Shown here in pieces: positions 1-64,000 of a DNA stretch of 64,000 nucleotides. The stretch's first letter is position 1; each line of letters starts with the position of its first letter. A program made the position numbers and the translations under genes. The stretch comes from Henriciella sp. Lineage in GTDB: Bacteria > Pseudomonadota > Alphaproteobacteria > Caulobacterales > Hyphomonadaceae. The notes beneath the pieces are model-generated. The model worked only from the letters and a program-made list of their open reading frames with translations, did not search any database and had not been told where the DNA came from. Location of the stretch: assembly GCA_017642885.1 (NCBI GenBank), contig JAEPOM010000003.1, positions 124,001-188,000 on the forward strand, in the 5' to 3' direction.

Positions 1-1737
1 CACGGCAGACCACATCGCCATGGAATTGGTCAATCCGCCCCTAGCCAGCGCGCCGCGCGGGCTAAACGTCGCTTCAATCTGTTCGAAAGTGCGAGCTCCG
101 ATCCGACCAGCAAAACCGGTCATGGCAGGTCCCGCTTTACCCCAGACGGTGCCGGCCCACTTGAACAGGCCAAATCCCGGTTTCCGCAGAACCCAATCTG
201 TATCCAGGATGGTGCCAGGTCGTTCCGGCGGATACAGCCCGAACCGCTTCAGCAGCATGAAGGCCAGAACGGCGAGCATCAGGAGCTGCATCTGGGTCAG
301 AATGTGATCGACGGTATACGGCTTGTAAGTCTTGATCTCGTCGCCTGAGATCATACAGACGTCCGCAGGTGCGGTGACCGTACACGGCAGCATGTCGTAG
401 AGCCAACCGTAACCAAAGCCGCCAATCGCAGGCAGACCGATTGCAATACAAATGAACGCGGCCATACCCATGGCTAGCAACATGTTAAACGGCGCCTCTT
501 TCACCCTGATCCCGCTATCGTGTCCAAAGAAGGTAAAGTACGGAATCTTGATCCCCGAATGCTCCAGCACACCTGCAGATGCGAACAGCAGCATCAGCCA
601 GACTATGACATACCCTTCGGTTGCAACCGCGCCCATCGTCATCGCCTTGGCAACAAAGCCTGAGAAGAGCGGAAAGGCGGAAATCGAAACCGCCCCGATG
701 ATGCAGAATATCGTCGTCCAAGGCATGGACTTGTACAATCCGCCAAGTTCGCTGGCCTTTGCCGTGCCAACCCGATAGAGGACGGCGCCCATGCTCATGA
801 ACAGCAAGCCCTTATAGATGATATGGGCGAACGCGTGCGCCGCAGCGCCATTCAGCGCCAGCGGCGTGCCGATACCAATCGCACAGATCATGAAGCCAAG
901 TTGGTTGTTGAGCGAGTAGGACAGGACCTTTCGGAGATCATTTTCGATCACAGCGAAGAAGACCGGGAACACAGTCATAACTGCGCCGATCCAGATCAGC
1001 ACTTCGAAGCCTGGGAACATGCGCGCAAAGGCGTAGACAGCAAGCTTGGTCGTAAACGCCGACAGAACCACAGCGCCAACAACTGTCGCCTTCGGATAGG
1101 CGTCCTGCAGCCAGTTATGCAGGAATGGGAAAGCGGCCTTGATGGCAAATGCGATGAAGATGAATTTAGCGCCCGGCTGATCAAAGCTGGTAAACGCATC
1201 CAGCGAAAGACTACCGGTAGATTTGTAGACATAGCCGAGGCCATTCAGCAGCAACACGCCGGAGAATATCTGCACGCCGAGATAACGCATCGCGGCTTGG
1301 TAAGCCGCCTTGGTCCCTGCCCGCAGGATCAGGAAGACCGAGCTAACTGCCGTGATCTCCCAGAAAATGAACAGGGTCATCAGGTCGCCTGCAAAGGTCG
1401 CCGAAACGGCCGCCCCCGCATAGGCGAGGGCCATACCATCTTGCAGTCGATCGTCCGTATGCAGCGCATAGATGGCGTTCAAGAAGGACGCGATCAGGAA
1501 GGCCAATCCGAAGATGAAGGAAAGGCTATCAACGCGGTAGAGGATGAGATCGATCCCCAGTACCGATGCGGTGGCGAGATCAGTGCTACGCTCGGCCAGC
1601 GCCAGCATCAGGATCGCAACCACGGGGGTCGCTACCATCAGTGCCTGACGCACCCGCTGGATCGGGATCAAGCACCCGATAAAGCCGACCGCGACGAGCA
1701 GAAGTCCGGGATTGATCTGACCGAGAAGCCCGCTCAT
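1..1737 (-). CDS. Mrp-type antiporter subunit, NuoL/M/N-like (third D-type subunit), 3' end cut off
   Basis: The frame runs open from the ATG at 1737 to base 1, giving 579 residues with the C-terminus missing. It is a polytopic membrane protein of the proton-conducting family (NuoL/NuoM/NuoN, MrpA/MrpD). The transmembrane glutamate (E127, in LFIFWE) and two transmembrane lysines (K200 in AFAIKAAF, K231 in FTTKLAVY) that form the proton path in this family are present. After the core there is a long C-terminal part beginning near LYPPERPGTILDTDW, whose end lies outside the window. The start overlaps the stop of the upstream small membrane protein (ATGA). It is the third antiporter-like subunit of the operon and probably replaces the NuoL-like part of a fused MrpA; that role is inferred. 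Confidence 0.85.
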   Translation of the reverse strand, partial: MSGLLGQINPGLLLVAVGFIGCLIPIQRVRQALMVATPVVAILMLALAERSTDLATASVLGIDLILYRVDSLSFIFGLAFLIASFLNAIYALHTDDRLQDGMALAYAGAAVSATFAGDLMTLFIFWEITAVSSVFLILRAGTKAAYQAAMRYLGVQIFSGVLLLNGLGYVYKSTGSLSLDAFTSFDQPGAKFIFIAFAIKAAFPFLHNWLQDAYPKATVVGAVVLSAFTTKLAVYAFARMFPGFEVLIWIGAVMTVFPVFFAVIENDLRKVLSYSLNNQLGFMICAIGIGTPLALNGAAAHAFAHIIYKGLLFMSMGAVLYRVGTAKASELGGLYKSMPWTTIFCIIGAVSISAFPLFSGFVAKAMTMGAVATEGYVIVWLMLLFASAGVLEHSGIKIPYFTFFGHDSGIRVKEAPFNMLLAMGMAAFICIAIGLPAIGGFGYGWLYDMLPCTVTAPADVCMISGDEIKTYKPYTVDHILTQMQLLMLAVLAFMLLKRFGLYPPERPGTILDTDWVLRKPGFGLFKWAGTVWGKAGPAMTGFAGRIGARTFEQIEATFSPRGALARGGLTNSMAMWSAV

Positions 1738-2114
1738 GAGTCCGACTCCACATCTTGTGGCTTGGTATCGGCTTCGCCGTAATAGTCTTCATCGCGGCGC
1801 AGCAGCTTGCCGAGCGGCCAGCCGGATAGAACCGCGATCGCGAAAGCCGCAAATCCCCAAAACGCGTAGAATCCGGTTGATTCAGCAAACGCGGTATACT
1901 TGTACTCATGACGATCGATAAAGACGTCCGCCACAATCAAGCCCACGGAAATCAGGACAACGATCAACAGCAATAGGAACGGTGTACGCGGCGACTCCAC
2001 CCAGCCAAAGAATAGCTTCGACATTGGGTGCGTGTGTTCGTCGGACGGCTTTGGCGCCTCCTCTTCCGGCTTTATGAATCGGCCGCTGGCATCTCGTTCT
2101 GGAGGAAGAGTCAT
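1734..2114 (-). CDS. Small membrane protein inside the Mrp operon
   Basis: This 126-residue protein has a charged, proline-rich N-terminus (residues 1-40), two hydrophobic segments (about 46-64 and 82-100) and an acidic C-terminal tail. It overlaps both neighbours by 4 nt, so it is translationally coupled between two antiporter-like subunits and is probably an accessory subunit or assembly factor of that complex. I do not recognise a named Mrp subunit (MrpA-G) in it. Two transmembrane helices with cytoplasmic tails are the simplest reading. Function is unknown; association with the antiporter rests on position only. Confidence 0.75.
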   Translation of the reverse strand: MTLPPERDASGRFIKPEEEAPKPSDEHTHPMSKLFFGWVESPRTPFLLLLIVVLISVGLIVADVFIDRHEYKYTAFAESTGFYAFWGFAAFAIAVLSGWPLGKLLRRDEDYYGEADTKPQDVESDS

Positions 2115-3622
2115 GGATTACCCTCGGTCATATAGGCCGTCGGAATACGCTCTCCAGTCGCCGGCTCCAGGAAGTCCGAAATCGGTCCGACAGTGAAGAA
2201 CATCAGAATGCAAAGAAGCGCAGTGAAGCACGGTGCCGCCACGGTTAGAACCGGCGCGCCGCCCGGACGCTTGTATGGCGCAGGTTCCGGCGTTCCAGGT
2301 GGCGACATCAGCGCCAGAATCGGGATTGGCAACAGATAAGCAATATTCAGAAGCGACGAGACGATCAGCACGATCGGCACATAGTGCAGCCCTGAATCCG
2401 CCGCGCCTTGCATCAATTCATATTTCGGCCACCCCCCTGCGAGTGGCGGAATCCCGATAATCGAAAGCGATGCGAGGAAGAAGGCAATGAAGACCAGTGG
2501 CATTCGTTTGCCGAGGCCCCTCATATCCGAAATATTCGTCAGGCCCGTCGCGACATAGATTGCGCCAGCACACATGAAGAGCGTAATTTTGCCGACCGCG
2601 TGAGCGGCAATTTGCAAGGATCCGCCCATGAATCCGGCCGGATCCGCAAGCATTGCACCACACGTCACATAGGCCAACTGCGCGACGGTCGAGTATGCTA
2701 ATCGCGCTTTCAGATTATCTTTGGTCATCGCGACGAGCGACGCCACAATGATGGTGAAACAGGCCACGGCGAGAATAAATTCCCGAGACGCCGTCGCGTT
2801 CAAAATCTCTTCGCCGAATATATAAATAGCCACCTTCAGGATGGTGAACACCCCGGCCTTAACGACAGCCACCGCATGGAGCAGCGCCGAAACCGGCGTC
2901 GGTGCGACCATCGCATTGGGCAGCCAGAAGTGGAACGGCATTAGGGCTGCCTTACCAACCCCAAACGCAAACAGAAGCAGCAAGGCGCTCGCGACAACCG
3001 GCGTCAAACCCTCTGCCTGCTGCAGCAAACCGCCAGGAACAAAATCCAGGCTTCCGGCCAACGCACCCGTCCAGATGATCGCAACCAGCAGGAAGCCAAT
3101 CGAGGTCCCGAGCAGTGTCATCAAATAGATGCGGGCCCCGCGCTGAGCATTGGCGTCACCCTTGTGCGCCACCAATGGATAAGTCGACAGGGTCAGGATC
3201 TCATAGAAGACAAACAGTGTGAAAAGGTTGGCAGACAACGCAACGCCCATGGCGCCGAACAATGCGACGGCGAAGCACATATAGAAGCGGGTCTGATTGC
3301 GTTCGCGATTGCCGCGCATATAGCCGATCGAGTAGAAGCTGTTGACGATCCACAATCCACTGGCCACCAGGGCGAACAAGGCTCCGAGCGGCTCTGCCTT
3401 GAAGGCGAACTCAAGCCCAGGAACCGCTTCGCCGAGGCTCAGCTCTGCTGGCGATCCCGCAGAGACATGTCCGGCAATAATGATCGCGATGACGAAGAGG
3501 GCGGCTGCGCCTAGCAAAGTGATGCCTTCGCGCAAATCCGGCACACGTCCAGCGAGCCAGATTCCGGCGCAGATCAGAAGCGGCAATATCAGAGCCGCTG
3601 CGATGGCCATTTCACCACTCAT
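2111..3622 (-). CDS. mrpD: Mrp antiporter subunit D-like (NuoM/N-type proton-conducting protein)
   Basis: A 503-residue polytopic membrane protein of the NuoM/NuoN/MrpD family. The family's charged transmembrane residues are visible: E141 in LFVFYE, K224 in GVGKAALMPFHFWLP and K255 in AVAVVKAG. The HFWLPNA segment is the usual signature next to the TM7 lysine. It is the second of three D-type subunits encoded here, overlapping its neighbours by 4 nt on both sides. Mrp complexes exchange Na+ (or K+/Li+) for protons and support pH and sodium homeostasis. Which of the three D-like proteins is the true MrpD orthologue cannot be settled by eye. Confidence 0.88.
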   Translation of the reverse strand: MSGEMAIAAALILPLLICAGIWLAGRVPDLREGITLLGAAALFVIAIIIAGHVSAGSPAELSLGEAVPGLEFAFKAEPLGALFALVASGLWIVNSFYSIGYMRGNRERNQTRFYMCFAVALFGAMGVALSANLFTLFVFYEILTLSTYPLVAHKGDANAQRGARIYLMTLLGTSIGFLLVAIIWTGALAGSLDFVPGGLLQQAEGLTPVVASALLLLFAFGVGKAALMPFHFWLPNAMVAPTPVSALLHAVAVVKAGVFTILKVAIYIFGEEILNATASREFILAVACFTIIVASLVAMTKDNLKARLAYSTVAQLAYVTCGAMLADPAGFMGGSLQIAAHAVGKITLFMCAGAIYVATGLTNISDMRGLGKRMPLVFIAFFLASLSIIGIPPLAGGWPKYELMQGAADSGLHYVPIVLIVSSLLNIAYLLPIPILALMSPPGTPEPAPYKRPGGAPVLTVAAPCFTALLCILMFFTVGPISDFLEPATGERIPTAYMTEGNP

Positions 3623-5151
3623 GACACATCTCCGATAAACAGGGATCCCGCAGCGTCTTCCGCAAGCCCGGCGACAAACCCACCCTGCACACCGACCCAG
3701 ATATTCGCAATCGCGAGGATCCAGAGTGGGATAAGGATAAGCAAGGGAGCTTCTTTACGGCGCTTGTTCGGATTGCTTGGCGCGCGAAAGAATACGGCTT
3801 CAAGAATGCGGCCCATGTAAACGACGGCGAGCAAGCTGGAGAACATGACGACGGCAACTGCCCACCACCAGCCATGCTCAAACAGCGCATTGACCAGTGC
3901 GAACTTGGATTGGAACCCAGCCGTCAGCGGCACCCCGATCAGCGACACGGCGCCGATGGCGAAGGCCGTCATCGTCCACGGCGCAGACCGGCCGAGGCCT
4001 TTCAGGTCATTCAGGGTGGTCCCCTGATAAGACAACACTATACCCGCGAGCGCCATGAACAGCGTGCCCTTGATCAGCGCATGATTGACCAGATGGAACA
4101 TGCCTGCAGAGACCCCCAGGGTCGTCCCAATCGAAATTCCCAGTAGCATGTACCCCACCTGCGCTACCGACGAATAAGCCAGCGTGCGGCGAACATCTGT
4201 CTGGAACACTGCCTGGAAGGAACAGGCGATCATCGCTGCGATACCCATTGGCATCAAGATCCAAATCAGGGTCGAGCCCTCGAACGCAAACTCCAGTCCA
4301 AAGACTGTGAACAGGAAGCGGACCAACGCATAGATCGCCACTTTGGTCGCTGTCGCGGCGAGGAACATCGTGACAAAGCTTGGACTGTAAGCATACGCAT
4401 TCGGAAGCCATTGATGCAGCGGGAACATAGCGGCCTTGATGCCAAGCCCGACAAAGATAAACGCATAGCCAGCCAGCACGGCCTTGTTGCCCTGCATTTC
4501 TTGCAGGCGCACCGCGAGCTCTGCCATGTTGAGCGTGCCGGTGGCCGCATACAGGAACCCGACGCCAACCACGAAGAAGGAGGCCCCGATCGTTCCCATG
4601 AGCAAATAGTTTGCCGCCGCCGGAAGCGCGCGTCGATCACGCGTCGCACCGAGCGCAACCAGCACGTAGGTGGCAATCGAACTGATCTCGAGAAACACGA
4701 ACAGGTTAAAGGCGTCGCCGGTCGATGCCACGCCGCAGAGGCCGGTAAAGCAGACCAGATAGGCCGCATAGAACATGGCGCGCTTCGCGTCTCGCACTTC
4801 TGCAACCACGCTTGGCCAACTGAAGATCGCAGCGAGGAACCCGATCGTACTTACCAGAAGCAAGACCATCGCGTTGAGCGAGTCGATGCGAAATTCGATC
4901 CCGGCATCCGGCGCCCATCCGCCCATCGCATAAGAGAGCACTCCGCCGCCATCGACAGACCGCACTTGCGTCAGGAGCACCATCGCCATGACCAGCGACA
5001 TGCCGGTCGCGAGGATGGACAGAATCCAGGCCAATCGCCCGTTCGGCATGAACGCCGCGATCGGCGCCAAAAGCATCGGCGCAACAACAAGCAGCGCGGG
5101 CGCATGCGCCGCGATATCCGCTGGCACGAGGGAAGAAATAAACTCGATCAT
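3619..5151 (-). CDS. mrpD: Mrp antiporter subunit D (NuoM/N-type proton-conducting protein)
   Basis: A 510-residue polytopic membrane protein directly downstream of mrpC, the classical mrpD position. E155 (in LFVFLEISS), K239 (in GLGIKAAMFPLHQWLP) and K270 (in ATATKVAIY) match the conserved proton-path residues of the family. The stop of mrpC overlaps its start codon by 4 nt. As a NuoM/N homologue it should carry proton translocation in the membrane, coupled to cation exchange by the whole complex. Of the three D-type proteins in this operon this is the best candidate for the canonical MrpD by gene order. Confidence 0.9.
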   Translation of the reverse strand: MIEFISSLVPADIAAHAPALLVVAPMLLAPIAAFMPNGRLAWILSILATGMSLVMAMVLLTQVRSVDGGGVLSYAMGGWAPDAGIEFRIDSLNAMVLLLVSTIGFLAAIFSWPSVVAEVRDAKRAMFYAAYLVCFTGLCGVASTGDAFNLFVFLEISSIATYVLVALGATRDRRALPAAANYLLMGTIGASFFVVGVGFLYAATGTLNMAELAVRLQEMQGNKAVLAGYAFIFVGLGIKAAMFPLHQWLPNAYAYSPSFVTMFLAATATKVAIYALVRFLFTVFGLEFAFEGSTLIWILMPMGIAAMIACSFQAVFQTDVRRTLAYSSVAQVGYMLLGISIGTTLGVSAGMFHLVNHALIKGTLFMALAGIVLSYQGTTLNDLKGLGRSAPWTMTAFAIGAVSLIGVPLTAGFQSKFALVNALFEHGWWWAVAVVMFSSLLAVVYMGRILEAVFFRAPSNPNKRRKEAPLLILIPLWILAIANIWVGVQGGFVAGLAEDAAGSLFIGDVS

Positions 5152-5681
5152 GCCGCCCCTGCCCTGCTTTCTTCCGCCTCAGACGCAGCTTCAGAGATCG
5201 CGACCTCCAGATCCATTTCCCGAATTTCGTCGGTCTCGACGGTTCCATAGGCTTCACGAATGCGAACAATGATCGCCAGCCCAACAGCCAGCGTTGCAAC
5301 GCCGACCACAATCGCGGTTAGCATCAAAACGTGCGGCAATGGATTGGAGTAGACATTTTCTAGCCCCTCACCGCCATATCCGTGCCCGGCGTCATAAGCA
5401 CCGTGGGCAGCATCCACGCCATGATCAGCGGCTTCTGCACCATGATCGCCTGCCTTGTCGTGGCTTTTGTTCTTGCCGTAATCCTTGCCGAACAGGATTG
5501 GCGCAGTGCCACCATCAATACGCGATAGTGAGACGTAAAATAGAATGATTGAAGTTTGGAAGAGGCCAAGACCAATCAGGCGTTTGATCAGGTTTGTCGC
5601 GGCAAAAGAGATGTACAGGCCAATCATCATCAATCCGATGATCGCCCAGTAATTTCCGCGTTCGAGAATGAATTCCAGCAT
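5148..5681 (-). CDS. mrpC: Mrp antiporter subunit C (NuoK-like) with His/Asp/Gly-rich loop
   Basis: A 177-residue protein with three transmembrane segments (about 11-29, 36-52, 115-137) and the MrpC/NuoK signature NPLPHVLMLTAIVVG after the second loop. Ordinary MrpC is about 110-130 residues; the extra length is a hydrophilic insertion between TM2 and TM3 (about residues 65-108) with five histidines at 74, 80, 87, 93 and 100, interspersed with Asp, Ala and Gly, plus a charged C-terminal tail. The insertion looks capable of binding metal or protons, which is inference. The gene sits 2 nt after mrpB and overlaps mrpD by 4 nt. Confidence 0.88.
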   Translation of the reverse strand: MLEFILERGNYWAIIGLMMIGLYISFAATNLIKRLIGLGLFQTSIILFYVSLSRIDGGTAPILFGKDYGKNKSHDKAGDHGAEAADHGVDAAHGAYDAGHGYGGEGLENVYSNPLPHVLMLTAIVVGVATLAVGLAIIVRIREAYGTVETDEIREMDLEVAISEAASEAEESRAGAA

Positions 5682-5683
5682 CC

Positions 5684-6136
5684 CTACCAGTCCTCATCTC
5701 GGATTTCGCTGACGCGGCCAGCGAAAGCATAGAAGATCGAAACCATGGATCCGGCGACAGCGAATAAGACGCCAATCTCGATCACGATAATGCCGACTTG
5801 CTGGCCATTGTGCCCGCCTGGAGGTTCGCGGAATAGCGCGTCGTAGTCCAGGAAATTGCCGCCCATGGCCAGCGCCCAGATGCCCACTCCAACATAGATG
5901 ATGAAACCAAGCCCAGCGATAAACCTCGCAAAACCAGGCGTAATCGCGCGCATGGCAGGGGCAATTCCAAAAATGAGTGAATACAAGATGACGGTGACCG
6001 CAAGAATGACGCCGGCTTGGAAGCCGCCACCCGGGCTGTATTCACCGTGGAAGTGAACGTAGAAGCCGTACAGGGCGATGATCGGGATCAGCACCTTGGC
6101 TACGACACGGAGAATGACGTGATGGTCGCCCTTCAT
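5684..6136 (-). CDS. mrpB: Mrp antiporter subunit B (MnhB domain)
   Basis: This 150-residue membrane protein matches the MnhB/MrpB domain: the segment FHGEYSPGGGFQAGVILA is the family hallmark, followed by three further hydrophobic helices. MrpB is a structural membrane subunit of the multisubunit cation/proton antiporter. Its ATG overlaps the stop of the preceding MrpA-C-terminal-like gene by 4 nt and mrpC follows after 2 nt, so it is part of one polycistronic unit read on the minus strand. Length is normal for a free-standing MnhB protein. Confidence 0.92.
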   Translation of the reverse strand: MKGDHHVILRVVAKVLIPIIALYGFYVHFHGEYSPGGGFQAGVILAVTVILYSLIFGIAPAMRAITPGFARFIAGLGFIIYVGVGIWALAMGGNFLDYDALFREPPGGHNGQQVGIIVIEIGVLFAVAGSMVSIFYAFAGRVSEIRDEDW

Positions 6137-6753
6137 GACGCGTCCTCATCATTCTTGTTTGAGCTTTCGCGGTCTTCGCGGCGAACGGTTGCGCCCATCG
6201 AACGCTCGCCAAACCCGAGCAGCAGCGTGACAGCAAGTCCGGCAGCAAACACCACGCCAACCTCTCCCAAAGTATCGAACCCCCGATAGCTTGCGAGCAC
6301 GGCGGTCACGACGTTAGGGATCGCAATCTCAGGATAGGTCCGCTCCAGGAACTCGACCCCCACGCCAGTGTTTGCAGGCGACGTTGCGTCGCCAAAACCC
6401 GGCAGGTCAATCGTCGCATAAATCAGCACAGCCCCGGTCGCGATGACGACCAGCAGAGGCACGATCTGTGTCGCGCCCTTCTCGGCCTTGGCGGTGCGCG
6501 ACGTGAGCACCATCGCGCCGAGGAATAGCGCGGTTGAAATTCCAGCCCCGACGGCTGCTTCAGTGAAAGCCACGTCAACGGCGTCGAGTGCCACAAACCA
6601 GGTCGCTGAAACCAAAGAGTAAATTCCTGACAGCATGACAATCGCAAACAGGCTTCGCAGCCGCGCAATAGCGATCGCCACCACAAACAGAATGGTCAGC
6701 AAGGTGATGTTCAGAAGATCAATGGCGAGGTTGGCGCCTTCGAATCCGGTCAT
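6133..6753 (-). CDS. Free-standing MrpA C-terminal region (DUF4040/MbhD plus MbhE-like)
   Basis: A 206-residue membrane protein corresponding to the C-terminal portion of fused MrpA proteins. Residues about 45-90 hold the DUF4040/MbhD signature (VDVAFTEAAVGAGISTAL), and residues about 145-180 hold the MbhE-like signature (NVVTAVLASYRGFDTLGE). In many bacteria both are fused to the NuoL-like MrpA core; here they form a separate gene, as in Mbh-type complexes. It overlaps mrpG and mrpB by 4 nt each. The C-terminus is polar and rich in Asp, Glu, Asn and Arg. Structural role in the antiporter is inferred from the family. Confidence 0.85.
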   Translation of the reverse strand: MTGFEGANLAIDLLNITLLTILFVVAIAIARLRSLFAIVMLSGIYSLVSATWFVALDAVDVAFTEAAVGAGISTALFLGAMVLTSRTAKAEKGATQIVPLLVVIATGAVLIYATIDLPGFGDATSPANTGVGVEFLERTYPEIAIPNVVTAVLASYRGFDTLGEVGVVFAAGLAVTLLLGFGERSMGATVRREDRESSNKNDEDAS

Positions 6754-7103
6754 TCGCGGCCTCCTTCATCTTCACCCAAGCGGCCAATCATTGGCTGCAG
6801 ACCCGCCGTGTGCGCCGCATTGGCAAGCGCGTGCGAGGAGGTCGGGCCTGTCAGGAACAGGAACAACCAGACCACGGCCAGTTTGACGATGACAGCCAGG
6901 CTTGGAGCGAGGAATGCCATGCCGACAATTGCCAGCGTCGCCGCCGCGGTGTCGGTCACACTCGCTGCGTGCAGCCGCGTGTAGAAATCGGGAAAGCGCA
7001 GCACGCCAACCGTTCCGATGACTGCCAGGATCGCGCCGGCCAAAAGCAGCGCTGAGCCAAGCGCCGGTCGAAACGCATTCCAGAACTCGATGATCTCGGT
7101 CAT
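6750..7103 (-). CDS. mrpG: Mrp antiporter subunit G (MnhG)
   Basis: A 117-residue protein with three transmembrane helices and the MnhG/PhaG signature GVLRFPDFYTRLHAASVTDT. MrpG is a small membrane subunit required for assembly of the Mrp antiporter. It lies between mrpF and the MrpA-C-terminal-like gene with 4-nt overlaps on both sides. The C-terminal tail is acidic (GEDEGG). The motif, length and position agree, so the assignment is firm. Confidence 0.93.
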   Translation of the reverse strand: MTEIIEFWNAFRPALGSALLLAGAILAVIGTVGVLRFPDFYTRLHAASVTDTAAATLAIVGMAFLAPSLAVIVKLAVVWLFLFLTGPTSSHALANAAHTAGLQPMIGRLGEDEGGRE

Positions 7104-7390
7104 TGCGGCCCTCCTCGACCCCGCCGAGTCAGTGAGACCTGGAAAGACCGATAGCGGAAGAATTTCAGAATCGCGATCGTCGAAACAAAGTTTATCAGCG
7201 CATAAAGTATAGAAATATCAAGGAAGTCTGGCCGACCCGTGAGAAATCCGATGACCCCAAGTAGCAGGATAATTTTCGTCCCCAACGAGTTCACAGCCAG
7301 CACGCGGTCGTACAGGGTCGGTCCACTCAACGCCCGGATGAGCATCAAGGCAATAGCAATGACGAGGGCAATCGCGGCAGCACCAATCAT
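7100..7390 (-). CDS. mrpF: Mrp antiporter subunit F (MnhF)
   Basis: A 96-residue, three-helix membrane protein of the MrpF/PhaF family, recognisable by GPTLYDRVLAVNSLGTKIILLL and by the usual small size. It overlaps mrpE upstream and mrpG downstream by 4 nt. MrpF is a membrane subunit needed for antiporter function. The C-terminus carries a cluster of arginines, likely cytoplasmic. Confidence 0.93.
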   Translation of the reverse strand: MIGAAAIALVIAIALMLIRALSGPTLYDRVLAVNSLGTKIILLLGVIGFLTGRPDFLDISILYALINFVSTIAILKFFRYRSFQVSLTRRGRGGPQ

Positions 7391-7905
7391 GGTTTGCGCC
7401 TCCCATCGGAAGCTTCGCGGGCGCGGCGGTCCATTTCGTCGAACGCGCCAGGTCCAGCCTCTTCTTCATAGAGGGCGTGAACGAGGATTTTGTTGCCTTC
7501 GACTTCAACGCTCACGGTACCGGGCGTGAGGGTAATCGAATTGGCAAATACAGTGCGCGCGAGGTCGCTTTCACATCCGGTTTTGACCTTCACCAACGCC
7601 GGATTGATGTCGAGCGTGGAGCGCAGGCAGGCTTTGATCACGACCCAGTTGGCTTTGAAAATCTCGACCATCAGCCAGACCCAATAGGCCATCAACTGAA
7701 ACAGTCTTGCGTATGGCGAGCCTTCTCGATCGAGAATGTCAAAGCGAAAAGCCAGAACCGCTGAAAGGAAAATTGAAACCGCGCCGAGCGATGCGATGAC
7801 CGGCTTGAGGGAATAATCCCAGGACAAACCAAGCCACAGCGCGACCAGAACAGCGATCAATCCTAGAAAATAGCCCACGCGCCCAGTCGCTCCGGTTTCG
7901 AACAT
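7387..7905 (-). CDS. mrpE: Mrp antiporter subunit E (MnhE)
   Basis: A MnhE-family protein: two N-terminal hydrophobic segments, then the family signature NSITLTPGTVSVEVEGNKILVHAL in the C-terminal half. I place the start at the ATG at 7905 (172 residues), which begins just before the first membrane helix. An in-frame GTG at 7962 would add 19 polar residues; neither start has a good Shine-Dalgarno sequence. It is the first gene of the mrp operon, about 75 bp downstream of the DUF2336 gene on the same strand. Confidence 0.88.
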   Translation of the reverse strand: MFETGATGRVGYFLGLIAVLVALWLGLSWDYSLKPVIASLGAVSIFLSAVLAFRFDILDREGSPYARLFQLMAYWVWLMVEIFKANWVVIKACLRSTLDINPALVKVKTGCESDLARTVFANSITLTPGTVSVEVEGNKILVHALYEEEAGPGAFDEMDRRAREASDGRRKP

Positions 7906-7981
7906 CTTGCTCAAACCAGAGTTAGAACCGGATTCAGGGTTTGACCACCCTAAACCGACCACTCAGGTGCGAAAATTTCAG

Positions 7982-9187
7982 CTAATTGCCAAATACGAGG
8001 CTGGCGGTTCGACGCGCAGCCGAGAAGGCCGTTTCATCATTCGCATGGGCCGCCTCGTCGCTTGCGGGCTGACCCTGAGCGGGCGAGTAAGACGACGAAA
8101 GAGACCAATTCCAGTACCGCAACGTCGTCTGCGCTTTGGCGACGCTCAGAAGATCATAGGTCTCCATCAGATGCGCGTAGAGCATGTGCGGCTCCCCGTC
8201 ATCTCCCTCTAGGGGGCGTTTGAGAGAAATCCAAAGATTTTGGAGGGACGGCTTTTTGAGTCCGGTGGCTTTGCACAGAACCGCAATACCTTCGCCGCCT
8301 GTATCGCTCAGAATTTTCGCGCTGGTAACCGGCTTGATCCCGGCTAGATAACCAATCTCCTCGACCATTTCCGGCGTCATGCCGAGAGCCGCTGCGGATT
8401 CGATCGCCGCTTCCAGGCTATCAAATTCGCTTCGATCAATCGCTTGTCGATTGCGCTGACGTCGTTCAATCAGCTGTAAGGTCTTGCGCGCGACCGGGTC
8501 CGACCACCCTTCTTTGGCGGCGATCGCAAACACATCCGCGCACATGCCAACCATTTCAGCACGGTCAGCTGCATGGCGCTGCAAGATGGTGCGGCGCGTA
8601 TCGCGATTAGACCACCAGAACATCGCCATGGCCTGGGCAGGTTTGAGTTCGAGCCTGGTGATCAAGAGGCTGCTCAGACCCCCCTCCTTTCGCGACCGCT
8701 CAACGAGAATATCGATCGCGGTCTCTGAAAGCTCTGCGCCTTTATTCTGCACGAGCGCCTTCACGACGCTGAGTTCACTGCGTCTCGCAAGTTGGTCGCA
8801 AACCGTTGTTGGAACGCGTTTACGCTTGGCTATGAGCATTCGATGGTCCGAGGTAACCTGATCGACAATCTCCAGAAGATCGGAACTGTCGAATGACGGA
8901 CTGTCCTCCAGTAGTGGACGTGCAATATCGATGTTGCATTGTCCCAGATATCTGAGCAAGCGACGCGGGGCATCGCTCAGGGTCGCAATGCGTTTGGCGC
9001 AGAGCAGCCGGTCAGAATCGGTCGCGTGAAACAGCATATCCAGCAGGATGTCTCCTCCCATGGACCGGTCCTGCGGCGCCACCTGCGACGCCGGCATCGC
9101 AATAAAATCAATCAAACGACGCAACAGTGTGCGCCGCGCCAGCCCGCCCTCGGCCGCGTGATCTTCTAATGAAACTGGGTCGCTCAT
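7982..9187 (-). CDS. DUF2336 domain-containing protein
   Basis: A 401-residue, soluble, helix-rich protein of the DUF2336 family, common in alphaproteobacteria and made of HEAT-like helical repeats; typical wording here is LARRSELSVVKALVQNKGAELSE. No catalytic motif, signal peptide or membrane helix is visible. Members are of unknown biochemical function. It is encoded 5' of mrpE on the same strand with no obvious terminator between, so it may be co-transcribed with the antiporter genes, but no functional link is established. The last about 35 residues look disordered. Confidence 0.8.
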   Translation of the reverse strand: MSDPVSLEDHAAEGGLARRTLLRRLIDFIAMPASQVAPQDRSMGGDILLDMLFHATDSDRLLCAKRIATLSDAPRRLLRYLGQCNIDIARPLLEDSPSFDSSDLLEIVDQVTSDHRMLIAKRKRVPTTVCDQLARRSELSVVKALVQNKGAELSETAIDILVERSRKEGGLSSLLITRLELKPAQAMAMFWWSNRDTRRTILQRHAADRAEMVGMCADVFAIAAKEGWSDPVARKTLQLIERRQRNRQAIDRSEFDSLEAAIESAAALGMTPEMVEEIGYLAGIKPVTSAKILSDTGGEGIAVLCKATGLKKPSLQNLWISLKRPLEGDDGEPHMLYAHLMETYDLLSVAKAQTTLRYWNWSLSSSYSPAQGQPASDEAAHANDETAFSAARRTASLVFGN

Positions 9188-9254
9188 GCGCTCTCGCCGA
9201 AACTAAACTCAGCGAAAGTGGCCGAAAACCGTTAATATTCTAATGAGAATTGAG

Positions 9255-9707
9255 TCAGCGTTTTCGGGGGTGAATAACGAATAAGAGCATGCTTGCCGCC
9301 AACATTGCGATGGCCAGCGCAAACAATTGCCCACCATCGGTCCCGGCTCCTGCCGCGAGCGAGGTTGGCACCTCACGCCCAAGAATTTCCGGCATCATAT
9401 GAAAGGCAACGGCGCCCGCAAGCACCAGGAACGACAGACCTGCGCCGGTCCGACGTGTCATTGGCAGCAGCAACAGCAGCGCCGCCAACAATTCTGCAAT
9501 CGCCACAACGACGCGCCCCGTCGGTTCGAACAATGGAATCTGCGTATTTGCTGCAATCGTCGCAAAGACAATGTTCTGTCCCGGAGGATCAAAAAGCTTC
9601 ACTGAACCTTCCGGCGGATTAGGCAACGGATGAATGGTTGCCTGCAGAAACATGAAAATCAGAAAAAGAGCCAGCCCCCAACTTCCCACAAGACGCATGG
9701 CTCGCAT
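9255..9707 (-). CDS. DoxX-like small membrane protein
   Basis: A 150-residue protein with four hydrophobic segments (about 8-26, 65-85, 90-106, 126-145), the layout of DoxX/DoxX-like proteins. A GAGGAG Shine-Dalgarno lies 8 nt before the ATG at 9707. No redox cysteine pair is seen. Function in this family is poorly defined, often membrane redox or stress-related. It is separated from the DUF2336 gene by 67 bp and may have its own promoter. Confidence 0.6.
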   Translation of the reverse strand: MRAMRLVGSWGLALFLIFMFLQATIHPLPNPPEGSVKLFDPPGQNIVFATIAANTQIPLFEPTGRVVVAIAELLAALLLLLPMTRRTGAGLSFLVLAGAVAFHMMPEILGREVPTSLAAGAGTDGGQLFALAIAMLAASMLLFVIHPRKR

Positions 9708-9857
9708 AATGGTGTCTCCTCACGGCACTAAGGAGACAGGCCTAGCATGGTGATGTGGCAGCTCCAAGACACAGCTGTTAAGACTCCGGACATTTCCTGT
9801 TGCGCGATCGCAAATCGCACGACAGTTTGCAGGGCTGGGAATTAGGGCAAACGAGTT

Positions 9858-11294
9858 ATGAGCGACACGCCGGAACCGGCTGAAAATCTGGAAGACCCGG
9901 ATATTCTGGAGGAAGCCCGTTCACCATTGAGCGGCATGGGTTCTGCGATGAGCGCAGGGGCCTCCCTGCTGGAAACGGCTCAATCCATGATGGCGCGAAA
10001 AGCGCGCCGCGGCGTCAAAGTTGAGCTGCCTGCGTATCTGTCCGTCCAAGCCACCTGGTTCGTCGCCTTCGGTCTTCAGATGGTCTTGTTTCCATATCTC
10101 ATCACCAACAAACTGGGACTGGGGGGAACCGAACTTGGATTCGCGAACCTCGCGCTTTCCGGCCCGTCCGTGATCTTCCTGTTGCTCGGCGGGGTTGTGG
10201 CGGAACGCGCCTCTGGCAAGCCCCTCTTGATGATCCTGCATTTGTTCGCAGCCGTGCCAGCCTTCGGATTGGCGTTCGCGCTGGCGACCGATAATCTGAC
10301 TTATCCCTACATGATTGCCTACGGCCTAGCGCTCGGCACCGTCGGGGCGTTCATGATGCCGGCACGGGACTCGATCCTGAACGAAGTGGTGGAGCGCCGC
10401 GGCCGCGTTGGATCGGGCGTCACCCTGCAGCAGGGCGTCGCATTCGCCACGCTCGCCCAGTTTGCAGCCCAGATTACCGGCCTGATCCTTGGCGGGTATG
10501 CCGACAAGATGACCAAGATGCCGGACTGGCTTGGCGGGTTCGGAGTCGGACCAATCGACAGCTGGTTCCTGATGGCGCTGCAAGGGATGGTGGTGGCCAC
10601 CGGGGCTTTGCTTGCCTTCTTCCTGGCCAAAGGGCGCAAAGTAAAAACAGGCCGATCCGGTTTCGGCGCCGCATTTGGCGATATCGGTGAGGGTTTCAAA
10701 GTCGTTGCAGCCGAACCCAAACTGTGGGCCATGACGGTGCTGATGTTTGGCGTCGGAATTTTTGTGATTGGTGCGTTTCTTGTCGTGCTGCCGATCATCA
10801 ACCGAGATGTGTATGGCCTGTCAGGAGACGGTATCCGCGACATGTTCGTGACATTCTGGCTTGGCGCGTTTGTGTCTTCAGTCGCGCTCTCGCTGTTCAA
10901 GAATATCAAGCGCCAAGGACGATTGCTGCTGGTCGCACAGCTTCTCGGGTCGCTCGCCATCCTGCCAATGATGACGAAGATTCCGCATGAGGCCTTTCTG
11001 CTGATTGTCTTTATCTGGGGGCTATCTGCCGGCGTCTCGATCGCCATGAGTCGCTCGATCGTTCAGGACGCGGCACCGAAGGACCAGTTGGCGCGCGTTC
11101 TATCCATCTATCAACTCGGTTTCATGGCCGGGGCGCCTTTCGGCGCGGCCTTTATGGGTTGGATGGTCGATGCCTTCGGACCGTACAAAATTGCGATCGT
11201 ACCTGCCGCCGGCATGACGGTACTCATCCTATGGATGGCGCTAAGAACGCCGATCTGGAATCTCAAGAACGAAGCGTTCAAACCGAAATCATGA
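9858..11294 (+). CDS. Major facilitator superfamily transporter
   Basis: A 478-residue protein with a hydrophilic N-terminal extension (about 55 residues) followed by about 12 hydrophobic helices in the MFS pattern. The loop after TM2-3 (ERASGKPLLM) and the segment MPARDSILNEVVERRGRVGSGVTL resemble MFS proteins related to enterobactin-exporter-like permeases, with helices 7-12 after a cytoplasmic loop near residue 265. The substrate cannot be predicted. It is followed after about 50 bp by a serine hydrolase on the same strand. Confidence 0.82.
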   Translation: MSDTPEPAENLEDPDILEEARSPLSGMGSAMSAGASLLETAQSMMARKARRGVKVELPAYLSVQATWFVAFGLQMVLFPYLITNKLGLGGTELGFANLALSGPSVIFLLLGGVVAERASGKPLLMILHLFAAVPAFGLAFALATDNLTYPYMIAYGLALGTVGAFMMPARDSILNEVVERRGRVGSGVTLQQGVAFATLAQFAAQITGLILGGYADKMTKMPDWLGGFGVGPIDSWFLMALQGMVVATGALLAFFLAKGRKVKTGRSGFGAAFGDIGEGFKVVAAEPKLWAMTVLMFGVGIFVIGAFLVVLPIINRDVYGLSGDGIRDMFVTFWLGAFVSSVALSLFKNIKRQGRLLLVAQLLGSLAILPMMTKIPHEAFLLIVFIWGLSAGVSIAMSRSIVQDAAPKDQLARVLSIYQLGFMAGAPFGAAFMGWMVDAFGPYKIAIVPAAGMTVLILWMALRTPIWNLKNEAFKPKS

Positions 11295-11344
11295 GTTCCA
11301 GATAGCAATCTGACAAAGCTCACGCGGGCATGGAAGGAACGGTT

Positions 11345-12532
11345 ATGAAACGTCTAGGCATCGGAGCGGGGATATTCGTAGCGATCCTCGCGGTGATTTG
11401 GCTGATGATCGGATCGGATTGGCGCCGCCTCATCCTCGCTGCACCGTCGGATGCGAATGTCCTGTTCTGGACCCAGAACCAACGCGATGCAGGCTTCCGC
11501 ATGCTCGACCGCGTCTCCTTCCTCATCGATGCCCGCGACATTCACGCCTCAGACACGTTGAAAGAGCTACCTGAAGGCTCACCGTTGTCGCTAGACCTCG
11601 ACCTTGATGCTTATCTGCAAGATAATCGTCATTCCGCCATTGTGGTCCTGCATGACGGCAAGATCCGTCTCGAATCCTATGGCCTGGGCTTCAAGGAGAC
11701 AGGCCGCTGGACGAGCTTTTCGGTTGCGAAATCTCTGACGTCTACTTTGGTCGGCGCGGCTATCATCGATGGACACATTGAAAGCCTCGCAGACCCAGTC
11801 TCAAAATACATCCCAGATCTTGCCGGATCGGCGTATGATGATGTGACCGTTGAGCAGCTCCTCACCATGTCCTCCGGTGTGAGATGGATCGAGGACTATG
11901 ACGATCCATCTTCCGACGTGGCCTTGTTCAACGATCATGTTTCAGAAGACGGGTCATCCAATCTGGTCTCGTACATGAAGGCGCTGCCGCGCGCTCATCC
12001 GCCCGGCACAGTCTGGAACTATTCAACAGGCGAGACGAACCTCATCGGTATCCTGGTCAGTGAAGCCACCGGCGAGACGCTGTCTGACTATCTGTCCGAA
12101 AAGATCTGGGGGCCCTATGGCATGGAACAGGACGCAACCTGGCTGCTGAACGATGATGGGACCGAGATCAGCGGCTGTTGCATTCAGGCGACAACGCGCG
12201 ACTTCGCCCGATTTGGTCAATTCATGCTGGAGGGCGCGGCGGTTGATGGCCAATCCCTGGTCCCAGGTGGCTGGCTCGACCGCGCGACAACCAAGCAGAT
12301 AGGAATTGGCGTGCCAGGTCAGGGCTATGGGTTTCAATGGTGGACATATGATGATGGCGCATACGCCGCGGATGGAATTTTCGGGCAAGGCATCTTCATC
12401 GACCCAACCCGCAATCTGGTCATCGCCACCAATAGTAGCTGGTCGAGCGCCATGGGCGACGTTGATCGCTCACACGCGAAGAGGGAGGAGTTCTTCCAAG
12501 CTGTACAGGCCGCGGTCGACGCGGAGGGCTGA
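11345..12532 (+). CDS. Serine hydrolase, beta-lactamase/class C PBP-like
   Basis: I start the protein at the ATG at 11345, preceded 6 nt upstream by GGAAGGA, rather than the in-frame ATG at 11330; this gives 395 residues. An N-terminal hydrophobic helix (about 5-23) anchors or exports it. The catalytic SxxK motif is in FSVAKSLTS, and the second motif is YST in WNYSTGETN, as in the beta-lactamase/esterase family (Pfam Beta-lactamase). The third motif is less clear, probably around GIFGQGIF. These proteins are commonly 6-aminohexanoate-dimer hydrolase-like or esterases rather than true beta-lactamases. The substrate is unknown. Confidence 0.85.
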   Translation: MKRLGIGAGIFVAILAVIWLMIGSDWRRLILAAPSDANVLFWTQNQRDAGFRMLDRVSFLIDARDIHASDTLKELPEGSPLSLDLDLDAYLQDNRHSAIVVLHDGKIRLESYGLGFKETGRWTSFSVAKSLTSTLVGAAIIDGHIESLADPVSKYIPDLAGSAYDDVTVEQLLTMSSGVRWIEDYDDPSSDVALFNDHVSEDGSSNLVSYMKALPRAHPPGTVWNYSTGETNLIGILVSEATGETLSDYLSEKIWGPYGMEQDATWLLNDDGTEISGCCIQATTRDFARFGQFMLEGAAVDGQSLVPGGWLDRATTKQIGIGVPGQGYGFQWWTYDDGAYAADGIFGQGIFIDPTRNLVIATNSSWSSAMGDVDRSHAKREEFFQAVQAAVDAEG

Positions 12533-12619
12533 GGCGCAAAGTGGAATAAGTCCTATTTCAACGAGCCGGCTTCATCTTAGCGGTTCGCTCTTTATGTAAG
12601 CTCCAGACAGGAGCTCTCT

Positions 12620-13231
12620 ATGAAACATTTTGGCGACATCGCGTTTACGCCTCAAGTCAAAGCGGAACAGAAGGCCCGAGGCTCACTTGGTCTTTATGAT
12701 GGAATGCTCTCGCGCCCGGTTCCAGATGGATTGTCTGAGCGCGAGGCGACATTCATCTCCCTACGCGACAGTTTCTATATGGCCACGGTTTCGGAAGACG
12801 GTTGGCCTTACATTCAGCACCGCGGTGGACCACGCGGCTTCTTGAAGGTTCTCTCTCCCACTCGACTGGGATTCGCCGACTATCGCGGCAATCGGCAATA
12901 CGTCTCAGTCGGTAATCTGCACAATGAAAAACGCGTATCATTGTTTCTGATGGATTACCCTAATCGCGCACGTCTGAAACTGCTGGGCCGCGCTTCGGTG
13001 AAAGAAGCTGGCGACGATCCGGACCTTGCCCGCCAGTTGGATATCGATGGTCAGGGCAAAGTTGAACGCCTCTTCTCGATCGATGTGGAGGCGTTCGATT
13101 GGAATTGCCCGCAATTCATCTCACCGCGCTTCACCGAGGACGAACTCGCGTCGAGCCTTGCTCCGTTGGTGGATGAGCTACAGACTCTGCGCCAGGAAAA
13201 CGCATTCCTCAAGCAAGAACTTGGTCGCTAA
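12620..13231 (+). CDS. Pyridoxamine 5'-phosphate oxidase-family FMN-binding protein
   Basis: A 203-residue protein of the PNPOx-like split-barrel fold. The segment SFYMATVSEDGWPYIQHRGG and the following LGFADYRGNRQYVSVGNL are typical of the flavin-binding barrel, and a short C-terminal coiled coil (LVDELQTLRQENAFLKQEL) is likely to aid dimerisation. A Shine-Dalgarno AGGAG precedes the ATG. It is not the biosynthetic pdxH, which has a different C-terminus; its substrate is unknown. It stands alone just upstream of the groESL control region. Confidence 0.8.
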   Translation: MKHFGDIAFTPQVKAEQKARGSLGLYDGMLSRPVPDGLSEREATFISLRDSFYMATVSEDGWPYIQHRGGPRGFLKVLSPTRLGFADYRGNRQYVSVGNLHNEKRVSLFLMDYPNRARLKLLGRASVKEAGDDPDLARQLDIDGQGKVERLFSIDVEAFDWNCPQFISPRFTEDELASSLAPLVDELQTLRQENAFLKQELGR

Positions 13232-13271
13232 ACAGGCTGCACTTTTCTGAAAAAAATCTCTTGCTCGACTG

Positions 13272-13300
13272 TTGACGCCGCAGACCTGCAGCCCTACCTG
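13272..13300 (+). promoter_or_regulatory. Predicted sigma70-type promoter of groESL
   Basis: TTGACG at 13272-13277 and TACCTG at 13295-13300 are separated by 17 nt, fitting a housekeeping promoter. The predicted transcription start falls next to the CIRCE operator. Confidence 0.6.
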
Positions 13301-13310
13301 CACGCCATCG

Positions 13311-13337
13311 TTAGCACTCTAAAGGTGCGAGTGCTAA
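13311..13337 (+). promoter_or_regulatory. CIRCE operator (HrcA site) of groESL
   Basis: TTAGCACTC at 13311-13319 and GAGTGCTAA at 13329-13337, separated by 9 nt, form the perfect CIRCE inverted repeat, the binding site of the HrcA heat-shock repressor. It lies 57 bp before groES and just after the predicted promoter, so HrcA would block initiation. hrcA itself is not in the window. Confidence 0.97.
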
Positions 13338-13394
13338 TACTGGTATCTTGCTAACGAAACAAACAATTGAAACTGACGAACAAGAGGGTTTCCC

Positions 13395-13685
13395 ATGAAG
13401 TTCCGTCCACTTGGCGACCGTGTACTGGTCCGCCGCGTTGAAGAAGCCACCAAAACCGCTGGTGGCATTATTATTCCTGACTCCGCTACCGAAAAGCCAC
13501 AAGAAGGCGAAGTCCTTGCTGTCGGCAATGGCGCGATTGGCGATGACAATGAGCGCGTCGCGCTCGACGTTAAGCCAGGCGACAAAATCCTGTTCGGCAA
13601 ATGGGGTGGCACCGAGGTCAAGATCGACGGTGAAGACCTGCTGATCATGAAAGAAAGCGACATTATGGGCGTGATCGAAGGCTAA
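13395..13685 (+). CDS. groES: Co-chaperonin GroES (Hsp10)
   Basis: A 96-residue GroES: starts [14 protein letters not shown], contains the mobile-loop region [19 protein letters not shown] and ends GVIEG, all at family-typical positions and length. It forms the heptameric lid of the GroEL folding chamber. An AGAGGG Shine-Dalgarno precedes the ATG. The CIRCE element upstream indicates HrcA heat-shock control, and groEL follows after 55 bp in the same operon. Confidence 0.98.
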
Positions 13686-13722
13686 GCCTCGACTGCTCAT
13701 CGCTTCTCAATATCAATTCTAG

Positions 13723-15381
<1,659 letters not shown>

Positions 15382-15437
15382 CCCAAGCCGCTTCAAGCGA
15401 TATCGAGGACGCCGCAAATGCGGCTCCCCGGAAACAT

Positions 15438-15470
15438 GAAAGGGCGGCTCTCACCGAGCCGCCCTTTTTC
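15438..15470 (+). terminator. Intrinsic terminator of groESL
   Basis: AAAGGGCGGCTC pairs with GAGCCGCCCTTT across a 5-nt loop (15439-15467), followed by a T run. It lies 57 bp after the groEL stop. Confidence 0.9.
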
Positions 15471-15493
15471 TTTTGGTCTTCTAGTTTGATCGA

Positions 15494-17179
15494 CTAGGCG
15501 GAAATCAATTGTTCCCGCACTTCTCGCTTGAGGAATTTACCGCTGGCATTGCGCGGGAAGGGATCAGGGCAAATCCAGGCATGGGTTGGGATCTTGAATT
15601 TCGCCAGACGCCCGGCGCAATGCGTCTGCAGGTCTTCAACTGAGAGAGTCTCGCCAGGCTTCAAGTAGACAGCTGCTCCGACTTCCTCGCCAAGCCGTTC
15701 ATCCGGCACGCCGAAGACACAGCACTCTGCCACTGCGGGGTGATGATAGATCGCCGCCTCGACCTCAACGCAGTAAATGTTCTCACCGCCGCGGAGCACC
15801 ATGTCCTTCTTGCGGTCCACCAGGTAGATAAAGTCATGCTCATCGAGCCGGGCAATATCCCCGGTGTGCAACCAGCCATCGGTGATCGACTCGGCGGTCG
15901 CTTCAGGGCGATTGATATATCCCTTGATCACAGACGACCCGCGAACCCAAAGCTCGCCCAGCTCACCAACCGGGACTTCATTGCCGGCATCATCTACGCA
16001 TTTGACTTCGAAATTTGGCATGGCCGGTCCGGCAGAGTCGGGCTTGTCGACGAAAAAGTCGCCGGCAACGGAGGTTATGATCCCGCAGGTCTCGGTCATG
16101 CCGTAGCCGGTTCCAGGACGTGCGGTCTCGATCCGATCATCGATCTTCTGCACCTGATCAGGCGGCACCTGTGCGCCGCCACATGAAATCGCGAGCAGGC
16201 TCGATGTATCGGTCTTGTCGAAGTCAGGGTGATTGATCAGCTCGCGCCCCATAACCGGGACGCCGCCCGCTGAAGTGACTCGCTCGCGTTCGATCAAGCG
16301 CAGCGCCTCGCCAGCATCCCAGCGATACATCAGGACAATCGTGCCGCCCACCGCTGTGACGCGATAAGCGCCGCAATTATTGGCAGTGACGTGAAACAGT
16401 GGCGTCGTGATCAGCGAGACCGGGACTGGCATGGTCGCGGGCGGCTCCACACCCGTCGCGGCCTGCACCGCGAGCATTGATGAGGCCGCGGCATACTGCA
16501 TATTCAGCAAGTTCGCGACGCAGCCACGATGGGTGAGCTGGGCGCCTTTCGGGAACCCCGTTGTTCCGGACGTATAGAAGATGCAGGCATCGCTATCGGG
16601 ATCAATCTTGACGTCCGGCATGCTCCGATCGGAGCCTATGATGTCAGCCCAATCCAGCACGCCCTCATACGTATCGTCGGATCGGACAGCAATCAGGCCG
16701 GGCTGCATTTCGATTTCCGGGTTACCGATGATGCGCGCTAAGCGCTCCGCATCTGCAAAGATGAGTTTTGGCGCCGCATCATTGATCCCGTAAGCCATTT
16801 CCGGCTTCGTCCACCACGCATTCATGCCAACGACAGCAACGCCGATCGACGTGCACGCCCAATAGATCAGCATCCATTCCGGATAGTTGCGCATGGCAAC
16901 CGCCACGCGGTCTCCAGGACGAACGCCTTGCTCGGAGAGCCACCCCGCAACGCTGCTGACCTGCCGATGGGATTCACGATAGCTGATCCGCTCCTGCTCG
17001 TAGACCAGATAGGTTCTCTCGGCGAACTGAGCCGTTGAGAGCCAGATGTCACGAATGCTGTTGGGGCTGTTCTTGAAGTCTCGAATTTTGTTGCCGAGAA
17101 TTTCGGTTTCGATGATCTCAAAATCACCGCCTGGGCCAGTTAGTTTATCGCGCGCCGCCGCGAGTTCCTCGTAATACAT
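15494..17179 (-). CDS. Acyl-CoA synthetase (AMP-dependent ligase, class I adenylate-forming)
   Basis: A 561-residue ANL-superfamily ligase. The P-loop-like motif is YTSGTTGFPKGAQLTH, the adenine-binding motif is GYGMTETCG, the hinge region is GWLHTGDIARLD...LVDRKKDM, and the catalytic C-terminal lysine motif is FPRNASGKFLKREV. These enzymes activate a carboxylic acid to acyl-AMP and then to acyl-CoA. The overall look is that of medium/long-chain fatty-acyl-CoA ligases; the exact substrate is uncertain. It is a single gene facing groEL, in a region rich in acyl-CoA enzymes. Confidence 0.93.
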   Translation of the reverse strand: MYYEELAAARDKLTGPGGDFEIIETEILGNKIRDFKNSPNSIRDIWLSTAQFAERTYLVYEQERISYRESHRQVSSVAGWLSEQGVRPGDRVAVAMRNYPEWMLIYWACTSIGVAVVGMNAWWTKPEMAYGINDAAPKLIFADAERLARIIGNPEIEMQPGLIAVRSDDTYEGVLDWADIIGSDRSMPDVKIDPDSDACIFYTSGTTGFPKGAQLTHRGCVANLLNMQYAAASSMLAVQAATGVEPPATMPVPVSLITTPLFHVTANNCGAYRVTAVGGTIVLMYRWDAGEALRLIERERVTSAGGVPVMGRELINHPDFDKTDTSSLLAISCGGAQVPPDQVQKIDDRIETARPGTGYGMTETCGIITSVAGDFFVDKPDSAGPAMPNFEVKCVDDAGNEVPVGELGELWVRGSSVIKGYINRPEATAESITDGWLHTGDIARLDEHDFIYLVDRKKDMVLRGGENIYCVEVEAAIYHHPAVAECCVFGVPDERLGEEVGAAVYLKPGETLSVEDLQTHCAGRLAKFKIPTHAWICPDPFPRNASGKFLKREVREQLISA

Positions 17180-17301
17180 GTCCTACCCCGATCTGCTTTT
17201 TGATAAGACATACGGGGTTGGCGCCGAGGCGGAAGACATCACGTAGAGGTAGAGCGCGTGGAATACCGTCCAGGTTCGCCGAGCTTCTCGGCATGATCCG
17301 A

Positions 17302-17336
17302 CGAAAAAAGGGCGGCCTCTGCGAAAGCCGCCCTTT
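17302..17336 (-). terminator. Intrinsic terminator downstream of the GST gene (minus strand)
   Basis: AAAGGGCGGC (17307-17316) and GCCGCCCTTT (17327-17336) form a 10-bp stem; on the minus strand it is followed by a T run. It ends transcription of the gene at 17411-18118, 75 bp past its stop. The remainder of 17180-17410 shows no gene. Confidence 0.85.
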
Positions 17337-17410
17337 GAAAGACTGGGTATAATTCTGACCTTCATTGGAGAGTTCCGGGAGGAAACGGAAAGAAGGCCTA
17401 CCCGGTCAGA

Positions 17411-18118
17411 TTAAAGACCCGTAGGATACAACCTGTCTGTGCCCCGCGTCACATAAGCCATCAGAGTCGGATCGCTTTTTATGAATGCCGCCAACGGTTT
17501 GGTCACGGGTGTCACGATCGATGCGCGCAGGATTGGAACAACGCTATAGTCCGCGGCCGTCGGGTTTTCGCCAAACAAAAACGGCTTGTCGCTGAGAATT
17601 TCCCGGATTGCGATAACGTCCCTGCGAACACGGTCAAACCGCTCCTCGGGGCTATGTCGACCAATCCCCTGTCCATCAAGTTGCGCCAGAGCCTGTTTGC
17701 GAACCTGGCGCGTTACGAAACCGCGGATGATGACGGGAATGTCGGAAAAGAAAGCGCGGCGGACATGTTCCCAATTGTCATCCTCGCCCCAACGATCCGC
17801 GACGATAGCGAAGTAAACATGCTCTTCCACCATGCGGATGATAGCACGTGATATCCCGCGCTGGCGCTCGGTGAGGCCTTCATCAAAGTCCAGATCGGCC
17901 GCGGTTTCGATGAAGGATCGGATTTGCTCGCTGTCGGGAATCTGCTGGGCATCGACTTCTATGAATGGGAGCTTCTGTTTCGGGGCGCCGCGCGGGTCGC
18001 CGGTCTCGATGATTTCGTAAGGCAATCCAGCCGCGTGCAGCATGCATATCGACTTCATACAAAACGGGCTGGCGGTCGGTTCTTCGAATGAAGCGGGATA
18101 AACGGTGAGCTTGATCAT
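17411..18118 (-). CDS. Glutathione S-transferase family protein
   Basis: A 235-residue protein with an N-terminal thioredoxin-like domain (SPFCMKSICMLHAAGLPYE, then PFIEVDAQQIPDSEQIRSFIE with the usual cis-Pro/substrate-binding layout) and an all-helical C-terminal domain (FLFGENPTAADYSVVPIL). The SPFCMK start resembles the metaxin/FAXC-like branch rather than classical GSTs. Glutathione-dependent detoxification or a binding role is likely; the substrate is unknown. It is divergent from the WYL regulator at 18200 with 81 bp between, suggesting that regulator may control it. Confidence 0.8.
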   Translation of the reverse strand: MIKLTVYPASFEEPTASPFCMKSICMLHAAGLPYEIIETGDPRGAPKQKLPFIEVDAQQIPDSEQIRSFIETAADLDFDEGLTERQRGISRAIIRMVEEHVYFAIVADRWGEDDNWEHVRRAFFSDIPVIIRGFVTRQVRKQALAQLDGQGIGRHSPEERFDRVRRDVIAIREILSDKPFLFGENPTAADYSVVPILRASIVTPVTKPLAAFIKSDPTLMAYVTRGTDRLYPTGL

Positions 18119-18136
18119 CAGGGAGGTCCTTGCTGT

Positions 18137-18177
18137 TGACAGTCCGCTAGCACGCTGCTCCTGTCATTTTTTGTCAG
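18137..18177. promoter_or_regulatory. Candidate operator between GST and WYL regulator
   Basis: TGACAG at 18137-18142 and CTGTCA at 18161-18166 form an inverted repeat with 18 nt between, and a further TGTCAG lies at 18172-18177. The repeats occupy the 81-bp divergent promoter region of the GST and regulator genes. Binding by the neighbouring regulator is inferred. Confidence 0.4.
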
Positions 18178-18199
18178 CAATGTTTGCTAAGGTTTCCGC

Positions 18200-18895
18200 A
18201 TGGCCAAAAGTGACCGCCTTCTGCAAATGATGCAGTGCCTTCGCACGTTTGCGCCACCGGTGAAGGCGCAGGCACTCAGCGATGAGTTGGGCGTTTCACT
18301 GCGCACGATCTACCGCGACATCGACATGCTGCGCCGCTCTGGCGCCCTCATCGATGGCGAGGCGGGATACGGGTACACACTTCAAGAAGACCCTGCCCTG
18401 CCACCCATGATGTTCAGTCGGGACGAGATGGAATCGCTCGTCCTCGGCTTGCGCGAAGTGGTTCAGGTTGCTGATCCAGTCCTCGCCAAAGCGGCCGAGA
18501 ACGCCCTGTCCAAACTCAAAGCATCCCTACCGGAGCGCATGCGGTCTGAGTTCGAGCATGCTGTTCTGTATGCCAAGCGTTTCCACTGCCGCCCTGAAAT
18601 CTCCATTGATATCGCCGCCTTCCGCCAGGCCACACGGAATGAACAAGTGGTCGAAATCAACTATGTGGACGCCGAAGACATGCCGACCGTGCGCGCCATT
18701 CAGCCGCTCGCAATCGTGTTCTTCGACCGTTCGCTCGTGGCTCTTGCCTGGTGTGAGCTGCGCAAAGATTACCGGTCGTTCCGCATTGATCGCATCCGCC
18801 ATATGATCGTCACCAATCGCTCGTTCAGACCAAGACGGGTCGCGATGTTGCGCGAATATCTTGATCGCCTGGAACGTTCAGATCCGGAACCCTGA
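18200..18895 (+). CDS. YafY-family transcriptional regulator (HTH + WYL domain)
   Basis: A 231-residue regulator with an N-terminal winged HTH_11 domain (residues about 5-60, with ELGVSLRTIYRDIDMLRRSG as the recognition region) and a C-terminal WYL-type ligand-sensing domain (about 135-215), where the usual W-Y-L region reads ARCE-like variants (PLAIVFFDRSLVALAWCELRKDYRSFRIDRI). Such proteins are often divergently linked to the genes they control, here a GST family gene 81 bp away. The ligand is unknown. Confidence 0.87.
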   Translation: MAKSDRLLQMMQCLRTFAPPVKAQALSDELGVSLRTIYRDIDMLRRSGALIDGEAGYGYTLQEDPALPPMMFSRDEMESLVLGLREVVQVADPVLAKAAENALSKLKASLPERMRSEFEHAVLYAKRFHCRPEISIDIAAFRQATRNEQVVEINYVDAEDMPTVRAIQPLAIVFFDRSLVALAWCELRKDYRSFRIDRIRHMIVTNRSFRPRRVAMLREYLDRLERSDPEP

Positions 18896-18983
18896 ACCGC
18901 CTCGCAGCGTGAGCGAAACTGTTCACATCGATTGGGCCGAATGGTCTCTTGCATTTGCAACTCTCCCTGCGTAACGAAGGCCC

Positions 18984-19682
18984 ATGAGCAAAGTCTATGA
19001 TAGCGCGGCCGCTGCGCTCGATGGGGTCCTGTTTGACGGCATGGTGATTGCCGCTGGCGGGTTTGGCCTGTGCGGCATTCCGGAACTATCCATCCAAGCC
19101 ATACGCGACGCAGGCACGAAGGATCTTACGATCTATTCTAACAATGCCGGCGTTGATGATTTCGGGCTCGGCCTGCTACTGCAAACCAAGCAGATCAAGA
19201 AGATGTGCTCGTCCTATGTCGGCGAGAACGATCTCTTCATGCAGCAATATCTCTCTGGCGAGTTGGAGCTGGAGTTTAACCCGCAAGGCACGCTGGCGGA
19301 ACGCATGCGCGCCGGCGGCGCTGGCATACCCGGTTTCTATACCAAAACCGGCGTCGGAACGGTGATCGCTGAAGGCAAGGAAGTGAAGTCGTTCAACGGT
19401 GAGGACTACATCCTGGAAGAAGGCATCTTCGCCGACCTCGCCATCGTCAAAGCCTGGAAGGCCGACACGACGGGCAATGCAATCTTCCGCAAGACAGCGC
19501 GCAATTTCAATCAGCCCGCCGCCACCTGCGGCAAAGTCTGCGTCATGGAAGTTGAGGAAATCGTCGAGCCGGGAGAGCTTGATCCCGACGCGATCCACAT
19601 TCCGGGCATCTATGTTCATCGCCTTGTTCAAGGCACGTTCGAAAAGCGGATCGAGCAACGCACAGTGAGGGAGCGCGCCTAA
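18984..19682 (+). CDS. scoA: 3-oxoacid CoA-transferase subunit A (SCOT type)
   Basis: A 232-residue CoA-transferase alpha subunit: starts with the glycine-rich [19 protein letters not shown] and contains [15 protein letters not shown], diagnostic of the succinyl-CoA:3-ketoacid CoA-transferase family. With subunit B it moves CoA from succinyl-CoA to acetoacetate or a related 3-oxoacid, for ketone-body or short-chain fatty acid breakdown. The subunit B gene begins at 19682, overlapping the last base of this stop codon. Confidence 0.94.
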
Positions 19683-20311
19683 TGCCCTGGGATAGAAACC
19701 AAATGGCGGCCCGCGCCGCGCAAGAGCTTGAAGACGGCATGTATGTCAATCTCGGCATTGGCATCCCGACCCTCGTCGCGAACCACATCCCTGATGGCAT
19801 GACCGTGACGCTGCAATCTGAGAATGGCATGCTCGGCATGGGCCCGTTCCCATTTGATGGCGAGGAAGACGCAGACCTGATCAATGCTGGCAAGCAGACC
19901 ATCACGGAACTGCCAAACACGGCTTACTTCGATAGCGCCACGAGCTTTGGCATGATCCGCGGTGGCAAGATTGCGATGGCGATCCTCGGCGCCATGGAAG
20001 TGGCGGAGAATGGCGACCTCGCCAACTGGATGATCCCGGGCAAACTCGTCAAAGGCATGGGCGGAGCGATGGACCTCGTCGCTGGCGTTGGCCGCGTTGT
20101 GGTCATCACTGATCACAACAATAAGCGCGGCGATGCCAAGCTCCTGAAGGAATGCACGCTGCCGCTCACTGGCAAGAATGTCGTCGACCGCATCATCACC
20201 GACCTCGGCGTCTTTGACGTGGTCCCCGGCGGCCTGAAAGTGGTCGAGCTTGCCCCCGACGTCACTTTAGACATGGTGCAAGAGCGTACCGAAGCTGCAC
20301 TCGTCGCATGA
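19682..20311 (+). CDS. scoB: 3-oxoacid CoA-transferase subunit B (SCOT type)
   Basis: A 209-residue beta subunit. The catalytic glutamate lies in [11 protein letters not shown], and the flanking [19 protein letters not shown] and [12 protein letters not shown] motifs are typical. It overlaps scoA upstream by 1 nt and the methyltransferase gene downstream by 4 nt (ATGA), so all three form one transcript. Together with scoA it would feed acetoacetyl-CoA to thiolytic cleavage. Confidence 0.95.
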
Positions 20312-21045
20312 AGGGGTTTGGGCCGACAACCTTCGGTGAATTGAACGCCGAAGAGTATGACGCCCTGCACGATCCCGGTACGACTGAAGCTTGCGTCGAT
20401 CTGATCGCAGATCTCGCGGGAGATGGCGACGTGTTGGAACTCGCTATCGGCACCGGGCGGATCGCTTTGCCATTGGCAGAACGCGGCCTGAACATTTCCG
20501 GCTTCGACGCTTCGCCTGAGATGCTCAAAACCCTTGCGGGCAAGCCGGGTGGATCGAACATCGAAACCTGGGTCGCGGACATGGCGCGTTTCGACCTGGA
20601 GCGAAAATACGATTTTGCATTTCTGGTCTTCAACACGCTCTATAATATCACTGCCCAACACGATCAGGTGGCGTGCTTCCAGCAGGTCGCGAACCATTTA
20701 CGCCCGGGCGGGCGCTTCCTGGTCGAGGCCTTCCTGCCCAATCGGGACAGCTTCGAGAACAATCAGGCGGTCCGGACCAAATATGTCAGCTTCGACAGCG
20801 TCTGGCTCGAGGCGGTTCAGCATGATCCGGTGGCGCAGACGCTGAACTATCAGCGCGTCCGCATTACCGAAAACGGCACTCAGCTGAAGCCGCTCCCCAT
20901 GCGCTATGTCTGGCCAGCTGAACTTGACCTCATGGCCGAGATCTCTGGTTTGCGCCCGGTGGCCCACTGGGGCGGATGGCAAAAACAGGCGCTCTCCGCA
21001 TCGAGCGACATGTATGTCATCGTATATGAAAAGCCCGAAACATAA
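20308..21045 (+). CDS. Class I SAM-dependent methyltransferase
   Basis: A 245-residue methyltransferase with the AdoMet-binding motif [19 protein letters not shown] (about residues 48-65), an acidic end of strand 2 ([10 protein letters not shown]) and a post-motif region [17 protein letters not shown]. No substrate-specific domain is recognisable. Its ATG overlaps the scoB stop, so it is translationally coupled to the CoA transferase; what it methylates is unknown. Confidence 0.85.
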
Positions 21046-21137
21046 ACTTCCACGACAAATTGTTCCCCAACGGCACGGATTGAACCTGGCCATGAGTGGC
21101 CTATCCATTCTCGTGAAGTTGAGGAAGGAAATGTGCG

Positions 21138-22649
21138 ATGCCTAAGGGTGCTATGCCTGTTCTTGTCGGGGTCGGCCAAGTAACCAGCCAATGGGACGGC
21201 ACGTCCGGCGCAGCCGGCGCCCCTTCTCCGAAGTCTCTCTGCGTTGAGGCGAGCCAGATCGCGCTGAACGATGCAGGGATTAATGCGTCGGAAATCGATA
21301 CACTGGCCGTCGTTCGCATCTTTGAAGACAGCGTCCCTGGCGACCGTCATCCGCATGGACACAACACCAATCTACCAGGAACCATCGCCCGCGATATCGG
21401 CGCCAAACCCGATCGCGCCATCTATGCAGCGGTTGGAGGGCAGAGCCCTCAGCAACTTGCCAATGAAATGGCGGCGCGCATTCACGCCGGAGAAATCGAG
21501 TGCGCCCTGGTCACTGGCTCGGAAGCCAACAAGGCGTCGAAAGCCGCGCGCAAGCACGGCGTAACGATAGACTGGTCTGACGGTGATGATCTCTCGATCG
21601 AAGACCGCGGCTTGGGCGAGATGTTGCTCTCGCGTCCTGAGATCAAGCACGGCATCATCGCGCCGGCCTATTTCTATGCTCTTTTCGAAAACGCCATGGC
21701 GGCTCGTGACGGCCAGACGCGGTCAGAGCGGCGGGCCGAAATGTCGAACCTATTCGCGAAATTCGCTGCTGTGGCCGCTAAAAATCCCCACTCGCAATTC
21801 GACACATCTAGTTTTGATGCGAGCTTTCTCGCGACACCAAGCAAAGCCAACTACCCCTTCGCAGACCCATTCCTGAAATGGCATATCGCGCAGGATGCGG
21901 TGAACCAGGCGGGCGCGTTCCTGATTATGTCAGAGGACAAAGCCGACGCGCTTGGGATCGCAAGCGATAAGCGGATCTACTTGCATGGAAGCGGTGAGGC
22001 TGGCGATGATTTCATTTCCGAACGCCCGGTGCTGGACGGTTCCTGGGCCATGAAAACAGCGATCAATCGCGCCCTCGATCAAGCTGGAACACAGGCGCAG
22101 GATCTTGGTGCCTTTGATCTCTATTCCTGTTTCCCATGCGCTGTGTTCAGCTCCATGGCGGTGCTCGGCATCGATCATAAAACGGAAACGCGGCCCCTCA
22201 CGCTGACGGGCGGGCTGCCCTTTTTTGGCGGCCCGGGCAACAACTACTCGATGCATGGCCTTGTTTCGATGACCGCGTGGCTGCGCGAGCACCCGAAAGA
22301 GACCGGCCTCGTCCTCGCCAATGGCGGCTGGATGACCAAGGAAGCTGTCGGGGTCTGGTCCGCGACCCGGCCAGACGCGTTCACGCCCGTCGAAGCGATG
22401 GCTAAGCCCGATACGAAAGTGGCGCTCGCCGCGGAACCAGGCTCCGGAACAGTGGAAACCTATACCGTTACGTACGGCAAAGACGGCCCGATGAGCGGCA
22501 TCATCTTTGGCCGGACAGAAGCGGGTGATCGCTTCATTGCCGCCGCCGCGCCAGACGCCATGCCGCGCCTAATGCAAGAAGAGAGCCCGGTCGGTCAGCG
22601 AGTACACGTCACGACAGAAGACGAGCGCAACACGTTCGTCTTTGCGTAG
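21138..22649 (+). CDS. Thiolase-like protein (SCP-x/TLP type) lacking the nucleophilic cysteine
   Basis: A 503-residue thiolase-fold protein, usually annotated acetyl-CoA acetyltransferase. It has the fold landmarks LVTGSEA, DLYSCFPCAVFSSM, GGLPFFGGPGNNYSMHGL and an extra C-terminal domain (about residues 410-500). At the place where thiolases carry the nucleophilic Cys, the sequence reads VGGQSPQQ (Q102). Such Cys-less proteins with a C-terminal extension resemble thiolase-like proteins of the TLP type, which I recall as lacking thiolase activity. A GAGGAAGGAA Shine-Dalgarno supports the start. Its true reaction is uncertain. Confidence 0.75.
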   Translation: MPKGAMPVLVGVGQVTSQWDGTSGAAGAPSPKSLCVEASQIALNDAGINASEIDTLAVVRIFEDSVPGDRHPHGHNTNLPGTIARDIGAKPDRAIYAAVGGQSPQQLANEMAARIHAGEIECALVTGSEANKASKAARKHGVTIDWSDGDDLSIEDRGLGEMLLSRPEIKHGIIAPAYFYALFENAMAARDGQTRSERRAEMSNLFAKFAAVAAKNPHSQFDTSSFDASFLATPSKANYPFADPFLKWHIAQDAVNQAGAFLIMSEDKADALGIASDKRIYLHGSGEAGDDFISERPVLDGSWAMKTAINRALDQAGTQAQDLGAFDLYSCFPCAVFSSMAVLGIDHKTETRPLTLTGGLPFFGGPGNNYSMHGLVSMTAWLREHPKETGLVLANGGWMTKEAVGVWSATRPDAFTPVEAMAKPDTKVALAAEPGSGTVETYTVTYGKDGPMSGIIFGRTEAGDRFIAAAAPDAMPRLMQEESPVGQRVHVTTEDERNTFVFA

Positions 22650-22741
22650 CCCATCTCGTCGCGTACGGGGTTGTCTTCGCGCCGAAGCCCGCGGACAGTC
22701 CCATTTACCGTAATCTCGCAGCCATGCCTGAGGAACAGAAA

Positions 22742-23989
22742 ATGACCGAACCGAATCCCGCCTTGTTTGAACTCAGCATGTCTGAGGAAGCCAAACCACT
22801 CCTCGCCCGGGTGCTCAAACACCTGGAAGAAAACGTCGCCCCCTGGCGAGACGAGTTTGAAGCACTGAACGAGGAAAAAGAAGATCGTTGGTCCTGGCAT
22901 CCGCGCCAGCTTGAACTCATGGAAGAGGCCAAAACCAAAGCGCGTGAAGCAGGTTTGTGGAATTTCTTTCTCCCGGACGCCGAAACCGGCGAAGGGCTGT
23001 CCAATCTCGACTACGCCTACATTGCTGCAGAACTCGGCAAGTACCCGATGGGTTCTGAAACGATGAACTGCAACGCGCCCGATACCGGCAATATGGAAGT
23101 GTTGGAACGCGTCGGAACCCCGGAGCAAAAAGAGAAGTGGCTCAAACCGCTGCTGAACGGAGAGATCCGCTCTGCCTATGCGATGACAGAGCCGAACGTT
23201 GCCTCCTCGGACGCCAAGAATATCAGCACGCGCGCCGTCCTCGACGGCGATGATTGGGTGATCAATGGCGAGAAGTTTTACATTTCGGGCGCTGGGAACC
23301 CGCGCTGTAAAATCATGATTGTGATGGTCAAAACCAGTCCGGATGCACCGACCCACAAGCAACAATCTCAAATCCTGGTTCCAATGGATACGCCAGGCGT
23401 GGAAATCCTCGGCGCGATGGAAGTGATGGGTGAAGATCACGCCCCTTATGGGCATATGCATCTGCGTTTCACCGATGTCCGCGTGCCGAAAGAGAACATC
23501 CTGCTTGGCGAAGGGCGGGGTTTTGAGATTTCCCAAGTTCGCCTCGGCCCTGGCCGTATCCACCATTGCATGCGCTCGATCGGAAAGGCCGAAAAGGCAC
23601 TGGAAATGATGGTGCAACGCGCCGGCACTCGCACGGCGTTCGGTCAGAAAATTGCCAAGCTCGGCAAGAACCTCGAAGTCATCTCGCGCGCTCGGATCGA
23701 AATCAATGCGATGCGCCTCGCGGTATTGCAGGCGGCCAAGGCAATGGATGTTCTGGGCAACAAGGAAGCGCGGGTCTATGTTAGCGCCGTGAAAGCGATG
23801 GTACCGGAAAAGGTCTGCACCATTATTGATCAGGCCATGCAGATGCACGGCGCAGCGGGCATGTCGCAATGGTTCCCGCTGGCCGGTATGTATGCCGATA
23901 TGCGCCATCTTCGCTATGCAGATGGCCCGGATGAAGTGCACCATATGGTTGTCGGTCGCGCCGAAATGCAAAAACACGAACTTTGGTAA
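22742..23989 (+). CDS. Acyl-CoA dehydrogenase
   Basis: Starting at the ATG at 22742, which has GAGGAA 6 nt upstream, it has 415 residues; an in-frame ATG at 22724 would add six. N-terminal helical, middle beta and C-terminal helical domains are visible, with AYAMTEPNVASSDAKNI and INGEKFYISGAGNPRCK in the FAD-binding middle domain and a C-terminal AMQMHGAAGMSQWFPL region. The length and layout fit longer acyl-CoA dehydrogenases of the ACAD10/11 type. It introduces the trans-2 double bond in acyl-CoA. It follows the thiolase-like gene after 92 bp. Confidence 0.92.
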   Translation: MTEPNPALFELSMSEEAKPLLARVLKHLEENVAPWRDEFEALNEEKEDRWSWHPRQLELMEEAKTKAREAGLWNFFLPDAETGEGLSNLDYAYIAAELGKYPMGSETMNCNAPDTGNMEVLERVGTPEQKEKWLKPLLNGEIRSAYAMTEPNVASSDAKNISTRAVLDGDDWVINGEKFYISGAGNPRCKIMIVMVKTSPDAPTHKQQSQILVPMDTPGVEILGAMEVMGEDHAPYGHMHLRFTDVRVPKENILLGEGRGFEISQVRLGPGRIHHCMRSIGKAEKALEMMVQRAGTRTAFGQKIAKLGKNLEVISRARIEINAMRLAVLQAAKAMDVLGNKEARVYVSAVKAMVPEKVCTIIDQAMQMHGAAGMSQWFPLAGMYADMRHLRYADGPDEVHHMVVGRAEMQKHELW

Positions 23990-24066
23990 GACGCAGCTAA
24001 GGTGTGGCATCTGCCTTCCCTCTGCGCATTGGCTCTGACAGACTGAGCGCTTGAGGAGACGCAAAG

Positions 24067-24477
24067 ATGAAAATTGCAGCAGGATTGATCGGACTAGCCA
24101 TGCTTGGGGCATGCGCCACGACACCGGAGCCATGCACACCGGAATGGGTCGAATGGAAAAGTGAGAAGATTCTGAAGCGATTTGCCTACGCCAATTATGG
24201 CGAAGTGAAACGTCTACGCGATTTCTCGGAGGACCTACGAGCCGACGATATCGGTCCGCTGACCGCTTTGCAAATTCCAGGAATGATTCAAGATTTCAAA
24301 GCATTAGCTGAAGATTTTGAAGCGGACGTCTTGCCGGCATTGAATGATGCAGTGGATCAATGCGGCAGCGTTCAAGCACTCGCCCCAGCGCTTACTGAGT
24401 TCCTTCGCGGCGAAGGTGTTGGTGAGGATGTACTCGAATGGGTTGAGCTTCTGACCGTCATCGCCGTGGATTCCTGA
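24067..24477 (+). CDS. Small predicted lipoprotein
   Basis: A 136-residue protein with a lipoprotein signal: MKIAAGLIGLAMLGAC, where LGAC is the lipobox and C16 the predicted lipidated residue. A GAGGAG Shine-Dalgarno lies 8 nt before the ATG. The mature part is acidic and helical, with three further cysteines at most and no recognised domain. It is probably anchored in the outer or inner membrane facing the periplasm. Function is unknown. Confidence 0.7.
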   Translation: MKIAAGLIGLAMLGACATTPEPCTPEWVEWKSEKILKRFAYANYGEVKRLRDFSEDLRADDIGPLTALQIPGMIQDFKALAEDFEADVLPALNDAVDQCGSVQALAPALTEFLRGEGVGEDVLEWVELLTVIAVDS

Positions 24478-24524
24478 TACCTCGGCTCTGGTCTTTCCAA
24501 ATCATTGTCGCTAAACGAGCGCTC

Positions 24525-27344
24525 ATGACAGCGCGCGACAAATCCGCATCGACCATCCCTGCCGCTAAAGATCGTCTTCGTGACCACGCGAAGCGCATCG
24601 AAACAGATCCGCGAACCAATTCTGTTTTCGCGTACGCGCAGGAACTATTCCAAGAATTGGAAAGTGGCTCGATCACGCTGAGCGATTTGCGCGAGACTGC
24701 TCTAGACGTCTATGGCGGCCGTGTACTCGCCCGCGCTGAGCGGTTCCGGCGCCAGCATGCTGATGTGCCGGAGGTGCGAAATCGAATCACGGCCTTGGCC
24801 GACGCAGGATGGGACAGCTTCAAGACGATGGTAGAGACGCCGTTAGGCGGCGTTGTATTCACGGCGCATCCGACCTTTGCAATGTCTCGCACCACGCGCG
24901 CTGCCTTCGCCGCGCACGTCTCGCAAGACTCTGGGACTAGCGCTCGCGCTTTGACTGAGAGCATCCAGGAAGATGGCCGGGCCTGGTCCGCATCCATCTC
25001 GCTGCTCGGCGAGCATGATGAGGTCCAGGATACGATCGCGCATGCCCAGACGGCGCTTTCGCTCTATGCCGATCAAGTGCTCTCGGTGGCGCAGAAAAGC
25101 TTCCCGGACACCTGGCGAACACTCAAGATCAGTGTGCCCACACTCGCAAGCTGGGTTGGATATGATCTCGACGGCCGGACCGATATTCACTGGTCGCAGT
25201 CATTTGCTTTGCGACTTCAGGAGAAGGCCGTTCAACTCGCGCGCTACGCTGAGGAACTGGCAACTCTGGCCAAGTTGGCCACAGGATCGACGGCAGACGG
25301 CCTCGACGAACTTACAAGCCAATTCGCGCGCGCAGCCGAACGCACCGCCGAGGAGGCGGGGATCTTCAGCGCTGATCTCACCGAAGCGGACAATCTCGTT
25401 GCAGCGGCAAATTCTCTGACGGCAGAGAACGCGGACCGGATTATCAATACTGCGCCCTTCGTGTCTCAATTGCAGAGCCTCGCAGCTGCTGAAAAAGACA
25501 ATGATCTTGCCAAGGCTATCCTGGTCCTCGCGGCAAAGATGGACGCCCTCAAACTGGGTACCGCACGCATTCATCTGCGTCTCAACGCCGAACAAATCAG
25601 AACGGTCATCAGCCGCGATCTCGGTCTGGAGACCGAGAACCGGGACCTCGGTCGCAGCGCCCTGAACAAGCTTTCGACCCTCGCAGCGGTCAAAGACCCG
25701 CTGGACGTCAATTTTGCCGACCTGTTCCTCGAACAATCGACCGCGCGTCGGCAATTCATGATGTGCGCGCAATTCCTGAAACATATCGATGCGGACTCGA
25801 CCATTCGGTTTCTGATTGCAGAAAGCGAAAACCCAGCGACCGTGATGGGCGCGCTCTATCTGGCGCGCCAATATGGGGTTGATCACCAGCTCGACATTTC
25901 ACCGCTATTTGAAACGCCCGAGGCGCTGGAAACCGGTGGACGCTTCATCGCCCAACTTCTGCAAGAGCCGGAATACCTGTCCTATCTAAAAGGCCGCGGG
26001 TACCTGTCCGTCCAGCTTGGCTTCTCGGATGCGGGTCGGTTCATTGGCCAGGTCTCGGCGGACATGGCGATCGAGCGAATCCATAATCTGATAAGCCGCG
26101 CGGTCGCAGATGCTGACGCGGGCCTGTCTTTGCTGATTTTCAATACGCATGGCGAGTCGATGGGCCGCGGTGCCTGGCCGGGAAGTTTCGATCAACGCTT
26201 CGATCATCTGCTCAGCCACTGGACCCGTCAGCAATCGCGCGATCGCGGTGTGCCGCTGCACCATGAAGTCAGCTTCCAGGGTGGTGACGGCTATTTACAC
26301 TTCGCGAATGATGAGCTGGCAACAGCAACCTACAATGCCTTTGCAGATCACCTTCTGTCCGATCCGAGCGACGCTGCGCAAGACCCTTTCTATGATCGCA
26401 CTGACCTTGTCTGGGACTTCTACCGCGCTCTGCGACGGTGGCATGAGCGTCTCTTTGCAAACCCCGATTACGGCCACTTGCTGAATGATTTTGCGACGAA
26501 TTTCCTGATCAAAGCGGGATCGCGGCAGCGACGCCGCAGCTCCGGTCCGGCTGGCCCGCGATCGCTGCGCGCCATCTCTCACAATGCGACGCTGCAACAG
26601 CTCGGCGTGCCTTTGAACACGGCGGCAGGAATTGGCTCTGCGCTCCGGCGCGAACGGGATCAGGTCAATGATCTGATCAAGGATTCCCCGCGCATGCGTG
26701 GTCTCATGCGATTGGCGTCCATGGCCCGATCAGCGACCAGCGTTCCAGTTTTGCGGGCTTATGCCAGCCTCTATGATCCGAGCTTCTGGGTTGCCCTCTC
26801 AACGGCGACGGAGGATGGCGACAAGGCCCTCTCCTATCGCCGGATCTATTACCTCCTGCAGGATCGCCAGACGCTCGCCTCGATCGAAAAAATCGCCAAT
26901 ATGCTGAGCATAGACTTAAGCAAGTTTGATCCAATGCTGAGCCAGATGGAGACCGTCCCAAGCAGAGTCGAACGTCATGAAGCGCGTCTCGATGTGCACG
27001 TCCTGCACTCGATCCGTCAGGCTCTGATGATGAAAGCACTCGCCCTCGCAGGACAGTTACCCACCGTTTCGCGTCGCCACGAATCGACTGTGGTCGATAT
27101 CATGAACCTCATCCGCACCATGCAGATTGGCGACGCCGTGAAACTGCTCTGCGAGATCTTCCCGGCGTCGCGTGAAGAAGAGGCCCGGCTCGCCGCAATC
27201 TCAGAGTCTGGCCATATGACGGGTAGCCCCGCGAATGGCTATGATCAGCTGCATGAAGAGGTCATCAAACCGCTCGATGAGATTGACCAACTTATGCACA
27301 TGACCACGCTGGCCGTGTGCCAGGCTTATGGTGCGTACGGCTAA
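24525..27344 (+). CDS. Divergent phosphoenolpyruvate carboxylase homologue
   Basis: A 939-residue protein of the PEP carboxylase family: it has the AHPT motif (H115), PLFET (E463), GFSD (D502), MGRG (R548) and LRAI (R682) in the right order and spacing. PEPC makes oxaloacetate from PEP and bicarbonate. Compared with the E. coli enzyme (residue numbers from memory), catalytic H138, the metal ligands E506 and D543, and R587 and R699 are kept, but K546 is R505, the FHGRGG loop reads FNTHGE (H579 to N540, R581 to H542), R713 is G696, and the end reads CQAYGAYG instead of RNTG. It may be inactive or changed in substrate; anaplerotic function should not be assumed. Confidence 0.8.
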   Translation: MTARDKSASTIPAAKDRLRDHAKRIETDPRTNSVFAYAQELFQELESGSITLSDLRETALDVYGGRVLARAERFRRQHADVPEVRNRITALADAGWDSFKTMVETPLGGVVFTAHPTFAMSRTTRAAFAAHVSQDSGTSARALTESIQEDGRAWSASISLLGEHDEVQDTIAHAQTALSLYADQVLSVAQKSFPDTWRTLKISVPTLASWVGYDLDGRTDIHWSQSFALRLQEKAVQLARYAEELATLAKLATGSTADGLDELTSQFARAAERTAEEAGIFSADLTEADNLVAAANSLTAENADRIINTAPFVSQLQSLAAAEKDNDLAKAILVLAAKMDALKLGTARIHLRLNAEQIRTVISRDLGLETENRDLGRSALNKLSTLAAVKDPLDVNFADLFLEQSTARRQFMMCAQFLKHIDADSTIRFLIAESENPATVMGALYLARQYGVDHQLDISPLFETPEALETGGRFIAQLLQEPEYLSYLKGRGYLSVQLGFSDAGRFIGQVSADMAIERIHNLISRAVADADAGLSLLIFNTHGESMGRGAWPGSFDQRFDHLLSHWTRQQSRDRGVPLHHEVSFQGGDGYLHFANDELATATYNAFADHLLSDPSDAAQDPFYDRTDLVWDFYRALRRWHERLFANPDYGHLLNDFATNFLIKAGSRQRRRSSGPAGPRSLRAISHNATLQQLGVPLNTAAGIGSALRRERDQVNDLIKDSPRMRGLMRLASMARSATSVPVLRAYASLYDPSFWVALSTATEDGDKALSYRRIYYLLQDRQTLASIEKIANMLSIDLSKFDPMLSQMETVPSRVERHEARLDVHVLHSIRQALMMKALALAGQLPTVSRRHESTVVDIMNLIRTMQIGDAVKLLCEIFPASREEEARLAAISESGHMTGSPANGYDQLHEEVIKPLDEIDQLMHMTTLAVCQAYGAYG

Positions 27345-27413
27345 ATCAAGAAACCGCTTGCTTATCGTCGGGAGAGGCTTCTGAAATCCGCACTTAACAG
27401 ATCGGAGACCCAG

Positions 27414-28589
27414 ATGAGCACACAGGAAAAACGCACAGGTCCACTCTCGGGCGTCAAGATTGTCGATATGTCTTCAGTGGTGCTTGGGCCGTTTGCCACC
27501 CTGATCTTCGGTGATCTAGGCGCGGACGTGATCAAGATCGAGGCCGGTCAAAAAGGTAAGGCTGGCGACATGATGCGCTATGCAGGCGCGTCGCCTACCG
27601 GTGACCTCGGACCGATCTATACCAGCCTCAATCGTAATAAGAAATCCGTGCAGCTCGATGCCAAAACCGAAGACGGCAAGGCCGCCATCGTCGCGCTTTT
27701 GAAAGACGCGGATGTGTTCTTCCATAATGTGCGTCTCGCGGGGATGCAGCGCCTGGGGCTCGATTATGAGAGCGTCAAAGCGATCAATCCGGGTATCGTC
27801 TATGTCCATTGCGCAGGCTTTGGCGCAGGCGGTCCGTATGAAAAACGCCAAGCCTATGACGACCTTATCCAAGGAGCTTCCGGCTTTGCAGCGCTTAATG
27901 CGATGCGATCTGGCGGTGATCCACAATACGCGCCGAGCCTTGTCGCGGACAAGACGGTTGGCTTGTTCGCAACCTACGCCACACTGGCAGCGCTGTACCA
28001 CCAGGCAAAGACGGGTGAAGGTCAATTTGTGTCGGTGCCAATGCTGGAGAGCTTCACCTTTTTCAACATGGTCGAGAATCTCTATGGCGAGACATTCCTG
28101 CCCGGCAATGGCAAGCTCGCTTACTCGCGATCGATCAACGCCAATCGAAAACCCTACAAGACGAAAGACGGCTTCATTGGCCTCGTCCCGTATTCCGATC
28201 AGCAATGGGAGCAGTTCTTCGACATGGGCGGTAAGACGGGCGTGTTCGATGATCCGCGCTTTTCAACCTATTCCGCTCGGACAGAAAACATCACAGAGCT
28301 CTACGCCATCATTGGCGAAGTTGCGTTATTGAAGACGACGGATGAATGGCTCACACTGCTCGACGAAGCGAACATCCCGGCGATGCGTTACAACGAGATG
28401 GGCGATGTGCTGACCGACCCGCATCTTGCCGCGGTGGATTTCTTCCAGACCCGGACGCACCCGGATGCTGGCGACTACCGAGCGATGAAGCACCCGGTCG
28501 AGTTCAGCGCAACCCCGGCAGAAATCGCGATTGATCCACCGCGCCTCGGCGCTGATACGGAAACAGTGCTGGCGAGCCTCGGCCTGTAA
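27414..28589 (+). CDS. Family III CoA-transferase (CaiB/BaiF)
   Basis: A 391-residue CaiB/BaiF protein: starts LSGVKIVDMSSVVLGPFATLIFGDLGADVIKIE, a family hallmark, and has the catalytic Asp in AYDDLIQGASG. The central GEGQFVSVPMLESF region is also typical. These enzymes transfer CoA between acyl groups through an aspartyl-CoA thioester. The donor and acceptor are unknown. A CGGAGA Shine-Dalgarno precedes the ATG. Its setting among acyl-CoA enzymes suggests a role in fatty or organic acid catabolism. Confidence 0.92.
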   Translation: MSTQEKRTGPLSGVKIVDMSSVVLGPFATLIFGDLGADVIKIEAGQKGKAGDMMRYAGASPTGDLGPIYTSLNRNKKSVQLDAKTEDGKAAIVALLKDADVFFHNVRLAGMQRLGLDYESVKAINPGIVYVHCAGFGAGGPYEKRQAYDDLIQGASGFAALNAMRSGGDPQYAPSLVADKTVGLFATYATLAALYHQAKTGEGQFVSVPMLESFTFFNMVENLYGETFLPGNGKLAYSRSINANRKPYKTKDGFIGLVPYSDQQWEQFFDMGGKTGVFDDPRFSTYSARTENITELYAIIGEVALLKTTDEWLTLLDEANIPAMRYNEMGDVLTDPHLAAVDFFQTRTHPDAGDYRAMKHPVEFSATPAEIAIDPPRLGADTETVLASLGL

Positions 28590-28610
28590 CGGCGTCGGCT
28601 CGCCAGTCTG

Positions 28611-29363
28611 TCAGTCATTGCAGAGCTTATGTGCTTTCAGCTCTTTCTTGTTCAGCTGGTGCTTGGCAATGATGCGCCACGGCCCAGTCTCATCTGATCG
28701 GCCGTTGGTCAGGGCCTCCACTAACTCTCGTCCGTGCACGCGATGTCCGAATTTGCACACCGGTGTGAAATCGGTATCGACCCGGTACCAACAACCTTTG
28801 ATCTTCACCAAAAATCGAGTTTCCGTGAGCGGTCGCAGGTTGTGGTCGTGCCGCCACCCAAGCACCTGACGTTTGCGGTTCTCGCGCAGCGTGTCGCGAT
28901 AGTGCTTCAGTCCGAGCTTGTGGCACAGCTTATCGGTCCGTTTGATGATCCCATCTTTCGGATCGACATAGAGCTTCGCCCACCAGTGATCCGGCGCCAT
29001 CGGACGTCCCCAATGGTTCGCCGCCATGAAGCCGCCATCACGATCCACAGTGACTTTGATCATGATGAAATCGCTCAGATGGTCGCGCACATGTTGCTTC
29101 ACCGTGCTGTTTGCATCGAGATGCTCACTGATCTCGCTATAGACTTTGCTCCAGGGCCGACCAACTTGCTTCATGAGGTAACGCTTGAGGGGCGCCAGAT
29201 TCTCATTCAGCGACTTGGTATAGCCGTGCTGCTCGAGCACCATACGGCGCCCCGTGGCATGCTTGCGGCCGGGCGCTTTGTCATGGCGCAATTTGGCTTT
29301 CGGCGCATGCCGACTGCCCCAGCGCGGACGCTCGACAATAACTTTAAACATGTCCTCACGCAT
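28611..29363 (-). CDS. Unrecognised basic protein of 250 residues
   Basis: The start at 29363 is chosen because AGGAGA lies 6 nt upstream; an in-frame start at 29417 would add 18 residues. The product is strongly basic, rich in Lys, Arg and His, has no signal peptide or membrane helix, and resembles no domain I can name. Regular features are VIVERPRWG near the start, RPWSKVYSEISEHLD, KQHVRDHL, then WWAKLYVDPKDGIIKR and a C-terminal KHQLNKKELKAHKL. I have the impression of a family spread patchily (for example in Planctomycetes), which I cannot confirm. The gene is isolated: convergent with the CoA-transferase gene and divergent from trhO across a 309-bp gap. Nucleic-acid binding is possible but unproved. 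Confidence 0.7.
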   Translation of the reverse strand: MREDMFKVIVERPRWGSRHAPKAKLRHDKAPGRKHATGRRMVLEQHGYTKSLNENLAPLKRYLMKQVGRPWSKVYSEISEHLDANSTVKQHVRDHLSDFIMIKVTVDRDGGFMAANHWGRPMAPDHWWAKLYVDPKDGIIKRTDKLCHKLGLKHYRDTLRENRKRQVLGWRHDHNLRPLTETRFLVKIKGCWYRVDTDFTPVCKFGHRVHGRELVEALTNGRSDETGPWRIIAKHQLNKKELKAHKLCND

Positions 29364-29672
29364 GGTGATCTCCTGCCAGCCTTTCCGGCTGAATTGAAAT
29401 GAATGGGGCGCGAACACGCGCGCGCAAAGGACAGCATTTGCTGCCCTGTTTAGAATTGCCCATTGGAAAGGGTCCTGATCCTAAGAGTAAAAATCGGGGT
29501 GAACTAAGTTTGCGTATCTGGTCTGCATGTACCCCTCCTCTTATTGTTCAGGTTGGCAGAGACCGCGGCTATAGACGCCGAATTTGGCAAAGGCAAGGCG
29601 AGGCCATTCATCTGCAATCCACGTGATTGCCCTGACTTTTCTCCGCGCCGCTCTTCTGGCATAAGCCCGCGA
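29364..29672. other. 309-bp gap without a gene between the basic-protein gene and trhO
   Basis: No convincing reading frame is present. A hairpin at 29429-29446 (GGACAGC, ATTT loop, GCTGCCC) pairs better on the minus strand, where the odd position is G-U, placing it in the 5' leader of the basic-protein gene. A frame continuing upstream of trhO from 29544 begins with TTG and is not part of that protein. I see no clear promoter, tRNA or repeat otherwise. Confidence 0.5.
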
Positions 29673-30629
29673 ATGTCGAATATTCGTGTCACCGCCTTGT
29701 ATAAGTTCGTCAGGTTTGACGATCCCGAAGCCCTACGTGAGCCGTTGCTTGGACGCCTCTCGGAGCTTGGCATCAAAGGAACGATCCTGCTTGCGACTGA
29801 AGGTGTGAACGGCACGATTGCTGGCACAAGCGAGGCGATGGAGCAAGCGCTCGCTGCGATCTCCGCCCTTCCTGGCTGCGAGACTCTCGAGTGGAAAGAC
29901 AGTCACTCAGACGCCATGCCTTTCCTCCGCCTGAAAGTGCGGCTCAAGAACGAAATCGTCACCATGGGTGTGCCCGGCACCGATCCAACCTGCCTTGTTG
30001 GTGCCTATGTGAAGCCGGAAGACTGGAACGATCTTATCACCGACCCGGACACAGTTGTGATCGACACGCGCAACGATTACGAAGTCGCCCTCGGCACGTT
30101 CCAGGGCGCGATTGATCCGGAGACTGATTCATTTCGCGAGTTCCCCGAATGGTTCGAGAACTTTCGCGCAGAGCTTGCCAAGCAAGGCCGGACGCCAAAA
30201 ATCGCGATGTTCTGTACCGGCGGAATTCGCTGTGAAAAGTCGACCTCCTACGTCAAATCGCTCGGCATCGAAGACGTCTTCCATCTGCAAGGCGGAATTC
30301 TGAAGTATCTCGAAACCGTTCCCAAACAGCACAGCCTCTGGGAAGGCGAGTGCTTCGTCTTTGACGAGCGCGTCAGCGTCGGTCACGGATTGGAGGTTGG
30401 CGATTATCAGCTCTGCCATGCCTGCCGCTATCCGGTCAGCGCTGAGGACCGTGAGAGCGATAAATACGAAGATGGCGTCTCCTGCCCGCGCTGCTACGGG
30501 ACGTTCACCGATACCAAGATGGCGGCCCTGCGCGAGCGTCAAAAGCAGGTACGCCTCGCCAAAGCACGGGGCGAGACCCATATTGGCGATGACGTCGTCA
30601 TGACCCCAAGACAGAAAGCCCCTGTGTGA
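29673..30629 (+). CDS. trhO: tRNA uridine(34) hydroxylase (rhodanese family)
   Basis: Started at the ATG at 29673 (MSNIRVTALYKFVRF), giving 318 residues; this matches family starts, while an upstream TTG extension does not. The N-terminal UPF0176 domain is followed by a rhodanese domain with the active-site loop CTGGIRCEKS. A cysteine-rich C-terminal tail (CHACRYPVS and CPRCYG) is present as in longer members. TrhO hydroxylates U34 in certain tRNAs toward 5-hydroxyuridine. It overlaps the next gene by 4 nt (GTGA). Confidence 0.92.
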   Translation: MSNIRVTALYKFVRFDDPEALREPLLGRLSELGIKGTILLATEGVNGTIAGTSEAMEQALAAISALPGCETLEWKDSHSDAMPFLRLKVRLKNEIVTMGVPGTDPTCLVGAYVKPEDWNDLITDPDTVVIDTRNDYEVALGTFQGAIDPETDSFREFPEWFENFRAELAKQGRTPKIAMFCTGGIRCEKSTSYVKSLGIEDVFHLQGGILKYLETVPKQHSLWEGECFVFDERVSVGHGLEVGDYQLCHACRYPVSAEDRESDKYEDGVSCPRCYGTFTDTKMAALRERQKQVRLAKARGETHIGDDVVMTPRQKAPV

Positions 30630-31288
30630 GCCAAGCCCGGCCCATCCTGTATTCCTTTCGCCGCTGCCCTTATGCGATGCGCGCCCGAATGGCCATCGCG
30701 CGCGCAGGCATCGAATGCCGTCTTCGCGAAGTGGTTCTGCGCGACAAGCCAGCTGAAATGCTCGACGCGTCGCCGAAAGGAACTGTCCCTGTCATCGTCA
30801 AACTCGACGGAACGGTGATCGAGGAAAGCATAGACGTGATGGCCTGGGCCCTCGCTGAAAATGATGCCGGCGATTGGCTCGCCCCCGATCAAGGAAGTCG
30901 CGCTGACATGGATGCGCTGGTCGCGGAATGCGATGGCCCGTTCAAGCGGGCGCTCGATCGCTACAAATATCCCAATCGGTATGATGACGAGGGCGTTGTT
31001 CGCGAAGAACAACGTGAGTTGGGACTTGCTTTCCTTGAGACGCTGGACGCGCAATTAGACGGACGCCAGCACTTGTTCGGTGACCGCGTCTCGTACGCAG
31101 ATATCGCGATCTTTCCCTTCATCCGTCAGTTCGCAAATACCGATCGAACCTGGTTCGACGCCCTGCCCCTCCCGCGCGTGCAGGCCTGGCTCGCGCATCA
31201 TTTGGACAGCGATCTATTCAAGCAGATCATGCCGAAATATCCGCAATGGAGAACGGGCGACGAGGAGCCGGTTTTTCCGGCTCGATAG
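30626..31288 (+). CDS. Glutathione S-transferase family protein
   Basis: A 220-residue protein starting with GTG that overlaps the trhO stop. The N-terminal thioredoxin-like domain contains ILYSFRRCPYAMRARMAIARAG, with a CPYA motif as in glutaredoxin/omega-class-like GSTs, and the helical C-terminal domain contains FGDRVSYADIAIFPFIRQF. Coupling to trhO suggests co-expression, but no functional link is known. It ends 2 nt from the convergent TetR gene. Confidence 0.85.
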   Translation: MSQARPILYSFRRCPYAMRARMAIARAGIECRLREVVLRDKPAEMLDASPKGTVPVIVKLDGTVIEESIDVMAWALAENDAGDWLAPDQGSRADMDALVAECDGPFKRALDRYKYPNRYDDEGVVREEQRELGLAFLETLDAQLDGRQHLFGDRVSYADIAIFPFIRQFANTDRTWFDALPLPRVQAWLAHHLDSDLFKQIMPKYPQWRTGDEEPVFPAR

Positions 31289-31289
31289 A

Positions 31290-31862
31290 TCAGCGCTGGA
31301 GAAAGCCGCGCGCAAGCGCGACAAGTGCATCTTCAAAGCTTCGTGATTTCAGATCGCGATGGCCTTCTCGCACTGCGGCTTGCACGACACCCGTGATTGC
31401 TCTGGACAGGACAAACCTTTCGTTCGCGGACAATCCTCCGAAGAGTCCGGAGTCTTCAAAACGCTGGTCCGTCTCGCGAGCCACTCCCTCAACACCGCGA
31501 TGGCTTACAACGGCTTCAAGCGCGTGCGACCGAGCAATCGGAGAATCCGGCAACAGACCGATATAGTTTCTGATTCCCAGCCTGAGCGGGCTGACTTGTT
31601 CCATGCGGGAAGCCTGATTCAAGGTTTCGCGGGATGGGAGGTCGCGTTCAGCGCGCTCCGCTAGAGCCACCAGGATACTCTCCTTGTTTGGGTAGTACTG
31701 GTACAAGGACCCGATCGACACGCCGGCGCGGTCGGCAACGCGATTGGTGGTAAACGCCGCGTCTCCGTGATCTTCCAAAACGCGAGCCGCCGCTGTGAGG
31801 ATCGCGTCGCATGTAGCTTTCGCGCGTGATTGAACTGGCATTCTGCGTTGAATTGACATCAT
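31290..31862 (-). CDS. TetR/AcrR-family transcriptional regulator
   Basis: A 190-residue TetR protein: N-terminal HTH with FTTNRVADRAGVSIGSLYQYYPNKESI (residues about 37-62) and a variable helical ligand-binding domain. GGGAG precedes the ATG at 31862. It is divergent from the thioesterase gene at 31949 with 86 bp between, and most likely controls that gene and itself. The effector is unknown. Confidence 0.9.
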   Translation of the reverse strand: MMSIQRRMPVQSRAKATCDAILTAAARVLEDHGDAAFTTNRVADRAGVSIGSLYQYYPNKESILVALAERAERDLPSRETLNQASRMEQVSPLRLGIRNYIGLLPDSPIARSHALEAVVSHRGVEGVARETDQRFEDSGLFGGLSANERFVLSRAITGVVQAAVREGHRDLKSRSFEDALVALARGFLQR

Positions 31863-31948
31863 TTTACTCCCGTTGCCGCACGCCCCTCAAAAGCGAGTAT
31901 CAATCGCACTGATTATGCCCAACCATGAGACTGTTGAGGAGTCGCGAT

Positions 31949-32383
31949 ATGACCTGGGGTACAGAAATGCTTGAGAACATGAAACGCGGGACGCACCCTG
32001 TTCCTCCAGTTACCAGAACGCTGCAACTCGGCTTGATCGATGATTGGGGCGATGGATGGGTTCGTAAAACCTGGACGCCGAAAGAGGAGCTTCTCCAACA
32101 GGACGGCACCATGTTTGGTGGGTACATCGCGTCATTGTTCGATCAGATCTTCGCGTTTGCTGCGATGACTGTGATCCATGACGACGAAGCCTACCGCACC
32201 AGCAATCTCAACATCTCATTTCTCAGTCTATCCCGACGCGAGTCCGTGACTTTGGAGGCAAACGTGGTTTCTCGCAGCCGGAGACTGATCACAATTGAAG
32301 GTAAGATGATCGGGCCAGATGGAACTGTTCGTAGCATCGCCACGGCGCAGCAAATCACAACCCGGCGTGATCCTGCACCGTGA
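31949..32383 (+). CDS. Hotdog-fold thioesterase (PaaI-like)
   Basis: Starting at the ATG at 31949 (GAGGAG 8 nt before it) the protein has 144 residues; an in-frame ATG at 31925 lacks that ribosome site. It has the hotdog pattern DGTMFGGYIASLFDQIFAFAA followed by long beta strands (NLNISFLSLSRRESVTLEANVV) as in PaaI/4HBT thioesterases. It probably hydrolyses acyl-CoA esters. The divergent TetR gene is the likely regulator. Confidence 0.75.
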   Translation: MTWGTEMLENMKRGTHPVPPVTRTLQLGLIDDWGDGWVRKTWTPKEELLQQDGTMFGGYIASLFDQIFAFAAMTVIHDDEAYRTSNLNISFLSLSRRESVTLEANVVSRSRRLITIEGKMIGPDGTVRSIATAQQITTRRDPAP

Positions 32384-32395
32384 GCTGAAGCGGTC

Positions 32396-35044
32396 CTACC
32401 CTCGCAGCGCCTGGCGTACAGCCTCGAGCGCCGCTTCAGCGTTGGAGCCGTCAGGGCCGCCCGCCTGGGCCATGTCTGCACGGCCACCGCCGCCTTTTCC
32501 GCCGACCTCTGCGGCTGCAACGCGGACGAGATCGACCGCGGAATGCGTCGCTGTCAGGTCATCCGTGACGCCCACGGCAACCGCCGCTTTGCCGTCATTG
32601 ACGCCAATGAAGACTGCGATACCCGACTTCATTTGCGCTTTCGCCTCGTCAATCAGCGCCCGCAAATCCTTGCCGCCAACCCCGTCCGCGACGCGGGCGA
32701 TCAGATTGACGCCATTGATTTGTTCAGGGCCGGATGGTGCGCCACTTTCACCGGCCATGGCGAGTGCACGTTTGGAATCAGCGAGCTGACGTTCCAAAGT
32801 CTTACGATCTTCAACCAATCCTGAGACTTTCTTGCTGACATCTTTGAGCGGCACTTTGAGCTGATCTGACAGATCCACCGCAACCTGGGCACGGCTGCGC
32901 AGGAAAGCGATCGCCTCAGCGCCCGTCGCCACCTCGATGCGGCGCACACCCGCCGACACACCGCTTTCCGACAGGATCACAAACGTGCCGATATCGCCGG
33001 TGCGCTCGACATGCGTGCCGCCGCACAGCTCGACTGAATAGGCCTTGTCGCTTTCGCTCAGATCAGCGCCCATGGACAGGACGCGCACCTCGTCGCCATA
33101 TTTCTCACCGAACAGAGCGAGCGCCCCAGCCTCGATCGCTTTGTCAGGCGTAGTGACGGACACGCCCACCGGATTGTTCTGGCGGATGACAGTGTTGACC
33201 TGATCTTCGATTGCCTCGATCTCGGCCGCGGTAACGGGCGCGCCGTGCGAGAAATCAAAGCGCATGCGCTCTTCTTCAACCAATGAGCCTTTTTGGGTGA
33301 CATGCTCACCAAGCACGTCGCGCAACGCAGCATGCATCAAGTGGGTGGCTGAATGATTTGCCATGATCCGCGTTCGACGCTCCGCGTTGACCTGTGCCGA
33401 AACACGGTCGCCAACACTGAGTTCCCCGTCGACGAGCTCACCCAAATGAACATGCACATCGCCCGCGCGCTTTTGAACATCACGCACGATAAAACGAGCG
33501 CTCTGTGTTTCGATCACGCCGTGATCACCCGCTTGGCCACCGCTTTCTGCGTAGAATGGTGTCCGGTCGAGGACGAGTTCAGCCTGATCGCCTGCTTTCA
33601 GCGTGTCAGACGGAGCGCCATTTGCGAGCATGGTTTTGATTTCAGCCTCGGCGGTCAGGTCGGCATAGCCAAGAAACTCTGTCGCGCCTACCGCGTCTCG
33701 AATTCGGAACCATACTTCGCCAGAAGCGGCATCACCAGACGTGAACCCTGCCGCCTTGGAGCCTTCTTTCTGCTTTGCCATCGCGGCGTCGAAACCGGGT
33801 TCGTCAACGCTCATGCCGCGGCCGCGCAATATATCTTGCGTCAGGTCGAGCGGGAATCCGTACGTGTCATAGAGTTTGAACGCCGTTTCGCCTGGAAGTG
33901 TATCGCCCTCTTTCAGGTCGCCGCTGGCATCCTCAAGCAAAGCCAGGCCGCGTCCTAGCGTCCGCTGGAAGCGGCTTTCCTCTTGCTCCAGTGCGCTCTC
34001 GATCGCGGCTTGCGCGCGGCCAAGCTCGGGATATGCAGCGCCCATTTCCGTGATCAGGGCGGGAACAAGCTTGTGCATACCAGGCTCGCGGGCGCCCAGA
34101 ATATGGGCGTGACGCATCGCACGGCGCATGATCCGGCGGAGGACATAACCGCGGCCTTCATTGGACGGCGTTACGCCGTCAGCGACGAGGAAGGCAGACG
34201 TCCGCAGGTGATCCGCGATTACCCGGAATGAGCCGAGTTGATCGCCGGCGGCTTTCTGCGCGTAGACATCTTCCTCAGCCGCGATCAGATTCTGGAACAG
34301 GTCGATTTCGTAATTGTTGTGGACGCCTTGCAGAACTGCTGCGATGCGCTCTAGCCCCATGCCTGTATCGATGGAGGGCTTAGGCAGATTGACCCGGTCA
34401 CCGCCTTGCTGTTGGTCGAACTGCATGAAGACCAGGTTCCAGATCTCAATGAACCGGTCGCCATCTTCTTCCGGCGATCCGGGCGGCCCGCCCCACACTT
34501 TTGGACCGTGGTCAAAGAAAATCTCGGAACACGGTCCGCACGGACCTGTGTCGCCCATAGACCAGAAATTATCCGAAGTTGCGATGCGAATGATCCGGTC
34601 GTCACCCAGGCCCGCGACTTTCTTCCAGATCGCAGCCGCTTCATCATCTTCGGCATAGACCGTCACCAGCAATTTGTCGGCGGGCAGGCCAAGTTCTTTG
34701 GTAATCAGTTCCCAGCCAAAAGCGATTGCATCATCCTTGAAATAATCGCCGAAGGAAAAGTTCCCAAGCATTTCAAAGAAGGTGTGGTGGCGGGCTGTGT
34801 AGCCGACATTGTCTAGATCATTATGCTTTCCGCCCGCACGGACGCACTTTTGCGACGTGGCCGCGCGCGGTGCAAATGGGGTTTCAGCGCCGGTGAAGAT
34901 GTTCTTGAACGGCACCATGCCAGCATTGACGAAGAGCAATGTCGGATCGTTCTCCGGCACCAGCGGTGCGGAGGCTTTCCGGACATGTCCCTTGCTTTCG
35001 AAATAGGACAGAAATGCTTCGCGCAGATCGTTGACACTCGTCAT
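32396..35044 (-). CDS. alaS: Alanyl-tRNA synthetase
   Basis: An 882-residue alaS starting at 35044, where AAAGGAA precedes the ATG; a longer in-frame start at 35113 would run into the recA terminator. The class II core holds [17 protein letters not shown]; the editing domain has [12 protein letters not shown] and the zinc site CGGTH; the C-terminal DHHA1 domain ends in a glycine-rich segment. It charges tRNA-Ala and proofreads Ser/Gly misacylation. It lies downstream of recA on the same strand, an order common in alphaproteobacteria, but is separated from it by a terminator. Confidence 0.98.
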
Positions 35045-35104
35045 TGAACTTCCTTTTGCCGACTCACCCATCATGAGCGCTTTCACGCGGTGGATATATG
35101 TCCA

Positions 35105-35142
35105 TAAAAGCAACGCGCCAAGCGTTTCCGCGGGCGCGTTGC
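35105..35142 (-). terminator. Intrinsic terminator after recA
   Basis: GCAACGCGCC (35110-35119) and GGCGCGTTGC (35133-35142) form a 10-bp stem; on the minus strand a TTTT run follows. It is 38 bp past the recA stop and ends just upstream of alaS, which therefore needs its own promoter or readthrough. Confidence 0.85.
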
Positions 35143-35179
35143 ATATGGTCTGAATTATGGGCTGGTTTTGCCCTTGGAC

Positions 35180-36259
35180 TTAACCGGCTTCAGCTTCTTC
35201 ACCTGGGCCGCCGCCTTCGGTCAGCAAGACCTCAGAAAGAAGCCCGGAGCGCTTGCGGATTTCAAGCTCAATCTCGTCACAGATTTCAGGATGCTCCTTG
35301 AGGAACTGGCGCGTTTTCTCGCGTCCCTGTCCAATCCGCTCCGGTCCATAGGAATACCAGGATCCGGACTTTTCGATGACCTCACATTTCACTCCAAGAT
35401 CGATGATTTCACCTGTTTTCGAGATGCCCTCACCGTAAATGATGTCAAACTCAACCTGACGGAACGGCGGTGCGACCTTGTTCTTCACCACTTTCACACG
35501 GGTCTGGTTGCCGATCACCTCATCCTTGTCCTTCAGCGCGCCGATGCGGCGAATATCGAGACGGACAGACGAATAGAATTTCAGCGCATTACCGCCTGTC
35601 GTGGTTTCCGGGCTGCCAAACATGACGCCAATCTTCATCCGGATCTGGTTGATGAAGACAACCATACAGTTCGACTTGGAGATCGAGCCGGTCAGCTTGC
35701 GCAAAGCCTGGCTCATCAGACGGGCCTGAAGACCTGGCAGACTGTCGCCCATCTCACCCTCAATTTCTGCCCGCGGGGTCAGCGCGGCCACAGAGTCAAT
35801 GACAAGCACATCAATCGCGCCTGAACGCACCAGCGTATCGGCAATCTCCAGCGCCTGCTCGCCTGTATCTGGCTGCGAAACCAGGAGATCATCAAGATCG
35901 ACCCCAAGTTTACCCGCATAAACAGGGTCAAGCGCGTGTTCCGCGTCAACAAAGGCGCAAACGCCGCCATTTTTCTGAGCTTCGGCCACAACATGCAGCG
36001 ACAGCGTCGTCTTACCGGAGCTTTCCGGTCCATAAATTTCAATCACACGACCTTTGGGCAGGCCGCCAATGCCAAGAGCGATGTCCAGGCCCAGGGACCC
36101 TGTTGGAATCGACTCAATGTCCATTGATGTTTTTTCGCCAAGGCGCATCACTGAGCCTTTGCCAAAGGCACGGTCAATATTGGCAAGTGCCGTTTCGAGA
36201 GCTTTCTGCTTATCCACGCCGGAATCCTTATCCACGAGTTGCAGGTTGGGTTTGGACAT
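35180..36259 (-). CDS. recA: Recombinase RecA
   Basis: A 359-residue RecA. The Walker A motif is [10 protein letters not shown], Walker B is LVIDSVAAL, and the [20 protein letters not shown] loop 2 region and the acidic C-terminus are typical. RecA forms filaments on single-stranded DNA, drives homologous recombination and triggers LexA self-cleavage. A palindrome overlapping the likely -35 region at 36335-36352 suggests SOS control. A strong terminator follows. Confidence 0.99.
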
Positions 36260-36334
36260 GAGTCGTTCCTTTTCGTCTATATCATACTCGGCGAAGAATG
36301 GCCCCGAGCCGCCAACTGTGATTTATGTACCACG

Positions 36335-36360
36335 TTTGTTCCCGAGAACAAAGCGAAAAC
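36335..36360 (-). promoter_or_regulatory. Candidate SOS/LexA operator upstream of recA
   Basis: TTTGTTC and GAACAAA (36335-36352) form a perfect 7-bp inverted repeat with 4 nt between. On the minus strand GTTT-N7-GTTC (36360 to 36346) is one mismatch from the alphaproteobacterial LexA box GTTC-N7-GTTC. A possible -35 TTGTTC overlaps the repeat, with TACATA 16 nt downstream, 76 bp before recA. Confidence 0.6.
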
Positions 36361-36414
36361 TTCTGTATGAATTCTCATCTTCCCTTTCCCCTGTGGATCG
36401 GGCATTATGCGGCC

Positions 36415-36624
36415 ATGCTTAAGAAAACTGACCGACAGCCCGGTGAAGCCAAGATCCGCTACCTCGATGCCGATCTCGAACTGCTAAGTCCTGGGGATTA
36501 CGTGATCTGTGCGGTCACGAGCCGCAAGATTCCGATCGCCGCGCTGCGCTATTGGAGCGTCGACCATCAGGAAGCCTATGTCGACGCCGCAGCGGCTGCG
36601 ACACGTATGGGCGGCAAAGTCTAG
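36415..36624 (+). CDS. DUF2093 protein
   Basis: A 69-residue protein starting at the ATG at 36415. Residues about 14-60 (IRYLDADLELLSPGDYVICAVT, then LRYWSVDHQEAYVDA) match DUF2093, a small alphaproteobacterial family of unknown function. It is divergent from recA and its stop abuts the start codon of the M23 peptidase gene, so the two are coupled. The upstream in-frame extension to 36325 overlaps the recA control region and is unlikely to be translated. Confidence 0.85.
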   Translation: MLKKTDRQPGEAKIRYLDADLELLSPGDYVICAVTSRKIPIAALRYWSVDHQEAYVDAAAAATRMGGKV

Positions 36625-37521
36625 ATGTTTTTGAGGGACGGGCTGCTCGCCTTCTTCGTCTGGATGGGGTTGCCTGGAACAGGCACCGCAGAGACGCAGC
36701 CAATTGTCTGCGATGGTCTCGCCATTCAAGGCGGATTGCTGCTCTGTGAAGCGCCTGCCGGCAGCACGCTGCGCGTGGCTGGCCCTGATGGAGAAGCGCG
36801 CCGCAATGTCCCTGTCAACGCGGACGGCGTCGCAACAATTGGTTTGAAACGGGCTGAAACGCTGACTCTGATTGTGTCATCGATTGAGCACGATATTCCC
36901 GTGGAGACAGTAACGCTGACGGCCCGTGATGACCCTTTCCGAACGATTGAGGGCCTCGACTGCGACAAAGTCGATGCGCGAACGGAAGAGCAGAAAGCTC
37001 ATGCCTCACGCAGCTGGGTGAAAAAGCAGGACGCATTCAAAACGTTTCATGACGGCCCGGGCGCGCAGACCGGATTTCTCCGCCCTTCCGAGGGACCAGC
37101 TTCGTCGCCTTTCGGACCAGCCCGGAAATATATCGGCGTCGGCAAGGATGGTGAAACCTGTGAGAAAACGTCCATCCATCGCGGCTATGATATCGCCATT
37201 CCAACCGGAACAGAAATTTCCGCTCCCGCAGCAGGCACGATCACGCTAGGCGATCCGGATCTCTATTATGAAGGCGGCACAGTCTTTCTCGACCATGGTG
37301 ACGGCCTGGTCTCGGTCTTCATGCACATGTCTGAAGTCGACGTATCGCCTGGCGACGTGGTCGCCGCGGGTCAGCGCCTGGGAGCCAGCGGCAACACTGG
37401 CCGTACCACTGGACCGCACCTGCACTGGGCCGTCAAATGGCGCAATCCTGGCAGCGACGATCGCAGCGGAGACTTTTACATCGACCCAGCGCTGCTTCTG
37501 GAGCTCGAATCCGCGCCTTAA
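36625..37521 (+). CDS. Secreted M23 (LytM-type) metallopeptidase
   Basis: A 298-residue protein with a short signal peptide (hydrophobic residues 6-18, likely cleavage after about residue 24). The C-terminal LytM domain has the zinc/catalytic motifs HRGYDIAIPTG (HxxxD), VFMHMSEVD and GPHLHW. Such enzymes cut peptide crosslinks of peptidoglycan or act as LytM activators. It directly follows DUF2093 and is convergent with the quinone oxidoreductase gene, the two stops being adjacent. Confidence 0.93.
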   Translation: MFLRDGLLAFFVWMGLPGTGTAETQPIVCDGLAIQGGLLLCEAPAGSTLRVAGPDGEARRNVPVNADGVATIGLKRAETLTLIVSSIEHDIPVETVTLTARDDPFRTIEGLDCDKVDARTEEQKAHASRSWVKKQDAFKTFHDGPGAQTGFLRPSEGPASSPFGPARKYIGVGKDGETCEKTSIHRGYDIAIPTGTEISAPAAGTITLGDPDLYYEGGTVFLDHGDGLVSVFMHMSEVDVSPGDVVAAGQRLGASGNTGRTTGPHLHWAVKWRNPGSDDRSGDFYIDPALLLELESAP

Positions 37522-38493
37522 CTACGGCACCAGCAGGGTCGCGCCTATCGTCTTTCCAGCTTCGAGTGTTTCGTGGGCTTCGGCGATGTCGCCGAGCGGG
37601 AATGTCTGACCAATACTGGCTTCTATCGTGCCCGCTTTGAGGGCTCCAAACAGCGCAGCTGCCCCGCGGCGCATGCTTTCAGCATCTGAAATGAAGTGGA
37701 ACAGGCCGGGTCGGGTCAGGACCAGCGAACCTTTCGCGCCGAGTACGCCAGGCGCTACAGGATCAGCTGGGCCAGACGCGTTTCCGTAGCTCACCCACCA
37801 TCCGCGCGGCTTAAGGCTGTCCAGTGTCGCTTGTGCAGAGGACTTACCGACGCTATCGTAAGACACATCTACCCCCTCGCCGCCGGTAAGCGCCCTGACC
37901 TCCGCGGCAACCTCCCCGGAAGACAGGACCACGCTGTCTGCGCCGAGCTCGCGCGCTCGGCTGGCCTTGGCATCGCTGGAGGTCACGGCGATCACCCGCA
38001 CTCCTAGAGAGGTCGCCCATGGCACCAAAAGGGACCCCACGCCGCCAACAGGGGCCCAGACCAGCGCAGTCTCGCCCGGCGATGCACGGCGCACTTCGAA
38101 GAGCAGCATCCAAGCAGTCAGGCCTTTCAGGAGAACCGCAGCGGCGGTCTCTTCGCTAACGCCGTCTGGTAATTTCACCATAGTCGCGGCGGGGCCAGTA
38201 TAATGCGTCGAATAGGTTCCGGACCCGAGATACGCAACGCGGTCTCCCGGCGCGAGATGCGTGACCCCTTCGCCCACGGCCTCGATTACGCCCGCGCCTT
38301 CCGACCCCGGTACAAAAGGCAGTTTCACAGGATACAGGCCTGTGCGGTGATAGGTGTCGATGAAATTGAGGCCCGACACAGTCTGACGCACCAATGCTTG
38401 TCCGGGTGCGGGCTGTCTTGGAGCACGTGCGGTTTTGACCAGCACGTCAACGCCGCCGGTTTCGCTCATCTCAATCACATATGGTTCGCTCAT
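37522..38493 (-). CDS. NADPH:quinone oxidoreductase (zeta-crystallin-like MDR)
   Basis: Started at the ATG at 38493, with GGAGGG 7 nt upstream, it has 323 residues. The MDR fold is clear: [29 protein letters not shown] in the N-terminal domain and the NADPH-binding [20 protein letters not shown] in the Rossmann domain. There are no zinc ligands, as in QOR-type enzymes. It reduces quinones or enones with NADPH. It is divergent from rnhB with only 35 bp between the starts. Confidence 0.92.
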
Positions 38494-38528
38494 GGCCCAA
38501 CCCTCCAGAATCATTGTTGTCTTGTCTG

Positions 38529-39122
38529 ATGACACACATAGACCTGATCTGCGGCGTAGACGAGGCCGGACGCGGCCCTTGGGCCGGCCCCGTCACAGCG
38601 GCGGCTGTAATTCTCGACCCGGCTCGGCCGATTGTTGGCCTCACGGATTCCAAAAAGATCAGCGAAAAGAAGCGTTTTGCCCTCGAACCTGAGATCAAAT
38701 CAAAGGTCGCTTTCTGGTGCGTCGCGCACGCTGAGCCGGAAGAAATTGATCGGATCAATATTCGCGAAGCAACCTTCCTCGCGATGCAACGCGCGATCGC
38801 GGGCCTCGGCCAGACACCGTCGCACATTCTGATCGATGGCAACGCGCTCCCCAAGGACCTCCCCGCACCTGCAGAGGCGATCATCAAGGGCGATCTAAAA
38901 GAGCCCGCCATTTCTGCCGCTTCCATTCTAGCGAAGACGGAGAGGGATCGGTTGATGGAGCAATATTGTGAGCGTTATCCCGGCTATGGGTTTGGCGGAC
39001 ACAAAGGCTATGGCACGGCAGCGCACGGGGAAGCCCTGCGCAGACTTGGCCCTTGTCCGATCCATCGCACCAGTTTCGCGCCTGTGCGCAAAGCCATGCT
39101 TAGCGAAGCCTTAACCAATTAG
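38529..39122 (+). CDS. rnhB: Ribonuclease HII
   Basis: A 197-residue RNase HII starting at 38529. The catalytic region [17 protein letters not shown], the second acidic site (LIDGNALP) and [10 protein letters not shown] are in family positions. It removes ribonucleotides and RNA primers from DNA-RNA hybrids. The start is close to the divergent oxidoreductase start. A longer in-frame start at 38481 would overlap that gene and is less likely. Confidence 0.97.
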
Positions 39123-39158
39123 GCGTTTTTATTAACCTTTATTGGTTGGAGACCCTCC

Positions 39159-39659
39159 ATGATTCCTTATGGCTGGCATGTCTGGCGCGGCGAAACGAGC
39201 CGGCGCTACCGCTTCAAGATCACCAAGACGCTCGACGCTCTGCCGGATGCAGGCGGTATTTACGTCATGGTCCGTCGTACGGCCTTTTTCTTCCTGAAAC
39301 CCATCTATATCGGCAAAGCTTCGAACCTGCAGGGTCGGCTGGACGGTCATGAACGATGGGAAGAGGCCCGCAAGAAAGGCGCATCGGAGCGCCACTATCT
39401 GTGCATCCGTTCCGAGAACAAGCGTCAGCAGATCGAAGAAGACCTGATCCGCAAATACAATCCGAAACTCAACAACATGCTGAAACCGCGTGATGCAGAA
39501 GATGCTCCGAATCACTCATCGTTGAGAAACGGATGGATGAGCGCGAAACAGTATTACGGTCTGAACGATCAAAAGCACTCTGCGTCCGTCAAAAGGCTGA
39601 GCCCTGAAGCGAAGAAGAAATCGAAGGGCTTTTTCGGCCTTGGACGCAAGGCAGCTTAG
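39159..39659 (+). CDS. GIY-YIG domain protein
   Basis: A 166-residue protein with a single GIY-YIG nuclease domain: GGIYVMVRR, then KPIYIGKASNLQGRLDGH about 17 residues later (the second half reads YIG), an Arg-containing helix and E/N residues in QQIEEDLIRKYNPKLNN. It could cut DNA or be a repair/housekeeping nuclease; no partner domain is present. The tail is Lys-rich. It lies 36 bp after rnhB and may share its transcript. Confidence 0.85.
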   Translation: MIPYGWHVWRGETSRRYRFKITKTLDALPDAGGIYVMVRRTAFFFLKPIYIGKASNLQGRLDGHERWEEARKKGASERHYLCIRSENKRQQIEEDLIRKYNPKLNNMLKPRDAEDAPNHSSLRNGWMSAKQYYGLNDQKHSASVKRLSPEAKKKSKGFFGLGRKAA

Positions 39660-39728
39660 CAGGTCTTCACCCCAGGAACCGCCTTCGCGCTCTAGTCGCC
39701 CACGCCCGCTCATGGCATAGGCGGCGAT

Positions 39729-40604
39729 ATGGCAGATACAGCATCCATTCCGACCATCCCGCCGATCTTTGCGGACGTCCCAAAGAGTGTCAGCTTCAAG
39801 AAGCTGCGCAAACGATTGGCGCGCAATGCTCTACAAGTGATCGGCAAATATGGGCTGATTGATCATTCGGCGGAAAAGCGCCCGAAATGGCTGATCTGTC
39901 TGTCCGGTGGCAAAGACAGTTACGGCTTGCTGACAGTGCTTCTGGACCTGCAATGGCAAGGGGCGCTTCCGGTTGATCTGCTCGCGTGCAATCTGGATCA
40001 GGGACAACCGGGCTTTCCAAAGCATGTCTTGCCGGAGTGGCTGGACAAAGCCGGCGTAGATTACCGGATCGAAACCGAAGACACCTATTCGATCGTAACC
40101 GACAAGATCCCCGAGAATCAAACATTCTGCGCGCTCTGCTCGCGTCTGCGCCGCGGTATTCTCTATCGTATCGCGCGCGAAGAAGGCTGCGATGCAATCG
40201 TGCTCGGGCATCACCGCGACGACGCACTTGAAACCTTCATGATGAATTTCGTGCATGGCGGACGTCTCGCGGCCATGCCGCCAAAGCTCCTCAATGATGA
40301 GGAGGATGTCATGGTCCTGCGGCCGTTGATCACCTGCGCCGAAACCGATCTCGAAAAATTCTCACAGGCGATGGAATTTCCGATCATTCCTTGCAATCTC
40401 TGCGGATCGCAGGATGGGCTGCAGCGTGTGGCGATGAAGCAGATGTTGGATGATTGGGAGACCCGCAAACCTGGAGTTCGCCAGGTCATGGCCCATGCTC
40501 TTGCCACGGTACGTCCAAGCCATTTGCACGATCAACGCGTGTTCGACTTTGCAGGTCTCGCCCCGGGCGACGACGGCGATGCGGATGACGGTGTGCCGTT
40601 CTAA
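39729..40604 (+). CDS. ttcA: tRNA 2-thiocytidine synthetase TtcA
   Basis: A 291-residue TtcA. The PP-loop ATP-binding motif is [12 protein letters not shown], and [10 protein letters not shown] and CNLCGSQDG supply the CxxC cysteines that hold the iron-sulfur cluster. TtcA thiolates C32 in some tRNAs. It stands alone after the GIY-YIG gene. Length and motifs agree, so confidence is high. Confidence 0.97.
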
Positions 40605-40692
40605 ACTATGGTCGATGATCGGTTTAGACGGTCGATCAAATTGAAAACATGACTTTAGCGGCGCCTTGACCCCGCAATTCTAGCCTCTGCGC

Positions 40693-42552
40693 ATGCGGGC
40701 GTTAAACTCATTCCTTCGACATACAGGCGGCAACACGCTGATGATGTTCGGTCTGTTCCTTGTTCCAGTGACAGCCGTCATCGGGTTCTCAATTGATGGG
40801 CAACGCGCCTTCAACAACAAGGCACAGCTGCAGAACTCACTCGATGCCGCCGTTCTCATGGCCGCGAAGGAATACTACGCGGATCCATCGCTAACGCAGG
40901 CTGAGCGTGAAGTTGCCGCGCGGCAAGCCGGCAATCGAATCTTCCAACGCAATCATCTCGAATTTGGGTTGGGCGATACTCAGCCCAGTATCGCCTTTGA
41001 ATTTGACGAAGTCGGTGGCACTGTCGATGCAACCGCAAGAAGTGTGATAAAGAACTTCTTTGGCGGGGTATTGAACCGCAACACAACAACCATCGGCGCC
41101 AACGCTCAGGCGGCCATTGGCGGCAATAAGCGCCTGGAAATCGCGCTGATCCTCGATAATTCGACGTCCATGTTCCGGTCAAATCGGATGAACCTGATGC
41201 GCGAAGCGGCGGTAAATTTCACCGATACATTGTTTGAACGCTACGGACATGAAGGCATCAAAGTTTCGGTCGTGCCATGGGCAACGACCGTGAACATAAT
41301 GTCTGAGCCAATTGCCGCGCCGAGCTCGATGCCTGCTGGCGGGACATTGCCGCCAGCATACGGCTCTCGAACGGTCCCAGCTGCGCCCGCCGTTCATCCT
41401 TGGCGGCATACGCAAAATCCTTTCACGGGCCAGGCCCTGACTCGGCAGAGCGATGCGGACAATCTTTTCGCGCCGACAACCTGGCGCGGCTGCGTACGCG
41501 CCGCTGCAGGCGAGCGAGAAGTCAGCTTGACCGGTACGGTGAAAACGCCGCTCACAGATGCCTTTCCTGGCCACAAATGGCCGCTGGCTATTGTTCCGCC
41601 CAAACTGGAACCGTATCGCTACAATCGCTCAAGCTGTTCATACAATTGCCGGGTCGTAGATTCCACACAATTGAGGGCAGATCCTTGGTGGTCAGGCGGC
41701 GCAGCCAATAATTACCAGCCAAAAGCCGTGCGCGCTGGTATCCGTCCTGATTATCCCGCTCAAGCGCAATACGATTATTATCACAGCAATGGCTGGACAG
41801 ACCCCAATGGCTATATCAAGACCTGCCTCGCGGACCCAAATGAGTTTGCGTACCTGAATGAAGGCGGCAGGGTCTGCGACTATCGCCCGACGGATAATGG
41901 CAGTTCCAATATCTTCCCGTGGGATCAGCAAAAAGCAATCAACGGGCCGAACATGAACTGTCCGTCGCCAATGCTTGCTGCGTCAGCCAATCGGGCGCAA
42001 GTGGTCAACAAGCTAAAGCAAATGTATCCAGCGCCGGGCGGCACGCACGCTGACATTGGCCTTATGTGGGGCCTACGGACGCTCTCGCCCCGCACCGATT
42101 GGACCGGCTTCTTCTCCTATCCTACCGATACCGAGCCGGCCGCGTGGGATGATCCGGAAGTTATCAAAATCGCCGTGCTGCTTACTGACGGCATTAATGT
42201 CGCGCCTGGCAACTTTGAAGGCTATTATGGCTGCACCAATCGGACCGAGCAGACATATGATGTCGGGTATCCGGAAGACCACGATGACAGCGTCGGGTGT
42301 TGGCGCCACCCCGACATTCAGCGACTGGACAAGACCGCGCTCGACAATCTGATGCTGGATTCCTGCGAGCAAATGAAATCGCAATACGGCGTTCAGCTCT
42401 ACACGATTTCGGTGGACATCAATGACTCCACCGCGATCTCCTATCTCAAACAGTGTGCGAGCTCGGAAGCGGATTTCTACAACATCTCATCGGGTGAAAT
42501 CGGGATTGCGTTCAACTCGCTGCTGACAACTCTGGTACGGATCAGCAAATAA
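40693..42552 (+). CDS. TadG-like VWA-domain protein (TadE/TadG family)
   Basis: A 619-residue protein. An N-terminal segment (residues about 10-33) is the hydrophobic TadE/TadG-type helix, followed by GQRAFNNKAQLQNSLDAAVL as in Tad pilus-assembly pseudopilins. A VWA domain begins near residue 148, with the metal-binding MIDAS motif D155-x-S157-x-S159 and a later VLLTDGIN. A long cysteine-containing insertion (about 230-430) lies inside the VWA domain. It probably faces the periplasm and helps adhesion or pilus assembly; no other tad genes are nearby. Confidence 0.87.
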   Translation: MRALNSFLRHTGGNTLMMFGLFLVPVTAVIGFSIDGQRAFNNKAQLQNSLDAAVLMAAKEYYADPSLTQAEREVAARQAGNRIFQRNHLEFGLGDTQPSIAFEFDEVGGTVDATARSVIKNFFGGVLNRNTTTIGANAQAAIGGNKRLEIALILDNSTSMFRSNRMNLMREAAVNFTDTLFERYGHEGIKVSVVPWATTVNIMSEPIAAPSSMPAGGTLPPAYGSRTVPAAPAVHPWRHTQNPFTGQALTRQSDADNLFAPTTWRGCVRAAAGEREVSLTGTVKTPLTDAFPGHKWPLAIVPPKLEPYRYNRSSCSYNCRVVDSTQLRADPWWSGGAANNYQPKAVRAGIRPDYPAQAQYDYYHSNGWTDPNGYIKTCLADPNEFAYLNEGGRVCDYRPTDNGSSNIFPWDQQKAINGPNMNCPSPMLAASANRAQVVNKLKQMYPAPGGTHADIGLMWGLRTLSPRTDWTGFFSYPTDTEPAAWDDPEVIKIAVLLTDGINVAPGNFEGYYGCTNRTEQTYDVGYPEDHDDSVGCWRHPDIQRLDKTALDNLMLDSCEQMKSQYGVQLYTISVDINDSTAISYLKQCASSEADFYNISSGEIGIAFNSLLTTLVRISK

Positions 42553-42586
42553 GAAAAAGGCCCGGCGCGATACGCAGCCAGGCCTT
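42551..42586 (-). terminator. Intrinsic terminator, minus strand (sRNA or LysR transcript)
   Basis: On the minus strand AAGGCCTGGC pairs with GCCGGGCCTT (one G-U), followed by TTTCTT. The plus strand has an A-C mismatch and no T tail, so it works only for minus-strand transcription. Confidence 0.75.
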
Positions 42587-42674
42587 GAAGTTTGGTTCCG
42601 TCTGGGGGAGGAAACACCCAATCGGAGGAATGATCGGGTTGTGTCCGGAACCTCAACACGGGGGGTATATGGGC
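42551..42674 (-). ncRNA. Predicted small RNA with CCUCC-exposing stem-loop
   Basis: Between the convergent tadG-like and LysR genes the minus strand holds a likely sRNA of about 124 nt. Parts: a candidate promoter (TTGCGG at 42708-42703, 16 nt, TACAAC at 42686-42681); an outer stem (42594-42600 with 42646-42652); an inner stem (about 42614-42623 with 42632-42642) with an 8-nt loop reading AUUCCUCC; an unpaired UUUCCUCCCCCAGA; and a terminator. In both the inner stem and the terminator the non-Watson-Crick pair is G-U on the minus strand but A-C on the plus strand, arguing for a minus-strand RNA. Unproved without expression data; it could also be a LysR 3' UTR. Confidence 0.5.
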
Positions 42675-42695
42675 TCTTTAGTTGTAATTGCAACA

Positions 42696-42720
42696 TGCAT
42701 GTCCGCAAAAGCGACATGCA
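42696..42720. promoter_or_regulatory. Perfect inverted repeat over the predicted sRNA promoter
   Basis: TGCATGTC (42696-42703) and GACATGCA (42713-42720) with 9 nt between. It straddles the predicted -35 of the small RNA, so it may be an operator; a hairpin at the 3' end of either convergent gene is the alternative. Confidence 0.45.
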
Positions 42721-42752
42721 ATTTTGCATACATTAAACAAAATTAATATTCG

Positions 42753-43655
42753 CTACCGCAAGGGTGAAGATCGGAACGCCTCGACTTGACCCGTCAGGAA
42801 ATCCCGAAACGCGCCAATTCGCTTCGATCGCTTCAGATCGCTGGGATAGATAAAATAGAGATCGAAGCTGGGGCCAGTAAAGTCTTCCAGCACGCGAACA
42901 AGCCGCGGTACGGCGCTGACCATGTAATCTGGCAAGTCCGCAATGCCGAGCCCTGCCTCAGCCGCGCGCAGCATCGCAGAGACATTGTTCACCGTCAGGG
43001 CCGCTTTTCGCGGGCCAGCATCGTCCCGCCCAACCCGCTCAGCAAAGCTCATAGCAGTGATCGGGCTATCCGCTGCGCCATAGGCAATGATGCGATGATT
43101 ATCCAAATCCTGCGGCGTACGGGGCATTCCGTGCTGTTTGATGTATTCCGGTGAGGCATAAAGGTTGGTCGCAACCGTCGCCAGCTTACGCTGTATGAGG
43201 TCGGCCTTGTCGGCTGCCCACAATCGAATGGCGCATTCAGCTTCCAGCTTCAGAAGATCATAGTGCTCGCCATCATCCAGGCGCAGGTCGATGCGCATTT
43301 CCGGATGCTGACTGACAAACTCGCCAAGGCGTGGCACGAGCCAGGTTGATCCGAAGGCAACGGGCGCGGTGACGATCAGCTCGCCCTGCGCGACGTTTTG
43401 TTGGTCTTTCAGGGCGGCACTCGCCCCCTGCGCAGCCGTTGCCATATCCACAGTCGATCGGTGCAGCGTGTGTCCAGCATCGGTCAGCACCAAGCCGCGA
43501 GCGTGGCGCTGAAACAGGGACACGCCCAACTGCTCTTCCAATGCCGCAATCTGACGAGAAACAGCCGATTGAGATATCCCAAGGCGCTCTCCTGCCGCCG
43601 TGAGACTACCGGCTTCTGCGGCCGCGTGAAAAGACTTCAGCTTATCCCAATCCAT
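42753..43655 (-). CDS. LysR-family transcriptional regulator
   Basis: A 300-residue LysR protein starting at 43655 (AAGGA upstream; an in-frame ATG at 43673 gives six more residues). The N-terminal winged HTH reads FHAAAEAGSLTAAGERLGISQSAVSRQIAALEEQLG, and the C-terminal two-lobed effector domain follows. It is typical of single-gene LysR regulators acting on distant targets; no divergent neighbour exists here. The effector is unknown. Confidence 0.94.
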   Translation of the reverse strand: MDWDKLKSFHAAAEAGSLTAAGERLGISQSAVSRQIAALEEQLGVSLFQRHARGLVLTDAGHTLHRSTVDMATAAQGASAALKDQQNVAQGELIVTAPVAFGSTWLVPRLGEFVSQHPEMRIDLRLDDGEHYDLLKLEAECAIRLWAADKADLIQRKLATVATNLYASPEYIKQHGMPRTPQDLDNHRIIAYGAADSPITAMSFAERVGRDDAGPRKAALTVNNVSAMLRAAEAGLGIADLPDYMVSAVPRLVRVLEDFTGPSFDLYFIYPSDLKRSKRIGAFRDFLTGQVEAFRSSPLR

Positions 43656-43742
43656 AACGCGCAGTCCTTCCACAAGACGGCCCCACGGCGCAAGCCCATG
43701 ACTTAAAAGAAATACTAATTTTCAACCGCCTGCCTGTTTTAC

Positions 43743-44354
43743 CTACTGGCTGATCCACAAAATGCGCGCCGTCCATTCGAGCGCGGCTCGATCGAATAAT
43801 TGACGGTTCGAATAGGTATCGATTTCCAACTGATCAGCGGAGATCGTACGAAGCGCGCCGATCAGAGCGGCGTGATCTTGAGGTTTAACGATCACCCTGT
43901 CTCCCGCTTGCAAATCAGTCCCGTAGGAAGCGATCAAGCGATCGCCGTTCGTGTAGACCGGTGAGAGTTCATCATCGCCAATCTCGACAGCGAAACATCG
44001 CTCGATATCGATCATGCAAGGTGGGGTGAATGACTGGACTGACTGAGCGTCTGCGCCGTGAGAACCGGGCGGCGATGACATGTTCTCTAGATCCGACTGT
44101 TGGATCAATGAAACCGCGACAGCATTCCGCCCCGAGACGAGCATTGCAAATGATTCAAAGTCCGCACCGACCGCCGTCAGGATGCGCGATATACTCTCTG
44201 TGGACGGCCAACGTGGCCGGCCATCTTTCGGTAAGCGCTTCGATTTGTTGAACGCGGTCGCGTCCAAGCCTGCCAGCTTCGCCAATCCGGATGTCGACAA
44301 TCCGTGATGCTTGGCCAGTAAATCTATTCCGCGCCAAATGTCCCCATGTTGCAT
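43743..44354 (-). CDS. HTH repressor with S24/LexA-like domain, catalytic Ser lost
   Basis: A 203-residue regulator: an N-terminal HTH (residues about 15-60, HGLSTSGLAKLAGLDATAFNKSKR) and a C-terminal S24-like domain (about 117-190). In S24 peptidases the motif is GDSM with catalytic Ser; here it reads IGDDELSP, so autocleavage is unlikely. The Lys-containing RVIVKPQDH segment is retained. A perfect palindrome at 44393-44409, 39 bp before its start, probably is its operator. It is divergent from the DUF952-pyrD pair. Confidence 0.85.
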   Translation of the reverse strand: MQHGDIWRGIDLLAKHHGLSTSGLAKLAGLDATAFNKSKRLPKDGRPRWPSTESISRILTAVGADFESFAMLVSGRNAVAVSLIQQSDLENMSSPPGSHGADAQSVQSFTPPCMIDIERCFAVEIGDDELSPVYTNGDRLIASYGTDLQAGDRVIVKPQDHAALIGALRTISADQLEIDTYSNRQLFDRAALEWTARILWISQ

Positions 44355-44392
44355 GGTCGTTGGCCTCGAGAATGGTGGTGAACGACCCGCAG

Positions 44393-44409
44393 ATTCCTAT
44401 CATAGGAAT
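44393..44409. promoter_or_regulatory. 17-bp perfect palindrome, probable repressor operator
   Basis: ATTCCTAT-C-ATAGGAAT. It lies between the S24-type repressor (start 44354) and the DUF952-pyrD genes (start 44477), positioned to control either or both. No second full copy was seen in the window. Confidence 0.75.
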
Positions 44410-44476
44410 GAAGTCTCATCAAATCCGCGGCGCAAAACCCTTGCCTTTACAGTCAAAAAGAGGTGAAGACGCGGAC

Positions 44477-44836
44477 ATGGTGATGCTGCAACGTACGCGT
44501 GTTTACAAAATTCTCAGCGCACAGGATTGGGCCGTCGCGGAGCAACTCGGCTATACCAAGACGGCACTGGATGAAGGCGACGGCTACGTCCACCTCTCGA
44601 CCCGTGAACAAGTCCATGAAACGCTCCGCCTGCATTACCCAGGACAGCAGCAGGTTCGTCTTCTGGAATACATTGTCGAGGAGATGGGTCAGCCGATCCG
44701 GTGGGAGGAAAGCCGCGGCGGGCAGCTCTTCCCGCACCTCTATTCGACATTGCAGATCAACGGCGCGAAGCGCGTTTGGACCTTGCAGCTCGACACGGAC
44801 GGCGTTCCCGAGCTCCCTGCAGACATAGACCAATGA
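44477..44836 (+). CDS. DUF952 domain-containing protein
   Basis: A 119-residue protein starting at the ATG at 44477, with AGAGGTGAAG before it. The DUF952 pattern is clear: VYKILSAQDW, GDGYVHLSTREQVHETL, and WEESRGGQLFPHLYSTL. The function of this small family is unknown. Its stop overlaps the pyrD start (ATGA), so it is translationally coupled to pyrD; a palindromic operator lies 67 bp upstream. Confidence 0.88.
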   Translation: MVMLQRTRVYKILSAQDWAVAEQLGYTKTALDEGDGYVHLSTREQVHETLRLHYPGQQQVRLLEYIVEEMGQPIRWEESRGGQLFPHLYSTLQINGAKRVWTLQLDTDGVPELPADIDQ

Positions 44837-45921
44837 GCCTTCCCGACCTCGCCCTCCCCTTCGTCAAGAAGCTGTCTCCGGAGGCCGCTCATGTCGCCAC
44901 TGTGAACGGCTTGAAGCTTGGGATTGGCCTGCCAAGGATCGCCCCGAACATTTGGCAAACCCCCATCGAGCTCCCTAAGTCCAAGCTTAAACTCGCCAAT
45001 CCGGTCGGGCTTGCAGCGGGATTTGACAAGAATGCCGAAGTGCATCGTCCGATGGCACGGTTCGGATTTGGCTTCCTCGAATGCGGAACCGTCACGCCCA
45101 GACCTCAGCCGGGAAACCCGAAGCCGCGCCTATTTCGCCTGACTGAGGATGATGCCGTCATCAACCGCATGGGGTTCAACAATCACGGCCTGGACTTTTT
45201 TGTCAGACGTTTGCGCCGGGCGCCTCCGCAACCTGGCTGTCCGGTGGGGGCAAATGTCGGAGCAAACAAGACAAGCGAAGATTTTATCGCGGACTATGAG
45301 ACCGGCATCGCGGCTGTTTTTCCTCACTGCTCATACCTCACCATCAACATTTCCAGCCCAAACACGCCCGGCCTGCGCGGTCTGCAGGGCAAGGATGCGC
45401 TGCAGGCATTGCTGGAGCGGTGCGGAAAAATTTACGCTGACCTCAAGAAGCAGTCCGGCGAGCAAAAGCCGGTCTTCCTGAAAATCGCCCCGGATCTGGA
45501 CGACTCTCAACTACGGGACGTGGTCGAAACCGTGCGCGGCGCAGGGAATTGGCTGTCCGGCCTGATCATCTCCAACACGACGCTCGATCGACCGAGCGAC
45601 CTGGATAGTAAACATGCAGGCGAAAGCGGTGGCCTCTCTGGGGCTCCCCTCTTCGAAAAGTCCACCCGCGTTCTCAAAGAGATTGCAGGTGAAGTGTTCG
45701 GTGAGTTTGATTTGATCGGCTGCGGCGGGGTCAGCAGCGGCGCTGATGCCTACGCGAAGATCAGAGCGGGCGCGCACGCAGTTCAGCTCTATTCCGCTTT
45801 GGTTTATCACGGTCCCGGACTTGTTGCGAAGATCAACACTGAACTGGCAAGCTTGCTTCAGGCAGACGGATTTAGCTCTGTGTCTGAGGCTGTTGGAGCG
45901 GATTTGCCGTCGCGCGGATGA
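44833..45921 (+). CDS. pyrD: Dihydroorotate dehydrogenase, quinone type (class 2)
   Basis: A 362-residue class 2 DHODH starting at 44833. N-terminal helices for membrane attachment are followed by the FMN barrel: NPVGLAAGFDKNAE, RMGFNNHGLDFF, INISSPNTPGLRGLQ and the catalytic-loop region IISNTTLDRPSDL. It oxidises dihydroorotate to orotate and passes electrons to quinone in pyrimidine synthesis. It is coupled to DUF952 by a 4-nt overlap, and its 3' end overlaps the convergent MATE gene by 50 bp. Confidence 0.97.
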   Translation: MSLPDLALPFVKKLSPEAAHVATVNGLKLGIGLPRIAPNIWQTPIELPKSKLKLANPVGLAAGFDKNAEVHRPMARFGFGFLECGTVTPRPQPGNPKPRLFRLTEDDAVINRMGFNNHGLDFFVRRLRRAPPQPGCPVGANVGANKTSEDFIADYETGIAAVFPHCSYLTINISSPNTPGLRGLQGKDALQALLERCGKIYADLKKQSGEQKPVFLKIAPDLDDSQLRDVVETVRGAGNWLSGLIISNTTLDRPSDLDSKHAGESGGLSGAPLFEKSTRVLKEIAGEVFGEFDLIGCGGVSSGADAYAKIRAGAHAVQLYSALVYHGPGLVAKINTELASLLQADGFSSVSEAVGADLPSRG

Positions 45922-47197
45922 GACTTGGCAAATAATACCCAAGCGCCGCTGCGCGTAGAATGTACATGCCCAAAAACGCGATCCAAACCCCGGCATTTCC
46001 AAATGCGGGGCGCAGGATCAGATCAAGCGCAACATAAGCCAGCGTGACCACGATGGCTGCATTCCGCATCGCTTTTCCTTGTGTCGCGCCGAGGAAGAAT
46101 CCGTCGAGCTGAAATGCAGCGACGCCGATAAACGGGACGGCCGCGCAATACGGCAAATAAGAGAGCGCTGCATCTCTCGCTTCTATATCGCTCACAAACC
46201 GTTCGATTAAAGCTGTCCCCGCAAACAGATAAGCGACGCTGATCAGCACCCCGAAAAGGAGCGCAAGCTCAGTGGTCAGTCGCATGGCACGGCGCAATCG
46301 GGAAACGCTTCGCGCGCCATAGGCCTCCCCGACTTCCTTCTCTGCCACGAAGGCAAACCCATCGAGCACGAAAGCAGCGACCGTGATGAATTGAAGAAGC
46401 ACCTCATTACCCGCGAGCTGCGCAGTTCCCATCTGAGCGCCGGACCGCACAAACCAGGCGAACGCGAATAACAATGCCAAGGTGCGGATCAGGATGTCTC
46501 GATTTGCGTTGAAGAGCGCCATGAGGGCGGGACGATCGAGCAAACCCTGCTCCCGCTTCAGACTGCGCCAGATGAGCAATAATCCAAAGATGAGCGCGAC
46601 CCATTCCGCGATTGCTGTTCCCGCTCCGATCCCGGCAGGGCCCCATCCAAGACCAGCAACAAACCAGACATCGAGCACGATGTTCACGCTGTTCATCACG
46701 ACTTGCATGGCGAGCAGTGCCCCGGTTCGCCCCGTGCCGAGCAACCATCCGGTGATCGCATATTGGGTCAGCAGCGCAGGTGCTCCCCAGACACGCGCGG
46801 CGAAGTATCCATCGGCAAGCGCCACCACATCCCGCTCTGCCCCGAATGGCGAAAAGACACCGAGCCGAAGGATCGGTGACAGAACGAAGATGGTCAGCCC
46901 AAACACGGCCCCGAGCAGCAAGCCTCGCTGCAGCGTCGCACGCGCTTCGGGCTGGTCATCGCGGCCGAGCGCCTGAGCGACGAGCCCAGTCGTCGACATG
47001 CGCAGGAAGCCGAACCCCCAATAGATGAAACTGAAAGCAACGCTGGCGACGGCGACCGCGGCGAGGTCTGACTTATCCCCATAGAGCCCCATGACAGCCG
47101 TATCGACGACGCCTGTCGCGGCGATGGCGACCTGCGCCAGCATCACTGGGACAGCCAGCTTCAGCGCGCGTGTGCGAGAAAGGGCAAGTTCGGCCAT
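45872..47197 (-). CDS. MATE-family efflux transporter (DinF-like)
   Basis: A 441-residue protein with about 12 transmembrane helices in two six-helix halves. The N-terminal segment LKLAVPVMLAQVAIAATGVVDTAVMG and the second-half GNEVLLQFITVAAFVLDGFAFVAEKEVGEAYGAR are characteristic of the DinF/NorM group. It is probably a proton- or sodium-driven drug exporter. Its last 50 bp overlap the convergent pyrD gene. Confidence 0.92.
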   Translation of the reverse strand: MAELALSRTRALKLAVPVMLAQVAIAATGVVDTAVMGLYGDKSDLAAVAVASVAFSFIYWGFGFLRMSTTGLVAQALGRDDQPEARATLQRGLLLGAVFGLTIFVLSPILRLGVFSPFGAERDVVALADGYFAARVWGAPALLTQYAITGWLLGTGRTGALLAMQVVMNSVNIVLDVWFVAGLGWGPAGIGAGTAIAEWVALIFGLLLIWRSLKREQGLLDRPALMALFNANRDILIRTLALLFAFAWFVRSGAQMGTAQLAGNEVLLQFITVAAFVLDGFAFVAEKEVGEAYGARSVSRLRRAMRLTTELALLFGVLISVAYLFAGTALIERFVSDIEARDAALSYLPYCAAVPFIGVAAFQLDGFFLGATQGKAMRNAAIVVTLAYVALDLILRPAFGNAGVWIAFLGMYILRAAALGYYLPSLIRATANPLQQPQTQS

Positions 47198-47387
47198 GCG
47201 CGCCGCTTAGACTGAACTTTCAACCGTGTCAGCCCGCAAGCGAACGGAGCACGCCGCCCAATCTCTGAGCATCACCGCACAAGATTTGGACAAACTACAG
47301 AAAACCTCATCCCGACCTCCCCGCGAACCCTTGCAGCGTTTCATTGAATCCTCATTGCCTGTGCCATCGCTTCGGGAGGGCGAAAAA

Positions 47388-48701
47388 ATGAAAATCACCA
47401 AACGCCGAGGTGCGCTCGCCGCTCGCTCGTTTTCTGTTCTCGCAATTCTATCACTTTTTGCAGCACCCGCTTTCGCTGACACGGGCGACACCGCGTGGAT
47501 GCTGACTTCAACCGCCTTGGTTCTGTTCATGACCTTGCCGGGCCTCGCTCTGTTTTATGGCGGGCTGGTTCAAGGTAAGAATGTTCTGTCTGTCTTGATG
47601 CAATGTCTGGTTCTGGCCTGCCTGATGTCGCTGGTTTGGGTCGCGGTGGGCTACTCTATCGCATTTGGCGACGGCAATGGCGACGCCGCCGGGATGGGCG
47701 CGCTCTGGGGCGGCCTGTCTGGCGCGTTCTTGAATGGACTAACCCCGGAAGCGACGACGGGGTCGATCCCGGAATCGGTCTTCGTGATGTTCCAGATGAC
47801 TTTCGCAATCATCACACCGGCCTTGATCGTTGGCGCATATGTTGAGCGCGTCAATTTCGGCGCGGTCCTTCTCTTCTCCGTCCTCTGGTTGGTCCTTGTT
47901 TATGCCCCTGTCTGTCATTGGGTATGGGGTGGCGGTTGGCTTGCGGATCAAGGCGTCGCCGATTTCGCAGGCGGCCTCGTTGTTCACGCCACAGCCGGTA
48001 TCAGCTCTCTGGTCTTCGTCATGATGATGGGCAAGCGTACGGGCTTCCCCCAAGAAATGAAGCCTCCGCACAATCCAGCGTTTGTCATGCTCGGCGCGTC
48101 CATGCTCTGGGTCGGTTGGTTCGGTTTCAATGCAGGTTCTGCAGGTGGCGCGAGTGCTGGCGCAGGTCAGGCCATGCTGGTGACGCATCTATCCGCGGCG
48201 ACGGCATCTCTGGTCTGGATGGCGATTGAATGGATCAAGTTCGGTAAGCCAACGCTGGTGGGCACCGCAACCGGGACCATTGCCGGCCTCGCAACGATTA
48301 CACCGGCCGCAGGGTCGGTTGGCCCGCTCGCGGCGATTATCATCGGAACGCTTGCAGCGATCGCGTGCTATTACGCGGTGACGCTGATCCGTACCAAGCT
48401 GAAGATTGATGACAGTCTGGATGTCTTTGCGGTGCACGGTGTTGGCGGCATTCTCGGCACCTTGCTCATCCCGTTCCTTGCCGGCGTCGGTCCAATGGCT
48501 CCAGGCCTCGGTGAGCAGACGATGGGTGGACAGTTTATCGTCCAGCTCACCGGTGTCGTCACGGTCTGTGTCTGGTCGGCGGTGTTCAGCGCCATCATTC
48601 TGTTCCTGGTGAAGCTCGTAACACCTCTGCGTGTCTCAGCTGAAGACGAGGAAACCGGGCTCGACACCGCGAGTCATGGGGAATCTGCCTACGGGCACTA
48701 A
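47388..48701 (+). CDS. amt: Ammonium transporter (Amt/Mep/Rh)
   Basis: Started at the ATG at 47388 (GGGAGGG upstream), it has 437 residues with a cleavable signal peptide (about residues 10-31, APAFA|DTGD). Eleven membrane helices follow; the Amt signatures DFAGGLVVHATAGISSLV and GWFGFNAGSAGG are clear, with the pore histidine in VVHAT and a further one in FAVHGVGG. It is a trimeric ammonium channel. No glnK lies beside it, though they are often paired. A strong terminator follows. Confidence 0.95.
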   Translation: MKITKRRGALAARSFSVLAILSLFAAPAFADTGDTAWMLTSTALVLFMTLPGLALFYGGLVQGKNVLSVLMQCLVLACLMSLVWVAVGYSIAFGDGNGDAAGMGALWGGLSGAFLNGLTPEATTGSIPESVFVMFQMTFAIITPALIVGAYVERVNFGAVLLFSVLWLVLVYAPVCHWVWGGGWLADQGVADFAGGLVVHATAGISSLVFVMMMGKRTGFPQEMKPPHNPAFVMLGASMLWVGWFGFNAGSAGGASAGAGQAMLVTHLSAATASLVWMAIEWIKFGKPTLVGTATGTIAGLATITPAAGSVGPLAAIIIGTLAAIACYYAVTLIRTKLKIDDSLDVFAVHGVGGILGTLLIPFLAGVGPMAPGLGEQTMGGQFIVQLTGVVTVCVWSAVFSAIILFLVKLVTPLRVSAEDEETGLDTASHGESAYGH

Positions 48702-48719
48702 TCCCTCGCACATCCGAAG

Positions 48720-48750
48720 AAGGGGCCGGCGCGATCCGGTCCCTTTTTTC
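48720..48750 (+). terminator. Intrinsic terminator of amt
   Basis: AAGGGGCCGG (48720-48729) pairs with CCGGTCCCTT (48736-48745, one G-U), followed by a T run, 18 bp after the amt stop. Confidence 0.85.
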
Positions 48751-48781
48751 TTAGTCCGATGTCAGGTTTCTTGATCCGATG

Positions 48782-50620
48782 TCAGGCCGCTTCGCGCACG
48801 ATGCGCGCAATATCCTCGCCATAGCGACCCGCCTTCTTCTCCCCAACGCCTGAGATTTGCAGCAACTCGACCATATCGGCAGGGCGTTCAGTCGCGATCG
48901 TCGCCAGCGTCTTGTCGTGGAAGATCACGTAGGGCGGAACCCCTTTTGCTTTAGCGAGTTCGACCCGCCAGTTGCGCAAGAGGTCAAACAGTTCGCGATC
49001 GCGCGTCGACAGATCGGCAAAGGCCGCACTCGTCGTTTTTCCACCGCGCGACCGTACGCGTCTCACCGTCGGGTCGCTGCGCAACAGGATTTCTCGATCG
49101 CCTTTGAACAGGGTCTTGGCGACATCGTGGTCCGGAACGAAGATAAAGGGGCGCATGCTCTCTCCACCTTCTGCCAACAGTCCGGTGAATAAGAGCTCGT
49201 CAAACACAGCGTTCCAGCCAGACTTGGTCATTTCCGCGCCAATCCCATATGTAGACTGTTGTGATAGATCTTCGTCGAACCCGTCTTTGGCCTGGCCCAT
49301 CAAATGGATGATCAGCCTTCCACGGCCGATCTTCTGACCGCAGCGTAGTACAGCAGACACCGCCATCTGCGCCCAGCGCGTTGCATCAAAAAGCTCCCCA
49401 TCTTCAGCCTGACAATTGTCGCACGCGCCACAAGGCGTCGCGTCATGTTCACCAAAATATTGACGCACCGACTGACGGCGGCAGGCATCACCATTCAAGA
49501 GCGCGAATAGCTGTCGGGTCTTGTTGATTTGGACTCGCTTCACCGCCTCTTCCGCGTCGCTGTCATAGCTCCACATCAAGCTTCGGCGCAGATCCGCAGA
49601 CCCAAACAGAGCATACCCTTCAGCGGGCTCGCCATCGCGCCCTGCACGGCCCACTTCCTGCCAATACGCCTCAATAGTCTTGGGCGGATCGGCATGCATG
49701 ACAAAGCGTACATCGGGTTTGTCGACGCCCATACCGAACGCGACCGTGGCGCACATAACAAGGCCATCTTCCAATAGGAACCGGCGTTGGCGCTCGGTCC
49801 GATCCGCGGCATCCAGACCGGCATGATAAGCCAGCGCTGCGATACCCTGTTTCTCCAAAGCTTCGGCGAGCTGCTCTGTCCCTTTGCGGGTGGCGGCATA
49901 GACAATTCCGCTCTCACCTTTGTGCGCCCGAATAAGGCTGATGAGGCGGTCGTTCTTGTTCCCCACCTTGGGCTCGGCGTTAAGGTTGAGGTTCGGGCGA
50001 TCGAAACTCGCCACATGCACGGCTGGATCAACAAGATCGAGCTGCGCCAGAATATCGTCCCGCGTGCGATCATCGGCGGTCGCGGTTACCGCCAGTCGCG
50101 GCACTCCGGGGAACGCCGTCTTGAGACGTCCCAAAGCGCGATAATCAGGCCGGAAATCGTGCCCCCACTGGCTCACGCAGTGAGCTTCATCGACAGCGAT
50201 GAGCGAGACTTGAATCTGGCTGAGCGCATTGAGCAAACCGCCCGACAGTCCTTCCGGTGAGACGTACAACATGTGCATCTCGCCCGCCCGCGCAGCTTGC
50301 AGCGCCGCCAGCCGGTCTTCATGGGACATAGTGGAATCAAGTCGGTCGGCCCGGACACCCAGAGCTTTCAGCGCGTCAACCTGATCCGACATCAACGCAA
50401 TCAGCGGTGAAACGATGATGCCTACACCGTCGCGCAGCATTGACGGGATCTGGTAGCAGAGCGATTTCCCGCCGCCCGTAGGCAGCACGGCCAGCGCGTC
50501 ACGGCCAGCCATCACATCGGAAATCACATCCGCCTGCAGGCCACGAAAATCATCATAGCCGTAAACCCGCTGTAGCAAGTCGCGGGCATTTTGAAGCGTG
50601 GCATCATCGGCGTGAGTCAT
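48782..50620 (-). CDS. recQ: ATP-dependent DNA helicase RecQ
   Basis: A 612-residue RecQ starting at the ATG at 50620; an in-frame TTG at 50656 would add 12 residues. Helicase motifs: [14 protein letters not shown] (Walker A), [19 protein letters not shown] (DExH and motif II region), [12 protein letters not shown] (motif VI). The RQC zinc domain has [10 protein letters not shown] and CGACDNC, and an HRDC domain lies at the C-terminus. It unwinds recombination intermediates. It is the last gene of a four-gene minus-strand unit with an HDAC-like gene and two thioesterases. Confidence 0.96.
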
Positions 50621-50673
50621 TTCCAGAGCTGTCAAAGGAATCGCGCCATGAAACAAGCGATCAGAGCGGGCGA

Positions 50674-51564
50674 TCAGACGATTTCTTGCAATGCATCGAC
50701 CAGATAGGTGTGGCGCATGGCAACCGCGCGCGCATCCTTGCTGTAGCCACCGCCAAGCACGCCAACCACTGGAACACCGGCTGCGGCGCAGGCGTTAGCG
50801 ACCAGGCGATCCCGTGCTTTCAAACCATTATCTGTGAGGCTGAGCAGGCCTAGGCGGTCGTCAATATGAGGATCGACCCCGGCATTGTAGAAGATCAGTT
50901 CCGGACGCGCGGACGCCATCGTATCGCGGACGAGTTGCTGCGCCGCTGCCAGGTACGCGGCGTCTTCCGTATCGCGCGGCAGCCCCAGGTCCAGGTCAGA
51001 GGGTGGCTTGGACCGTGGCCAGTTTTCCTCGCAGTGCAGCGACGCTGTGAACACGCGCGGATCATCCGCGAAGATCAAAGCCGTCCCATCGCCATGATGT
51101 ACGTCGAGATCGATTATAGCGATGCGATGAACCCGCGCCTCATCGAGCAGGCTGAGCGCGGCCACGGCGACATCGTTGAACACGCAAAAGCCCGCACCGC
51201 CCTGATAGTCCGCGTGGTGACTTCCGCCCGCGAGATTGACCGCAGCTCCCACCTCCAACGCCCGGCGCGCCGCCAATTCCGTGCCGCCAACTGAAGCTCG
51301 GGTCCGCGCCGCAATTGCGGGTGTCATCTCAAATCCAACGCGACGTGCTATCTTGCGATCGAGTGCGCTGGTCAGGACACCTTGTACATAGGAGGGATCA
51401 TGCGCCCGCTCGAGCGCGGCTTGCGAGGCATGGATTGGCGCTTCGAGGTCATACCCGCGATCTCGCAGAATTTCTGCCACGAGCGAATACTTGCGCATCG
51501 GGAAGCGATGATCATCGCCAACGCTCGAAGCGTCATAATCAGGGTGGTGGACGATGGGCAGCAT
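50674..51564 (-). CDS. Histone-deacetylase-family zinc amidohydrolase
   Basis: A 296-residue class II HDAC-like protein. The active-site signatures [17 protein letters not shown] and [14 protein letters not shown] (zinc-binding Asp and His) and a later [11 protein letters not shown] are present. In bacteria such enzymes remove acetyl groups from small molecules (polyamines, acetoin-type compounds) or proteins. It starts 16 bp after the thioesterase and lies just upstream of recQ. Confidence 0.93.
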
Positions 51565-51580
51565 GACCCGGAATATGGCG

Positions 51581-52018
51581 CTAGCTATTCTGCTCGCCAG
51601 AGCGATTCAGCAGAAAATGCCCATTCAAAGCTGCTACTGGCTTGTCGCGTTCGCTTTGCCAGGCCTCGGCGGTCACAGAAGCCATTCGGCGGCCAAGTTT
51701 GATCACACGGGCGCGACCGTAGAGATCCTCGGCTTTGCCCTGACGCAAATAATCGACCGTGATGTTGATCGTGCGCGCGGGGCGCTCGACATCGGAGACC
51801 AGAAACAGCTGTGCCATGGCCGTCATTTCCAGGAAGGTTCCGATCGCGCCGCCATGCAGAGCCTTGATGGTAAAGTTGCCGATCAACTTGTCCTGGAATG
51901 GCAGGACCGTAGTCATGTCATCGCCTTTGATATCGCAGCGCATGCCCAGAGTTTGAACGATAGGAACACGTTTCAAAAAACCTTCTAGCTGCTGGCCGCG
52001 GGAGAGTGTCTCGCTCAT
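51581..52018 (-). CDS. PaaI-type hotdog thioesterase (first of two)
   Basis: A 145-residue hotdog-fold protein. The pattern GNFTIKALHGGAIGTFLEMTAMAQLF, then TINITVDYLRQG, is that of PaaI-type acyl-CoA thioesterases, the HGG region being the catalytic helix start. Its ATG overlaps the stop of the following thioesterase gene by 4 nt. It probably hydrolyses phenylacetyl-, aromatic or acyl-CoA thioesters; the substrate is unknown. Confidence 0.87.
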   Translation of the reverse strand: MSETLSRGQQLEGFLKRVPIVQTLGMRCDIKGDDMTTVLPFQDKLIGNFTIKALHGGAIGTFLEMTAMAQLFLVSDVERPARTINITVDYLRQGKAEDLYGRARVIKLGRRMASVTAEAWQSERDKPVAALNGHFLLNRSGEQNS

Positions 52019-52497
52019 TCTGGAACTCCCAGGCTGGCTTTCGGACGGGGCTTGTTGATCGCGAAGGCGCCTTGGGCGGTGGCAATCACCTTGTCGCGGC
52101 TTTCATGATACGCCCAGGCCCGCGTGAAGGCGACGGACTTGGTCACGTGATAGCACTCCGCTTCGCCGATAATATCGCGGCCACTGTCTGCCGGGCGCAT
52201 ATAGTCGATGCGCAGATCCAGGGTCGCGACGAAACGAAACTCTTCAAGCGATGCGGCGCAAGCCATGCCGCTCAGATTGTCCAATAGTGTCGTGATCGCC
52301 CCGCCATGGATCACCTGGGCGTCGACGTCTCCGACGAGATGTTCGGCGAACGGCTGAACGCCCCAGACCTGACCCCGTTCGACGCGGGTGACTTTAAAGC
52401 CCGTCTCGCGGGCCCACGGTACGACCTGAGTCATGCCGTCCATATGCTGGCGCATCAGCTCAATCCGTTTGTCCAGGCTGGAAGTGCTTTCGTCCAT
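52015..52497 (-). CDS. PaaI-type hotdog thioesterase (second of two)
   Basis: Started at the ATG at 52497 (GAGGT 5 nt upstream), it has 160 residues; an in-frame start at 52674 would run into the divergent monooxygenase gene and is rejected. It shows HGGAITTLLDNLSGMACA and LDLRIDYMRPADSGRDIIGEAECYHV, as in the preceding paralogue. The two overlapping paralogues are probably co-translated and may form a heteromer. It is divergent from the monooxygenase, and a TetR-type operator lies between them. Confidence 0.85.
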   Translation of the reverse strand: MDESTSSLDKRIELMRQHMDGMTQVVPWARETGFKVTRVERGQVWGVQPFAEHLVGDVDAQVIHGGAITTLLDNLSGMACAASLEEFRFVATLDLRIDYMRPADSGRDIIGEAECYHVTKSVAFTRAWAYHESRDKVIATAQGAFAINKPRPKASLGVPE

Positions 52498-52512
52498 CAG
52501 GACCTCACAAGT

Positions 52513-52525
52513 TGACGCTCCGTCG
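52513..52525. promoter_or_regulatory. TetR-type operator copy, thioesterase/monooxygenase divergent promoter
   Basis: TGACG-CTC-CGTCG, one mismatch from a perfect TGACG-N3-CGTCA palindrome, within the 103-bp gap between the divergent starts at 52497 and 52601. The TTGACG around it also resembles a -35 box, and a second TTGACG (52530-52535) with TACCAT 16 nt downstream may be the monooxygenase promoter. Confidence 0.6.
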
Positions 52526-52600
52526 CAAATTGACGTTCGCGTAAGCGGATATACCATCTCATCATAACGATAAACCGGTAACCTCACGGGAGGATCAAAC

Positions 52601-53941
52601 ATGGCTTTTGATGCTGAAACGGCAGGAAAAGCATGCATCATCGGAGCAGGTTGCAGCGGCTTCACCATGGCCAAGCGACTGAAAGACTATGGCATCACCT
52701 ATGATTGCTTCGAGGCCTCCGACGATATTGGCGGGAACTGGTACTATAAGAACCCGAACGGCATGTCGTCCTGCTATCAGAGCCTCCACATCGACACGTC
52801 GAAATGGCGATTAGCCTTTGAGGATTATCCAGTCCCCGAAGATTGGCCGGACTTTCCTCATCACAGCCAGCTGCTGCAATACTTCCATGATTATGTCGAT
52901 CATTTCGGCCTGCGTGAGACGATCACGTTCAATACCAGCGTCGATAAGGCTGTGCGCCGCGAAGATGGCGACTGGGATGTGACACTGTCAAACGGAGAGA
53001 CCCACACCTATCAATGGGTGTTCGTTGGCAATGGACACCATTGGGATCCTCGCACGCCAGACGATTATCCCCGACAAGAGTCATTCACAGGCTACCAGAT
53101 CCATAGCCACAATTATGAAGATCCGTTCGAGCCATATGACTTCCGCGGTAAGAAAATCCTGGTTGTTGGTGCGGGCAATTCGGCCATGGATATCTCTTCT
53201 GAGCTTTCGCAGCGGCCGATTGCGGACAAGCTGATCATCTCGATGCGGCGAGGTGTTTGGGTTCTGCCAAAATACCTTGGCGGACAACCCGCTGACAAAG
53301 CCGTGCTACCAGGCTGGATGCCGGCAAGCATCGGCCGTGCCCTGGCCCGCTCCAAGATCAAGAAAGAAATCGGCAATCCGGAAGACTATGGTTTGCCAAA
53401 GCCGGATCATGAGCCGCTGGATGCGCATCCATCGGTCTCCGGGGAGTTCCTGACCCGTGTCGGATGCGGCGACATTACCTCCAAGGGCGCGATCGAGCGC
53501 TTCGAGCCGAATGCGGTCATCTTCACGGATGGCAGCCGCGAAGAGATTGACACGATCGTCTGGGCGACCGGGTATAAAGTTTCCTTCCCGTTCTTCGAGG
53601 ATCCCGAGCTGACCCCAAAGGATAACCGGTTCCCGTTATTCAAGCGGATGGTGAAGCCTGGATACGAGAATCTGTTCTTTCTGGCCCTTGCGCAGCCCCT
53701 GCCCACGCTGGTGAATTTTGCGGAGCAGCAATCCAAACTCGTGGCCGCTCTGGTCGCTGGGGAATATGCTCTGCCGAGCGCTCAGGAGATGCATCGGATC
53801 ACCGAGGCTGATGAAAAGACACATATGGGCCACTTTTATCAGGCAGTTCGTCACACAATGCAGGTCGATTTCAACACTTATGTAAGAGACCTCATGCAAG
53901 AAATTGAGAAGGGACGAAAGCGCGCCCGCGTGTCTGTGTAG
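52601..53941 (+). CDS. Flavin-containing monooxygenase (class B flavoprotein)
   Basis: A 446-residue FAD/NAD(P)H monooxygenase. The FAD-binding motif is IIGAGCSGF (residues 13-21), the class fingerprint FxGxxxH is FVGNGHH (141-147), and the NADPH motif is VVGAGNSAMD (188-197). Strictly, the residue following the fingerprint is not the Trp of Baeyer-Villiger enzymes, so whether it oxygenates heteroatoms or ketones is open. GGGAGGATC precedes the ATG. It starts a plus-strand gene series that includes a hydrolase and an oxidoreductase. Confidence 0.9.
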   Translation: MAFDAETAGKACIIGAGCSGFTMAKRLKDYGITYDCFEASDDIGGNWYYKNPNGMSSCYQSLHIDTSKWRLAFEDYPVPEDWPDFPHHSQLLQYFHDYVDHFGLRETITFNTSVDKAVRREDGDWDVTLSNGETHTYQWVFVGNGHHWDPRTPDDYPRQESFTGYQIHSHNYEDPFEPYDFRGKKILVVGAGNSAMDISSELSQRPIADKLIISMRRGVWVLPKYLGGQPADKAVLPGWMPASIGRALARSKIKKEIGNPEDYGLPKPDHEPLDAHPSVSGEFLTRVGCGDITSKGAIERFEPNAVIFTDGSREEIDTIVWATGYKVSFPFFEDPELTPKDNRFPLFKRMVKPGYENLFFLALAQPLPTLVNFAEQQSKLVAALVAGEYALPSAQEMHRITEADEKTHMGHFYQAVRHTMQVDFNTYVRDLMQEIEKGRKRARVSV

Positions 53942-53959
53942 AGTATCAGGAGCAGGACA

Positions 53960-54640
53960 ATGCGAACCATCGTTGCGGGGCTGGCAGCTGCGAGCCTCTT
54001 CGCATGCTCGTCCCCACCGCCGCCGGTTCAGTATCCGCAAGGTCCGATCGCGACCCCGTCGCCAGCGCCAAATTCACCACGCGCGCAGCAAGGACCGTTC
54101 AAGCCAGACTATCATCTACGCGCCTGCACGCCTTCGTTTTCGAACCGGCCTGCAACTGACTCCAATGGCCGCATTCTGAATTACAATGCGCTGGTTGTTG
54201 CCAAAGGCGTTGTGCTGGCAGCGTCACCCGCGAACGGCGCATGCATGACGTCTGGTTTCGGACCGCGCTTTAGCTCTATGCACAAAGGCATCGACCTACA
54301 GGCAAGGCCCGCCGTTCCAATCTATTCAGCCGGCCCCGGGCGCGTGCTGGAAGTCAGCCAACTATCCGGTTTCGGATACCAAGTCCTGATCGGGCACGGA
54401 AACGGCGTCTATACACGCTACGCTCACCTCGCCTATTTCGCAAAAGGCCTCTCGCCCGGCCAGAAGATCGGCTTTGGCCAACCCCTCGGGATGATGGGGC
54501 GAACGGGGAATGCGACCGCCATTCACGTCCATTACGAAATCCTGACCGGTAATTACAACACTCCGAAAAAATCCTGGGGTCTGACCGCAAACAACCCGCT
54601 GGACTTTCCGCGATGGAGTGGCTTGGATAGCAATAGCTGA
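53960..54640 (+). CDS. LytM/M23-domain lipoprotein
   Basis: A 226-residue predicted lipoprotein: LFAC forms the lipobox (lipid on C16), followed by a proline-rich linker. The M23 domain has HKGIDL (HxxxD), YAHLAYF and HVHYEI, so all zinc and catalytic histidines are present. It likely trims or binds peptidoglycan in the periplasm. It lies 18 bp after the monooxygenase gene and may be co-transcribed with it, though functionally unrelated. Confidence 0.9.
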   Translation: MRTIVAGLAAASLFACSSPPPPVQYPQGPIATPSPAPNSPRAQQGPFKPDYHLRACTPSFSNRPATDSNGRILNYNALVVAKGVVLAASPANGACMTSGFGPRFSSMHKGIDLQARPAVPIYSAGPGRVLEVSQLSGFGYQVLIGHGNGVYTRYAHLAYFAKGLSPGQKIGFGQPLGMMGRTGNATAIHVHYEILTGNYNTPKKSWGLTANNPLDFPRWSGLDSNS

Positions 54641-54657
54641 TCACGGGGCATCGATCA

Positions 54658-55335
54658 TTGCTGAGCTTTCTCGATCCAAACACACTCGCGCGCACCTATC
54701 GTGACCCGGTTGCCTGGGTCATTCTGGCCGTCGATCTGTTTCCGATCTGGGCTGTTCTGACGCTCGGATGGGGCGCCGCTCCTCTCGTCTTTCTCTATTG
54801 GCTCGAAAACCTGATCATTGGCGCCGTGGCACTCGCGAAAATGATCGCGGCAAGCGTTAGAGAGCACGTAATCGGCGCGCTCGGGTTGCTGTTCATAGGA
54901 CCTTTTTTCGTTTTTCACTTTGGCATGTTCTGCTTCGTTCATGGCGTGTTCGTCAGCTCGTTTGCGAATATGAACACATCGGGCGGGCCGAGCTTCCCGA
55001 CCCCTGTGGGACTTGTGCAGGAAGCCCTGCAGTCCGGCGCCAGCATGCCGACCTTTGTACTGGCGATAATCGCGGTGCAGATATTTCTTTTCGTCCAGGA
55101 TTTCATTTTGCGCGGCGAGTATCGCGAGAGCTCGATCGACCAAGAAATGATGAAGCCTTACGGCCGCGTGATTGTGCTCCATATTGCGATCTTCGCGGGC
55201 GCGTTCGCCATGGCAGCCCTCGGCGAGCCGCTTTGGGGCGTGCTCGCGCTCATCCTGCTCCGCGCGGTCTGGGGCGTTTTCCTGAGCGTTCGGCGGAGGC
55301 TGCAAATTGACGGTGCAGCGCAACTTAAAAGTTGA
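54658..55335 (+). CDS. DUF6498 membrane protein
   Basis: A 225-residue protein starting with TTG, 17 nt after the LytM gene. About six hydrophobic helices are visible; the conserved part is DPVAWVILAVDLFPIWAVL and VFLYWLENLIIGAV, the DUF6498 signature. Function is unknown. Its stop codon (55333-55335) overlaps the TetR-type operator at 55333-55345, so operator occupancy need not affect its own translation. Confidence 0.8.
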   Translation: MLSFLDPNTLARTYRDPVAWVILAVDLFPIWAVLTLGWGAAPLVFLYWLENLIIGAVALAKMIAASVREHVIGALGLLFIGPFFVFHFGMFCFVHGVFVSSFANMNTSGGPSFPTPVGLVQEALQSGASMPTFVLAIIAVQIFLFVQDFILRGEYRESSIDQEMMKPYGRVIVLHIAIFAGAFAMAALGEPLWGVLALILLRAVWGVFLSVRRRLQIDGAAQLKS

Positions 55336-55345
55336 CGATCCGTCA
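55333..55345. promoter_or_regulatory. TetR-type operator upstream of the tetR gene
   Basis: TGACG-ATC-CGTCA is a perfect inverted repeat with a 3-bp centre, 42 bp before the tetR start codon. It matches the sequence at 52513-52525 almost exactly, also in the flanking AAGTTGACG. Confidence 0.7.
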
Positions 55346-55386
55346 CCCATCTGAACAAGGTGTCCTCAAGAGGGATACGGAATCTT

Positions 55387-56016
55387 ATGACGGTCACGGC
55401 TGAACCAGCTGCACGAATGGGCAAACGCGCTCGCGCAAAAGAAGCCAACCGGACGGCGATTCTGGAGGCGGCCCGAACCGTCTTTGCGCGCATCGGTTAT
55501 GACGCGGCAAACATCCGCGACATAATCCGCGAAACCGACCTCGCCAGCGGTACATTCTATAATTATTTCAAATCCAAAGAAGAGGTGTTCGAAGCGATCG
55601 CGAATGACAGCGTACAACGCTTTCGTCCTCTTCTGCAGAAAGTTCGCGAGGAAGCTCAGGACCTTGAATCCTATCTCCACGCAGCCTTCGGCGCCTATTT
55701 CAGTTTTCTTGCTGAAGAGAATGACCCTGCAATCGAAGCTGGCACACCTCATATGAGCCTGATCGGCGTGCGCATCGACACGCCGGAAATGCAGACGGTC
55801 TCGGACGAAATCCGAGCGGATCTCGAAATTGTCATGGACAAGATCGGGCTCGCGCATCTGGATCTGGAATACTTAACCGCCGCCGCAATCGGGATCGCTC
55901 GGGAGATGGGAGATCATATGCTGCAACGTCGCCCAGTTGACGCGGCGGGAGCAACCGAATTCGCGACAAAACTGATGCTCGCGGGCATTGAGGCGCTTGC
56001 TAAATCTGACCGCTAA
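55387..56016 (+). CDS. TetR/AcrR-family transcriptional regulator
   Basis: A 209-residue TetR protein starting at 55387. The N-terminal HTH (about residues 28-62) reads ARTVFARIGYDAANIRDIIRETDLASGTFYNYFKSKEEVF; the C-terminal domain is divergent. The perfect palindrome at 55333 is placed for autoregulation, and the like copy at 52513 for control of the monooxygenase and thioesterases. The alpha/beta hydrolase and oxidoreductase genes follow on the same strand. Inducer unknown. Confidence 0.9.
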   Translation: MTVTAEPAARMGKRARAKEANRTAILEAARTVFARIGYDAANIRDIIRETDLASGTFYNYFKSKEEVFEAIANDSVQRFRPLLQKVREEAQDLESYLHAAFGAYFSFLAEENDPAIEAGTPHMSLIGVRIDTPEMQTVSDEIRADLEIVMDKIGLAHLDLEYLTAAAIGIAREMGDHMLQRRPVDAAGATEFATKLMLAGIEALAKSDR

Positions 56017-56060
56017 GTCAGATTAGATCCCAATAAGACAATAATTGGGAGGGCCGGTGG

Positions 56061-57095
56061 ATGAGTCTTCAGGCAATGATTGCGAAGCTGCTATTAAAGC
56101 TGCCCGCCAGTATCAAGATCAAAATGGCGGGGGGCGAACCCGTCGTGATTGGCGGGCGAACGCTCGATCCGAACCTGCAGTTCATTGCCCATGGCGCAGC
56201 CAACCAACCGCCCATGTCATCGCTCGAGCCGGAGATTGCCCAGGCCGCTGCGATCGAGGGGCTCGGCATGTTTGCCGCCAAACCTGAGCCCGGCGTCCGG
56301 TTCGAAGACACGACCATTCCAGGTAAGGACGGACATCAGATTCCTGTCCGCCTCTACCAACCTGATGATCAGGATCCGTCAGCGCCGATGATGGCATATT
56401 GGCATATGGGCGGCGGCGTCATCCTGAATGTCGAAGCGTGCCATGCCTTTTGTTCGATGATCGCCAAGATCGCCAAATGCCCGATAGTGTCTGTGGATTA
56501 CAGATTGGCCCCGCAGCACAAATTCCCGACGGGCCTGGAAGACTGCATCTCGGCTTATGAGTGGACGCTCTCCAATGCCGAAAAGTACGGCGCCCCGGCC
56601 GGTCGCGCAGCGATTGGCGGCGACAGCATGGGCGGCAATTTCAGCGCGATCATCGCACAAGAAGCGACCCGGCGCGGCATGCCGAAGCCCGAGCTTCAAT
56701 TGCTGCTCTATCCCGCCACAGACCTGGTGACGGAGTTTCCGTCAGCAACGACTTATGGCGAGACCTACCCGCTCTCAACCGACACGATGCAATGGTTCAT
56801 GAAACAGTATCTGCCGGAAGAGTTCGATCGCGCCAATGTGTTGCTGTCACCGGCCCAGGAAAGCCGGCTGGAAGGCCTCCCTCCGGCCGTAATCGTAACC
56901 GCAGGTTTCGACCCTCTCGTTGATGACGGCGCGGCCTACGCCCAGAAGCTCGAAGCCGCAGGCGTCGACGTGACGTTCAAATGCTATGACAGCCTCGCGC
57001 ATGGCTTTACCGCGTTTACCGCCGTGGTGCCCGCGGCGCGTACGGCGTGCCTGGAAGTCGCCGGCATGGTGCGCGACGCCTATAGCAAGCTCTGA
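56061..57095 (+). CDS. Alpha/beta hydrolase, hormone-sensitive-lipase-like esterase
   Basis: A 344-residue hydrolase. The oxyanion-hole motif reads HMGGG (residues 115-119) where HSL-type enzymes have HGGG, the nucleophile is in GGDSMGG (S189), the acid is in FDPLVDDG, and the histidine is in LAHGFTAF. GGGAGGG precedes the ATG. It probably hydrolyses short esters. Its stop overlaps the next start by 1 nt. Confidence 0.92.
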   Translation: MSLQAMIAKLLLKLPASIKIKMAGGEPVVIGGRTLDPNLQFIAHGAANQPPMSSLEPEIAQAAAIEGLGMFAAKPEPGVRFEDTTIPGKDGHQIPVRLYQPDDQDPSAPMMAYWHMGGGVILNVEACHAFCSMIAKIAKCPIVSVDYRLAPQHKFPTGLEDCISAYEWTLSNAEKYGAPAGRAAIGGDSMGGNFSAIIAQEATRRGMPKPELQLLLYPATDLVTEFPSATTYGETYPLSTDTMQWFMKQYLPEEFDRANVLLSPAQESRLEGLPPAVIVTAGFDPLVDDGAAYAQKLEAAGVDVTFKCYDSLAHGFTAFTAVVPAARTACLEVAGMVRDAYSKL

Positions 57096-58069
57096 TGCGC
57101 GCGCTGGTCTGTCACGAAATTACGGAAGACCTTTCTGGCGTCGATATTCGCGAGGTCGAAACGCCTGTGCCCGGCGCTGGAGAAGTGCTGATCAAGATCG
57201 AAGCGACCAGCATCAACTTCCCCGACATTTTGCTCTGCCAGGGAAAATACCAGCTAAAGCTCACCCCTCCTTTTACGCCTGGGATGGATATCTCGGGTAC
57301 AATCGCGGCCCTCGGCGAAAGTGTTGAAGGCTTCGAAATCGGAGACGCAGTTTGTGGCGGTGCGCGGTTTGGCGGTTTCGCGGAATATGCTGTCGTTAAA
57401 GCTGAGGGGCTTCAGCTTAAACCCGACACGCTCTCGTTTGAGCAAGCCGCCGCCTACTCGGCTGCCTATCTCACCGCCTATGTCGCCCTGGTCCGCCGCG
57501 GGCGCTTGCAGGCCGGAGAAACGCTTCTCGTCCATGGCGCGAGTGGCGGTGTCGGTATGGCCGCCGTAGATGTCGGCAAGCTTCTTGGAGCGACAGTGAT
57601 CGCGACAGGCGGCTCTGACGAAAAGCTGGCAAAAGTGCAAGCCTATGGCGCCGATCATGTGATCAACACATCCAATGGATTTCGCGAGAAGGTCAAAACC
57701 CTCACCGATGGACGCGGCGCTGACGTGATCTACGATCCGGTGGGCGGCGACGTATTCGATGAAAGTGTCCGGTGCATCGCGTTTGATGGCCGCTTGCTGG
57801 TGATAGGCTTTACCTCCGGTCGAATCGCGTCGGTCGCAACCAACATGCCTCTGATCAAAGGTTTTTCCGTTGTCGGCGTTCGCGCTGGCGAATATGGACG
57901 ACAATTCCCGGACCGCGGGCGCGAAAACGTGGCACAAATCTGGGCCTGGGCCCGAGACGGCAAGACCCGACCCTATGTTCATGACCGCCTACCTCTCGAT
58001 CAGACGGTGGATGGCTTCCGCGCACTACTCGACCGAAAAGTGGTCGGGAAAATGATTATCTCCCCGTAA
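57095..58069 (+). CDS. NADPH:quinone oxidoreductase-family MDR enzyme
   Basis: A 324-residue zinc-free MDR protein. The substrate domain has SINFPDILLCQGKYQLKLTPPFTPGMD and the cofactor domain has GASGGVGMAAVDVGKLLGA, with GRGADVIYDPVGGDVFDES downstream. It reduces quinones or unsaturated carbonyls with NADPH. It is coupled to the hydrolase by a TGATG overlap. Together with the monooxygenase upstream, it could process oxygenated substrates; that pathway is inferred. Confidence 0.92.
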   Translation: MRALVCHEITEDLSGVDIREVETPVPGAGEVLIKIEATSINFPDILLCQGKYQLKLTPPFTPGMDISGTIAALGESVEGFEIGDAVCGGARFGGFAEYAVVKAEGLQLKPDTLSFEQAAAYSAAYLTAYVALVRRGRLQAGETLLVHGASGGVGMAAVDVGKLLGATVIATGGSDEKLAKVQAYGADHVINTSNGFREKVKTLTDGRGADVIYDPVGGDVFDESVRCIAFDGRLLVIGFTSGRIASVATNMPLIKGFSVVGVRAGEYGRQFPDRGRENVAQIWAWARDGKTRPYVHDRLPLDQTVDGFRALLDRKVVGKMIISP

Positions 58070-58144
58070 TCATTGCAGATTTGAGCCAGTTCCAGCGGCT
58101 TCCAACATTAATTTTCATTCAACTAGCGCTCGAAAAAGCCATGT

Positions 58145-58160
58145 TTAACAGGGCGTTAAC
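58145..58160 (+). promoter_or_regulatory. Predicted CtrA-binding box upstream of DUF1800
   Basis: TTAA-CAGGGCG-TTAAC, an exact match to the CtrA consensus TTAA-N7-TTAAC. It lies 104 bp upstream of the DUF1800 start codon. Confidence 0.65.
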
Positions 58161-58263
58161 GGATCGCTCAAATCATCGCGCTTTGCCTTACGAAGACTTA
58201 GGTGTTTGCAGCGCAAAAAACACGACATACGGGCCGGGACAGTTCAACAAGAGGGACGACGAC

Positions 58264-60066
58264 ATGCGTAAGTCGCCGAGCTATCTAGTCAGTACAATCT
58301 TCGCAGCGGGTCTCGTTCTCGCCGCTTGTGGCGGCGGTGGGGGTGACTCCACTGTTGCGCCTATCGCCCCGGTCGGCGGCGGCGGCGGCGGCGGTGGCAG
58401 TGGCGGTTCCGGAGGCGGAACCGGCGGCGGCGCGACAGGGAACAGTTCTCCTCCGGCCGCCAGCAGCACCGTGCTAAGCGATAGCGACGACGCTTCGAGA
58501 TTTCTCGCGCGCGCCACTTTCGGTGGCTCCAAAACCGAAATCGCATCTGTGACGGGAAGTGATGCTGCTGACTGGATCTCTCGCGAATTCTCAAAGCCGG
58601 TTTCTCTGACAATGCCCGCGCTCCTTGCGCAGCCGCGATCGAGTAGCGGTTCGCTACCCAACAATTCTGTCGATAGACTTTATTGGGATCACATGGTCAC
58701 TTCGAACGACCAATTGCGACAGCGCATGGCTTTCGCCCTCTCTCAGATTTTGGTCTATTCCGACAACGCGAACGATAACCAGATAACGCGATCTCAGTAT
58801 CAAGATGTATTGATCCGCAATGCATTCGGCAATTATCGTGATTTGCTGGAAGAGGTCACATACTCGCCAGCTATGGGCAGGTTTCTAACCTACTTAGACA
58901 ATCGCAAAGGTGATCCCAGAACGGGGAGGATGCCGGACGAAAACTATGCCCGTGAGATTCTGCAGCTATTCACGATAGGCATCGTTGAGCTGAATATGGA
59001 CGGCACGCCGCGACTGGATGCTCAAGGTCAACAAATCGAAACCTACAATAATGACGACGTTATTGGGCTGGCTCGCGTCTTTACCGGGTTACGGCTCGCC
59101 AGAGATGGAAACGGTCAAATTCGCTCAGATTCAGAGATCGTCCCTATGCAAATGTTCGATGATCGACATTCCGAGCTCGAAAAGATTTTCCTCGGAACCA
59201 CGATCCCAGCTGGAACGCTGGGAGACGAGAGCATCCGTCAGGCGCTGGACACCATCTTTCAGCACCCAAATGTGGCTCCATTTTTGTCACGGCAATTGAT
59301 TCAGCGATTCACGCATTCCAGCCCGTCGCCGGAATATGTGGAACGCGTCTCGACGGCGTTCGAATCTGGGAGTTTTACGTCGCTCGGCGGACAGCAGTTC
59401 GGCAATGGTCAACGCGGTGATCTCCAAGCCACATTGGCGGCCGTCCTGTTGGAGCCAACGCTATACAGCGATCCGACGGGATCTGAGACGATTGCATTCG
59501 GTAAAGTACGGGAACCAATTCTCAGGTTCGCGCACTGGGCGCGCGCCTTCAATGTGTCTGGCGTGAACGCCTCGAATGAACACGTTTTGAAAGATACGCG
59601 AAGCAGCAATAACTCGCTAGGACAACAAGCATTCAAGTCTCCTTCTGTTTTCAATTTCTACAGACCCGGTTACATCGCACCTGGTACCCAAGCGGGCGCG
59701 CAAAACATCACCGTGCCCGAGTTCCAGATAGTCAATGACAGCAGCTCCGTAGGTCTGCTGAATTTCATGACGGATTTTGCGTTTGAACGGACGCGGAAGG
59801 TTGATCGCAACTTGGCGACCTATTCTCCAAACTATGGCGAAGAATTGACCATGGTCGACGACCCGCAGCGTCTTGTTGATCATCTTGATGATCTGCTCAC
59901 AGGTGGTCGAATGAGCGACACAGAGAAAGCGGATATCGTCGATATCGTTCGCAATCTCGAAAACCGAACGGGCAATGCGGAGCAAACCGCAGAAGACCAC
60001 GATCGGATTGTGCAAACGGCGGTGACGCTCGTGCTTAATTCCCCCTCCTATGCGGTGACTTGGTAA
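58264..60066 (+). CDS. DUF1800 protein, predicted lipoprotein
   Basis: Started at the ATG at 58264, giving 600 residues; the upstream extension to 58081 overlaps the CtrA-type box. The N-terminus is a lipoprotein signal (LAAC, then a long Gly-rich linker rich in Gly and Ser to about residue 62). The DUF1800 body contains RFLARATFGGSKTEI and ENYAREILQLFTIGI. DUF1800 is nearly always paired with DUF1501, as here. The pair's role is poorly known. It is likely an exported envelope protein. Confidence 0.88.
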   Translation: MRKSPSYLVSTIFAAGLVLAACGGGGGDSTVAPIAPVGGGGGGGGSGGSGGGTGGGATGNSSPPAASSTVLSDSDDASRFLARATFGGSKTEIASVTGSDAADWISREFSKPVSLTMPALLAQPRSSSGSLPNNSVDRLYWDHMVTSNDQLRQRMAFALSQILVYSDNANDNQITRSQYQDVLIRNAFGNYRDLLEEVTYSPAMGRFLTYLDNRKGDPRTGRMPDENYAREILQLFTIGIVELNMDGTPRLDAQGQQIETYNNDDVIGLARVFTGLRLARDGNGQIRSDSEIVPMQMFDDRHSELEKIFLGTTIPAGTLGDESIRQALDTIFQHPNVAPFLSRQLIQRFTHSSPSPEYVERVSTAFESGSFTSLGGQQFGNGQRGDLQATLAAVLLEPTLYSDPTGSETIAFGKVREPILRFAHWARAFNVSGVNASNEHVLKDTRSSNNSLGQQAFKSPSVFNFYRPGYIAPGTQAGAQNITVPEFQIVNDSSSVGLLNFMTDFAFERTRKVDRNLATYSPNYGEELTMVDDPQRLVDHLDDLLTGGRMSDTEKADIVDIVRNLENRTGNAEQTAEDHDRIVQTAVTLVLNSPSYAVTW

Positions 60067-60086
60067 GCTCAGAAGGAATTTACGAA

Positions 60087-61523
60087 ATGGCCAATATATC
60101 ACGACGACACGTTTTGGCGGGCCTGGGCACTGCGGGCTTTGCCAGCAGCTTAGGCGGGCTAACGAATCTGGGCCTGAACAATGCCTGGGCAGCCGATACC
60201 AGCGGCTACAAAGCCATGGTCTGCATTTTTCTGAAAGGGGGCATGGACGGCGCCGATACGATACTGCCGTATGATCAGACGTCCTACGATCAACTCGTCA
60301 ACGTCCGGTCCAGCCTATTCAACGCGCACAATTTTAATTCCGGTGCATCGTCCCGGAACCGCGCTAACTTACTGCCCATGAACCCTAATAATGCGAGTCG
60401 GTTTGGCGGACGCCAATTCGCGATGCCGACCGAACTGGCGCCGCTACACGCCATGTTTGAGTCCGGTGACCTCGCTGTTGTCGGCAACGTCGGACCGCTG
60501 ATTGAACCCACCACCCGTGCACAGCTCGATAATTCCACCGCGGTGCTGCCCCGCCGGTTGTTTTCTCACAATGATCAGCAATCAACCTGGATGTCATTCG
60601 GCGTTGAGGGTTCAAGGCGCGGATGGGGTGGCCTCTTTATGGATCGCGTTGTCTCCTCGTCCCCGAACGAGAATCGTGTATTTTCCACCATCTCAACCTC
60701 ATCCAATGATGTATTCCTAGCGGGCGAAAACGTTTCGCAATTTAAAGTCGAATCGAGCGGTGTGTCTGAACCTAACATCTACGCGACGCGCGGCATCCTC
60801 GGCCATAATGGAGCGGATGACGCGTCGCGGGCGCAACTCCGAACCTTCCTCGCAGCAAGCGATCGACAAAGCCGTAATCTGTTCGAACAGGACATCGCCT
60901 CCGCGTCGGCCAAAGCGGTACAGAATACTGAACAGTTCAATGAAGCGCAGCAGAATGCGACACCTTTCACGGCGGCGTTCCCTGGGGACAGAGTCTCGCA
61001 ACAAATGCAAGCTGTGGCAGAGACCATCAAGATCCGGCAGTTTTTGAACGTGTCGAGACAGATGTACTATGTTTCGGTTGGCGGATTCGATACTCATAGG
61101 GTCCAGGCCAACAGCCTACCCGCGTTACACGTGCAACTCGCGGCCGCCATTTCCGCGTTTCGCGATGCCATGGTGGAAATCGGTGAATGGAACAATGTCG
61201 TCGTCTTCACAGCGTCAGACTTTGGCCGCACCTTGATCGACAATGGTGATGGCACCGATCACGGTTGGGGCGGTCATCACATCGTCGCTGGCGGAGCAGT
61301 CCAGGGAAAGAACATTTACGGCGATATCCCGACCCCGGAATTGAACAACGGCTTGTATACAAAATCCCGCGGTCGTTTGATCCCCACCACATCGGTGGAA
61401 CAGTATGCCGCGACCATGGGGTCCTGGTTCGGTCTGAACAGTTCCGAATTGGGCGGCGCATTGCCGAACCTGTCGAACTTCAACACCGCCGATCTTGGCT
61501 TTATGAACGGAACCGGCACCTAG
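60087..61523 (+). CDS. DUF1501 protein, Tat-exported
   Basis: A 478-residue protein starting at 60087, with AGAAGGAA before the ATG. It opens with a twin-arginine signal (SRRHVLAGLGTAG, then hydrophobic to about AWAADTSG). The DUF1501 (sulfatase-like fold) part includes FLKGGMDGADTILPYD and VVFTASDFGRTLIDNGDGTDHGWGGHH. Such proteins are Tat substrates of unknown activity. It follows DUF1800 after 20 bp, and its stop overlaps the convergent SDR stop by 4 nt. Confidence 0.9.
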   Translation: MANISRRHVLAGLGTAGFASSLGGLTNLGLNNAWAADTSGYKAMVCIFLKGGMDGADTILPYDQTSYDQLVNVRSSLFNAHNFNSGASSRNRANLLPMNPNNASRFGGRQFAMPTELAPLHAMFESGDLAVVGNVGPLIEPTTRAQLDNSTAVLPRRLFSHNDQQSTWMSFGVEGSRRGWGGLFMDRVVSSSPNENRVFSTISTSSNDVFLAGENVSQFKVESSGVSEPNIYATRGILGHNGADDASRAQLRTFLAASDRQSRNLFEQDIASASAKAVQNTEQFNEAQQNATPFTAAFPGDRVSQQMQAVAETIKIRQFLNVSRQMYYVSVGGFDTHRVQANSLPALHVQLAAAISAFRDAMVEIGEWNNVVVFTASDFGRTLIDNGDGTDHGWGGHHIVAGGAVQGKNIYGDIPTPELNNGLYTKSRGRLIPTTSVEQYAATMGSWFGLNSSELGGALPNLSNFNTADLGFMNGTGT

Positions 61524-62356
61524 CCCGCGGCGGCAAAGATCGCGCTCAAGCCGTCGCGATAGGTCGGGTATCTCGGTCGCCACCCGGTGACGGCTTTCAG
61601 CCGCGCATTCGACACGCGTTTGCACTCGGAATAAAAGCTCCTGCCCATGACGGAGAGCTCCGCGTCTTCGAACCGAACTGCCGGCGGCGGATCTATTCCA
61701 GCCAGCGCTGCAGCAAAGGAGATGACATCCTCCGGCGGCGCAGCGAGGTCGTCACAGAGATTGAACACGCCGCGCGCGCCGGACTGAATGAGCGCGTCGA
61801 GCCCGCTGGCAATATCGTCAACATGGGCGCGAGAAAACACCTGGCCGTCTTTGACGATCCTGCGTGCGCGTCCGCTCGCTAGACGATCGAATGCTGATCG
61901 ACCCGGACCATAGATACCCGGCAATCGCACGATGCGGAGGTTGTCTGATTTACCCTGCCAGGCCCGCTCTGCTGCGAGACGGCGTTGGGCGCGATCCGAT
62001 TGGGGGTTTGGGCGCGACCACTCCATCGCCCATCCGCCGTGCAGATCCCCATAAATTCCGGTCGTCGAAAGATAAGTCAGGCTGGTCGCTGTGTCTGCGA
62101 AACCAGCAAGCCGCGCGAAGCCCGGGCACCCATCTTCGCTCGGCGGTGCACTAATCACGACGTGCGCCGCGTCCATCGCCTTGCGCAAATCGGCTTCGCC
62201 ATCGACGGAAACCGGTTGTATGCCGGATTGTTCTAGCATCTCGCGACGCTCATCAGAGCGATAGGTTCCAAGTACAGGGCCACGCCAAAGCGCAGCAAGG
62301 GCTTGGGCGCTATAACCAGGACCAAACAAAAACAATGGTTGTGACGGATCTGTCAT
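61520..62356 (-). CDS. NAD(P)-dependent epimerase/SDR-like protein
   Basis: A 278-residue protein starting at the ATG at 62356. The nucleotide-binding part reads LFLFGPGYSAQALAALWRGPV (a YeeZ-like GxGYSA pattern) and the later SLTYLSTTGIYGDLHGGW and IVRLPGIYGPGRSAFDRL match the extended SDR/epimerase group. The substrate is unknown. It is convergent with DUF1501 and divergent from the TPR gene. Confidence 0.85.
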   Translation of the reverse strand: MTDPSQPLFLFGPGYSAQALAALWRGPVLGTYRSDERREMLEQSGIQPVSVDGEADLRKAMDAAHVVISAPPSEDGCPGFARLAGFADTATSLTYLSTTGIYGDLHGGWAMEWSRPNPQSDRAQRRLAAERAWQGKSDNLRIVRLPGIYGPGRSAFDRLASGRARRIVKDGQVFSRAHVDDIASGLDALIQSGARGVFNLCDDLAAPPEDVISFAAALAGIDPPPAVRFEDAELSVMGRSFYSECKRVSNARLKAVTGWRPRYPTYRDGLSAIFAAAG

Positions 62357-62416
62357 TTGCGCTCGTATCTCAGTATCCTTACTGCAATAGATATTGGCGC
62401 ATCTGAGGGATTGTCC

Positions 62417-63070
62417 ATGCTTGTATCTGTGTTGTTGTCCGGGCTCCTGCCAATTGCGCAGTCCGCGTCGGAGGATATTGCCCGCGCTGAGATGCAGCGA
62501 TTGCAAGCGTGTATCGAGAAAACTGAGACGGCGCCGGAAGAAGCGTTTGAAGATTCTCTTGCATGGCTCAGCAATGGCAACCGCCCGAAGGCGCGATATT
62601 GCAATGCGATTTCGCTGTTGGCACTGGACCGGCTGGAAGAAGGCGCAGCGCGGCTAGAGGCTCTCGCAACAGCACCTGACCCAATAGAGCTTGAAGATCG
62701 TGCCCTATACCTAGCGCAGGCCGGGAATGCTTGGCTCGCTGGCAACTATCCGGATGCCGCTATCGTCGCGCTCTCAGAAGCTTTGAAGCTCGAGCAGGAT
62801 GATCCAGACATCTACAAGGATCGCGCCGCGGCTTACCTCGCTGTCGAACGCTGGATGGAAGGTGTGGATGATTTGAATGCTGCCTTGGAGCTTCGATCCA
62901 ATGATGCAGAGGCGCTGTCTCTGCGAGCACGCGCGCATCTTGCAACTGAGAATTTGCCTGCGGCCAAAGTCGACATGGAAGAAGCGCTGACGATTGAGCC
63001 TGAGAATATCGATATCCTCGTCTTGCGCGGCGATATCCGCGAGGCCATTCGGTTGTCCGAACTCAACTAA
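62417..63070 (+). CDS. TPR-repeat protein with signal peptide
   Basis: Started at the ATG at 62417 (GAGGGA upstream), 217 residues. A signal peptide or membrane anchor covers residues 1-17 (MLVSVLLSGLLPIAQSA). Three to four TPR-like helical hairpins follow (about 95-200), for example DPDIYKDRAAAYLAVERWMEGVDDLNAALEL. Likely periplasmic scaffold; partner unknown. Its end overlaps the convergent mtgA end by 4 nt. Confidence 0.85.
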   Translation: MLVSVLLSGLLPIAQSASEDIARAEMQRLQACIEKTETAPEEAFEDSLAWLSNGNRPKARYCNAISLLALDRLEEGAARLEALATAPDPIELEDRALYLAQAGNAWLAGNYPDAAIVALSEALKLEQDDPDIYKDRAAAYLAVERWMEGVDDLNAALELRSNDAEALSLRARAHLATENLPAAKVDMEEALTIEPENIDILVLRGDIREAIRLSELN

Positions 63071-63750
63071 TCCAGAACGCAGTCATCAAGACCGTCGCGC
63101 GCCACCACATCCATGCGTGCAAGAATGGTCTGTGTGCGTTGTCGGACATAGGGACCTGCAGGGTTCACACGCCACTTATTCGGGCTCGGTAAGACCGCCG
63201 CGAGGCGCGCCGCTTCGAATCTGGTCAGGTCACGCGCAGGTTTGCCAAAACGTCCAAAGGCCGCCGCCTCGGCGCCATACAATCCATCCCCCCACTCAGC
63301 AACGTTCAGGTAAGCCTCCATCACGCGGCGCTTGCCCCAAAATCCGTCAATAAAAACGGCCATCCACGCCTCGGCGCCCTTGCGCGCATAGCCGCCGCCA
63401 TTCCACAGAAAGACATTCTTCGCGGTTTGCTGAGTGAGCGTTGAGGCGCCTCGCACGCGCCCGCTTTCCTGGCGCTCATCAAGCGCGGTCCTGATGGCGT
63501 CGAGATCAACGCCTGCATGTTCGCAAAACCGGGTGTCCTCAGCCGCGATCACGGCGCGGACAAGGTGGGGCGATATCTCTTCGGCCCTGGTCCAGCTGTA
63601 ATAGACATCCGTCCCCTGAACGATCCGTCCGGACATGTTCAGCGTTCCTGGCACTGGCACGAAAATCAGAGCCAGCGCATAGACGTGCACGGCCACCACA
63701 CAAGCAACCGCAAGCTTTGTTGCACGCCAGACCCAGGTCCCGATCTTCAT
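63067..63750 (-). CDS. mtgA: Monofunctional peptidoglycan transglycosylase MtgA
   Basis: Started at the ATG at 63750, 227 residues. An N-terminal membrane helix (about 12-31) anchors a GT51 domain with the catalytic region AVIAAEDTRFCEHAGVD and RGASTLTQQTAKNVFLW, then KRRVMEAYLNVAEWGDGLYG. It polymerises lipid II into glycan chains. Its start overlaps the upstream queG stop. Length is usual. Confidence 0.96.
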   Translation of the reverse strand: MKIGTWVWRATKLAVACVVAVHVYALALIFVPVPGTLNMSGRIVQGTDVYYSWTRAEEISPHLVRAVIAAEDTRFCEHAGVDLDAIRTALDERQESGRVRGASTLTQQTAKNVFLWNGGGYARKGAEAWMAVFIDGFWGKRRVMEAYLNVAEWGDGLYGAEAAAFGRFGKPARDLTRFEAARLAAVLPSPNKWRVNPAGPYVRQRTQTILARMDVVARDGLDDCVLD

Positions 63751-64000
63751 GTTCCTGCCTGCCCCGATAGTTGCCACTCCGCCTTCACGTCCGCATCTGT
63801 CTCTTGTGCGAAACGCGCGGCTTTTTCGGTCGCGAAGCGGGCTAAATCAAGGCGTGATAGAGCCCAGACTGCAGCGCCGCGAACCACGGGATCTTCGTCA
63901 CTCAAATGCGGTAGAACGCTTTGCTCAACCAAGCTGGGATCTCCGGAATTCCCAATCGCGATCAGCACGTTCCGGATGAAGCGATCACGCCCGATGCGTT
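63747..64000 (-). CDS. queG: tRNA epoxyqueuosine reductase QueG, C-terminal part
   Basis: The frame enters from the right edge and ends at 63747. The visible 83 residues include IGRDRFIRNVLIAIGNSGDPSL and HEAT-like repeats (DEDPVVRGAAVWALSRLD) that are typical of the QueG C-terminus; the cobalamin and iron-sulfur domains lie outside the window. QueG completes queuosine synthesis in tRNA. It is followed by mtgA, with the stop and start overlapping. Confidence 0.85.
   Translation of the reverse strand, partial: RIGRDRFIRNVLIAIGNSGDPSLVEQSVLPHLSDEDPVVRGAAVWALSRLDLARFATEKAARFAQETDADVKAEWQLSGQAGT

Follow-up and report, generated by a model that had tools for sequence, protein, structure and literature searches.

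The window analyzed here is a stretch of 64,000 nucleotides of Henriciella DNA, and on its minus strand the gene of a LysR-type regulator is followed by a predicted small RNA (sRNA) with its own promoter elements and a terminator (Table 1). We regard the element as almost certainly a real minus-strand sRNA gene, and it is probably a separately controlled gene silencer, conserved in relatives and unnamed so far. The 5' end of the predicted RNA was set from the spacing to the -10 element and the 3' end at the U-run; model R1 matched this interval at 106.6 bits, the window itself being among the model's sequences.

Table 1. Features of the sRNA locus in window coordinates.
Feature	Coordinates	Strand	Basis or remark
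LysR-type regulator, LsrB/VtlR group, candidate activator	42753..43673	-	HTH_1 and LysR_substrate
Box ATGCAAAATTGCAT (ATGC-N6-GCAT), candidate LsrB/VtlR-type site	42716..42729	-	centred near -64
-35 element TTGCAA, spacer 16	42688..42693	-	TTG in 11/11 subgroup loci
-10 element CATATA	42666..42671	-	CATAT(A/G) in 11/11 subgroup loci
Predicted sRNA, ~107 nt	42553..42659	-	conservation, covariation, model R1; both ends predicted
S1 5' arm GUGUU, pairs with 42641-42645	42655..42659	-	covariation
S2 5' arm GGUUCCG, inside S1 loop	42646..42652	-	covariation
S1 3' arm GACAC	42641..42645	-	covariation; members outside alignment
S3 inner hairpin ACCCGAUC-AUUCCUCC-GAUUGGGU	42616..42639	-	folds, alignment covariation
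GUUUCCUCCCCC, alpha-r8-like anti-Shine-Dalgarno core	42604..42615	-	alignments; likeness to alpha-r8 core
S2 3' arm CGGAACC	42594..42600	-	covariation
Rho-independent terminator	42552..42586	-	folds and covariation; unreported by consensus scan

An initial annotation of this DNA had proposed a structured minus-strand RNA ending in an intrinsic terminator. Folding of the minus strand from 42675 to 42551 gave a z-score of -4.38, with none of 200 shuffles equally good, whereas the plus strand of the same piece gave -1.72 (12/200 shuffles equally good), so that it is the minus strand that folds beyond chance. The predicted 107-nt RNA behaved alike (z = -4.35; 0/200 shuffles), and its minimum-energy fold contained the outer stem, the hairpin and the terminator. 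When the folded piece began at 42675, the outer stem appeared in the centroid only and was absent from the minimum-energy fold. The terminator was confirmed by folds and covariation; a simple consensus scan at the locus found neither promoter nor terminator. The covariance model found the sRNA in 28 of 29 Henriciella genomes and in 84 of 105 Hyphomonadaceae genomes overall, and an order-wide search with R1 returned 57 of 299 genomes, 55 of them Hyphomonadaceae and two, both weak, in another family.

Comparison with relatives, the check that the initial annotation had itself named, found the stems conserved with compensatory changes. Two kinds of loci make up our alignment of 53 sequences (A2): Henriciella loci retrieved by BLAST, and loci retrieved with a search pattern that prescribes the core and, in S3, the loop and the 3' arm but does not extend to S1 and S2; since the rows of A2 are related, the shuffles cited here overstate significance. 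The proposed outer stem, S2, held up in folds and covariation: two-sided compensatory changes occurred in 6 of its 7 pairs (7/8 counted), and none of 500 shuffles reached its covariation score. A second 5' stem, S1, had been overlooked. Two-sided changes were found in 4 of its 5 pairs, a count equalled by 136 of 500 shuffles, while its covariation score was reached by none of 500. Its second pair is missing in 14/53 sequences; S1 is shortened to 3 bp in one Henriciella subgroup and absent in genomes G027 and G028. Taken together, S1, S2 and the inner hairpin S3 had 88.5% of cells paired (81.1% in shuffles), two-sided changes in 13 of 21 pairs and a covariation score of 0.242 versus 0.129 when shuffled, a value attained by 0/500 shuffles; six slid versions scored far lower.

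Both stems recurred in 13 of the 14 members that the alignment did not include, several of them with unrelated letters, and the linkers there (0-2 and 0-1 nt) are of pseudoknot length. The figure is 13/14 rather than 13/13 because the locus from G027 (L183) lacks S1, although S2 is present; this locus, at a contig end and with one changed base in its core, was left out of the box, linkage and helix counts. A weak second match in G075 (L198), without a core, was left out as well, and L184, L195, L196, L197 and L199 duplicate members that A2 contains anyway. Automatic helix choice was wrong in 5 of the 13 remaining members (L180, L182, L185, L189 and L191), and the helix ranges were narrowed to the place of S2 in the alignment after that result was known; S1 and S2 were then found in 13/13, and between 0 and 18 of 400 shuffles did equally well, the maximum of 18 being for L180. 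RNAalifold, which is unable to draw pseudoknots, predicted S2 and the terminator from the alignment and neither S1 nor S3. In nine of 54 sequences (L009, L011, L013, L014, L015, L018, L020, L023 and L132), including the window, a script that picks the longest helix preferred UUGAGGUU/AACUUCAA or some other helix to S2.

On this comparative evidence, S1 and S2 probably form an H-type pseudoknot at the 5' end, and we infer that they pair simultaneously rather than in turn. They might instead be alternatives, the 5' segment switching between a local hairpin and a long-range clamp and so giving two states of core exposure. The 5' arm of S2 does sit within the loop of S1, and when the 107-nt RNA is folded without pseudoknots it contains S2 while the GUU of the S1 arm pairs with an AAC outside S2; however, S1 and S2 share no bases and the linkers outside the alignment are those of a pseudoknot, so that no choice between them is forced, and we consider such a switch unlikely.

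The pseudoknot would clamp the inner hairpin together with an alpha-r8-like core, GUUUCCUCCC. The hairpin had been described correctly, with its loop AUUCCUCC at 42631-42624. Its UCCUCC loop is clade-specific, CCUCC being lost or shortened in other genera. The C-rich segment GUUUCCUCCCCC was likewise present as annotated, but it is not simply single-stranded, since GGA/UCC pairing in the folds would hide part of it. The core was invariant in the alignments, where part of the rows had been picked by the pattern containing it, and one base was changed in G027. PMC12559287 gives the alpha-r8 core as the single-stranded 10-mer UUUCCUCCCU following a weak hairpin. The window has UUUCCUCCCC, a 9/10 match that is partly paired in the predicted folds, and UUUCCUCCCU itself was found in other Henriciella members. 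The alpha-r14/CcsR group (RF02344), to which the initial annotation had likened the RNA, shares CU-rich anti-Shine-Dalgarno segments and a similar length; membership was not borne out (20.2 bits, the gathering score being 58.8), and the core is that of alpha-r8. The alpha-r8 model (RF00519) gave 23.9 bits (E = 0.013), short of its gathering score of 41.

The LysR gene lies just upstream of the sRNA on the same strand in 71/71 loci, the end of the core lying 135-171 nt beyond that of the LysR match. In a comparison with solved structures, the window's LysR matched Agrobacterium LsrB (PDB 9hh1) at E = 6.5e-76, the next match being at 1.5e-29; judged by sequence it is LsrB-like, with Agrobacterium LsrB/VtlR by far its closest solved relative. 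LsrB has been called unique to Rhizobiales (PMC11975290). According to the alignment, with numbering inferred, the protein departs from the conserved LsrB cysteines C144 and C273: it has a single cysteine, at the presumed place of C144, and an isoleucine at that of C273, a residue of LsrB required for H2O2 resistance in Agrobacterium. The trxB gene, expected directly upstream of an lsrB/vtlR gene, is not adjacent: the gene in that position (43743-44354) has no Pfam match, and visual inspection of the ORF starts at 14 loci revealed no trxB.

Between the LysR gene and the sRNA, the promoter and operator of the initial annotation had to be replaced. Of 24 Henriciella loci, 7 have TTGCGG, 4 have TACAAC and 3 have the exact pair TTGCGG/TACAAC; a single one keeps the perfect inverted repeat TGCATGTC/GACATGCA placed over that -35. 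Within the window's subgroup, CATAT(A/G) is preceded by TTG at 16 nt in 11/11 loci. Further from the sRNA, ATGC-N6-GCAT is complete (8/8 bases) in 60 of the 69 unique upstream regions; random 140-nt windows contained it perfectly in 17/3000 cases and with one mismatch in 340/3000. The window's box fits the published VtlR box (GCAT-N3-TG-N3-T) only in part, and the boxes found after distant orthologues have N7 spacing. PhaR/AniA, a repressor of MmgR in S. meliloti whose motif contains YGCRNYGCR (PMC12542648), was rejected as owner of the box: that motif corresponds to TGC-N3-GCA, the box here to TGC-N6-GCA. That the box is common to alpha-r8 siblings was rejected as a family-wide rule on C20-type (SuhB) copies. 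Among 29 best-hit Henriciella loci of this copy, 8 had a perfect ATGC-N6-GCAT at a similar distance and 6 more a one-mismatch form at that place; the window genome's own copy has no box at that place but an N7 form at a greater distance upstream, and none of the copies in 20 loci of other genera had a perfect box.

We base our preferred reading on features established at the level of sequence, namely conservation, covariation of both helices, a conserved box and promoter, linkage to LysR and the LsrB-like nature of that LysR. The RNA would be an LsrB-controlled, Hfq-type anti-Shine-Dalgarno repressor in which a new scaffold carries an alpha-r8-type core, a reading to which we assign a probability of roughly 0.6. 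It retains the earlier idea of a trans-acting anti-Shine-Dalgarno sRNA under a transcription factor, without the promoter and operator placement then proposed. The sRNA would be free-standing; S2 would arise from pairing between the S1 loop and a segment that follows the core, clamping hairpin and core, and the terminator would close the RNA. The adjacent LsrB/VtlR-group regulator would most likely bind the candidate box near -64 and activate the sRNA. Together with Hfq, the C-rich core may then pair with the Shine-Dalgarno regions of mRNAs and block translation, as AbcR1 and SisA do; for the repression mode we draw on what PMC12559287 reports of the alpha-r8 core. Transcription, Hfq dependence, mode of action and targets are parts of the reading that we infer. 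Perfect 10-nt complementarity was found at 17 places in the genome and 2 in the control. Among the 17, two fall on the sRNA genes and one on a further candidate, at C9. Three of the 15 matches besides the sRNA genes lie within 15 nt before a frame of >100 aa (419, 129 and 121 aa); membership in a gene family, cytochrome P450, was shown for the 419-aa frame alone. The site before this P450 gene is the one convincing putative target among the 15.

Three other readings were weighed. A plain diverged alpha-r8 duplicate (MmgR/SuhB/SisA) that sits beside LysR under another factor would account for the common hairpin-GGGCG-UUUCCUCCC string, the terminator and the RF00519 match, and in the same genome a copy at C20 scores better (39.9 bits), besides which there is the weaker candidate at C9. 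However, the window's match stays under the gathering score, the clamp is unseen in C20-type copies, and the linkage to LysR and box is constant; we judge this improbable. Still more doubtful is an AbcR (alpha-r15) whose sequence has diverged strongly while its place stayed the same: the position relative to an LsrB-like gene is that of abcR1 in Rhizobiales (PMC7486931), but the core is of alpha-r8 type and the 8 matches obtained for 42300-43000 at E up to 5 did not include the ar15 model (RF02345). Across 115 genomes of the class the same model matched nowhere, controls included, and is hence uninformative on absence. Finally, the constant position just behind LysR would suit an element that is no more than the structured 3' UTR and terminator of that gene's mRNA, or an sRNA derived from the 3' UTR and lacking a promoter of its own. 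However, the -35, -10 and box conserved between LysR and the element make transcription only as a LysR 3' UTR unlikely, the predicted start is the first base of S1, and a terminator requires neither an anti-Shine-Dalgarno core nor a 5' knot.

Compared with known systems, the predicted RNA resembles alpha-r8 (MmgR of S. meliloti, SuhB of Sphingopyxis granuli, SisA-D of Caulobacter; RF00519) in its order of hairpin, GUUUCCUCCC core and Rho-independent terminator, and, as in Caulobacter, there are several copies per genome (PMC12559287). It differs in the extra 5' clamp around hairpin and core, in a core that ends CCCC rather than CCCU, and in its linkage to LysR, the usual single alpha-r8 copy lying by an FGase gene (PMC12559287). 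If the preferred reading is true, this is an alphaproteobacterial base-pairing anti-Shine-Dalgarno sRNA with a conserved 5' pseudoknot as scaffold; we found none comparable by title in the open-licence literature. The arrangement is that of the LsrB/VtlR-AbcR1 module of Rhizobiales, in which VtlR/LsrB activates the neighbouring abcR1 (PMC7486931, PMC8844928): an LsrB-type LysR, an upstream box and an anti-Shine-Dalgarno sRNA with its own promoter, directly downstream of the regulator as in all 71 loci here. The window locus departs from that module in the missing ar15 match, the box, trxB and the C273 position. If the preferred reading holds, free-living marine bacteria would have a counterpart of the LsrB-AbcR circuit of symbionts and pathogens in which the RNA differs, so that the exchange of sRNA cores and scaffolds under a fixed regulator could be tested directly. 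In a distant genome (L231), an RNA-like stretch behind an LsrB-like gene approached SorX (RF02784; 42.6 bits, gathering score 46.6), a family that was not among the window's matches at E up to 5. Tentatively, and with some doubt, the slot behind lsrB/vtlR could be old in Alphaproteobacteria, the regulator and a palindromic ATGC..GCAT box staying while the anti-Shine-Dalgarno scaffold changes (AbcR in Rhizobiales, RNAs like SorX and alpha-r14 in other lineages, a pseudoknotted alpha-r8-core RNA in Hyphomonadaceae). The sRNA would then be the exchangeable output module of one LysR regulator.

The predicted small RNA (minus strand, 42659-42553) had a folding energy of -47.2 kcal/mol (z -4.35; 0/200 shuffles as good), and a slightly longer piece of the same strand, 42675-42551, gave -47.3 kcal/mol (z -4.38; 0/200); for the plus strand of that piece, z was -1.72, and 12/200 shuffles were as good. 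The minimum-energy fold of the predicted RNA holds the outer stem (S2), the hairpin and the terminator. With the longer piece, S2 appeared only in the centroid, the leader being paired otherwise in the minimum-energy fold. The stems, hairpin loop, C-rich stretch (hereafter the core) and terminator claimed in the initial annotation are present in the sequence, and a consensus scan found neither promoter nor terminator.

Features of the element and its flanks (G000, the genome studied; window positions unless a contig is named)
Feature	Position	Strand	Remark
Window	G000:C33:124001-188000		genus Henriciella, family Hyphomonadaceae
LysR gene	42753-43673	minus	flanks the element
Gene with Tad and VWA domains	40693-42552	plus	convergent to the element, other flank
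S1, 5' stem	42659-42655/42645-42641	minus	predicted
S2, outer stem	42652-42646/42600-42594	minus	predicted
S3, inner hairpin	42639-42616	minus	predicted
Core	42615-42604	minus	predicted anti-Shine-Dalgarno stretch
ATGC-N6-GCAT box	42729-42716	minus	upstream of predicted -35

To evaluate the structure in relatives, we scored an alignment of 53 sequences. Taken together, S1, S2 and S3 were paired in 88.5% of cells (81.1% in shuffles), with two-sided changes in 13/21 pairs and a covariation score of 0.242 (0.129 in shuffles); paired cells, two-sided pairs and score were each reached by 0/500 shuffles and the number of pair types by 17/500, and slid versions of the structure were 15 to 52% paired. 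S2 alone was 92.5% paired, with two-sided changes in 7/8 counted pairs and 6/7 of those formed by the window (score reached by 0/500 shuffles, pair types by 61/500). S1 was 84.4% paired, with two-sided changes in 4/5 pairs; its score and paired cells were reached by 0/500 shuffles and its number of two-sided pairs by 136/500. S3 varies less, and the search pattern had set part of it in advance. RNAalifold predicted S2 and the terminator, and neither S1 nor S3. Conserved stems with compensatory changes, which the initial annotation had named as a check, were thus found in relatives.

S1 takes several forms: GUGUU/GACAC in the window's subgroup, AUGCC/GGCAU in Hyphomonas, AUGCG/CGCAU at two loci (L135, L138), UAGCC/GGCUA and GCCG/CGGC at one each (L111 and L140), and no more than GCC/GGC in a Henriciella subgroup. 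Since the loop of S1 contains the 5' arm of S2, flanked by linkers of about 2 and 0 nt, the predicted arrangement has the geometry of an H-type pseudoknot. Two results count against it: a longest-helix rule chose a helix other than S2 in 9/54 sequences, including the window (UUGAGGUU/AACUUCAA), and when the window RNA is folded without knots, GUU of its S1 arm goes into a short helix outside S2. Among 14 members outside the alignment that were not chosen by pattern (L180-L183, L185-L194), S1 and S2 lay within set limits in 13 (between 0 and 18 out of 400 shuffles did as well), a count that uses narrower limits, a wider search range having given wrong helices in five. Examples are UGCAUGA/UCAUGCA with GUCUC/GAGAC and UGCGAG/CUCGCA with GUGCCUC/GAGGCAU. 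S2 occurs without S1 in L183 (genome G027) and in L022 (G028), the latter a member of the alignment.

BLAST detected the element in 24/29 genomes of the genus. A covariance model built on the 53 sequences, including S2, S3 and the terminator without S1, matched (E <= 0.001) 28/29 genomes of the genus and 84/105 of the family, with one weak match among the 15 genomes of g10, another genus of that family; among genomes drawn from the order, 57/299 had a match, 55 of these in the family. An exact pattern of hairpin 3' arm and core found 52 stretches, 46 in records named Hyphomonas, Henriciella or Hyphomonadaceae. By title, we found no earlier account of this RNA in Henriciella or Hyphomonas in the open-licence literature.

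G025, G027 and genus g3 have lost the CCUCC of the loop, and g7 retains CUCC or less. The core GUUUCCUCCC is retained in nearly all members (G027 reads GGUUCCUCCC), and the window's copy matches 9/10 bases of the alpha-r8 core UUUCCUCCCU. Rfam gave 0 matches over the window at gathering scores; sub-gathering matches around the element included suhB (23.9 bits; gathering 41), anti-hemB (21.1; 49.5) and ar14 (20.2; 58.8). Elsewhere in the genome, alpha-r8 scores higher at C20:32786-32860 (39.9 bits, slightly under the gathering score of 41), and there are weaker matches, including C9:11801-11871. The latter (minus strand; L258), with a hairpin, a GUUUCCUCCC core and a terminator by eye, is a third alpha-r8-like candidate. 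In 12 genomes of the genus, the canonical SuhB-type copy and the window-type RNA are 9.7-13.3 kb apart.

The promoter first proposed, TTGCGG/TACAAC, occurs in just 3/24 Henriciella loci and its perfect inverted repeat in 1/24. CATAT(A/G), 16 nt behind TTG, lies 56-57 nt before the core in 11/11 loci of the window's subgroup (L013 and L018 have an additional CATAT further upstream); by eye, other subgroups have different -10-like sequences at about the same place. Of 69 unique upstream regions from 92 loci, 60 carried a perfect ATGC-N6-GCAT, 8 a copy with one mismatch and 1 a copy with two; given the relatedness of the loci, these 60 do not count as independent cases. The box lay 111-117 nt before the core in 64/69 regions (the site counted in L192 lies elsewhere, probably by chance). 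Random 140-nt windows held a perfect box in 17/3000 and one mismatch or better in 340/3000. The center of the window's box is near -64 relative to the predicted start, where LysR recognition sites usually lie. ATGCA-N4-TGCAT occurs at five places in the genome and the reversed control pattern at none. In part of Henriciella, the same box precedes the promoter of the canonical SuhB-type copy (L033-L047; perfect in 8/29 best hits), and upstream of Hyphomonas SuhB-type copies (L205-L211, L213, L216) a shared inverted repeat, GTGCC-N4-GGCAT, stands instead of it.

In all 71 loci whose upstream sequence spans 500 nt or more (a set in which some genomes occur twice, once per collection), LysR is upstream on the same strand; the distance from the end of its match to the core end is 135-171 nt. 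Among solved structures, Agrobacterium LsrB (9HH1; PMC11975290) was the best match to the window LysR (E 6.5e-76; next 1.5e-29). The window protein contains only one cysteine, and its residue corresponding to C273 is Ile. Searching 15 genomes gave a match in 13; nine besides the window's each had a single orthologue that stood out clearly (45-77% identity, E 1e-73 or better), and no other match exceeded 35%. Behind the sRNA, a convergent Dps-like gene was seen by eye in L097, L108, L111, L114, L119 and L132, and also in L228, from another family (G111); a Ferritin domain was found in that of L114, the one tested. Such a gene would fit an oxidative-stress locus; in the window a Tad-like gene takes its place.

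Behind distant LsrB-like genes (L233 left out), L230, L231, L232 and L234 showed by eye an ATGCR-N5-YGCAT palindrome (or nearly so), a C-rich stretch and a terminator; no such combination was seen in L227 and L229. Rfam matches there were all sub-gathering: SorX in L231 (42.6 bits; gathering 46.6), ar14 in L228 (34.5; 58.8) and suhB in L230 (26.7; 41). The RNA-like stretch of L228 carries two CUCCUCCCC segments.

The RNA, its structure and its linkage to LysR rest on sequence evidence, and its expression, regulation and action are proposed by analogy. SisA of Caulobacter probably represses many mRNAs through the alpha-r8 core, with Hfq (PMC12559287), and two other members of that family, MmgR and SuhB, have roles in PHB storage and catabolite repression, respectively (reviewed in PMC8401924 and PMC6563040). 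Because this core is shared, we take the window RNA to be a probable Hfq-type translational repressor: it would be expressed under the neighboring LsrB-like regulator, the clamp would hold the core, and the core would pair with targets.

LsrB is described as unique to Rhizobiales in PMC11975290, whereas PMC7486931 places VtlR/LsrB in many Alphaproteobacteria. VtlR/LsrB activates the neighboring abcR1, with a proposed box GCAT-N3-TG-N3-T (PMC7486931, PMC8844928), with which the window box agrees only in part. For four of the nine orthologues (L229, L231, L232 and L233), the ORF upstream of the LsrB-like gene starts like a thioredoxin reductase by eye (Pyr_redox_2 confirmed in the two tested), and vtlR is likewise neighbored by a thioredoxin reductase gene. 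Another ATGC-N6-GCAT, at G000:C44:84439-84452, is one of the five ATGCA-N4-TGCAT places and precedes by about 100 nt a 63-aa ORF (L148:1602-1790; L272-L278) that has no match in Pfam or NCBIfam and is present in 7/41 relatives, preceded by a perfect box in 5/7; it recalls atu1667, a small VtlR-activated gene of Agrobacterium (PMC7486931).
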